Shown piece by piece: positions 1 through 41,220 of a stretch of DNA of 41,220 bases. The notes below the pieces were generated by a model. It saw only the letters and a program-made list of their open reading frames with translations, ran no database searches and had not been told where the DNA came from. This DNA is from Nanobdellota archaeon (GTDB lineage: Archaea; Nanobdellota; Nanobdellia; Woesearchaeales; CG1-02-33-12), in NCBI GenBank assembly GCA_018819345.1, contig JAHJQG010000036.1:1-41220 (forward strand). The letters run 5' to 3'. A program made the position numbers and the translations under genes. How positions within the stretch are numbered: position 1 is the stretch's first letter; each line of letters opens with the position of its first letter.

Positions 1-2
1 CT

Positions 3-482
3 GTAGTTAAAACAAAACCAGAAACTATTCCAGAAGGAACGGATTATGTAAAACATCCTAAAGAAGAAGGTTATATACCTGTTAAAGTTGTAAAAATATA
101 TATAGAAGTTCCAGAGGATGCAGAACTTTGGAAAGAACATAATTTAATTTTTACTGCAACTGGTAGTTGTTTTACAGAGCCAGGTGCAGTCGTGCCTGCA
201 ATAGCAACACAATTAAAATTAAAAGTTAAAACAATTTCTGAAGAATTTACTGAAGTTCCTTTAGAAAAAGCAGCTGAAAAGGAAGAAGAGAAAGAAGAAG
301 TTGAAGTTGTTAAAGAAGAAAAACTAACAGTGCCAATATCTCAAGTTGTAGAGAAAGAAGTAAAGGTTGGTGTATCTACTAGTACATTTGTTGGTGTAGT
401 TATTGTATTATTAATAATTATAGTAGGAATGTTTATATTTTTTGTTAGAGGAAAAAAGAAAAAAGAGGAAAAAATAAAATAA
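3..482 (+). CDS. C-terminal part of a membrane-anchored surface protein (5'-truncated by the window edge)
   Basis: Frame is open from base 3, extending the tracked 192..482 ORF upstream (VVKTKPETIPEGTDYVKHPKEEG...); Glu/Lys-rich stretch, then a TM segment and a basic tail. Confidence 0.7.
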   Translation, partial: VVKTKPETIPEGTDYVKHPKEEGYIPVKVVKIYIEVPEDAELWKEHNLIFTATGSCFTEPGAVVPAIATQLKLKVKTISEEFTEVPLEKAAEKEEEKEEVEVVKEEKLTVPISQVVEKEVKVGVSTSTFVGVVIVLLIIIVGMFIFFVRGKKKKEEKIK

Positions 483-522
483 AAACGATATATTTTTATA
501 TTTTCCTAAGTAAACCATATTC

Positions 523-1326
523 ATGAAAAAAATACTTTTATTTTTCCTTTTAATCATAACTTTTCCAGCATTAGTTAAAGCTCTAATAGAAGTTGAGCAT
601 AGTGTTACAGCAACTGTAACAATAAATGAAGTTGAAGGTAAATTAAAAGTTTTTCCTTCTTTTTTAGAAATAAATGCTCCTCCTTTATCCTTAGTTAAGA
701 AAAATTTAACTTTTTGGCAAGAAAATGGTAATATTGATCTTAATGTTTCTCTTTATTTAGAAGAAAGTGAAATAAATGATTGGCTTTCTTTCTCTGCTGT
801 TGATTTTACAGTAAAACCAAATGAAACAAAAGATATTATTACTTATATTAATATCCCAAATATTACAATAGGAACCTATTCTGGAAATATTCATGCTATA
901 ACTAATAGTCAAGATTTAATCATTCCTGTAAACATAACTATAACTGATAAATACAAGATAGATATAAATATAGACGCTCTTGAAAGAAAAATCAAAGCTG
1001 GAGACTATATTTCTGTTTTTACAGAACTGACAAAAACAAAGACAAGAAATAAAGATCCTGAGGTTGAAGGGAAAATAACTGTTGACCTTGTTTATAATGT
1101 CCTGAAAGGAAAGGACTTAATCACAACTTTATCAACAACAATGGATGTTGTTGATTATAGTGAAAAAAACATTTCTATTCCTATTCCAATAGATGCAACT
1201 AGAGGTGGCTATATTGTAGAAGTAATAGCAACCCATTTGGATAAAACTGCTAAAGACAGAGATAATTTTTTTGTTACAACAAATTTGCTTACAAGATTTT
1301 TTAATCTTTTTAGATGGTTTGGATGA
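523..1326 (+). CDS. Secreted/membrane surface protein with N-terminal signal peptide
   Basis: MKKILLFFLLIITFPALVKA signal sequence; beta-rich, N-glycosylation-like NxT/S sites. Confidence 0.65.
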   Translation: MKKILLFFLLIITFPALVKALIEVEHSVTATVTINEVEGKLKVFPSFLEINAPPLSLVKKNLTFWQENGNIDLNVSLYLEESEINDWLSFSAVDFTVKPNETKDIITYINIPNITIGTYSGNIHAITNSQDLIIPVNITITDKYKIDINIDALERKIKAGDYISVFTELTKTKTRNKDPEVEGKITVDLVYNVLKGKDLITTLSTTMDVVDYSEKNISIPIPIDATRGGYIVEVIATHLDKTAKDRDNFFVTTNLLTRFFNLFRWFG

Positions 1327-1745
1327 TGGGGCGGAAATTGAACAAAATATTTTTGATTTTAATAATTGGAATAATTTTTGTTAGTGGATGTACTCAAATT
1401 AAAAAAATGGATTTTGAAACAATATCAAAAGGACATTATTCTGATCATAAAGAGCCAGCTAATTATATTATTAATAGTAATGAAGAATTAGAAAGTCTTG
1501 GAATAAAAATACCAGAAATTGATTTTTCACAATTTAGTGTTATTGCAGTCTTTATGGGCGAATTTAATACAGGGGGATATTCTATAGAAATAATAGAGAT
1601 AATAGAAAAAGAAAATGAAATAATTATTAAAGTTAATAAAACATATCCAAAACCAGGTAGTTTACTAACTCAAGCATTTTCTCAACCCCATCATATTATA
1701 AAAATTAAAAGAACAGATAAACCAATTATCTTTGAAGAAAAATGA
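1314..1745 (+). CDS. Lipoprotein-like protein with PrcB C-terminal-like domain
   Basis: Lipobox-like IIFVSGC; GEFNTGGYSIEI...PGSLLTQAFSQPHHIIKI resembles PrcB_C; overlaps both neighbours. Confidence 0.6.
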   Translation: MVWMMGRKLNKIFLILIIGIIFVSGCTQIKKMDFETISKGHYSDHKEPANYIINSNEELESLGIKIPEIDFSQFSVIAVFMGEFNTGGYSIEIIEIIEKENEIIIKVNKTYPKPGSLLTQAFSQPHHIIKIKRTDKPIIFEEK

Positions 1746-4015
1746 AAAAATTGTTTATTTTTGTGATTATGGTAATTTTTGTTTTGTCTATTGTTTATTC
1801 TAGTGGAAATAATCTAACAAATACAACAGAGTTTAATTTAACTAGAAACAGTAGTTTAACTAACGAAACTTCACTAAATATTACCAATATAACAGAGTTT
1901 AATTTAACTGAAAATATATTTAATGAAACTGAAAATATTATTACTTCAGAAACAAAAGAAAAAATTTCTAAAATAGATGTTGTTGGAGTTGATAAGCCTT
2001 TTAGTTCAATAAAATTTGATGTATCAGAAATTGGTGCAAAAATTGAATCTAGAATTTATGAAGAGTTAGAGAAAAAAAATAAAACAAGGGTTATTGTAAT
2101 TTTAAAAGAAGACTGGACTTTTGAAGAAAAATTAGATAAAAAAGAGAGATTTAAATTAATAAAAGAAAAAATTAAAGAAAAACAAAATAAAGTTTTGTCT
2201 AATTTAATGGAAGATTTTGAATTAAAAAATAGATATAAAACAATAAATGCTTTTTCTGGTATAGTAACAAAAGTTGGATTAAATAAATTAGAGCATAGTC
2301 CTTTTGTTGAAAGGGTTTATTTAGACAGAAAAGCTTATACTTCTCTTTCAGAAAGTGTTCCTTTAATTGAAGCAGATGATGTTTGGAATTTGGGTTATAC
2401 TGGAACAGGAACTGTTTGTATTACTGATACTGGTGTTGATTATACTCATGCTGATTTAGGAAATCCAAGTTGTAGTATAAGTCAAACTATAAATGGAAAT
2501 ATTGAATCTTATTTACTTGAATCGCCACATCCTTATTCAAACAACTACGATAACACATGGCAGATAACAAAGCCTGGTTATACAAGCATAGCAGTGCATT
2601 TCAGTAAGATCGAGGTTGAAGCTAACTATGATTTTGTATATTTGTATAATGCTCAAGGAAATTTTGTGCAAGTCTTCACCGGGAATTATTATGACATATG
2701 GAGTGTGTCTATTCCAGGCGATACGATCTACGTTCGACTAGTAACAGATTCTAGCGTTACTTCCTGGGGCTTTGCTATAAATCAAGTGTTGAACGGGACT
2801 GTGGATTCTACATGGAGCAATTGTGGTCAAGTCATCGGAGGATATGATTTTGTCAATAATGATAATGATCCCATGGATGATAATGGACATGGAACTCACG
2901 TCTCAGGGATAGTTGCTTCCCAAAACCCAACTTACAAAGGGGTTGCACCTGGAGCAAACATAGTTGCAAATAAAGTCTTGGATAGCAGTGGTAGTGGTTG
3001 GTTTTCTAATGTTGCTGCTGGTGTTGATTGGTGTATTGATAATAAAGACAAATATAATATACATACAATAAGCATGAGCTTAGGAGATGGTGGAGAGTAC
3101 AATAATCCCTCTACGCAATGCGACCCTTATGCTGTTGCAATTGCAATAAATACAGCTTTTGATCAAGGAATTTTTGTTTCTGTGGCTTCTGGAAATGAAG
3201 CTCATTTAAATGGTATTAGTTATCCTGCCTGTGCTTCTAATGCAACTTCTGTTGGTGCTGTTTATGACGCAAATGTTGGTTCACAAAACTGGCAGCCAAC
3301 TTGTAGAGACGGGACAACTTATGCAGACAAGATTGTTTGTTTTACTAATAGAGATGAAATTCTTGACTTACTTGCTCCTGGTTGTAAAATAACATCATTA
3401 AGTCTTGGAGGAGGAACTGCTACTTATTGTGGAACTTCAATGTCAGCTCCAATGGTCGCAGGAGTTGCTTCTCTAATGTTAAATGCTAATAATACTCTAA
3501 CACCTTCTCAAATAAGAAATGTTTTAAAAAATACAGGTAAAGGTATTTATGATAGTAAAACTGGTTTAACTTTTCCGAGGATAAATGCATCTGCTGCTGT
3601 AAACTCTGTAGCTCCTCCTGTAGAATTCATCTCTATAACTCTTTATGGCTATCCAATTGACTTTGGAAGTTTAGATCAAAATACTTTTGATTCACCTGCA
3701 TTAGGAAATGTAAATAATTCTTATATTATCAGAGTTGATAATACAACAACTGTTAATGTTGATACTTATATAAAAGGTGATGATTATACAACTAATAGTT
3801 ATATTTTAGGTATTGGAAATATGAGCTGGAATACACTAAATAATGTTGCAACTTCTGTAAATATGACTAATAATTATCAAGATAAAGTTGCAGAAAATGT
3901 TGCTCCTGAAACAGATATAAATATGTATTATTGGATGGACATTCCTTTACAAAGAGCAGGAGATTATACATCAGCAATTTACATAAAAGCTGTAGAAATA
4001 GGAAACCTACCTTAA
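1742..4015 (+). CDS. Subtilisin-like (S8) serine protease with a CUB-like insertion between Asp and His motifs
   Basis: Catalytic motifs ITDTGVDYTHADLG (Asp), DDNGHGTHVSGIVAS (His), GTSMSAPMVAG (Ser); signal peptide and inhibitor-like propeptide. Confidence 0.93.
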   Translation: MKKLFIFVIMVIFVLSIVYSSGNNLTNTTEFNLTRNSSLTNETSLNITNITEFNLTENIFNETENIITSETKEKISKIDVVGVDKPFSSIKFDVSEIGAKIESRIYEELEKKNKTRVIVILKEDWTFEEKLDKKERFKLIKEKIKEKQNKVLSNLMEDFELKNRYKTINAFSGIVTKVGLNKLEHSPFVERVYLDRKAYTSLSESVPLIEADDVWNLGYTGTGTVCITDTGVDYTHADLGNPSCSISQTINGNIESYLLESPHPYSNNYDNTWQITKPGYTSIAVHFSKIEVEANYDFVYLYNAQGNFVQVFTGNYYDIWSVSIPGDTIYVRLVTDSSVTSWGFAINQVLNGTVDSTWSNCGQVIGGYDFVNNDNDPMDDNGHGTHVSGIVASQNPTYKGVAPGANIVANKVLDSSGSGWFSNVAAGVDWCIDNKDKYNIHTISMSLGDGGEYNNPSTQCDPYAVAIAINTAFDQGIFVSVASGNEAHLNGISYPACASNATSVGAVYDANVGSQNWQPTCRDGTTYADKIVCFTNRDEILDLLAPGCKITSLSLGGGTATYCGTSMSAPMVAGVASLMLNANNTLTPSQIRNVLKNTGKGIYDSKTGLTFPRINASAAVNSVAPPVEFISITLYGYPIDFGSLDQNTFDSPALGNVNNSYIIRVDNTTTVNVDTYIKGDDYTTNSYILGIGNMSWNTLNNVATSVNMTNNYQDKVAENVAPETDINMYYWMDIPLQRAGDYTSAIYIKAVEIGNLP

Positions 4016-4102
4016 CATATTGGGCTTATAAGGTTTGTAGCAATAGTTCAGCAACTGGATTTGGATTACCAATAGCACCATAATTTTTTCTTTTTCTTTG
4101 CT

Positions 4103-4501
4103 TTATTTATTTGGTATATTAACCTTTCCATTGATTATTTTTTCTTTTATGAGCTTCACATCTGAATCAATAGAATCAATTTTTATCCCCACTTTTCCAA
4201 GTTCTTTATCCATACCATAAACTTTGTCTTTTAACGGATGTAAATAAAATTTCCAAGCACCAAAACCTGAAATAAGTAATGAACCTAGCCATTGAACTTG
4301 AACTGGGATTTCAACGCCCAAAAAAGGCAAGGGGTCATTAGTTAATATTGCTATAAAAACAAAGGACACTAGTATTATAAAGAAAAGAAGCCCATTTTCA
4401 CTCAAGAAATTTTTTAAGCGGCTAATCTTAAAGAAAATTGATATTAAGTAAAGTGCCACAAAGAGGGCAAGTAATAACCAATATAATTTAAGGTATATCA
4501 T
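4103..4501 (-). CDS. Hypothetical multi-TM membrane protein
   Basis: ORF with three hydrophobic segments and a charged C-terminus. Confidence 0.5.
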   Translation of the reverse strand: MIYLKLYWLLLALFVALYLISIFFKISRLKNFLSENGLLFFIILVSFVFIAILTNDPLPFLGVEIPVQVQWLGSLLISGFGAWKFYLHPLKDKVYGMDKELGKVGIKIDSIDSDVKLIKEKIINGKVNIPNK

Positions 4502-4592
4502 TATTTCACCAACAACTCTCTAAACTATACATATTTTATATTTATATTATTTAAAACTTTCTTATTTTTATCTGCAATTTTTCCGAGATAAA

Positions 4593-4733
4593 TTAAATGT
4601 GGTCCTCCTCATCATCTTCATAGAAGTCCTGTTTTAGCTCTTCAAGTTCGCCCTGGAGTTCCTCTACCTGGCCTTCCAGGTCATCAATCTTTTTTTCAAG
4701 CTTTTGTATTATCTCTTTTGTCTCTTCATCCAT
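4593..4733 (-). CDS. Small acidic coiled-coil protein (46 aa), not in ORF track
   Basis: Translation MDEETKEIIQKLEKKIDDLEGQVEELQGELEELKQDFYEDDEEDHI*; clear heptad pattern. Confidence 0.5.
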   Translation of the reverse strand: MDEETKEIIQKLEKKIDDLEGQVEELQGELEELKQDFYEDDEEDHI

Positions 4734-4748
4734 TTTTTTACTTCTTTT

Positions 4749-4919
4749 TTATTCACTAAATGCAACAGCTAATAATACAAGCCCAATTATCACCAAAACA
4801 GAGGCAATTGCTCCAAAAAAGTATTTTTCTGTAAGAAAAGATGGAATAGCCCAGATAACACCAATAACAGTGAATATAACCCCTAAAAGAGTTGTTAAAT
4901 TTTTCTTTTTCTGGTCCAT
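4749..4919 (-). CDS. Small two-TM protein (56 aa), not in ORF track
   Basis: MDQKKKNLTTLLGVIFTVIGVIWAIPSFLTEKYFFGAIASVLVIIGLVLLAVAFSE*; more protein-like than the overlapping tracked ORF 4756..4947. Confidence 0.6.
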   Translation of the reverse strand: MDQKKKNLTTLLGVIFTVIGVIWAIPSFLTEKYFFGAIASVLVIIGLVLLAVAFSE

Positions 4920-4947
4920 TTTTAGTTTTTATATTGCTTTTTATCAA

Positions 4948-5029
4948 AAATTGTCAGAATACTGTAAACTTCAGTTTGCAGATTAATGACAATTTCCTCA
5001 AATACTATGGAATGATATCCATAGTATTT
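4948..5029. repeat. Two consecutive strong inverted repeats (hairpins)
   Basis: AAATTGTCA(4948-4956)/TGACAATTT(4987-4995) enclosing CTGTAAACT/AGTTTGCAG; then AAATACTATGGA(5000-5011)/TCCATAGTATTT(5018-5029). Confidence 0.8.
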
Positions 5030-5060
5030 ATTTAAATGTTTTTAAAATTAAAATAAAAAA

Positions 5061-6074
5061 TTAAGAAAAGTCCTTGATGCCTTCTTCTATGATGTAAAAG
5101 CCTGCTTCGCCCTCTGGCAGGTTTGGTGAGTCAACAAGCTTTGCAACCCTGCTGCCTTTCTTGCCCTTTCTTAAATAAATCCTGAAAGTGCTTGCATGAG
5201 CAACTATATGTCCGCCAATTGCCTGTGTAGGATCTCCAAAGAACATGTCTGGCCTTGCCATTACCTGGTTTGTAACATAAACACATACATTGTGCATATC
5301 TGCCAGCCTTAACAAGACGTGCATATGCTTATTGAGTTTTTGCTGCCTCTCTGCCAAAGTGCCCCTTCCAATAAATTCTGCCCTGAAGTGAGCTGTTAAT
5401 GAGTCAATAACAATCACCTTGACATTAAATTTTTGTTTTGTTATAAGATCCTCTATTTTCTCTGCAAGAAGCATCTGGTGGTCTGAATTATATGCGCGAG
5501 CAACTTTTATGTTTTTGAGCACTTTCATAGGATCCAGGCCTGCACCTTTTGCAAGCTGCTGGATTCTCTCTGGCCTGAATGTATTTTCTGTATCAATATA
5601 AACTGTTACTGCCCCTGGGTATTGTTTCTGGGAGTTAACTGCTAATATGTGGGCAAGCTGGGTTTTTCCAGAGCCAAACTCTCCAAAACATTCAACTATT
5701 GATGCTGTTTCAAAACCGCCTCCAAGCAGCTCATCAAATGATTTTGAGCCTGTTTTTATCTTCTCAACCTTTGCTCTTTTTTTCAATAAGTCTTCTCCTG
5801 ACTCAAAGCCCATATCAAGCTTGTTTCGGGCAAAATTTATCATCTTTCTTGCACTTGCCTCAGAAACACCTGCTGCATCAACCAACTCGCCAGGGCTTGC
5901 TACTGCAATTCCTAGTATATTGTTATAGCCTGCATCAACAAGTTTTTCAGCTGTTGCAGCTCCAACACCTGGAAGATCCTGAACAGTGAGTTCTTTTTTC
6001 TCTTCTTTTTTCATTTTTTTAACATCAGTTTTTGGTTCTTTTTCTTTTGATTGTTTTTCTTCTTCTAGTTTCAT
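5061..6074 (-). CDS. radA: DNA repair and recombination protein RadA
   Basis: HhH N-terminal domain, Walker [49 protein letters not shown] motifs. Confidence 0.97.
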
Positions 6075-6151
6075 AATATCAACCCCTTGTTTAAAGTAAT
6101 CCTACTTATTTAAATAGTTTATCAAATTTTTTCTGAAAATATTCCGGGAAA

Positions 6152-6469
6152 TTACTCAACATCCTCAACTTCTACTTCTTCTCCAGTATCTTCTTTAGTC
6201 TGCTCTTTTAGAACAATATGTTCATATGCCTTGTTCAGGACGAGAATTGCCTTTGGAAGGTCATTTATTCTTAAAGAATTCGTTGATTTCCACTCGCCGC
6301 TCTTGTCTGTGTATCTTCTTTGCAAGGATACTGTTCTGAACTCTACTGGGTTTCCATCCTTGCTTATTCCTTTGTTCTTCCAGATTGTGGCGCTTACTAC
6401 GCCTGTACTAAACTTCTTTTCAGGTATATTTTCCTGATTCATTTGCATCGCCTCCATTGCTTTTCGCAT
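6152..6469 (-). CDS. Conserved hypothetical, possible ssDNA-binding/PC4-like protein
   Basis: GVVSATIWKNKG...FRTVSLQRRYTDKSGEWKSTNSLRINDLPKAILVLNKAYEHI; lies beside radA and RPA. Function is inferred. Confidence 0.5.
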   Translation of the reverse strand: MRKAMEAMQMNQENIPEKKFSTGVVSATIWKNKGISKDGNPVEFRTVSLQRRYTDKSGEWKSTNSLRINDLPKAILVLNKAYEHIVLKEQTKEDTGEEVEVEDVE

Positions 6470-6660
6470 CTTATTTCATAATCCCCCTAGCCATTGGCTA
6501 ATCAGGGAACCGAAGCAATATGTATTGTATAGTTAGGGTTATTTAAATAGCTTATCCAAAGATGTCCAGTGTCCATTGGTCAAATTAATAAATAAAAGTG
6601 ATGGGGTGTTTTGATTTTGAAATAGTAACATTTATAAAGATAAAATATATTTATCATTAA

Positions 6661-7257
6661 ATGGAAGACACCTTAGTAGAAATAATAGAAAAATTAGAAG
6701 GATTAAAAGAATACTTAAACTTTGAGGGAAAATTAAGCAAATATACAGAAAAAATTTTAAGAAAATTTTACCAAGAAGACCCATTAGCATATAAGGTTGC
6801 AGCAAGTAAGGAATCATACGTTAAATTAATTAAACCAATTGAGGAAAAATATAATAGTTTTTGGAAAAGGATTAGGGTTCCAAGAACTGATAAAACTTTT
6901 GATAATGAAGTTAGAAGAGTTATTGAATCAATGAATAATGTTGGAGTAGAATATATTAATCCAGAAAATTTTACAACAGATAGAAAAAGAAGACATAATA
7001 AAAATATTTTATTAATCTCAGCAGGGACTGGTTTGTTTTTTGCTGCCCTCCCTAAACTTATTGAATGGAGTTATACAGCTAATTATAATGGCCCAGGAAA
7101 TCTTAATATATTTGTTCCTATAACGGCAGCAGGAGTAATGTACTTGGGCAATAAACTTCTTGCATATCCTGATACTAACTTAGCGTATTTACAAAAATTT
7201 GCACAAAAGACTGACGAATTTTTAAGACAGCATTATCTTAAACTCTCTCCTACTTAG
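6661..7257 (+). CDS. Hypothetical membrane protein
   Basis: ORF with charged N-terminus and hydrophobic segments; AT-rich promoter-like upstream sequence. Confidence 0.55.
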   Translation: MEDTLVEIIEKLEGLKEYLNFEGKLSKYTEKILRKFYQEDPLAYKVAASKESYVKLIKPIEEKYNSFWKRIRVPRTDKTFDNEVRRVIESMNNVGVEYINPENFTTDRKRRHNKNILLISAGTGLFFAALPKLIEWSYTANYNGPGNLNIFVPITAAGVMYLGNKLLAYPDTNLAYLQKFAQKTDEFLRQHYLKLSPT

Positions 7258-7283
7258 AACTATTATTTCTACTTTTTACATTC

Positions 7284-7745
7284 TTAATTAACCAATAAAA
7301 ATTGAATATAACATAATATTATAAGAATAAAAAAGAAAATATTTTCCCATAAAGATCCTGTTCTTATGAAGCCTTTAGTTCTCTTCTTGGAAAATGGATA
7401 AAAGAACATAACTCCCTCAGGTGTTAAGGAGTCAAGAACAAGGTGAGATAAATAACCAATAAAAAATGCAGCAGCTATTTCAATTTTTATAATGATAATA
7501 ACCATAGAGATTAATATTAACAGGAAAGGCGAGTGAAATATTCCCCTATGCCTAAAAAATAAGTTTATTAAAAAAGAAATTGGCTTAATCTTTCTTCCAA
7601 CCTTTGATTTATAGGAATCAATGTCTGGAAGTGAAGATGCTATCAGCATGATTATAACAAATATAGTCTTATTTTGGATATTAAAAGAATTAATAATAAG
7701 CAAGCAAATAAAAAAACTAAATATTAGGTGTGTCCTGAACATCAT
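7284..7745 (-). CDS. YdjM/COG1988-type membrane-bound metal-dependent hydrolase
   Basis: FRTHLIFSF, SSLPDIDSYKSKVGRK, HRGIFHSP, GYLSHLVLDSLTPEG motifs. Confidence 0.75.
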   Translation of the reverse strand: MMFRTHLIFSFFICLLIINSFNIQNKTIFVIIMLIASSLPDIDSYKSKVGRKIKPISFLINLFFRHRGIFHSPFLLILISMVIIIIKIEIAAAFFIGYLSHLVLDSLTPEGVMFFYPFSKKRTKGFIRTGSLWENIFFFILIILCYIQFLLVN

Positions 7746-8802
7746 TTTCCTTTGTATCTAAAACCTGCTCTGTCATGCTTTCTTTTTTTGCTTTTGTTTC
7801 TTCAAGCTCTTTGTTTAAAACTTTTATTTCATCATCTGGATCAGGGTTTGGAAAAACAAGCTGGCTTATAAACTCTAAGCGGTCAAACATCTCATTTTTT
7901 GTTGTTCTTCCAACAAATTTTATAATATTGCCTAATAATTCAGTTTTCATTTCTTCAAATTTCTCAGGACTATCCTTGTATTCAAGCATCTGCTCCTGTG
8001 TTTTATCTAATAATTTTAATGCCTGGTTCCTGAAGCATACAACCCTTATGTTATCTGTTCCGTCATCCAAAAAGAGATTTAAAACAAACGAGTAATTTGG
8101 CTGAACCTTGCCATGTGTATCGCAGAAAAAATCATCTTCCCTGAGCCTTGCCCTTCTGTTGCATTCAGGGCAGATTTCAAAAAACCTTGGGTCAAAAACC
8201 TGGACTATTGTTCCAAGAATTTCAACATTAGAATCATTTTCATTAAGCTGATTTATTTTCTTCCTTTTTCCAGAGCTTGTTTCCTTTACCTCACCAATTG
8301 TCTCGCCCTCTGGATTGATTATAAGCTTACCCATATTATTGAGATGCACTTCTTTCCCGTTTTGATTTTCCCTTACATAACCACCAACTACCTTTACTAT
8401 TATGTTTTCCTTAAGTTTTGTTATGTTTTCTGCCTGGTCACCCCACATGACAATCCTTATGGTTCCTGTTTCATCCCCTATTACAAAAGATGCAACCTTT
8501 CCAGAACGGCCTTTGCTGTTAAATTCCCTAAGCTCAAATACTCTTAAAACCTTTCCAACAACCTCAACGCTTCTCATTCCTGTAAGAATATTTTTTATTT
8601 GAAGCTTTCCACCCAAGGCATCAAAGAGCTTAACTCCAAGCTCATTTGCAACTATGTGAGCAGCTCCTTCGTTGCTTATGAGTCCGGATAATTGCTTTAG
8701 TTTGGTGTCAATCTTTTCTTTTATTTCCTGCTCAGTAAGTCCTGATTTCTCCTGTATCTTTTCTAGAATATCATTATATGGCATCTTTATCATTTTAATC
8801 AA
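7717..8802 (-). CDS. Replication protein A (OB-fold ssDNA-binding protein); true start may be an internal ATG (MPYND)
   Basis: OB-fold segment VVGKVLRVFELREFN..GRSGKVASFVIGDETGTIRIVMWGDQA; zinc motif CPECNRRARLREDDFFCDTHG. Confidence 0.88.
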   Translation of the reverse strand: MIKMIKMPYNDILEKIQEKSGLTEQEIKEKIDTKLKQLSGLISNEGAAHIVANELGVKLFDALGGKLQIKNILTGMRSVEVVGKVLRVFELREFNSKGRSGKVASFVIGDETGTIRIVMWGDQAENITKLKENIIVKVVGGYVRENQNGKEVHLNNMGKLIINPEGETIGEVKETSSGKRKKINQLNENDSNVEILGTIVQVFDPRFFEICPECNRRARLREDDFFCDTHGKVQPNYSFVLNLFLDDGTDNIRVVCFRNQALKLLDKTQEQMLEYKDSPEKFEEMKTELLGNIIKFVGRTTKNEMFDRLEFISQLVFPNPDPDDEIKVLNKELEETKAKKESMTEQVLDTKENDVQDTPNI

Positions 8803-8955
8803 TTATTGAAATCAACAGCTGTTATAAATAGTTTTATGTTTTGCAAAATAATTATTAAGAAATTAATTTAATGAATTCCACTTATCTATCCTATCTTCAT
8901 TTGAAAATTTCTCAGGAACTTCACCTGAACTTTCATCTTCCGGCTTTTCCTCATT

Positions 8956-9525
8956 CTAACTTTCTTGTTTAAAATAAAATGTATACTCTTCAGATAAATC
9001 AAAGCCAATGTCTATGTTGAATGATGGTTTTATTGAATAGTTTATGTTTCTTTTGTTTATTTTCAGGTTTTCTGTTGCAATTCCTATAAGCCTATTATCT
9101 TTGAACAGCAGGTCATAGTTGTCAGAAGGTATTACCAGTTCTTCACCTTCCTTTAGCTCGGTTTCCTTGTATTTTTTTAAATAATCATTTAAATACAAAT
9201 TGAAATCAGCTGAAAATGCATCATAAACCTGCTTTTTTGTTATTTCACAATCTTCTTTATTACACTTAAGGTTTTCAAAGCTTCCCTGTTTTTCCTTTAT
9301 GTCCTTAATTGTTTTGTTTGCTGAATATTTTGCAGATAAGTCAATATATAATAATGCTTTTTCTGCCTGCTGGTATGTTTTCAATATTTCAAGTTCTAAG
9401 TTCCCGGGATTTTTAGCAACAAATTCTCCTTTTGTCCCATAATTGCTATAGAAAAATAATATTGCTATAAGTATGAATATTGATACAAATGTGAGGAATA
9501 TTGTTGCTTTTTTGTTTTTTATCAT
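8956..9525 (-). CDS. Single-TM pilin-like membrane protein
   Basis: MIKNKKATIFLTFVSIFILIAILFF N-terminus; operon spacing with upstream gene; an in-frame open tail continues beyond the TAG stop to 8863. Confidence 0.6.
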   Translation of the reverse strand: MIKNKKATIFLTFVSIFILIAILFFYSNYGTKGEFVAKNPGNLELEILKTYQQAEKALLYIDLSAKYSANKTIKDIKEKQGSFENLKCNKEDCEITKKQVYDAFSADFNLYLNDYLKKYKETELKEGEELVIPSDNYDLLFKDNRLIGIATENLKINKRNINYSIKPSFNIDIGFDLSEEYTFYFKQES

Positions 9526-9529
9526 ATTA

Positions 9530-10096
9530 TCAGCTCTTAAATTTGAAATATATTTCTATATTAAAGCTAAGATCATTTGATGGTATTGTGGCTTTAACTG
9601 TTTCTCCTGGAATAGGCACTCTTCTTTGCTGTTGAGCTCCCTTAGTAATATAACAAAATTCTTCTTCTCCGGATATAAACATCCCAACACGCCAGTTTGC
9701 AACATCTTTGAGTATTTCATTTGCTTCTTTAGTTAATTGGCCGTCTTTAGTGCATCTAGAGTCTCTAATAGTTGTATCCTCGACGCAGCAGAATCCATTG
9801 GATTTCATGCTTCCTTCAAGTTCTTTCTTGGTTAAAGAACCCAAATATTCTGCAATAGATAGTTTACTTTCTTTCATTGGCGTCCTTAAATAATTCAGCA
9901 AAGTGTGGTCTTTCTCAAGGTTCTGGCTCTTTTCCATTGCTGAACTCTCCATGCTTCTGTTTGTGCTGGTAAAAAATATAAAAACAAAAATAAAAATCAT
10001 TGCTGTGAAAACCACTGCAATCAGTATATCTGTAAGGTCGTCATCAAGCCCTTTCTTGTTTCTTGCAAGTTTTCTGAATAAAATTAAATTTTTCAT
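9530..10096 (-). CDS. Single-TM pilin-like membrane protein
   Basis: RNKKGLDDDLTDILIAVVFTAMIFIFVFIFF N-terminus; start overlaps stop of the next gene. Confidence 0.6.
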   Translation of the reverse strand: MKNLILFRKLARNKKGLDDDLTDILIAVVFTAMIFIFVFIFFTSTNRSMESSAMEKSQNLEKDHTLLNYLRTPMKESKLSIAEYLGSLTKKELEGSMKSNGFCCVEDTTIRDSRCTKDGQLTKEANEILKDVANWRVGMFISGEEEFCYITKGAQQQRRVPIPGETVKATIPSNDLSFNIEIYFKFKS

Positions 10097-10584
10097 TTTT
10101 GTATTGAAATTAAAAGTCTTCCAGTGTAAAGATTCCCTTCATCATAAATCAAAACATGCCGGGATATTTTGTTAAATCTTCTGGCTCCCCAGTTTGGTGT
10201 TGAACAAACTTTGCGGTCAATATTTGCGCTTTCCAATTCAAACCTAAAGGAATATGATTTATCCTTGTTTGTAGAATAACATTTACTTATTTTATCATCA
10301 TCAAACTTTTTTATATCGATAATTCCATGATATGCCCTTCCTGTTTCTCCATCTTCATAAGCAAAGCAATCTGGCGAGTTAAGGAAGCGGTTTATCAAAA
10401 CTGTTGTTTCAACATTAGCTGGAATTGCATTTGTTGAAGTAATATTATATGATATGAAAAAACTAAAGAAAAGGAATGCAAATGCCAGGTAAAACAATAC
10501 TGCCAGGAAATACATTGGTTTCTTTCCTAGCAGGTAACCGCTTGCCCTTTTCGAAAAAAATATTTTTTTATTTTCCATAATCAA
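10093..10584 (-). CDS. Single-TM secreted/membrane protein of the pilin-like cluster
   Basis: KRASGYLLGKKPMYFLAVLFYLAFAFLFFSFF; overlaps both neighbours. Confidence 0.6.
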   Translation of the reverse strand: MIMENKKIFFSKRASGYLLGKKPMYFLAVLFYLAFAFLFFSFFISYNITSTNAIPANVETTVLINRFLNSPDCFAYEDGETGRAYHGIIDIKKFDDDKISKCYSTNKDKSYSFRFELESANIDRKVCSTPNWGARRFNKISRHVLIYDEGNLYTGRLLISIQK

Positions 10585-11629
10585 TTAAACCTTTTGCAAT
10601 TGAATTGCCAAGTTCTGGTATTTTTTCCAGTAACAATTTTCCCTGTTCACTTTCAGCATTGCCAATTTCCAGCAAAACAAATATTTTGTCAAAATCAGCA
10701 GTTTTAAAATCCTCAACTTTTTCTCCATTTTTTAAAAAAATATCTTTTGGAAAGTTTTCATTGGTTGTTTCCAAATCAACCGGAACAATAGATGTTCCAT
10801 CAATATTAACATCATTCAGTCTTTTATTACCAAGAATTGAGTTTATTATGAAGCAGGCCAAGATTTTGCTTTCCTTTTCTTTCTTTGAGCCAGAAATAAT
10901 GAATGCTTTTATGCTGTTTTTTTTATTGTCATATTTCCCAGCTCTAAGGCTTATTATGGCATTTGCATCAATAGAAGCATCACTCTTTGATATATGGTCA
11001 CAATATAATGATCTGGTTTCTCCCTCATCAAATTTTATTGTAGATAAAATATTTGAAGAATCAAATCCTTCTGTTATCATATTGCTGATTAAGCTATTTC
11101 CTATATTGCAGATTTTCTTGGATTCCCCTATATAGTCTTCTCCATAACCTGGATCAATTAGTATTTTTTTATCTTTTAGTTTTTCTTTTTTTTCGTTTAG
11201 TTTGTCACAACTTAAAATATTGAGATTTGTACGAGCAGAATCACTAATGAATATTTCATCGCCTGCTTTCGCAAGGAATATATTTTTGGGTTTTTCTAGT
11301 GTAATTCCATTTACTTCAATATTTTCAGAAGGAACAAACTTCCTGGTTATTTCGCTATTTTGTTTTAGATCATCATATATGCTCACAGAATTCCCAGTTA
11401 AATCAACAGAATAATCTGTTAAGTTGCCTGTGTAATTCACTATTATATTGCCCGGGCTTGCAAAAATAGAATCAATTGATAATGCAATATCCTTTGCAAG
11501 ATATTCCTTGTATGGCCTTTCCGTACTTGTCCATTGCATTGCATTGCTGATTAGCAAGACAGCGACAAGTGCTGCACCGACTATCTCGCCGACAAGAAAC
11601 AGTGAGCGTGAAATACCTCTTTTATTCAT
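10568..11629 (-). CDS. Pilin-like N-terminus plus degenerate Amidase_3-like domain
   Basis: MNKRGISRSLFLVGEIVGAALVAVLLI N-terminus; ILIDPGYGEDYIGESKKI...ETRSLYC...ANAIISLRAG...VLLEIGN...IAKGLIDYG matches the order of N-acetylmuramoyl-L-alanine amidase motifs. Confidence 0.6.
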   Translation of the reverse strand: MNKRGISRSLFLVGEIVGAALVAVLLISNAMQWTSTERPYKEYLAKDIALSIDSIFASPGNIIVNYTGNLTDYSVDLTGNSVSIYDDLKQNSEITRKFVPSENIEVNGITLEKPKNIFLAKAGDEIFISDSARTNLNILSCDKLNEKKEKLKDKKILIDPGYGEDYIGESKKICNIGNSLISNMITEGFDSSNILSTIKFDEGETRSLYCDHISKSDASIDANAIISLRAGKYDNKKNSIKAFIISGSKKEKESKILACFIINSILGNKRLNDVNIDGTSIVPVDLETTNENFPKDIFLKNGEKVEDFKTADFDKIFVLLEIGNAESEQGKLLLEKIPELGNSIAKGLIDYGK

Positions 11630-11689
11630 ACATAACCTTAGAAGTTCATAGTTTAAATTCTTTTTGGTGAATTGCCTTTAATGAGCATA

Positions 11690-12889
11690 TCATTCAGCTT
11701 CTTCAAGATATTTGCATCCAGTAATGTTTATCTCAGGATGTCCAGTTGTTGTTCCTTGTTTTCCTGATTTAAGGTTGTACTTAAAAGTAATTGTGTCTGG
11801 AGATTCTGCATATAATCCAATATGCCCTCTCTCTGATGATCTCAAAAGACAGGTATTTTCATCAGTACCCTTAACAAAAGTTATTTGAATGTCTTCTTTG
11901 TTATTTTTATAATAAAAAGTATAAGCCTCAGGCATAATTTTATATTTCTCACGATGTTCTAAAGTTAGTTCTTCTTCGTCTTTACTAGGAAGGAAATAAG
12001 AATAAGATAAATGCGGTTTATATATGCAGAAATCAGTGTCTGCTTCTACACTACTTAATTCCAGAATTCCATGTTTTAAAGTTATAATTAGTTTATTATT
12101 ATCTGATTTGCTGAACTTAACACTGTATCCTTCAGGTATGTTTTGTGTGAAATCAAATGCACCACAACTGCAGGGCTCTCCTGAAAACTCTTTGTTTTTG
12201 CATGATTCAATAAACTTTGCAAGTTCATTAAGTCCTTCTATTGCTTCACTTTGTTCTTTGTATTCTTCGCTTACACATGAGCCATCAACTGTATTTTCAC
12301 ACACAGCAACAAACTCTTCGTCAGCATTCTTGTATTTCTCAACACAAACCTCCCTAAACTGAGAGGGAGATAAAGGATCTGTAATCTGCAGTACTTTTAA
12401 GTGTCTTGATATAACAAAACTTTCTGTAAAACTAACATCATCAAAACTCTCACAGAAAACAGAATCCTCTTTGCATGTTATTATTCCATCATCTAAATCT
12501 TTATCTTCCAAATCCCTGCATAAGCATATGCATGATTTATCCTTTTCGCATCCTTCAAAATCCAGTTTGATTAACTTCTTATCCTCTTTAAGAGGCATTT
12601 CTCTACCTGGTACTAGGATTGTGCGTAAAAAAGACTCTTCTTCTTTTGCAAAGCCAACTATGAATGTTTCTTTGTCCATGCGGAGAGCTGTTGTCTTTAG
12701 TGTACCTGCTGGTGAATTCCTATTGACATCTTTTATTAAGCTAACAAGTTTGTAGAATGACTGCCTGCTGTCATCGCTAAGTCTAAAAAGGCCACCCACA
12801 ATATTTAATACAGCAATCAGGATTAGTATAGAAAGGACAATTCCAATAGCAAACTCAAGTGTTATCCTTGCTTTTTTGTTTTTTTTCAT
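11690..12889 (-). CDS. Large Cys-rich single-TM pilin-like protein
   Basis: MKKNKKARITLEFAIGIVLSILILIAVLNIVGGLF N-terminus; many cysteines in the extracytoplasmic region. Confidence 0.6.
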   Translation of the reverse strand: MKKNKKARITLEFAIGIVLSILILIAVLNIVGGLFRLSDDSRQSFYKLVSLIKDVNRNSPAGTLKTTALRMDKETFIVGFAKEEESFLRTILVPGREMPLKEDKKLIKLDFEGCEKDKSCICLCRDLEDKDLDDGIITCKEDSVFCESFDDVSFTESFVISRHLKVLQITDPLSPSQFREVCVEKYKNADEEFVAVCENTVDGSCVSEEYKEQSEAIEGLNELAKFIESCKNKEFSGEPCSCGAFDFTQNIPEGYSVKFSKSDNNKLIITLKHGILELSSVEADTDFCIYKPHLSYSYFLPSKDEEELTLEHREKYKIMPEAYTFYYKNNKEDIQITFVKGTDENTCLLRSSERGHIGLYAESPDTITFKYNLKSGKQGTTTGHPEINITGCKYLEEAE

Positions 12890-12901
12890 CTTTTAATTAT
12901 T

Positions 12902-13207
12902 TCAGGAGAGGCATGCTCTTGATGTAAGTCTTTCCCTGTTTTCGTCAGTTATCTTTTCCGGGCACCCTTCATATTCAATTTTGGCGTCATCTCTAATGCA
13001 AGGGCATTTGTCCACTATGTCTTTTATGCCATCTCCATCATAGTCTCCTGATGTTGTTTGTATTAAATCTCCTGCATCGCCAACACTATCTCCTATGAGT
13101 CCTGTAAAAACCATTATTGAGACAGTAAGAACAACAAGTGTCATTGCTGCAATCACAATCACATTCAAGCTTAATTCAGCACCTTTTTTATTTTTCATTT
13201 TATTCAC
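12902..13207 (-). CDS. Pilin-like protein with thrombospondin type-3-like Ca-binding motif
   Basis: NKKGAELSLNVIVIAAMTLVVLTVSIMVF, then DYDGDGIKDIVDKCPC. Confidence 0.6.
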   Translation of the reverse strand: MNKMKNKKGAELSLNVIVIAAMTLVVLTVSIMVFTGLIGDSVGDAGDLIQTTSGDYDGDGIKDIVDKCPCIRDDAKIEYEGCPEKITDENRERLTSRACLS

Positions 13208-13850
13208 CTACAAAGCACACATCATCTTCGATTTTTGTTAAACCTTTTAGTTTGTATTTTGTAGTTTCTCCGTTAACTTTAACTTTAAAGTGATCTTTAT
13301 CCACGAAGAGTATTTTATCTACAAAGCTTTTTTCTGAAAATCCTGATTTTTTCCACCACCACATTCCTGTTTCTATTACAGTAACAAAACAAGGAGTATA
13401 TTGTATAGTTTCATAGTTAGGATCTATCTGGTCTGTTACAGCTATGTATGCTATATCAGAGTTTTTATTATCTTTTTTTATTATTGCAAGCATATTCCCT
13501 TCAAATTTTTCAAATTCTGTTTCTTCCATCTTTTTTTCCATTTTATCAGTAAGGTCGAATGTAATCGGACCTATACTTAATTCAACTATTCTATTAGATG
13601 GTTCATAATCCTCAGCTGATAACTCTGATATTTTATTTTTAATAATCTCTACATTCTTCTTCATATTTTCAGTAATCTCAAGGTTTGACTGCTGTTTTTC
13701 CTTTCCAAGGCCAAAGGTTGGAAACTCAATATGGGTTGTCTCTGAAAAAGATTTCAGTGCATCAGGAAATAGCGTGTTGACTATGCCAAATACAACAAAT
13801 ATCACAATCAGTCCCATTGTCAGTTTTATTATTGTGCTGAATCCAAGCAT
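13200..13850 (-). CDS. Single-TM membrane protein of the pilin-like cluster
   Basis: N-terminal TM IIKLTMGLIVIFVVFGIVNTLF; overlaps next gene. Confidence 0.6.
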   Translation of the reverse strand: MLGFSTIIKLTMGLIVIFVVFGIVNTLFPDALKSFSETTHIEFPTFGLGKEKQQSNLEITENMKKNVEIIKNKISELSAEDYEPSNRIVELSIGPITFDLTDKMEKKMEETEFEKFEGNMLAIIKKDNKNSDIAYIAVTDQIDPNYETIQYTPCFVTVIETGMWWWKKSGFSEKSFVDKILFVDKDHFKVKVNGETTKYKLKGLTKIEDDVCFVGE

Positions 13851-13851
13851 T

Positions 13852-14013
13852 TTAACTCATCCTCAAAAATTTAAACAAGTTCTGCAAGTCAGTAACCATT
13901 TTTTCTTTTAGTGAGGTGTTTATAACAAGCAGAATAATTAACACGCCTATGATTATCACCCAAAGTACAACCTCTCTCCACATTACTCCTTTTTTGTTTT
14001 TTTTTATTTTCAT
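13852..14013 (-). CDS. Small single-TM protein (53 aa), not in ORF track
   Basis: MKIKKNKKGVMWREVVLWVIIIGVLIILLVINTSLKEKMVTDLQNLFKFLRMS*; same KKG-TM plan as neighbours. Confidence 0.55.
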   Translation of the reverse strand: MKIKKNKKGVMWREVVLWVIIIGVLIILLVINTSLKEKMVTDLQNLFKFLRMS

Positions 14014-14014
14014 T

Positions 14015-14821
14015 TTATATGCTTTCCAGAACTTTACATTTATCTAATTCCTCTTGCTTTCCTAATTCCTCAATATATATCTTACTCATTGTCATTCCTG
14101 TTGTTTTCCCCTCTTTCTCTATTCCTGATTTCCAGAATTGCATATGACTAAAAATACCTGTTGTAATTTTCGTCCACCAGGTTATGTCTGGGCTCATAAA
14201 ATTAATTGTATAAATATCATATCCTCCACCAGTGATTTTCAATTTATCTTCTTCTTTATCTCCATCCCTCATCATTATAACACCATTACCTTTATATGAC
14301 TGTATGTAATCAAGATATGTAATACCTCCTTTTTCTTCATCTCCAATGTAATAGTGATCATTCATGTAGATTATTATATCATCTGGTGTTATTGGTTTTT
14401 CAAGTTTGCTTTTAACTGTGAATATGTAGCAGGTAAAGCACTTTTTATTGCTCAAGAAGTCAAATTCATCAAACAGGTTTTCATACTCCCCATTAAGGAA
14501 CATCCACCAGCATCTTGCACTCATGTATGATATCTGCTCCATGACAGCATTCCTGTCTCCAGTAAGCTCGATGTTTTCCCGGGTTTTGCATACAACTGGG
14601 AATAATGGTGTTGATTCTAATGTTGCACCATGCCATTTAATTTTAAAAACAGCCTTTGCCCTAGAAAGTATGCTTGCCCTGCATACTTCTTCATTTACTT
14701 CATCTTTTGCATGGCCCATAAATATGTTAATAATAAAAACAATTATTATAAACCCAACTATTGCAAGGATAAAGAAAACTAAATAGTCTCTTGCAATTCC
14801 TTTACGGCTTTGGCAAAACAT
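14015..14821 (-). CDS. Single-TM membrane protein of the pilin-like cluster
   Basis: SRKGIARDYLVFFILAIVGFIIIVFIINIF N-terminus; conserved-looking Cys/Trp-rich ectodomain. Confidence 0.6.
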   Translation of the reverse strand: MFCQSRKGIARDYLVFFILAIVGFIIIVFIINIFMGHAKDEVNEEVCRASILSRAKAVFKIKWHGATLESTPLFPVVCKTRENIELTGDRNAVMEQISYMSARCWWMFLNGEYENLFDEFDFLSNKKCFTCYIFTVKSKLEKPITPDDIIIYMNDHYYIGDEEKGGITYLDYIQSYKGNGVIMMRDGDKEEDKLKITGGGYDIYTINFMSPDITWWTKITTGIFSHMQFWKSGIEKEGKTTGMTMSKIYIEELGKQEELDKCKVLESI

Positions 14822-14933
14822 TTCCTGCCCTCCCTATCAAAAAAAAGAATACTATCAGAAAAACAATTACAATCAAGATTATAATCAATTGTTCTGGACT
14901 TATGTTAACGCCTCTTTTTTTTAGTTTATGCAT
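14802..14933 (-). CDS. Small single-TM protein (43 aa), not in ORF track
   Basis: MHKLKKRGVNISPEQLIIILIVIVFLIVFFFLIGRAGNVLPKP*; overlaps start of the next gene; first gene of the cluster. Confidence 0.5.
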   Translation of the reverse strand: MHKLKKRGVNISPEQLIIILIVIVFLIVFFFLIGRAGNVLPKP

Positions 14934-14980
14934 GAGTAAAGCCCTTGTTTTTATGTATATAAGCTTTTCGGTGGTAAAAG

Positions 14981-15850
14981 TTATTTGAAAACAATACTTG
15001 CATAGCCAACAGCATTATTATAATCACCAATGATGTCAGCAGAGGTATAGTATTGCATAAGATTTACTTTCTTGGCCTTGCCCTTCATTAGCTCTATCAA
15101 TATAGCTATTGGAACAGCACCGCAGATAGTTGCTTCCTTGGCCTTAACATAATCTAAAAAACCCTCTGAATCAAGGTTTTTTATAAATTCTATTGCATTA
15201 TTGTCAAGGTTTTGCATATTCTCCTTTACATTTGTTGAAAAAGGAACATAGCCATAGCTAAAGCCATAATGCGTAAAATCAGAGCTTGCAATTATGCAAA
15301 CTTTTTTTCCAGATTCTTCTATGGTCTTTTTAATTCCTGAGGCAAGCTCCTTGATGTTATGGTCAAATCCAATTGTTATAGGAATAAACCTTAAATCCTT
15401 CAGATAATCCTTGCTTACAAACTGCAGGAATGGAAGCTGGACTTCAATAGAGTGCTCATGAAGATGTGCTGTTGCATCCTCAACAATGCAGGAATTACTA
15501 ATTAGTTTTTTTCCAAATTCTTTATCTGCTTTAATAACTCCAAAAGGTGTTTCCCAGTCATCCAAAATAGTTGATGTTCTGCCCATTCCAGAATGGTTTG
15601 GGCCAATAATAACAAACAAATCAGGAAACTCTGATTCTGCAATCTCCTTATAAGACCATGCAGCGCATGGACCTGAAAAAAGATAGCCCGCATGAGGCAT
15701 AACAGCTCCCAAAACACAACCATTTCTTTTGTTTATCGGCAGTGCACCAGGCCCTTTTTCTGATTCAAAACATTCTATTATCTGCTTGTTTAAACTGTCA
15801 AAATCCCCTTCATAGAATTGGCCTGCAACAATAGGCTTTCTTATTCCCAT
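14981..15850 (-). CDS. MEMO family protein (AmmeMemoRadiSam protein B family)
   Basis: RKPIVAGQFYEGD, MPHAGYLFSGPCAAWSY, IGPNHSG, SSDFTHYG, CGAVPIAI motifs. Confidence 0.92.
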   Translation of the reverse strand: MGIRKPIVAGQFYEGDFDSLNKQIIECFESEKGPGALPINKRNGCVLGAVMPHAGYLFSGPCAAWSYKEIAESEFPDLFVIIGPNHSGMGRTSTILDDWETPFGVIKADKEFGKKLISNSCIVEDATAHLHEHSIEVQLPFLQFVSKDYLKDLRFIPITIGFDHNIKELASGIKKTIEESGKKVCIIASSDFTHYGFSYGYVPFSTNVKENMQNLDNNAIEFIKNLDSEGFLDYVKAKEATICGAVPIAILIELMKGKAKKVNLMQYYTSADIIGDYNNAVGYASIVFK

Positions 15851-15905
15851 AACTAGCTATAATACCTTATGCTATAAAAGATTTGCTTTTTTAACAGCAG
15901 AAAAA

Positions 15906-16733
15906 TTATTTAATATTTGCTACTAAAGTTCCTTCCATTGTATGAGAAAAATGATGACATTCTGAATTATCAACCATTGTATCAGCACAATAAACAATTA
16001 TTATATTGCCTTTTGTCTTGATATCAGATGGTTCTATTGGTTCTACTGGACAGATTAATTTAACAGTTCCCTTTTCCCCATGTGCAAGATGCCAGCCATC
16101 TAAATCCTTATATTGTTTAGGGCCTCCAGGAGAATCAGTTTTAAGGTCAATGTAACAGTCATAGTTACTGTTTATATCTCTAGTTATGTTTATACTCCTA
16201 ATCATTATACCAGAGCCCATTCCATTTTCTAGTGTCAAGCTTATCGAACCTGGATTACCTGATATAATAGAAAATTCATTGCAATCCAAACCCATTGGGA
16301 GCGTACATTTTTCTGGTAAAATCTCACTAGGATGAAAATAAGTACCAAAGAAAGCAACAAAAAGAATAACTATAAGCAAGGGAATTATCATAAAAAGGCT
16401 ACTTATAATTACTCCAGCAATTGCCAATCCTCTTCCTTTAAGTGAGGGGTCTTTCTTTATTTTAGACAATGCAATTATTCCTAATATTAATCCAACTATG
16501 GGAAAAAGAAATGCAAATATTAATGAGAGTATGGGCAATATGCTTGTATCACTAGATTTTTCCCTAGGAAGAGGCATTTTGTTATCTTCAGGATGGTCTT
16601 TTACTGCCCTTATTGCTTCTTCTACTTCTTGCTCTGGCCAACCTGCATCCAGCAATGACTTTTTAATGTGCTCTATAGAAATATTTCCTGAAAGGTTTTC
16701 TTTTATGTAATCAATAAGCTGTTGATTTGCCAT
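15906..16733 (-). CDS. DUF4190-like membrane protein with N-terminal helical domain
   Basis: N-terminal ...IEHIKKSLLDAGWPEQEVEEAI; TM pair LSLIFAFLFPIVGLILGIIALSKIKKDPSLKGRGLAIAGVIIS. Confidence 0.65.
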   Translation of the reverse strand: MANQQLIDYIKENLSGNISIEHIKKSLLDAGWPEQEVEEAIRAVKDHPEDNKMPLPREKSSDTSILPILSLIFAFLFPIVGLILGIIALSKIKKDPSLKGRGLAIAGVIISSLFMIIPLLIVILFVAFFGTYFHPSEILPEKCTLPMGLDCNEFSIISGNPGSISLTLENGMGSGIMIRSINITRDINSNYDCYIDLKTDSPGGPKQYKDLDGWHLAHGEKGTVKLICPVEPIEPSDIKTKGNIIIVYCADTMVDNSECHHFSHTMEGTLVANIK

Positions 16734-16763
16734 CTTAAATAATTATAAATAAAAATAAAAAAT

Positions 16764-17201
16764 TTACTCAACCTGTGTTGAGATTGAGCCTGCCTTGGTG
16801 TGGGGTAATAAACTTTCTCCGGTGTAGGTCATTATAATATCTTCCTTAAATTTGGAACTTGTGATATCACTACCACAACTAATAACTATTGTCTCTTGTT
16901 CTCCATCAACAAGTCCATCTGTAGCTGATGCTCCACCAACACAATCTCCTGCTATTGAAACACTAAATGGATTTAAATCTTCTCCTATTCCATTCCTGAT
17001 AACCAATGTAACTGTATTTGCAGTTCCATCAACCTTGAAGTCAGTACAACTCAAACCTGTTCCTAATGTACAGCTTGATGGAAGGTATTTTCCTGGGTTC
17101 AATACTCCAAAATATGCCAGAGCTGCTATTGCAAGCAAGACAACAAGAATTGCCCAGCCATAGGTCATTAGAAATTCCATTGCAGCTTGTGCTTTTTTCA
17201 T
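16764..17201 (-). CDS. Type IV pilin with class III signal peptide
   Basis: MKKAQAAMEFLMTYGWAILVVLLAIAALAYFGVLNPGKYLPSSC; GAGGTGGT Shine-Dalgarno upstream. Confidence 0.85.
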   Translation of the reverse strand: MKKAQAAMEFLMTYGWAILVVLLAIAALAYFGVLNPGKYLPSSCTLGTGLSCTDFKVDGTANTVTLVIRNGIGEDLNPFSVSIAGDCVGGASATDGLVDGEQETIVISCGSDITSSKFKEDIIMTYTGESLLPHTKAGSISTQVE

Positions 17202-17225
17202 TTTACCACCTCTATTCCTGGATTT

Positions 17226-17242
17226 TATAGTATATTACTATA
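17226..17242. promoter_or_regulatory. Palindrome TATAGTA-TAT-TACTATA in the pilin 5' region
   Basis: Perfect 7-bp inverted repeat between the pilin start and an AT-rich TATA-like region. Confidence 0.4.
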
Positions 17243-17357
17243 CTTTTTTATATATTAATACTAACTAATATATAAAACTAACTATTTTTGAGCTAGATTT
17301 TTGGCACATCAATAAAGGTTTAGTAGCATTATTGAATAGTTACATAAATTTAAATAT

Positions 17358-17789
17358 GTGCATATAAACAAATGTTTTATGAGAGAAAAGAATGCTCAGA
17401 TAAGCATGGAATATGTAATTATAATTGGATTTGTTCTGCTTATTACAATCCCCTTAATCATGATTTTCTATGAACACACAAGCAACACCAGCTATCAGGT
17501 AATAACAAGCCAGGTAGATAAGATTGCAAAAAAGATTGTTGATAGTGCAGAATCAGTTTATTACCTAGGTGAGCCATCAAAAACCAGGATAAAGGTTTAC
17601 ATGCCAGAGAATATTGAGCAGGTTATAATATACAACAAAGAAATAGTTTTTAAGGTAAAAACAAGCAGCGGCCTCACAGACATAAGCCAGATAAGCTCTG
17701 TTAATATTAGTGGAGATATTGCAATAACCCCTGGAATCCGCTACATAAACATAGAATCAAAGGGGGATTATGTATGGGTAAGCACATAA
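17358..17789 (+). CDS. Minor pilin-like protein (class III signal peptide)
   Basis: REKNAQISMEYVIIIGFVLLITIPLIMIFYEH. Confidence 0.75.
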   Translation: MHINKCFMREKNAQISMEYVIIIGFVLLITIPLIMIFYEHTSNTSYQVITSQVDKIAKKIVDSAESVYYLGEPSKTRIKVYMPENIEQVIIYNKEIVFKVKTSSGLTDISQISSVNISGDIAITPGIRYINIESKGDYVWVST

Positions 17790-18163
17790 GGGCACAAATA
17801 GCAATTGAGTTTATATTTCTTGTATGTGTTGCATTTGTAATGCTCTTAATTTTTTTAAAGGTAGTGGGAGACCAGGCAGACGAGCTGAATGAAAAAAAGG
17901 AGTTTATTCTTGTAAAAGACCTTGCCTATAAAATACAGTATGAAATCAACATGGCAACGCAGGTAAAGTCAGGCTATAACAGAACTTTTTTTATACCAGA
18001 AAAGCTTGATAACAAGGATTACACAATAACCAAAACAGAAAATAAAATTACTGTTGGTTTAAAAAACTCAGAGTTCACAATAACTATCCCGGAGATTAAT
18101 GGCAATATAAACAAGAGCAATAACACAATAATAAATATAGGGGGTGTTATTTATCTTAACTAA
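17774..18163 (+). CDS. Minor pilin-like protein
   Basis: KHIRAQIAIEFIFLVCVAFVMLLIFLKVV; overlaps both neighbours. Confidence 0.7.
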   Translation: MGKHIRAQIAIEFIFLVCVAFVMLLIFLKVVGDQADELNEKKEFILVKDLAYKIQYEINMATQVKSGYNRTFFIPEKLDNKDYTITKTENKITVGLKNSEFTITIPEINGNINKSNNTIINIGGVIYLN

Positions 18164-18659
18164 AGCACAGGTTTTTTCCATTGATTTAATAATAGGGATT
18201 ATTATTTTTGGGTCAGCCATCTTAATCTATTATAAGAGTGCAACAAACCTTTCTGACCAGGATGAGGCATTGCTCGATGACCTTCTTATTGATGCCAAGA
18301 CAATTTCCAGCTCACTAATGAGCCAGGGTTACCCCTATAACTGGAGCAAGGATGATGTGGTGAGAATTGGAATAAGCAATGATAACAGAATTAATGAAAC
18401 AAAGCTTGAAGAGTTTTCAATGATTTCTTACAAGGAAAGCAGAAAGCTTTTTGGAACAATCTATGATTATTATGTTTTTTTCAGGGGAAGAAATAATAAT
18501 ATCATAAGTTTTAATGAATCTCTTGAAGGAGTAGGCAAGCCAGGAGTTAATTCCACAAACATACAGACTGTTGAGAACCCAAAAAAACTTGTTAAGGTAA
18601 CAAGGCTTGTGATTAAGGATCTGGATATTGCGAAAATGGTGATATATTTATGGTATTAA
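18144..18659 (+). CDS. Minor pilin-like protein
   Basis: TKAQVFSIDLIIGIIIFGSAILIYY; overlapping genes. Confidence 0.7.
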   Translation: MLFILTKAQVFSIDLIIGIIIFGSAILIYYKSATNLSDQDEALLDDLLIDAKTISSSLMSQGYPYNWSKDDVVRIGISNDNRINETKLEEFSMISYKESRKLFGTIYDYYVFFRGRNNNIISFNESLEGVGKPGVNSTNIQTVENPKKLVKVTRLVIKDLDIAKMVIYLWY

Positions 18660-20479
18660 AAAAAGGTTTTCTTTTCACAATTGACTCAATAATTGGTGCA
18701 AGTATAATAATTATGGGGCTTTTATTAGTTAACTCTTTTTATATAGTTGAGCCATCATATACAAGCCTTGATTATGCATCACATGACCTGATTAGTGCAT
18801 TATCAAGGCTAAAGATTAGCGAGGTTAATAATGCTTATGTTGATGAGCTTATATCAAGCGGGGAGATAACAAATACTGACAATAGTATTTTAGAGCAGAT
18901 AGGTGAGTTCTGGGCACTTGACAAGATTGACAAGGCAGGCAACTTAACAAAAGAATTCACTAATGATTTTGTTGATGAGAATCTTGGTTTTGGGTTTTAT
19001 ATAGAAGGAGAAAAAATTTATTCCAAGGATAAAAGTCATAGTGGAATATCAATAACATCAAAAAAGATGATATCCGGCATACAAAGATACAGGACAAGAG
19101 AGGGCTTTACTGCAAGGGCAATTGCAACAAAAGTAAGCAAAAACACAACAGAGGTTTTTATGATAAATCCCAAAGGGAGCTCACACGGACCAGGCAACAA
19201 AGCGTATCTCACAAAGAAATTTTATCTTAATTCCAGTAATATAATAAATGCTACTTTATTCATATCAGTTCACTGGGGAACAAGCAGCACCCAGTCAAAT
19301 AAATTTTATATAAATAACCATGCAATAAATGTGGGAAATCCATGGCTTTATGAGCAGGAAAAAAACAAAACACACATCGGCTTTGATGTTATTGACATAA
19401 CGAATTATGTTACAAGCGGATGGAACGAGCTGAAAATAGAGCTTATAATCCAATCTGATGACCATACCCATATCCATCCAGGCTCAAAAATAATTGTTGA
19501 ATATGAAAGCAGTGGAAAGTTTGTTCCCTCAAAAATAGTGGAAAAAAGGCTTTATTTTGATAATGTTTTAAGCAAGGGAGGCCAGAATCTAAATAAGGCA
19601 ACTGGTGCATGGTCTGTGCTGCCTGTTTTTGTTCCAAAAGGAGTAATTATAAAAAATGCAACCCTGCATGTTGTTGGAAAAGAGCTTAAGAGTTTTGGAA
19701 TTCCTGAAGAAGTTCCTGAAAAGGGCAATGTGCAGCTTTATTTGAATGATGGGAAAATAGAAATATTAAATATAACTGGAACCCTAAACAAATCATATAA
19801 TATTAAGGATAATCTTAATGAAGGAACTAATGTTATAAGCATTTATCTTAACTGCTACCCAGACTATTTCTTTGGCAAGGATGATACATTACTTTATTCT
19901 GACCCTGAAAATGACCCAGAAGACTCATCCTATGTTGATATAAAATATGAAATTATTGACACTGCAAAACTGAAATATGGAAAGATTGATATTTCTATTG
20001 TTGAAAGATTTAATAAAAGCATGAGCACTAACAAATCATACACAAAGGATTTTGAAGATTATGATGTTATTGAATCATTTATTCAGGTTGCACAGCTTGA
20101 CAGTGGTATAGTTAATGTAAAAGCAAACAGCCAGAATATTTTTACAACACCCAGGCCTCTTGCAACTCCATCTTCCATTTACATAGATTCTGATTATCTT
20201 CTTGAAGGGGAAAATAACTTTAATGTCTTTGATTCATGTGATGACTGCTATATCCTTAATGAAACAACCCTGCAGTACTATATTCTTATACCCTCCTTAG
20301 TTGGATATGGCCAGATATTTGACAGCGAGGAAGAGGCCATTGCAGATGCAGAGGAAAGATTAAATTTGCTATTGGGTGATTATGTGCAGGCAACCCAGAT
20401 GGACAGGGAAGTAAACCCTATTGGAGGTGTTCCTTCCCTATGGGGCCCTATAATAGCAGAGGTGAGGGCATGGCATTAA
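18650..20479 (+). CDS. Large pilin-like extracellular protein (609 aa)
   Basis: KKGFLFTIDSIIGASIIIMGLLLVNSFY N-terminus; long beta-rich ectodomain. Confidence 0.7.
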   Translation: MVLKKGFLFTIDSIIGASIIIMGLLLVNSFYIVEPSYTSLDYASHDLISALSRLKISEVNNAYVDELISSGEITNTDNSILEQIGEFWALDKIDKAGNLTKEFTNDFVDENLGFGFYIEGEKIYSKDKSHSGISITSKKMISGIQRYRTREGFTARAIATKVSKNTTEVFMINPKGSSHGPGNKAYLTKKFYLNSSNIINATLFISVHWGTSSTQSNKFYINNHAINVGNPWLYEQEKNKTHIGFDVIDITNYVTSGWNELKIELIIQSDDHTHIHPGSKIIVEYESSGKFVPSKIVEKRLYFDNVLSKGGQNLNKATGAWSVLPVFVPKGVIIKNATLHVVGKELKSFGIPEEVPEKGNVQLYLNDGKIEILNITGTLNKSYNIKDNLNEGTNVISIYLNCYPDYFFGKDDTLLYSDPENDPEDSSYVDIKYEIIDTAKLKYGKIDISIVERFNKSMSTNKSYTKDFEDYDVIESFIQVAQLDSGIVNVKANSQNIFTTPRPLATPSSIYIDSDYLLEGENNFNVFDSCDDCYILNETTLQYYILIPSLVGYGQIFDSEEEAIADAEERLNLLLGDYVQATQMDREVNPIGGVPSLWGPIIAEVRAWH

Positions 20480-21402
20480 ACAAAAAAAGTATGTTCTTTA
20501 GTATAATTGCAATTGCACTCATATCCCTAATAATATTTTCATTCACAACTTATACTAGCTACAAGCTGAGGGATAAGGTTATGGTTACTGAAACAAGGAT
20601 TTACTCTATGAACAGTTTTATAGATGATATTGAAAAAGATATAGAGAGAGGCCTTTATATCTCAGGATTCAGGTCATTGATGAGCATGGAGCAGTACATA
20701 ACAGATAATGGAATATTTTTGTATGATGTAAACTCCTGCTTTAAAGAAGCTTTTTTGAATGGAACAATTAATAATTCGCAAATGGGCCTTATGAATGAAT
20801 CAACATTTATCAACTGGACTCAAAGAATAAAAGAGCAGGCAATAAAACTGGATATAATAGTTGAGTTTGATGTACATGATGTGACTATCTACCAAAAAAA
20901 CCCATGGGCAGCAAATATTGGCATTAATGTAACACTAAATGTTGAAGATGTTAAGAAAACTGCCTCATGGAAAAGGCCCCTCTACATAACAACAAATATC
21001 AGCATACAGGAATTTGAGGATCCTTTATATGTAATAAACAGCTATGGCAGGGTTACTAACACAATAATAAAAACAAATATTACAGACTTTGTTGTTAATA
21101 ATGACACAACAAACCTTAAAACCCATGTTAATAATTCATATTATATTGAATCAGATACAGCCCCTAGCTTTTTGATGAGGCTGGAAGGAAATCTTTCAAA
21201 CTCATTATATGGCATTGAAAGCCTTGTGAATTTAGAGGAATTCCAGGCACAGGAAGTTCCTATTAGGGATAGAAGCGTTGTTGATTATATATATTTTGGA
21301 GACCAGACAACAACCAACTATAACATTAAGGATATGCCCTCATGGTTTAAGCTGGATGAAGAGCATCTTGAAACATATGAATGCGAGGATTTAACTGAAT
21401 GA
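20440..21402 (+). CDS. Pilus-associated single-TM protein (start likely the internal ATG giving MALNKKSMFF)
   Basis: ALNKKSMFFSIIAIALISLIIFSF; overlaps previous gene. Confidence 0.65.
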   Translation: MGPYNSRGEGMALNKKSMFFSIIAIALISLIIFSFTTYTSYKLRDKVMVTETRIYSMNSFIDDIEKDIERGLYISGFRSLMSMEQYITDNGIFLYDVNSCFKEAFLNGTINNSQMGLMNESTFINWTQRIKEQAIKLDIIVEFDVHDVTIYQKNPWAANIGINVTLNVEDVKKTASWKRPLYITTNISIQEFEDPLYVINSYGRVTNTIIKTNITDFVVNNDTTNLKTHVNNSYYIESDTAPSFLMRLEGNLSNSLYGIESLVNLEEFQAQEVPIRDRSVVDYIYFGDQTTTNYNIKDMPSWFKLDEEHLETYECEDLTE

Positions 21403-21427
21403 TAGCTTCAGTAAACTTTGATAAAAA

Positions 21428-21895
21428 TTATGTTCTTAGCTTTCTCTTGATTTCTTCCTTTAGTTTTTTAATATAAAGATTAAATTGAAGTTCTACTTCT
21501 TTCCAATCCTCAGAACTTATTGGTGTACCATAATAATTAATTCCATTCCTTTTTGTTCTTACTTTTTCAAAAAAATCCCAGTTGAACTCCAGTTCTGGAT
21601 GTTTTTCACAAAGATATGCAAATAAACATTGGTGCTTATCAATCTTTATATTCTTAAATCTTAAATAAGACTCACTTAACTCATGCAGTGCATCATAATA
21701 TAATTTATAAACGCTATTCCATTGATTACTTTGTTTTGAAAGATTTTTCTTGATAGAATTTGCTGATTCAATATCCCCTTCTGCAATTTTAAGGGTAGCT
21801 TTTATCTTTTCAATATCAGTTTCTTCTATTACAATAAATCTCCCTTCTTTTTTACATTTCAAAAATGCTTCTTTCTGATTTAGGTATTCAGGCAT
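21428..21895 (-). CDS. HEPN-domain-like protein (putative toxin of an MNT/HEPN pair)
   Basis: All-alpha protein with RTKRNGINYYG near the canonical RX4-6H position; overlaps the NTase gene. Confidence 0.6.
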   Translation of the reverse strand: MPEYLNQKEAFLKCKKEGRFIVIEETDIEKIKATLKIAEGDIESANSIKKNLSKQSNQWNSVYKLYYDALHELSESYLRFKNIKIDKHQCLFAYLCEKHPELEFNWDFFEKVRTKRNGINYYGTPISSEDWKEVELQFNLYIKKLKEEIKRKLRT

Positions 21896-22535
21896 TTATA
21901 CCCACCCTCACAAAGTCCATATCCCCTTTAATAAGGTTACCCTTAATAATGTTTCTAATTAATCCTTCTCCAAGCTTAGATAAGTCTTTTTTATTTTGAC
22001 AGATAAATAATTGAATATCTCTATGTAGTTTTAATTCGTAATCTACTATTCTAAGTCCTTTAGGATCACCATAAATAAAAATATCGATATCACTGTTCTT
22101 ATACCAATCAGAACGCGAAAAACTTCCAAAAAGAATTATTGTTTTAGCTTTTTCTAAATATCCTAAATGGTTCAAAAGACCACTTTCATATAATTTGGTT
22201 AGTCCAAATATTCTTTTTCTATTTTTATATTTGGGAGAATCATAACTACTTATGTAGTAAGGCATTTTACCTTTTTTCTTTATTCTTTTGATTAATCCTT
22301 CTTTAATAAACTGTTTAAGCCATCTGTCTGCCTTACTTCTAGTAATTTTTGCTCCCTTAACTATTTCTTCAAAATGCCATTCTCTAGTTGGACTTTCAAA
22401 AAATAATTCCACAACTTTTTCTTCTTTACTTTGCATAATAGTACCGATAATGGGAACTAATTTATAAACTTTTCTCTTTTTAACGGAAAACTGCCCTTTG
22501 CTTTTTGTTCTTGATGCATTTCCTTGATTGCTCAC
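21888..22535 (-). CDS. Winged-HTH + minimal nucleotidyltransferase (MNT) protein
   Basis: ILFGSFSRSDWYKNSDIDIFIYGD = GSxxR...SDxDxxV NTase motif; N-terminal HTH KGAKITRSKADRWLKQFIKEGLI. Confidence 0.8.
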   Translation of the reverse strand: MSNQGNASRTKSKGQFSVKKRKVYKLVPIIGTIMQSKEEKVVELFFESPTREWHFEEIVKGAKITRSKADRWLKQFIKEGLIKRIKKKGKMPYYISSYDSPKYKNRKRIFGLTKLYESGLLNHLGYLEKAKTIILFGSFSRSDWYKNSDIDIFIYGDPKGLRIVDYELKLHRDIQLFICQNKKDLSKLGEGLIRNIIKGNLIKGDMDFVRVGINA

Positions 22536-22648
22536 TTTGTTCGCTTGATTAGAAAGTTTTGTTTTATATAAATCCTATAAAGCTTACTGCAGAGTAAGAC
22601 CTGATTTTCGATAGATATTTATATTTAAAAGGAATTTTTTAAGATAAG

Positions 22649-23812
22649 ATGGTTCAGGCTCCATTACTAAAAACAGGTGTTGACAGGCTGGTAAGCCTTA
22701 TTAAAGAGAAAAAAAGAATTTCTGTTCCACAGGCAGCAAAAGAGCTTGGTATAAGCCAGGTAGTTGTTGAGGAATGGGCTGACTTTCTTGAGGAGGATGG
22801 CATCATAAGCATTGATTATAAATTTGCAACCCCCTGGCTTATTGAGAGAAAACTGAAAAAAGAGGAGATTGAAAAAAAAATCAAGGAGTTTCATGGGAAA
22901 AAAGATGTTATTGTAAGAAGGTCAGAGTCATTATTAAGCTTTCTGGATAGAGAAGGAGAAAGTATCTCAAAGATTAGAGAAGAATTCAAAAATATAAGAG
23001 AAGATATACACACTGAAGCAGATAATGTAAAAAAAGAACTTAAAGAGCTTGAAAGATATGAGGAACTGAAAAAGAAAGCTGATGATCAGCTAAAAAAACA
23101 AGACCAGGTTTTTGCAGACAAAATCAAGCAAATGGATGGGCAGATTATCAGAGCCCAGAGGAAATACTCAGAACTCCTGAAAGAAATAGGTGCAGAGGAA
23201 AAAATAATAAAAACAGAAAGATTAAAGACAGGCTCAATAAGAAAAACTGAGGAATCATTAAAGCAGAAAATTAAAAAAATTGATGGTAGTATAGATAAAG
23301 TCAAGCAGAAGATTAAGTCAGAAGATATCTATATTGAAGACTTAGAATCCCATATAAAAAGATTAAAAGAGCTGGCAGAGGACACAAGAGAAACAATTAA
23401 TCTGCAAAAAAAGAAAATCATGCCACTAGCCAAAGAAAGCAGGGAGTATGAGAAAAAAGTAATGCAATCGCAAAAAGAGATTTTAAAAAAGGTTTTTGAA
23501 GGGGGCGGGATAATCAAAAAGGATATCAATGAAATTAAAAGACTATCAGACAAATTCAAGGAGTTCTTTGAAAAAAGGATGGAAACAACAAATCTGATTG
23601 AGAAAATCAATGATGACAGAAACAGTCTGAAGAAAGAATTAAATGAGTTTATTGCAAAGGCAAAGGCATTCAGCATATCATCACAGTCAGCAGATATCCA
23701 AAAGCAGATTGATATAATGGAAAAAAAGTTCAAGGAGGTTGACCAAAAAAAGAATATTTTTGAAAAAGAGATTAGGGAATTATGTAGCCTAATCAAAAAA
23801 AAGGGTTTTTAG
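22649..23812 (+). CDS. HTH + long coiled-coil protein upstream of pilus ATPase
   Basis: VPQAAKELGISQVVVEEWADFLEEDGIISI HTH; long heptad-rich C-terminus. Confidence 0.7.
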   Translation: MVQAPLLKTGVDRLVSLIKEKKRISVPQAAKELGISQVVVEEWADFLEEDGIISIDYKFATPWLIERKLKKEEIEKKIKEFHGKKDVIVRRSESLLSFLDREGESISKIREEFKNIREDIHTEADNVKKELKELERYEELKKKADDQLKKQDQVFADKIKQMDGQIIRAQRKYSELLKEIGAEEKIIKTERLKTGSIRKTEESLKQKIKKIDGSIDKVKQKIKSEDIYIEDLESHIKRLKELAEDTRETINLQKKKIMPLAKESREYEKKVMQSQKEILKKVFEGGGIIKKDINEIKRLSDKFKEFFEKRMETTNLIEKINDDRNSLKKELNEFIAKAKAFSISSQSADIQKQIDIMEKKFKEVDQKKNIFEKEIRELCSLIKKKGF

Positions 23813-23856
23813 GAAATTTAGTTTAAAACTAAAAATCTAAAAAAGAGGTTGATTTT

Positions 23857-25443
23857 ATGGCAGTAAAAGATGAATATAATTTTATTTCTAATGAAATCCC
23901 TATAAAAATAAGGATTTACACAGAAAAAAAAGAGTTTGTGCCAATATATGATGTCTCTATATCCAGCATAAGCAAGAACACAGAGATAATACTTGAGAAG
24001 ATAAGGCAGGAGCTTATCACAGAGGTCAACCTTGGCATAATTGATATAATAGACATAAAGAAGAGCGATCTGATTGAACAGAGATTTAAGGAAACAATTG
24101 ACCTGTTAGTAAAAAAGCATTTCCCCGATGTTAACAAGAGAACAATGAAATTCCTTAAGTCATATCTAATACAAAAAAGCCTTGGCATGGGCAATATAGA
24201 AATCCTTATGAATGATAATAATCTTGAGGAGATAGCCATTAATAATGCAGAAGAGCCGGTCTGGATATATCATAGAAAGCATGGCTGGCTTAAGACAAAT
24301 ATAACCATTGAGAGTGAAGAGCAGATAAAGCACTATGCATCTTTAATAGGCAAGAAAGTAGGAAGGCAGATAACTGTCCTTGAGCCATTAATGGACGCTA
24401 ACCTCAGTACAGGCGATAGGGTAAACTCAACACTCTTGCCAATCTCACTCAAGGGAAACACAATAACCATAAGAAAGTTCGCAGCAAAGCCATGGACAAT
24501 TACAGACTTTATAAAGAACAAGACAATTTCTGCTGAGGCAGCAGCCCTTGTCTGGCTTGGTGTTCAGTATGAGTTATCAATAATAATATCTGGTGGAACT
24601 GCAACTGGAAAAACCTCTATGCTCAATGTTGTCTCAAACTTCTTCCCTCCAAACCAGAGAATAATATCAATTGAGGATACGCATGAGATACAACTGCCTA
24701 AATTTTTACATTGGATCCCCATGATAACAAGGCTGCCTAATCCCGAAGGAAGAGGTGCTATAACAATGCTTGACTTATTGGTTAATTCGCTTAGGATGAG
24801 GCCGGACAGGATTGTTGTTGGAGAGATAAGAAGAAAAAAAGAGGCAGAAGTACTATTTGAGGCAATTCACACAGGCCATTCTGTCTATGCAACTGTTCAT
24901 GCAAACGATACAAATGAAACAATAACAAGACTGACAAATCCCCCTATTGAGGTTCCAAAATCAATGCTCCCAGCTATTTCAATGATCCTAGTCCAGTACA
25001 GGAATAGGAGAACTGGAATAAGAAGAACCTTTCAGATATCAGAAATACTTCCTGACAGCAGCACAAGTGTTTTAATCCAGCTGAATATAAAGAAAGACAA
25101 GCTTGAAAAAGCAAATAATTCTGTTTCTGTTATGAAGACCCTGGAGATGTTCACTGGTATGACAAAGAATGAGATAAATAAAGATATCAAGGAAAAAGAG
25201 CTTGTTCTGAAATATCTTGTTAAACATAACATAGATACTGTTGATGATGTTGGAGGGGTTATGGCTGAGTACTATACAGATAAGGATAACTTCATGAAGA
25301 TTGTAAGATCAAACAAAGCACTTATGTTTGAGAAAAAAGAAACAGCAGAAATTGAAGAAAAGAAGAAATCTGTTAATTTAACTAAGAAAAAGGTGGCTCT
25401 AAAAAAGAAGAAAAGTGCTAGACCAATTAGGAAGAAAAGGTGA
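23857..25443 (+). CDS. Type II/IV secretion (VirB11/FlaI/TadA-family) ATPase
   Basis: Walker A SGGTATGKTSML, SIEDTHEIQLP, LRMRPDRIVVGEIRRKKEAEVLFEAIHTGHSVYATVHAND. Confidence 0.95.
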   Translation: MAVKDEYNFISNEIPIKIRIYTEKKEFVPIYDVSISSISKNTEIILEKIRQELITEVNLGIIDIIDIKKSDLIEQRFKETIDLLVKKHFPDVNKRTMKFLKSYLIQKSLGMGNIEILMNDNNLEEIAINNAEEPVWIYHRKHGWLKTNITIESEEQIKHYASLIGKKVGRQITVLEPLMDANLSTGDRVNSTLLPISLKGNTITIRKFAAKPWTITDFIKNKTISAEAAALVWLGVQYELSIIISGGTATGKTSMLNVVSNFFPPNQRIISIEDTHEIQLPKFLHWIPMITRLPNPEGRGAITMLDLLVNSLRMRPDRIVVGEIRRKKEAEVLFEAIHTGHSVYATVHANDTNETITRLTNPPIEVPKSMLPAISMILVQYRNRRTGIRRTFQISEILPDSSTSVLIQLNIKKDKLEKANNSVSVMKTLEMFTGMTKNEINKDIKEKELVLKYLVKHNIDTVDDVGGVMAEYYTDKDNFMKIVRSNKALMFEKKETAEIEEKKKSVNLTKKKVALKKKKSARPIRKKR

Positions 25444-26267
25444 TTTATATCAGTAATGTATTAATCAAAAGGATTGCAAGGACTCTTCCTGGGCTTAACA
25501 CAAAGTTAAAACAAGCAGGCATGTTTGACACACCCGAGGAATTTGTCAAGAAGACACTCTTATCTACATTCTACCTTACAACAGGAATAACTGCCCTGGT
25601 TGTAACAGTACTTACCAAACTGGAGGTATTATCAAGCATAATCTATTTTGCTTTCCCGCTGTTTATGTTCTTCATTATGTTTTTCTACATGCTCAAGGTG
25701 CCTGATGTTAAGATATTAAGAAAGGAAAGAGAGATAAGCAGGGAGATTGTTTTTGCAGGCCGATTTCTTATAATAGAGCTTGAATCAGGGGTTTCTCTGT
25801 ATGATGCAATGGTCAATGTCTCAAAAAACTATAAAGTAATTGGAGAATACTTTAAGGAAATAATAGACAAGGTATCTATGGGAACAACAATGGAGGATGC
25901 AATAAATGAAACAATAGAAACAACGCCTTCATCAAACTTAACAAAAGTTTTGTGGCAGATACTTAACTCGCTTAGGACAGGGGCAGATATCTCAAGCTCG
26001 CTTTCAAGCATACTTGACCAAATTGTTCGTGAGCAAATCATTGAAGTAAAGGAATATGGAAGAAAGCTGAACCCATTGGCAATGTTCTATATGATGGTGG
26101 CAATTATAGTGCCTTCATTGGGCATAACAATGCTTATTGTACTTACAACATTTATCTCAATCAAGATTGATTTGGCTGCTTTGCTAACAATAGCATTATT
26201 TCTTGGATTTATTCAATATATGTTTCTCTCAATTATAAAATCCTCAAGACCTGCGGTGGAAATATGA
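25440..26267 (+). CDS. TadC/FlaJ-type pilus assembly membrane protein (T2SSF-like)
   Basis: Stop/start overlap with ATPase; ELESGVSLYDAMVNVSKNY...ALRTG-type T2SSF pattern. Confidence 0.8.
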   Translation: MIYISNVLIKRIARTLPGLNTKLKQAGMFDTPEEFVKKTLLSTFYLTTGITALVVTVLTKLEVLSSIIYFAFPLFMFFIMFFYMLKVPDVKILRKEREISREIVFAGRFLIIELESGVSLYDAMVNVSKNYKVIGEYFKEIIDKVSMGTTMEDAINETIETTPSSNLTKVLWQILNSLRTGADISSSLSSILDQIVREQIIEVKEYGRKLNPLAMFYMMVAIIVPSLGITMLIVLTTFISIKIDLAALLTIALFLGFIQYMFLSIIKSSRPAVEI

Positions 26268-27376
26268 AGATAAAAGAACTGTTTAAATCATCAAAAAAAA
26301 CAAAGGAGACAAAAGAAAAGAGTCAGGAAAAGAGTATTGAGGAAAGAGTCACGTTATACAGGAAGCTTCAGAAACAGAAAAAAAAGAAGTCGGTGATGGA
26401 GCACAGAAGGAATAGATTAAGGTATTACTTACAGAGAGCAGGTTTTGTTGTAGAATCAAACAAGTTATCAAAAATAATTTTTAACTTATGTGTTTTCCTG
26501 AATTTAATAATCTCATTTTACCTTATTTATCGTTTCTCAACTGACTTGAAATATGGTGTTTTATATGTTGGCCTTGTTATGTTTCTTGTATGGGCATTTT
26601 TATTTATTATGCTCCTGCTAATGCTGTGGTTACTATTTTATTTTATCATTGACCTAAGGATATTTAAGAGAAGGATTGGAATAGAAGATGTACTTGCAGA
26701 CTTTTTACAATTAACATCTGCTAATATAAGGGCAGGCATGCCTATTGACAGGGCATTATGGTATGCTGTAAGGCCGCAATTTGGGGTTTTAGCCAGTGAG
26801 ATAGAGATGGTTGCAAAAGAGACAATGAGTGGTGAAGATCTTGAGGGAGCTCTTAGAAAGTTTGCAGAAAAATATGATTCAATCATGCTAAAACGTTCAA
26901 TAAATCTTCTTGTTGAAGGTATAGCTGCTGGCGGTGAAATAGGTGATTTGCTTAATAAAATAGCAATTGATATACAAGAGTCAAGGATTATGAAGAAAGA
27001 GCTGTCAGCCAATGTCACAACATATGTCATATTCATTACATTTGCAACAATAGTTGCAGCACCATTATTGTTTGCATTGTCGAGCCATCTGCTTTTTATA
27101 GTAAGCAACCTTATGCTAAAGCTTGACGTACCTTCGGGAATAACAAATTTTTCTATCAATCTCTCTGGGGCTGGTATGTCTATTAAGGATTTTAGGATAT
27201 TTGCTATTACATGCCTTGTTATAACATCTTATTTTTCATCTGTGATAATTGCAACAATAAAAAAAGGGGAAATAAAAGCAGGAGTAAAATATATCCCAAT
27301 ATTCATGATCTCAACTATTGTGTTGTTCTTAATATTTTCAGTAGTTATTGGCAAGCTGTTTGGAAGCATTATCTGA
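26264..27376 (+). CDS. Second TadC/FlaJ-type membrane protein (T2SSF-like)
   Basis: DFLQLTSANIRAGMPIDRALWYAVRPQFGVLASEI...LLVEGIAAGGEIGDLLNKIA. Confidence 0.85.
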   Translation: MKIKELFKSSKKTKETKEKSQEKSIEERVTLYRKLQKQKKKKSVMEHRRNRLRYYLQRAGFVVESNKLSKIIFNLCVFLNLIISFYLIYRFSTDLKYGVLYVGLVMFLVWAFLFIMLLLMLWLLFYFIIDLRIFKRRIGIEDVLADFLQLTSANIRAGMPIDRALWYAVRPQFGVLASEIEMVAKETMSGEDLEGALRKFAEKYDSIMLKRSINLLVEGIAAGGEIGDLLNKIAIDIQESRIMKKELSANVTTYVIFITFATIVAAPLLFALSSHLLFIVSNLMLKLDVPSGITNFSINLSGAGMSIKDFRIFAITCLVITSYFSSVIIATIKKGEIKAGVKYIPIFMISTIVLFLIFSVVIGKLFGSII

Positions 27377-27440
27377 TTTCTTTGGTTAGAAGCTATTTAA
27401 AAACATAAAACTTTTATAGAAAACAGCTTTTGATGAATGT

Positions 27441-28685
27441 ATGGAGCTTTTAAAACAGATTATTGATGGGTTAAGGCCAAAAAAAGATGTGGTTGATAAA
27501 TGTACTACTGTTTTAGATAGCATAAACTCTGAAATCAAAAAAAAGAATATCAAAGCAAGGGCTGTTCTTGGCGGCTCTATAGCAAAGGGAACTTTCTTAA
27601 AAGATGATTATGACTGCGATATCTTTGTTAAGTTTAATTTAAATTACAAAAAAAGGGATATATCTGATTTGCTTGAGAAAGTGCTTAAGATTTTTCCAAA
27701 GGTTAACAGGATTCACGGCTCAAGGGATTATTTTAATTTCAGATCAAATGGAATAAGCTTTGAGATTGTTCCTGTTCTGGATATAAAAAAAGCAGAACAA
27801 GCAGTTAATATAACAGACTGCTCACCCTTGCATGTTAAATGGGTAAAGAATAAGCTAAAGAAAAATCTAAAATTAGCAGATGAGATAAGGCTGGCAAAGG
27901 CATTCTGCAAAGCATGCAAGGTCTATGGTGCAGAGTCATATTTAAGGGGATTTTCAGGCCATGTTTTAGATATATTGACAATTTATTACAATGGATTTAT
28001 ACCTTTACTGAAAAATGCTGTTAAATGGAAAGAGCGAGAGGTTATTGATTTCAATGATTACTACAATGGCCGTGCTTTGGAAAGACTGAATAAATCAAAA
28101 CTAGGCCCTCTTGTTGTGATTGACCCTATACAGCCGGAGAGAAATGCTGCTGCTGTTTTAAGCAGGAAAAATTTCCTTTTGTTTAGGAAATCTGCAAAGA
28201 ATTTTTTGAAAAAGCCATCAAAAAAGTTTTTTGAGAAAAAAGAAATTACCATTGATGAGCTTAAAGAGAAATCAAAGGGCAAAAATCTTGTTTTGCTTGA
28301 TGTTAAGGCACTTGATGGAAAAGAGGATGTTGTTGGCTCCAAGCTTTTGAAGGCATTTAACTATATAAATAAAAAACTGGTTTTAAATGGCTTTACTGTT
28401 TATGGCAATGGATGGAAATGGGATAAGAAAAAAAAGGCCTTGTTCTGGTTTATTTTAAAGGATGAGATTTTACCTGAATCATTCAAGCGTGTTGGGCCAC
28501 CAGTCAAAAATAAGGAAAATGTTAAAGCATTTATGAAAAAGCACAAAAAAACATTCATCCAGGGCAGAAGAATCTGCGCAAATGTAAAAAGAGAATTCAG
28601 AAAGCCTGAAAACCTGATTAAAGCCATGAAAAAAGCCAAATACCTTAAACAAAGGGCCAAAAAAATAGAAATATTTATATACTAG
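27441..28685 (+). CDS. cca: CCA-adding enzyme (archaeal class I tRNA nucleotidyltransferase)
   Basis: GGSIAKGTFLKDDYDCDIFVKF; RLAKAFCKACKVYGAESYLRGFSGHVLDIL; DPIQPERNAAAVLS. Confidence 0.95.
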   Translation: MELLKQIIDGLRPKKDVVDKCTTVLDSINSEIKKKNIKARAVLGGSIAKGTFLKDDYDCDIFVKFNLNYKKRDISDLLEKVLKIFPKVNRIHGSRDYFNFRSNGISFEIVPVLDIKKAEQAVNITDCSPLHVKWVKNKLKKNLKLADEIRLAKAFCKACKVYGAESYLRGFSGHVLDILTIYYNGFIPLLKNAVKWKEREVIDFNDYYNGRALERLNKSKLGPLVVIDPIQPERNAAAVLSRKNFLLFRKSAKNFLKKPSKKFFEKKEITIDELKEKSKGKNLVLLDVKALDGKEDVVGSKLLKAFNYINKKLVLNGFTVYGNGWKWDKKKKALFWFILKDEILPESFKRVGPPVKNKENVKAFMKKHKKTFIQGRRICANVKREFRKPENLIKAMKKAKYLKQRAKKIEIFIY

Positions 28686-28727
28686 TTTCTTAATAAATTA
28701 TATACTAATATACAAAAAGGTATAAGC

Positions 28728-29219
28728 ATGAAAAAAGCACAAATCCATGGCCAGGTATTTATCTATATTCTAACCTTAATAATAACAGCTGCTATATTGC
28801 TTTATGGCTATAATGCAATAACAAGCATTAGCACTAAAGCAGAACAGGTTGAGTTTGTAAAATTTAAAAATGACCTAAAACAAGATTTTGAAAAAATAAG
28901 CACTGACTATGGCTCTGTAGAGGTAGAAACCTATTCTGTCCCATCAAAAGTAAAGGAAATCTGCTTTTACCAGGAGGGTGAGGATGTTGATTTTCATCCA
29001 CTTCCTGATGATTTAAATCCTTTAATAAAAGATTCAATATCTGATGAAACAGGCAATAATGTTTTTCTTGTTATTGGTGATGCAATAGAACCCATGAACC
29101 TTGGTAGGATAGAGATTAGCAATGAGGGCTACAACATGGTCTGCATAAAGCCAAGTGGAAACCGGCTTAAGCTAAGGTTAGAAGGCCGGGGAGATGGAGT
29201 TTTGGTTGAGAAAGCTTAA
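28728..29219 (+). CDS. Pilin-like protein (class III signal-like)
   Basis: MKKAQIHGQVFIYILTLIITAAILLYGYNAI. Confidence 0.65.
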   Translation: MKKAQIHGQVFIYILTLIITAAILLYGYNAITSISTKAEQVEFVKFKNDLKQDFEKISTDYGSVEVETYSVPSKVKEICFYQEGEDVDFHPLPDDLNPLIKDSISDETGNNVFLVIGDAIEPMNLGRIEISNEGYNMVCIKPSGNRLKLRLEGRGDGVLVEKA

Positions 29220-29246
29220 TTATTAAAAAATTAAAAATATCCTGAG

Positions 29247-32204
29247 GTGTATAAAAAAATGGAAAATAAAATTTTAGGTAAAAAAGTAAGATTTTTTTGT
29301 TTTGCTGTGATATTGTTGATATTTTTATTGTCTATAATAACTTTGCCATTAGTAACAGGTTATGATGATCCTGGTCCTATTACACACAAGGAATGTGTAA
29401 ATGGGGAGTGCAAAGAGGTGTCTGGCTCCGGACGCAATACTTGCAAGTATGATAGTCAATGTACTCACAAGGAATGCGTAAATGGGCGTTGTGAAAGTGT
29501 TATTGGTCAAGGAATTAATAAATGCAATTATCCAAGTGATTGCAAGGATGAAGAAAAATGTTCCTGTATGGCTTGTGTAGGAGGCTGTGATCCTGGCTGC
29601 AAAATGCAGACCTTTTATGGAGATGACTGCCCTTGCGTTGATGACTGCTCCGAATGCGGCGGTGAAGGTCCTGACGAACCACTAGTACCAACACCAAAGT
29701 GTGGAAATAATATAAAAGAATATGGTGAAGAATGTGATGGCACTGATGTCGGTTACTGCACAAATGGTTGTGATACTAATTGTAAATGCAAACCCTCATT
29801 AAGTTCAGTATGCACAGACTCAGATAATGGAAAAGATTATTATAAAAAAGGAACAGGTGAAGGATGGAATACAGATACTGAAAAAGTTTCTTTTTACGAT
29901 ACTTGTTATAAAAGTTATTGGGCAAATTTAGTTGATTCTTGTGAAGGTAATGATTGTTATTTAGCTGAAAAATATTGTGATGGAAAATATGTAAAAACTG
30001 AGTTAAGTATACCTTGCCCTAATGGGTGTAATGATGGAGCATGCATAAAAGGAAAAGAACCTTATTGTAGTGCAATAGGAACAAGAAGTGAGGGTTGGTA
30101 TCAAAATAATAAATTAATTAAATGGGATAACTGTAAGGGATGTCACGCAATTTGTAAAGCTATTGGCACAAAATCAGAGGGTTGGTATAGTTCTTGCACA
30201 AACTCATTAATAAAATATGAGAAATGTGGTGTTACAATAACAAATTGTGTTGGAGAAGGTGAGAAAGGTTCTGTGTTTAATGCTGACCCTAATGATGATG
30301 TTTGTTGTGCAGGATTAGAAAAAATAAAGGATTCAGTTCCAATTTCATATCCAGTAAAAGGATGTGCTTTGAGTAGAAGTGGTTTTGTATGCACTAACTG
30401 TGGAGATGGCAGATGCGGTTTAGGAGAAAACTACTGCAACTGTCCAGAGGATTGTAAAGAAGAGGAAGAAATACCTTGTAACACACAAGAGATTTTTGCA
30501 AAATGTGATTCTCTTAAGGATAGCTATAAATCATTTTCTTGTAAGACAGTAAAACCATGTGGGCGCTATGTTCTGTTTAGTGACATAACAACAAGTTGCC
30601 CTGATATACTTTCAACCCCCTATTGCAGTGCAGGAGATTGCTATGGTGTGAAAAAAGATAGTACTGATGATCCTTCCCCACAACCAGAGTGTATAAAAGA
30701 GGGTGAATTGGGATGGCCTCCTGCTGTTTGCTGTAAGGGCCTTAAAAATGTGGGTAATTCTAAACCAGTTAATGGAGTATGTACAAGTTATAAGAATCCT
30801 AGTTTTGTATGCACAAAGTGTGGAGATGGCAACTGTGGTTTAGGTGAGAATTACTGCAATTGTCCAGAGGATTGTAAAGAAGAAACAATATGCACAGACT
30901 CTGATGGTGGTAAGGATTATTATGTTAAAGGAACAGCAAGTGGTGAAGCTTATTGGAAAGATGAATATGTAACTAAGACAGATGCTTGCTATAATTGCAA
31001 TAATTTAGCTGTTACATTTGATTCTTGTGATACTGGACCTGATTGTTGTGTTTCTGACTGGTATTGTAATATGGATGGTAAAGTATCTTCAGCATCTCTT
31101 AATTGCCCATATGGCTGTGAGGATGGAGCCTGTATTGAGGAAGGAACAGAAAAAATGAAGATTGATGGCAGATATTTAATACTAAATGAAAACTTCCAAG
31201 ATGATGTCTATTCATCACCTATTGCCTTTTACACAGGTGTTCTTCCAATTGGAAAGATAGTGAGAACATTAATTAACTTTGATTTAAGTGGTCTTGAAAA
31301 CAAGGAGATAAAAAAGGCAGGGTTAGTAATAAACAAGATACCAATGCTGCACGGAGAGGAATATGGAAAACAAACAACAGAAGTGCATAAAGTCATGGAA
31401 AAATGGTATTTCCACAGTGCAAGCTGGAACAATCAGCCAAGGTTTGATACAACAATAGTCAGTTCACAAGAGATAAATGAGAATGGAAAATATACATTTG
31501 ATATAACACAAATAATGGATTACTTAATCAAACATGAATCTGGAGTATTGCTCAAAGCAGAGAATGAAGAAGAAACTAACCTGAAGAAATTTGATGAGGC
31601 ATACCTAAACATCTGGTACACTGCAGAGGAAGAAGAAACAAAAAGCTGTAAAGAAATGGGTGGCAACTGCAGATATCTGTTTGGATGCAAGAGTGATGAA
31701 GCAGAATCAGACTATGAATGTCCATTCTGGGGAAAATGCTGCATGCCTTATGAACCTAAATGCATAGATGATGATGAGAACTGCCCAGATGGATGCACTA
31801 TAGAAAACGACAATGACTGTGAACCAGAAATTCCAGAAATATTTGATTGTGGAAATGCTGGTCCTGATAATCCTGATTCAGAAACAGCTGGTCAATGTTT
31901 CATAGAAAAATTTGATGAATGTAGTCCTGCAAATTATTCTGTTTCAATAGACCTTGGACCACTTGGTGGCTTAACAACATATTACTATGAAATAATTGGT
32001 CATGAGAATGAGCTTTGTAAAATGAAAACAAAATATCTTGCAGTTATAAATCCAGAATGGGTTGGAAAAGAAATGATTTGCAATTATAACAATTCCAAAG
32101 AACTTACAGAAGCTAGTCAAGAGGTTTTCGATAGTTTTAATGAAGATGAAGAATTAGGAGACTGTGAAGGTGCATTGTATTATCTTATTAAAAACCCAGA
32201 GTAA
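29247..32204 (+). CDS. Large secreted Cys-rich surface protein with DNRLRE-like domain
   Basis: Signal peptide; repeated CGDGxCGLGENYCNCPEDCKEE; DNRLRE-like segment LINFDLSGLENKEIKKAGLVINKI...WYFHSASWNNQP...ITQIMDYLIKHESGVLLKA. Confidence 0.75.
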   Translation: MYKKMENKILGKKVRFFCFAVILLIFLLSIITLPLVTGYDDPGPITHKECVNGECKEVSGSGRNTCKYDSQCTHKECVNGRCESVIGQGINKCNYPSDCKDEEKCSCMACVGGCDPGCKMQTFYGDDCPCVDDCSECGGEGPDEPLVPTPKCGNNIKEYGEECDGTDVGYCTNGCDTNCKCKPSLSSVCTDSDNGKDYYKKGTGEGWNTDTEKVSFYDTCYKSYWANLVDSCEGNDCYLAEKYCDGKYVKTELSIPCPNGCNDGACIKGKEPYCSAIGTRSEGWYQNNKLIKWDNCKGCHAICKAIGTKSEGWYSSCTNSLIKYEKCGVTITNCVGEGEKGSVFNADPNDDVCCAGLEKIKDSVPISYPVKGCALSRSGFVCTNCGDGRCGLGENYCNCPEDCKEEEEIPCNTQEIFAKCDSLKDSYKSFSCKTVKPCGRYVLFSDITTSCPDILSTPYCSAGDCYGVKKDSTDDPSPQPECIKEGELGWPPAVCCKGLKNVGNSKPVNGVCTSYKNPSFVCTKCGDGNCGLGENYCNCPEDCKEETICTDSDGGKDYYVKGTASGEAYWKDEYVTKTDACYNCNNLAVTFDSCDTGPDCCVSDWYCNMDGKVSSASLNCPYGCEDGACIEEGTEKMKIDGRYLILNENFQDDVYSSPIAFYTGVLPIGKIVRTLINFDLSGLENKEIKKAGLVINKIPMLHGEEYGKQTTEVHKVMEKWYFHSASWNNQPRFDTTIVSSQEINENGKYTFDITQIMDYLIKHESGVLLKAENEEETNLKKFDEAYLNIWYTAEEEETKSCKEMGGNCRYLFGCKSDEAESDYECPFWGKCCMPYEPKCIDDDENCPDGCTIENDNDCEPEIPEIFDCGNAGPDNPDSETAGQCFIEKFDECSPANYSVSIDLGPLGGLTTYYYEIIGHENELCKMKTKYLAVINPEWVGKEMICNYNNSKELTEASQEVFDSFNEDEELGDCEGALYYLIKNPE
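30383..30890 (+). repeat. Internal duplication in the Cys-rich protein (two copies of FVCTxCGDGxCGLGENYCNCPEDCKEE)
   Basis: Near-identical DNA at about 30383-30470 and 30803-30890. Confidence 0.85.
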
Positions 32205-32246
32205 CATTGAAAACCTTTATATACATCTTTTATATTTTTTAAATTT

Positions 32247-32708
32247 ATGATTAATAATCTATTGTATTTAATATTCATAACACTATTGCCTTTTCTTGAG
32301 TTAAGGGCAAGCATACCCTACGGCATTAATGTCTTAAGGATGCCCTGGCTTACTGTTTTCATAGTCTGCGTCATAGCCAACATAATCCTTGGAATCATTA
32401 TATATTTCCTGCTTGACAGGTTTGTCCATTTTTTCCTAAGATATAAAATATTCTCCATACCTTATAATAAAATTGTTGTGAGAACACAGAAAAAAATACA
32501 AAAATCTGTTGATAAATATGGTGAGTTTGGAGTTGCATTATTCATAGGCGTTCCCTTGCCTGGCTCGGGTGTTTATTCAGGAGCATTGGGAGCTTATGTG
32601 ATTGGCCTCAAGTTCAAAAAATTCATAATAGCAGACATAATCGGAGTCTTGATAGCAGGCATAATAGTAACAATAATAAGCACAGGTGTTCTACAATTAA
32701 TATCATAA
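32247..32708 (+). CDS. Small multi-drug export-like membrane protein (COG2426 type)
   Basis: LLPFLELRASIPYGI...VALFIGVPLPGSGVYSGALGAYVIGL. Confidence 0.8.
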   Translation: MINNLLYLIFITLLPFLELRASIPYGINVLRMPWLTVFIVCVIANIILGIIIYFLLDRFVHFFLRYKIFSIPYNKIVVRTQKKIQKSVDKYGEFGVALFIGVPLPGSGVYSGALGAYVIGLKFKKFIIADIIGVLIAGIIVTIISTGVLQLIS

Positions 32709-32743
32709 AAAAATATTATTGGGCAATAATAGCATTTGTTCTG

Positions 32744-33271
32744 TTGGTTAGTTTTTTAATTGATAATACAATATTAAAAATAATCCCTCTAATTAAAAAT
32801 CCTATTTTGAATTATCTTTCTGCATTATTTACAAATTTCAGCTCTGTATTTGTTATTATAATAGTTTTAATATCCTTGTTTCTGCTTAATAAAAAGAAGA
32901 GGAAATTGGCTTTGCCTTTGGGAATAAGCTTTATTTTTTCTTATGTGATAACCTATGTATTAAAGTTCATAATAGCAAGGCCAAGGCCTTTAGGCATTAT
33001 AAAAACCTTGCCATTAATAAACCTAATTGATTACTCTTTTCCAAGCGCTCATGCAGCTGTTGCCTTTGCAGCACTTCCAATCCTTAATAAAACATATCCA
33101 AAGCTGAAATGGCTCTTGATTTCATCTGCATCATTTATAGCATTTAGCAGGATTTATATAGGAGTTCACTATCTAAGTGATGTTTTGGCAGGAGCATTCA
33201 TAGGATATTTCACAAGTATTTTCATAACAAAGCTGAAAGAGAGAAAATGGAAATCAACAGGTTTGAGATAA
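32744..33271 (+). CDS. PAP2 superfamily phosphatase (start uncertain)
   Basis: KFIIARPRP, YSFPSAHAAVAFA, SRIYIGVHYLSDVLAG motifs. Confidence 0.88.
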   Translation: MVSFLIDNTILKIIPLIKNPILNYLSALFTNFSSVFVIIIVLISLFLLNKKKRKLALPLGISFIFSYVITYVLKFIIARPRPLGIIKTLPLINLIDYSFPSAHAAVAFAALPILNKTYPKLKWLLISSASFIAFSRIYIGVHYLSDVLAGAFIGYFTSIFITKLKERKWKSTGLR

Positions 33272-33840
33272 GAAGGCAGGCATTCCACATATGCCTTGGA
33301 CTAACAATTATTATTCTGTTAATTAACAATATATTAAATTCATTAATCCTGTTTATTACACTTATTACTGGGATTCTAATCTCTATTCTTAGCAAGAAAT
33401 TTAAGATTCCAGTAATCTATTCTTTTCTGAAGATATTTGAAAGAAAAGATACATTAAAAACATTTCCAGGAAAAGGAACTATCTCTTTTTTAATAGGCTG
33501 CCTGCTTGTTCTCCAATTATTTGAAAGAGATATTGCACTTGCATCAATAATGATACTGACTTTTGGTGATTCAATCTCCCACTTATTTGGCTGGTATCTT
33601 GGAAGGAAAAAACATCCCCTTAACTGCCTAAAATCAATAGAAGGAAATATTGCTGGCGGTATTACTGGATTTCTTGGAGCAATGCTCTTTGTAAGCCCCT
33701 TATCTGCTTTCCTGGCATCATTTGGGGCAATGACAGCAGAGGCTGTTGAATTAAAGATGAATAACAGGATAGTTGATGACAATATAATTGTCCCCTTAGT
33801 AGCAGGAACTATAATTTATTTAATGAGAATATACTTTTAA
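33247..33840 (+). CDS. Dolichol kinase/phosphatidate cytidylyltransferase-like protein
   Basis: FGDSISHLFGWYLGRKKHP..CLKSIEGNIAGG...DDNIIVPLVAG. Confidence 0.8.
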   Translation: MEINRFEIRRQAFHICLGLTIIILLINNILNSLILFITLITGILISILSKKFKIPVIYSFLKIFERKDTLKTFPGKGTISFLIGCLLVLQLFERDIALASIMILTFGDSISHLFGWYLGRKKHPLNCLKSIEGNIAGGITGFLGAMLFVSPLSAFLASFGAMTAEAVELKMNNRIVDDNIIVPLVAGTIIYLMRIYF

Positions 33841-33841
33841 A

Positions 33842-34858
33842 CTAATCCACAAGCCAAAGCTTTCCATCTGAAACAACAACTCTTACTTTCTGGTTTACCT
33901 TGAATTTCCTGTTCTTGATATTTTCTGGTTTTACAGACTGGAATGTCTCTGGGTGCAGTATTTCAACATGCGGAAAGACAAGTGAAACTATTGTTTCCTT
34001 AACCTCTTCAGCAGCCCTTATTTTAAGATGTTTTGGCATTATTGATGTTTTCTTTCCTGTTTTTATATTAATAATTGTAATATTTTTATCAATATTTTTT
34101 ACTTTGAAAAGCTCCCCATCTATATTTAGAATATCCCCTTTTCTGAATTTTGACTGCCTAAACAGCACATTTATCCTATAGATATCCCTGCTTCTCAGCT
34201 TGTCCCTTGAGAACAATTTTTTACTGGCTTTTATTTCACCACCAAACTTGTTCAAGAGTTCTCTGGCAAGCTCATGTATATAGCCCCTTTTTGTCAGGTA
34301 AATGTCAAATCCATTCCTGACTTTTAATTTTTTAGTTATAAAGATTCCCCTTTGATTTTGTTTCCTGGCCTCATCAACAGCATAATCTATTACTTCATCA
34401 TCAACATCCCTTAACTGCAGTATGCCCTCAAAATAGCCGCTTTTATGCCTGCTGCACCTTGGGCAAAGGATGAATATTACCTTTACTGAAAGGGCATATT
34501 CCTCTTTAACAGGCCTTTTCTTCCCAGGATAAGTGCCAAAAACAGTAATTTCTGTTTCAATATTTACTTTTACATTTGGCCCCTCCCTGTATTTTGGGAT
34601 TACTGGCCTGATTTTAAACGAATTTATCCTGGCATCATCATTAAACACTAATCTTTTTTGCACAATATCCTTGATTACATCCTCAAGCTTTCTAAATCTT
34701 GTCCATTTCCCCTTAGAGAAGTATTTACGGCAAAAGAAGCATACAAGAATCTTCACAGGCTTAAAAGATATTAATAAAGGATTCTTGTTTAGATAGCATT
34801 TTTTACAAAGGCCATCCAAAAATACTTCCTTTTTCCCGCATTCAGTGCATATTTCCAT
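33842..34858 (-). CDS. nmd3: NMD3 family protein
   Basis: N-terminal CTECGKKEVFLDGLCKKCYL, CFFCRKYF; CPRCSRHKSGYFEGILQLR. Confidence 0.92.
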   Translation of the reverse strand: MEICTECGKKEVFLDGLCKKCYLNKNPLLISFKPVKILVCFFCRKYFSKGKWTRFRKLEDVIKDIVQKRLVFNDDARINSFKIRPVIPKYREGPNVKVNIETEITVFGTYPGKKRPVKEEYALSVKVIFILCPRCSRHKSGYFEGILQLRDVDDEVIDYAVDEARKQNQRGIFITKKLKVRNGFDIYLTKRGYIHELARELLNKFGGEIKASKKLFSRDKLRSRDIYRINVLFRQSKFRKGDILNIDGELFKVKNIDKNITIINIKTGKKTSIMPKHLKIRAAEEVKETIVSLVFPHVEILHPETFQSVKPENIKNRKFKVNQKVRVVVSDGKLWLVD

Positions 34859-34947
34859 GCTATAATAGAAATAGTAGTTGTATAAATAATTATTTGATTT
34901 ATCAAAACCGATAGTTTTTTATTTCTTTTGCTTAAAACTCTCACTTT

Positions 34948-35586
34948 ATGAAGAAAAAAACCTTAAAAAAAACATGGAAAAAGGTGTGGAACTTTATATG
35001 GGAGGATAACAGCATATGGAGCTGGATTGTGAATATTATACTTGCATTTATCCTTATAAAATTCATAGTTTACCCCGGGCTTGGTCTTGCTTTAGGAACA
35101 TCATATCCAATAGTTGCAGTTGTCAGCAACAGCATGGAGCATAACAACCTTAATTTTGATGACTGGTGGCAAAACAGTGAAGAATATTACTCAGGCATTG
35201 GAATAGTAAAAAGCTCATTTGAAAAATTTCCATTGAAGAATGGATTTAATAAGGGAGATATAATGATTCTCTGGAGAGCAAATCCTAACAACATCAAGAT
35301 AGGGGATGTAATCGTGTTCATAAGTGCCAGAACAAATCCAAAGCCAGATCCAATAATTCACAGGGTGATTATCATAGAAGAAAAGGATGATAACATAATA
35401 TATCAGACAAAAGGGGATAATTATGTCACCAATCGCCGCCAGATTAATGGATGCTTCTATGACGGCTGTATTTATGAGTCAGATATCTGGCAAAACCAGA
35501 TATTAGGCAAGGCATTGTTTAAGGTTCCTTACCTTGGCTACATTAAGATATGGTTTGTTGATTTATTAAATCTTCTTATTAAATAG
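34948..35586 (+). CDS. Signal peptidase I (archaeal S26B type)
   Basis: VVSNSMEHNN; GDVIVFI; PDPIIHRVI; TKGDNY motifs. Confidence 0.88.
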   Translation: MKKKTLKKTWKKVWNFIWEDNSIWSWIVNIILAFILIKFIVYPGLGLALGTSYPIVAVVSNSMEHNNLNFDDWWQNSEEYYSGIGIVKSSFEKFPLKNGFNKGDIMILWRANPNNIKIGDVIVFISARTNPKPDPIIHRVIIIEEKDDNIIYQTKGDNYVTNRRQINGCFYDGCIYESDIWQNQILGKALFKVPYLGYIKIWFVDLLNLLIK

Positions 35587-35595
35587 GAGGTAAAA

Positions 35596-35913
35596 ATGTT
35601 TTGTCCAAAATGTGGCTCATTGTTGCTGCCAAAGAAAATAGACGGCAAAAGAGTAATGGCATGCTCTTCATGCAGTTATGTAAGCAGGGACCTTGACAAA
35701 AGCAAGATTATTGAAAAAATTGTAAAGGAGAAGGAAGTTGATGTTGTTGAGGGTGATGAGTCTAAACATCTTCCTATAACAGAAGCTGAATGCCCTAATT
35801 GCGGCAATAAAAAAGCATACTATTGGCTTGTGCAGACAAGGGCAGGTGATGAGCCAGAAACAAAATTCCTTAAGTGCACTAAGTGCAACAATATCTGGCG
35901 GGATTACAGCTGA
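35596..35913 (+). CDS. tfs: Transcription factor S (TFIIS/RPB9-like)
   Basis: MFCPKCGSLLLPKK; CPNCGNKKAYYWLVQTRAGDEPETKFLKCTKCNNIWRDYS; GGAGG SD. Confidence 0.95.
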   Translation: MFCPKCGSLLLPKKIDGKRVMACSSCSYVSRDLDKSKIIEKIVKEKEVDVVEGDESKHLPITEAECPNCGNKKAYYWLVQTRAGDEPETKFLKCTKCNNIWRDYS

Positions 35914-36155
35914 TGAAAGGAATAAAACAAGGCATAATCAAGGTTATATTAAAACCAAACTCTTCTAAGAATAAAATTAAAGAATTTGATTCTGAAAGAA
36001 ATGCCTACAGGATTGATATAAAAGCCCCTGCGCAGGATAATAAAGCAAATATAGAGCTTGTTAAGTTCCTTTCAAGAGCATTAAAGAAAGATATTAAGAT
36101 AATCAAGGGTTTCAAAAGCAGGGAAAAATTAATTAAGATTTCCCAAAGGGCATAA
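35913..36155 (+). CDS. DUF167/YggU family protein (start at TGATG overlap; track gives 35883)
   Basis: IIKVILKPNSSKNKI...DIKAPAQDNKANIELVKFLSRALK. Confidence 0.85.
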   Translation: MKGIKQGIIKVILKPNSSKNKIKEFDSERNAYRIDIKAPAQDNKANIELVKFLSRALKKDIKIIKGFKSREKLIKISQRA

Positions 36156-37304
36156 TCACTTTTTTTCTCTTCTTTCACTCAGAAAAATTATAACTGCCAG
36201 AATAATAATCCCCAGCAGTATATTGTATTTGTAGGAGATTATGAAGCCAATGATTTTAGCCAGAAAATTTGAATAATAGAAAAAAAATATTAATAAGACG
36301 CCAATTAAAACAAACATATACTTAAGGAATTTGTTCCTCTTATCGGTTTTTTTCAGGGCTTTTGGCTTTTTCTTTTTTTTCTTTGGTTTTTCTCTTTTTT
36401 CAAACCATTCCTCTTCAGACTCTTCTTCTGTGAAAAAGTCAATAATTGCATTCCAGATTCTTTTAAGGATTGCCTGTTTCTTTCTTTTTCTGGGCTTCTT
36501 CTTTTTCTTAATTTTTTTAGGCTTTCCCCCTTTAGGTTCCTCTATTTCTTCTGTAAAGAAATCAACTATCCCGTTCCAGGCGCTTTTTAATGCGCCTTTT
36601 TCTTTTCCCTGGATTTTTTCTATCTCACTAATCTTTTTTTTATCCTCTTTTCTTATTTCAGGATGTTTTTTCAGAAAGTCAATTATCCTCCTGAACCTTG
36701 AATCAAGCCTGTTTAGGTTTCTCTTAAAATAATTATTTTCAACTGAATTTTTTCTTACTGACTGGATTTCCTGCCTCAAGTCAGAGAGCTGTTTATTGAA
36801 GTATGATTTATCAATGAATCTTTTTTCCAGCTCATCAAGCTCTTTTTTCATGCTGCTGATGTCCTGCGCTCTTTTTTTAATTCTTGCATCAAACTTGTTT
36901 GCCTGCATCTTAAATTCATTCACATCAACAACAGTATTTTTTAGATCTTCAAATTCTTTTTTGATTCCATTGGCTTTTTCAAAGCTCTTAATCATAGAAT
37001 TAATTGATTTCTTCAGCTTTAATGCTTCTTTCAGCTCTTTTTTTAGCTTCTCTCTTTTTTTTATCTCCCTTAAGACCCAATTATGCTTTTCATTTAAGGA
37101 ATCTATTTCGCTTTGAAAGTCCTGGTTTTTAACAAAATCTTCCCTTATCTTAGAGAGTTTATTGTTTATATCCTGGACAAGATGCTCCTTTTCTTTGGTC
37201 AGGTTAATTATATCCCTTTTTACTGCAGAAAAAGATGATTTCAGGTTTTTATTTAAATTATAAAGCCTTATTTCTATATTTTCCTCTTTACCCCCAGAAA
37301 CCAT
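36156..37304 (-). CDS. Coiled-coil protein with repeated WNxI[VI]DFFTEE motif and C-terminal TMs
   Basis: Long heptads; AWNGIVDFFTEE and IWNAIIDFFTEE separated by Lys-rich linker; two C-terminal TM segments. Confidence 0.7.
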   Translation of the reverse strand: MVSGGKEENIEIRLYNLNKNLKSSFSAVKRDIINLTKEKEHLVQDINNKLSKIREDFVKNQDFQSEIDSLNEKHNWVLREIKKREKLKKELKEALKLKKSINSMIKSFEKANGIKKEFEDLKNTVVDVNEFKMQANKFDARIKKRAQDISSMKKELDELEKRFIDKSYFNKQLSDLRQEIQSVRKNSVENNYFKRNLNRLDSRFRRIIDFLKKHPEIRKEDKKKISEIEKIQGKEKGALKSAWNGIVDFFTEEIEEPKGGKPKKIKKKKKPRKRKKQAILKRIWNAIIDFFTEEESEEEWFEKREKPKKKKKKPKALKKTDKRNKFLKYMFVLIGVLLIFFFYYSNFLAKIIGFIISYKYNILLGIIILAVIIFLSERREKK

Positions 37305-37376
37305 TTTTAATTTTAAAGTAATAATTAACTATATAAACTTTTCGATAGTTAAAGGTCAATAGGGCTTTTTATTTTA
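37108..37376. repeat. Junction repeat copy A: coiled-coil gene 5' part, intergenic region and remnant xerA 3' end
   Basis: 37108-37235 and 37344-37376 match copy B at 39600-39757; reverse complement of the second block reads ...KIKSPIDL*, like XerA ...KIKSPIDI*. Confidence 0.9.
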
Positions 37377-37479
37377 TAAAGAACACACCAGTCACCTCTC
37401 CTTTCAGTTGTTATAAAACTAGTTTGATTATGTTATTTTAATTTGTGATTTACTGTTGGCAACATATAGTTCTCTCCTC

Positions 37480-37677
37480 TCAATATAAATAAGATTTTGT
37501 ATAAATAAGATGTTGCCTAGGTTTTATTTTATTATAAAATTGAGACTTATCTTTCCCACAGTGAATTACTTTAAACTTTGAGTTCATTGTTTTGATTATT
37601 ATATCTGCACCTTCCTTATGTTTCTTGATCTCCATAATTTCACCCTCAACTATTCTTTCTATTTGACTTGGATCCAT
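37480..37677 (-). CDS. Small (65 aa) protein of the RiPP-like cassette; beta-rich, possible OB/small-barrel fold
   Basis: MDPSQIERIVEGEIMEIKKHKEGADIIIKTMNSKFKVIHCGKDKSQFYNKIKPRQHLIYTKSYLY; upstream GGGAGAA SD-like sequence. Confidence 0.5.
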   Translation of the reverse strand: MDPSQIERIVEGEIMEIKKHKEGADIIIKTMNSKFKVIHCGKDKSQFYNKIKPRQHLIYTKSYLY

Positions 37678-37839
37678 TTTATTCTCCCAGCTGCGTTAGT
37701 AGTGCTGTATTTTCCTGTTGATAAAGGAACTATCATCTATTTAAATATTTTTCTATTTAGTAGTGGTAATTTTTATAATATACGGTTTTTAGTTTGATTA
37801 AATATAAAAACTTAGGAAATATTTTAGTGTTATTGATTC

Positions 37840-39114
37840 TCACGAATAAAAATAAGGAGTTATAGTCATATCTTTACTTGTACATCTCCGTTTTCCTGTT
37901 TTAATATAATGAAGAGGACACCCACCATAACATACTGGTAAATAATAACACTTCCGGCATTTTTCATCCTTGAAAGGATTTGATTTTTGATACCACCTTG
38001 CTATATGCATCGAATTTAGTTGCATATTGCCTGTTTTATCAATATAGCCAATATCCGCTGTTTCTGTCGACTCGTTTATACATTTCCATATTTTTAAATC
38101 AGGGGTAACATAAAAAAAATTAATTCCTCCATCTGATTCACAATATTGCAGATAATAAGCACTTTTAAGTATACTAAATCCATACTTATCTGCTTCATCA
38201 TAAAATTTTTTTAAATCAAAAATTGTATTACTATTAGATACATTGAAATGGCTAGTTGAATAGATTGGCCTAAAATATATATTTATTTTTTTTCTCTCGT
38301 CTTTATCAAACAAATTAAAAATCGACTTAACATCATCAAGACTTTGATTTAATAAATTTACTCGTAGTATAAACTGAATATTTGATTTTATTTTAATAGC
38401 ATATCGTACTGCTGTTGTAAAATTATTGACAATTGTGTCAAAGGTTTCACCATTATTATGTAATACACGAAGTTTATTGTGGGTTTCTTTACGACTGTCT
38501 AATGTAACTTGAATTGAAACACAATTATACTTTAATAATGCACTAACCATATCTTTATCTAATAAGAATCCATTTGTTACAATACTAGTACTTAACTCAT
38601 AACCATATTTTTTACTTTGTATTAATAGGTAATCTAGATAAGAAAAAATTTCATCTTTTTTTAAAAGAGGTTCTCCACCAAATAAACTAATATGTACTCT
38701 TTTTTTATTACAAAAATTTTTATTAGCAAACTTCTTTAAAACATCAAAATAGTTTTTAACTTCATTATTTTCTTTTCCGGGTCCTGCCTCAAAACAATAG
38801 GGACATTTAAAATTACATCGTAATGTTGGTACTAATGCAACAGTAATTTTATCTGTTTGGAAATAATTTGCATTATATAAGTATTCAAGAATTTCAATTT
38901 CATTGATATTATCTGATAAAATAAAACCATTTTTTATCAATATATCTTGGTATTTCTTATTTTTTCCTGTACATGGATCTTTTTTTCTTAATATAGCCTT
39001 TACTTTTCCTAACTCAGCTTTTTTGACCTTAATAGACGCCCTGCTAAATGAATTAAATAAAAAAATAGAATCTTTTTCCAAAAAAAAATTATTATACAGG
39101 CTGGCCTTATACAT
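37840..39114 (-). CDS. Radical SAM/SPASM peptide maturase
   Basis: TLRCNFKCPYCFE (CxxxCxxC), SLFGGEPLL, SIVTNGFLL, and C-terminal CRKCYYLPVCYGGCPLHY...RRC SPASM cluster motif. Confidence 0.93.
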   Translation of the reverse strand: MYKASLYNNFFLEKDSIFLFNSFSRASIKVKKAELGKVKAILRKKDPCTGKNKKYQDILIKNGFILSDNINEIEILEYLYNANYFQTDKITVALVPTLRCNFKCPYCFEAGPGKENNEVKNYFDVLKKFANKNFCNKKRVHISLFGGEPLLKKDEIFSYLDYLLIQSKKYGYELSTSIVTNGFLLDKDMVSALLKYNCVSIQVTLDSRKETHNKLRVLHNNGETFDTIVNNFTTAVRYAIKIKSNIQFILRVNLLNQSLDDVKSIFNLFDKDERKKINIYFRPIYSTSHFNVSNSNTIFDLKKFYDEADKYGFSILKSAYYLQYCESDGGINFFYVTPDLKIWKCINESTETADIGYIDKTGNMQLNSMHIARWYQKSNPFKDEKCRKCYYLPVCYGGCPLHYIKTGKRRCTSKDMTITPYFYS

Positions 39115-39154
39115 ACTTCTCTCTCAATAATTTCCTTATATTCTTGATGGCAAA

Positions 39155-39193
39155 GTTGAAGTGAGTGAAAACTCACGCTTCCGCGTACTCAAC
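39155..39193 (-). promoter_or_regulatory. Structured intergenic element between putative precursor and maturase
   Basis: GTTGA(39155-39159)/TCAAC(39189-39193) enclosing GTGAGT-GAAA-ACTCAC (39161-39176) and CGC-TTCC-GCG. Confidence 0.55.
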
Positions 39194-39218
39194 ACTACAT
39201 ACAAAGAGATTAAGAGTT

Positions 39219-39461
39219 TCAGTTACAAGAACCGTTTCCTGTACAGCCACAGGCGTCAAGCCCTAATCTTCGTGTTGGTGTAAGTTCAATTGTATCTGGT
39301 TTAACCACTGCTTCATTAATTACCTTCATAATTTCTTCCGGTTTCGTTTGTTCTGCGTATATTTGATCACCTGTATACACATCTTGTGTCTGGTATGCTC
39401 TGTCTTCTTTTTCCTTTCCTGGAACAGAACTTAACTTTTGTTCTAATGCTTGGCTTACCAT
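39219..39461 (-). CDS. Putative RiPP precursor peptide (80 aa)
   Basis: Charged leader followed by Cys-containing C-terminus ...LTPTRRLGLDACGCTGNGSCN; AGGGGGT SD; directly upstream of rSAM/SPASM gene. Confidence 0.75.
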   Translation of the reverse strand: MVSQALEQKLSSVPGKEKEDRAYQTQDVYTGDQIYAEQTKPEEIMKVINEAVVKPDTIELTPTRRLGLDACGCTGNGSCN

Positions 39462-39520
39462 TTTATTTTACCCCCTATTTTTTCAGTTTAGTAATTAATA
39501 TTATACTAATAAACATTGAA

Positions 39521-39536
39521 ATATATAAACTTTGTG
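39521..39536 (-). promoter_or_regulatory. Archaeal BRE/TATA-like promoter for the precursor gene
   Basis: Minus strand reads CACAAAGTTTATATAT, about 60-75 nt before the precursor ATG. Confidence 0.5.
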
Positions 39537-39599
39537 TTGATTTTTCCGGATGATTTCCAAAACAATGATTTCTAATGGTTTTCTCATCCCTTTTCACAA

Positions 39600-39757
39600 T
39601 CGCTTTGAAAGTCCTGTCTTTTAACAGAATCTTCCCTTATTCTAGAGAGTTTATTGTTTATATCCTGAACAAAATGCTCTTTTTTTTGGTCAGGTTAATT
39701 ATATCCTTTTTTACTGCAGAAAAAGAGATAGTTAAATGTCAATAGGGCTTTTTATTT
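39600..39757. repeat. Junction repeat copy B: decayed coiled-coil gene 5' fragment fused to xerA 3' end
   Basis: 39600-39726 is about 90% identical by eye to 37108-37235, with a 1-nt deletion; 39727-39757 matches 37344-37374; 108 bp of copy A are missing. Confidence 0.88.
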
Positions 39758-40550
39758 TTTCCATGGCTGTTTTTGATACATGGGTGTATACCTGGGTTGT
39801 CTCAAGCCTTGAGTGGCCCAAAAGCCTTTGTATATACCTTATGTCAATGCCATGCTCAAGAAGATGTGTTGCAAAGCTGTGCCTCAGGCTGTGAGGTGTT
39901 ACTTTCTTTTTTATGCCTGCTTTTTCAGCTGCTTTTTTGACAATAAGCTCTACTGCCCTTAATGAGTATTTATTGTTCCTGTTTGTCTTGAAGATAATAT
40001 CTTTTTTCTCAATATCTAATGTTTTTAGGTTTTTCTTTAATTTTGGCGAGAGCATTACTATCCTGTCTTTGTTTCCCTTTGCAAGCTTTATATGGATTAT
40101 GTTCCTGTTAAAATCAATATCTTTCCATCTTAAATTAATTATCTCGCTTGCCCTCATCCCAGAAGCATACATCAGCAGCATAATTGTCCTGTGGCCGAAG
40201 TTCTTAGTGCAGATAATCATATTTTCAATTTCTTTTCTTGAAAGGATTACAGGGAGCTTTTTGTCCCTTTTCAGGTTTGGTGTTTTTTCAATAATCCTGT
40301 TTATTGATTTATCCTGTTTTGCCTTAATGGCCAGATAAAACTTGATTGCAAAACCAGCAACCCTTACTGTTTCCTTGCTTTTTCCCTTATCAATAAGATT
40401 CAGCAGGAATTCCCTTGGACCAAGGCCTGATTCAATAAACTTGCCAACATGAAACATGTAAGCGCTTATTGTCTTTTTAGAATAGCCTTTAAGCTTAAGC
40501 TCATCTAGCAATAATTCTTTCCAGTTAGCATCATACAGGGCCCTGTTCAT
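39732..40550 (-). CDS. xerA: XerA-type tyrosine recombinase
   Basis: MLLMYASGMRASEIINLRWKDID; HSLRHSFATHLLEHGIDIRYIQRLLGHSRLETTQVYTHVS. Confidence 0.95.
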   Translation of the reverse strand: MNRALYDANWKELLLDELKLKGYSKKTISAYMFHVGKFIESGLGPREFLLNLIDKGKSKETVRVAGFAIKFYLAIKAKQDKSINRIIEKTPNLKRDKKLPVILSRKEIENMIICTKNFGHRTIMLLMYASGMRASEIINLRWKDIDFNRNIIHIKLAKGNKDRIVMLSPKLKKNLKTLDIEKKDIIFKTNRNNKYSLRAVELIVKKAAEKAGIKKKVTPHSLRHSFATHLLEHGIDIRYIQRLLGHSRLETTQVYTHVSKTAMEKIKSPIDI

Positions 40551-40656
40551 CGTAAAGAGGCCCCATCCTTCCTAACTTATAAACTTTTACCTCTTTTTTT
40601 CGGATTATTCCTCCTTAAACCGCAAAATAACCCTGTTTAATAGGTGTTAAAAGAAA

Positions 40657-41036
40657 TTTTTTGCCTCTTTTTGAAATAAAATATAGTCTGCTTCGCAGAG
40701 ATTTTATCAGGCAAAAAAACTCTCGATGAGCCTCTTCACTCCGTGATGAGTCTCTTCGAGCCTGAACAAGTTCAGGTCTCTTAACAAGAATTAAGATGTG
40801 AATTTATTATTTGCTCACGCAAATTTTTGCTTCGCAAAACCATAAATTCCCCCAAATTTCTCCATTTAATGTTCATCCATTGCTACGCAATACCCTAACC
40901 TGAGGGTTGCCTCCACCCATGAACTTAAATTCCAAAACTTCTCTTAATTCTTCAGTTAGTTTCAATAAAATTTGAGTTCTTTTTTTTAAAATGGGGGTCT
41001 GAGGTGCTTCGCACATATAGCCTCGACTTCGTCGAG
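40657..41036. repeat. Array of nested mini-hairpins (mostly TTC/TAC/TCC-looped)
   Basis: E.g. TCTGC-TTC-GCAGA (40687-40699), CCTGAAC-AA-GTTCAGG (40761-40776), ATTTGC-TCAC-GCAAAT (40809-40824), TTTTGC-TTC-GCAAAA (40825-40839), ATTGC-TAC-GCAAT (40879-40891), GTGC-TTC-GCAC (41004-41014), CTCGAC-TTC-GTCGAG (41022-41036). Confidence 0.85.
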
Positions 41037-41093
41037 AGATTTATTTTTTAAGAGGGGCTAATCTCTTTGATGTTTTTTTATTGGGCTGGGCAC

Positions 41094-41219
41094 TTATTTG
41101 TTTTCAAATAATTCCAATTGGGCCTTATTTGGTTCTATATCTAAAACTGAACAATAAATTTTCATTCCTATTTTCTTACCTAATGTATCTATAATTAAAT
41201 CTAATGAACTATTGGTAAT
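41094..41219 (-). CDS. C-terminal part of an unknown protein running off the window
   Basis: Open minus frame ITNSSLDLIIDTLGKKIGMKIYCSVLDIEPNKAQLELFENK*. Confidence 0.45.
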   Translation of the reverse strand: MTNSSLDLIIDTLGKKIGMKIYCSVLDIEPNKAQLELFENK

Positions 41220-41220
41220 A

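Follow-up and report, generated by a model that had tools for sequence, protein, structure and literature searches.

A peptide and radical SAM/SPASM maturase gene pair of Woesearchaeota and Candidatus Methanoperedens, probably a minimal RiPP-type unit

The stretch of DNA analysed here (the window, 41,220 nucleotides) is one contig (number 26 of 72) of an archaeal genome of 895 kb. It carries a gene for an 80-aa peptide directly upstream of a gene for a radical SAM/SPASM enzyme, and we suggest that both genes form a minimal two-gene RiPP-type unit in which the enzyme modifies the C-terminal LDACxCTGN segment of the peptide. We assign this reading a probability of roughly 0.75. The pairing of enzyme and peptide is well supported; the chemistry and the function of the pair we infer. 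The following features are referred to below:

39219–39461, minus strand: precursor peptide gene, 80 aa, whose homologs in two further genomes (loci L013 and L012) likewise immediately precede the maturase gene
37840–39114, minus strand: radical SAM/SPASM peptide maturase gene, 424 aa, with CX3CX2C at C100–C107 and seven SPASM cysteines
38848–39114, minus strand: N-terminal region of the maturase, residues 1–89, for which three strands and three helices are predicted in an RRE-like order, fold match not significant
37480–37677, minus strand: 65-aa gene, passenger, a variant member of a chromosomal gene family linked to rad50
37678–37825, minus strand: region upstream of the 65-aa gene, the distal ~115 bp being a copy of the divergent promoter of rad50 (87% to L014:3972-4087 across 118 bp)
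37108–37375: right copy of duplicated host DNA, in which the coiled-coil gene is represented by its promoter and 5′ part, together with a sequence matching the 3′ end of xerA
39600–39758: left copy of duplicated host DNA, comprising the xerA 3′ end and a fragment of the coiled-coil gene, without 108 bp that hold its promoter and start codon
39732–40550: XerA-type tyrosine recombinase gene (profile match)
36156–37304: coiled-coil gene

The three minus-strand open reading frames of the first-pass annotation are indeed present, and the 80-aa peptide ends in LDACGCTGNGSCN. Together they form a block inserted between xerA and the coiled-coil gene, with duplicated host DNA on its flanks, a feature that the annotation had overlooked. 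No structured RNA or tRNA that could serve as an attachment site was found within the window.

When homologs of the precursor were sought next to maturase homologs in other archaea, as had been proposed with the annotation, the pair was found in a Woesearchaeota congener (G002, locus L013), whose maturase is 95% identical, and in Candidatus Methanoperedens MnB_21 (locus L012), whose maturase is 73% identical. The peptide has 84 aa in G002 and 42 aa in Methanoperedens, where it consists of the conserved C-terminal part only. In the window the peptide has a variable N-terminal part and a conserved C-terminal part with Cys71, Cys73 and Cys79, and LDACxCTGN is located near the C-terminus at all three loci. 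Across the common C-terminal ~40 residues 17 positions are invariant in the three genomes, among them INEA, EL, T and L-x-LDAC-x-CTGN. The peptide reading frame is thus not a chance one: besides this invariance, it immediately precedes the maturase gene in all three genomes. The two Woesearchaeota peptides share 24 of 44 residues in the N-terminal part and 31 of 36 in the C-terminal part, and dN exceeds dS over the whole peptide. At the Methanoperedens locus the peptide transcript is probably leaderless, as the ATG follows closely 3′ of a TATA-like box.

The pair is rare. It was found in 1 of 377 genomes of a phylum-wide draw, in two close copies among 359 genomes of the order and in one close copy among 188 genomes of the Methanoperedens order. 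It is known from three loci only, two of which are close relatives; the three genomes span two archaeal phyla. No close homolog turned up among plasmids, phages, viral contigs and the remaining genomes searched, and the precursor had no significant match among viral, phage and plasmid sequences. Carriage by a virus, phage or plasmid was rejected as the matches were only distant and at the family level. Next to one distant maturase homolog (L024:2088-2933, genome G424) a tyrosine recombinase ORF is found in divergent orientation. In the passages of the literature that were consulted no published association of Methanoperedens with Woesearchaeota was found.

The maturase has a radical SAM core (PF04055, E 1.5e-18), and the CxxxCxxC motif that had been noticed in it is CNFKCPYC (C100, C104, C107). 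The SPASM-type C-terminus was likewise confirmed: it contains C325, C345, C386-x2-C389-x5-C395-x3-C399 and C411, and thus the CX2CX5CX3C motif and flanking cysteines that provide the ligands for two auxiliary clusters. All ten Fe-S cysteines, three of the radical SAM core and seven of the SPASM part, are invariant in ten aligned homologs. For the Methanoperedens maturase the model TIGR04085 scores above its cut-off (43.8 against 27 bits). With dN/dS values of 0.22 and 0.16 the maturase is under purifying selection. In a comparison with radical SAM/SPASM families, which the annotation had recommended, peptide maturase families score best but stay far below every curated cut-off. Named families match over nearly the full length: the two that score highest, CefB (NF038107) with 186.7 bits against an equivalog cut-off of 600 and TIGR04463 with 179.9 against 525, and also Clo7bot (TIGR04334) with 167.1 against 600. 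In a 16-row tree the three maturases form a clade, fully supported and with a stem length of 1.9 changes per site, to which none of the Clo7bot, TIGR04463 and Methanosarcinales rows belongs; the deeper forks of this tree are weakly supported. Among solved structures a profile search placed CteB on top (E 9e-32), and a Foldseek search with the AlphaFold2 model of the maturase returned CteB (E 7.7e-12) followed by SuiB (E 3.9e-9), the model itself being of moderate confidence (mean pLDDT 67.8) and low in the SPASM part. A defence function was also considered and rejected, the similarity being only to the generic viperin core.

CteB (PDB 5wgg and 5why), a SPASM peptide maturase from a study of thioether bond formation, shares the radical SAM core and the SPASM domain with the maturase and is its best whole-length profile and fold match. 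However, both proteins are only about 17–19% identical in the fold alignment, their precursors are unrelated and the SCIFF/CteB-type model TIGR03974 reaches 70.8 bits, far below the equivalog cut-off of 425. The Clo7bot maturase CtpM shares ~29% identity across 96% of the length and has short cysteine-containing peptides encoded upstream; these peptides, however, begin with MKFIKKP, have many cysteines and do not resemble the present precursor, and an ABC transporter gene is linked. At the one CefB/TIGR04463 locus inspected a long CefA peptide precursor and a linked C-methyltransferase are found, which sets it apart from the present pair. Archaeal relatives with a cysteine-containing precursor directly upstream are the SPASM maturases of Methanosarcinales (L021–L027), which are 26–28% identical, but their precursors have an NHLP leader (TIGR03793) and the core GGCxGCDGVGGCGFCEC. 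Homology of the present leader to these precursors was rejected (hhalign probability 0.5%). In Methanosarcinales (L021–L027; G538, G544, G559, G552, G550, G540) the NHLP-leader precursor directly upstream of the maturase is a recurrent RiPP-like pair of its own, and these maturases are Clo7bot-like, reaching 444 bits against the 600-bit cut-off. One of their maturase frames (L021, G538:C1:2442844-2444130) has an in-frame TAG where its relatives read HEIQW, which could be a mutation or, in Methanosarcinales, a pyrrolysine codon. The pair described here is a new and rare family of an already known kind.

The first ~90 residues of the maturase had been proposed to be a leader-recognition domain. 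Residues 1–89 are predicted to fold as βββ-ααα, and three strands followed by three helices is the order that defines an RRE (PMC12710340). On the other hand, Pfam and PDB sequence profiles did not detect an RRE in the maturase, and a Foldseek search with residues 1–89 alone returned CteB and the TbiB1 leader complexes among its matches, none of them significant. We therefore regard an RRE as likely but unproved.

The following course of events is suggested. The RRE-like N-terminal domain would bind the conserved peptide segment INEA...ELxxTxxL, and SAM would be cleaved at the CX3CX2C cluster to give the 5′-deoxyadenosyl radical. The two SPASM clusters would help to oxidise the C-terminal LDACxCTGN of the peptide, most plausibly with formation of cysteine thioether crosslinks, and a housekeeping protease, if any, would release the product. 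Thioether formation is the most plausible chemistry as CteB is the nearest solved relative and the tail of the peptide contains three cysteines. Most likely, the pair yields a small modified peptide acting intracellularly or between neighbouring archaea, and the data favour neither site. Genes for export, processing or immunity are not linked to the pair, and hence the product may remain in the cell or use housekeeping machinery.

Of the other explanations the one that survives best is that the modified peptide is not an exported natural product but is retained, on the enzyme or inside the cell, as a redox cofactor or a peptide-derived one. As the annotation had already noted for the cassette, neither a transporter nor a protease adjoins the pair in the window, and the same holds for the Methanoperedens locus, which fits such a cofactor. 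However, housekeeping export and proteolysis are possible, and a fast-evolving N-terminal part (24/44 identical) is unusual for the precursor of a conserved cofactor; we consider a cofactor possible, though clearly less likely than a RiPP-type product.

It is improbable that the enzyme modifies a separate protein in the manner of the anaerobic sulfatase maturases, or makes a small-molecule cofactor, with the 80-aa reading frame being incidental. The SPASM fold is common to the sulfatase maturases (profile A2 matches 4k37 at E 2.3e-27), and the lack of linked RiPP accessory genes would also agree with a separate target. Yet the peptide is kept beside the maturase across two phyla, and membership in the sulfatase maturase clade, which had been named as a case against the annotation, receives no backing: the model TIGR03942 scores 72 bits against an equivalog cut-off of 349, and no sulfatase-like ORF was recognised among the neighbouring ORFs by reading. 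With the pair kept in two phyla and nothing that indicates sulfatase maturation, the original proposal of a peptide precursor and its SPASM radical SAM maturase in an archaeon is upheld.

The 65-aa gene had been counted as part of the cassette, with an AT-rich promoter-like upstream region of its own. This region is, however, a copy of the divergent rad50 promoter at the native locus of the same genome. In the window's genome this native promoter faces a 172-aa gene, whereas in four congeners without the pair it faces two genes, the first of 105/106 aa and the second of 76/77 aa (in one congener truncated by the end of the locus). The 65-aa protein aligns along its length with the 76/77-aa proteins at 23–33% identity, and its gene is absent from the Methanoperedens locus. 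The 65-aa gene is a host-derived passenger, a captured rad50-linked chromosomal gene, and not a part of the RiPP unit. That it is a functional third member, for example an immunity or partner protein, is improbable: it accompanies the pair in both Woesearchaeota, and the two copies differ at no synonymous and six nonsynonymous sites, but the rad50 promoter, the end-to-end alignment with the second gene of the rad50-linked operon and the Methanoperedens locus without it speak against such a role. The rad50-divergent locus itself (L014:3972-4605, L039–L043) has a well conserved promoter and strongly variable facing genes among the congeners. In congener G005 (L042/L043, G005:C46) rad50 is seen as two overlapping matching stretches with many stops and may be broken or frameshifted by assembly.

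There is good evidence that the unit is mobile between genomes, namely a different site in each genome, a low maturase dS compared with chromosomal genes, AT-richness and duplicated host flanks. In the window it is located behind xerA, and four congeners with xerA have no unit there but an HTH gene and a cysteine desulfurase (by reading). In G002 it is found beside rad50, a site that is empty in the window's own genome. In Methanoperedens its neighbours are the gene of tyrosyl-tRNA synthetase on one side and a second gene on the other (assigned by reading); in G438 these two genes adjoin each other without the unit. In G451, the nearest relative, matching sequence is found in a 95-aa ORF, and the match stops at the edge of the MnB_21 cassette. 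Between the two Woesearchaeota the dS of the maturase is 0.109 compared with 0.206, 0.285, 0.291, 0.431, 0.495, 0.506 and 0.692 for seven chromosomal genes. The maturase gene has a GC content of 26.4% against 32.9% for the window, and in Methanoperedens of 28.7% against 44–46% for the flanks. No transposase or recombinase is present inside the unit.

In the window a 268-bp stretch, composed of the xerA end or coiled-coil promoter and the 5′ part of the coiled-coil gene, stands on both sides of the unit; the copies are 90–97% identical in pieces, and the left one has a 108-bp deletion. In G002 a rad50 fragment with the rad50 promoter is found on both sides (84% identical), and the about 230 bp that separate this duplicated fragment from the end of the maturase gene (L013:7293-7519) are an unassigned stretch. 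Segment A (peptide and maturase) and segment B (promoter and 65-aa gene) are permuted: the order is A-B in the window but B-A in G002, and the junctions agree within about 3 bp. Segment B of the window, however, does not stop at the G002 junction but goes on to match the 3′ end of the native gene linked to rad50. The route may have led through a circular intermediate, or A may have been inserted with a long duplication of the target and later loss of one copy; this overrun tends to favour the latter. For the same reason a sealed 2.1-kb circle was rejected as the sole cause of the permuted order. A recombination tract in rad50 was rejected as the origin of the insertion in the congener, since sliding identity shows no breakpoint.

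One end of the unit adjoins the XerA-type recombinase in the window, and integrons are known in archaea (PMC9668308); however, it is quite unlikely that the unit is a cassette of an archaeal integron or of another site-specific system driven by this neighbour, as the recombinase matches XerA best (204.8 bits) and the integron integrase model TIGR02249 below its cut-off (184 against 265 bits), four congeners have the recombinase without the cassette, and the sites in G002 and Methanoperedens are elsewhere. Both Woesearchaeota genomes are fragmented draft assemblies, but that the duplicated flanks and the permuted order are artefacts of assembly or binning is very improbable, since the flank copies differ by 3–16% and by internal deletions, which marks them as old duplicates and not as assembly copies, and the same kind of flank occurs in two separate assemblies.

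Few archaeal RiPP products have been identified so far (PMC12144867), and a full-text search of a literature collection did not turn up a paper describing such a system in Woesearchaeota. As a speculative extension, for which we see only a small chance, a two-gene module free of transporter, protease and recombinase might spread between DPANN and methane-oxidising archaea by an undescribed insertion route that duplicates several hundred bases of host DNA, and might install a new LDACxCTGN crosslink for communication or conflict. The compact pair, common to a reduced-genome DPANN archaeon and Methanoperedens, is a small and directly testable couple of enzyme and substrate. In addition, genes for peptide modification have here moved between distant archaea, and their flanks make it possible to study the route.
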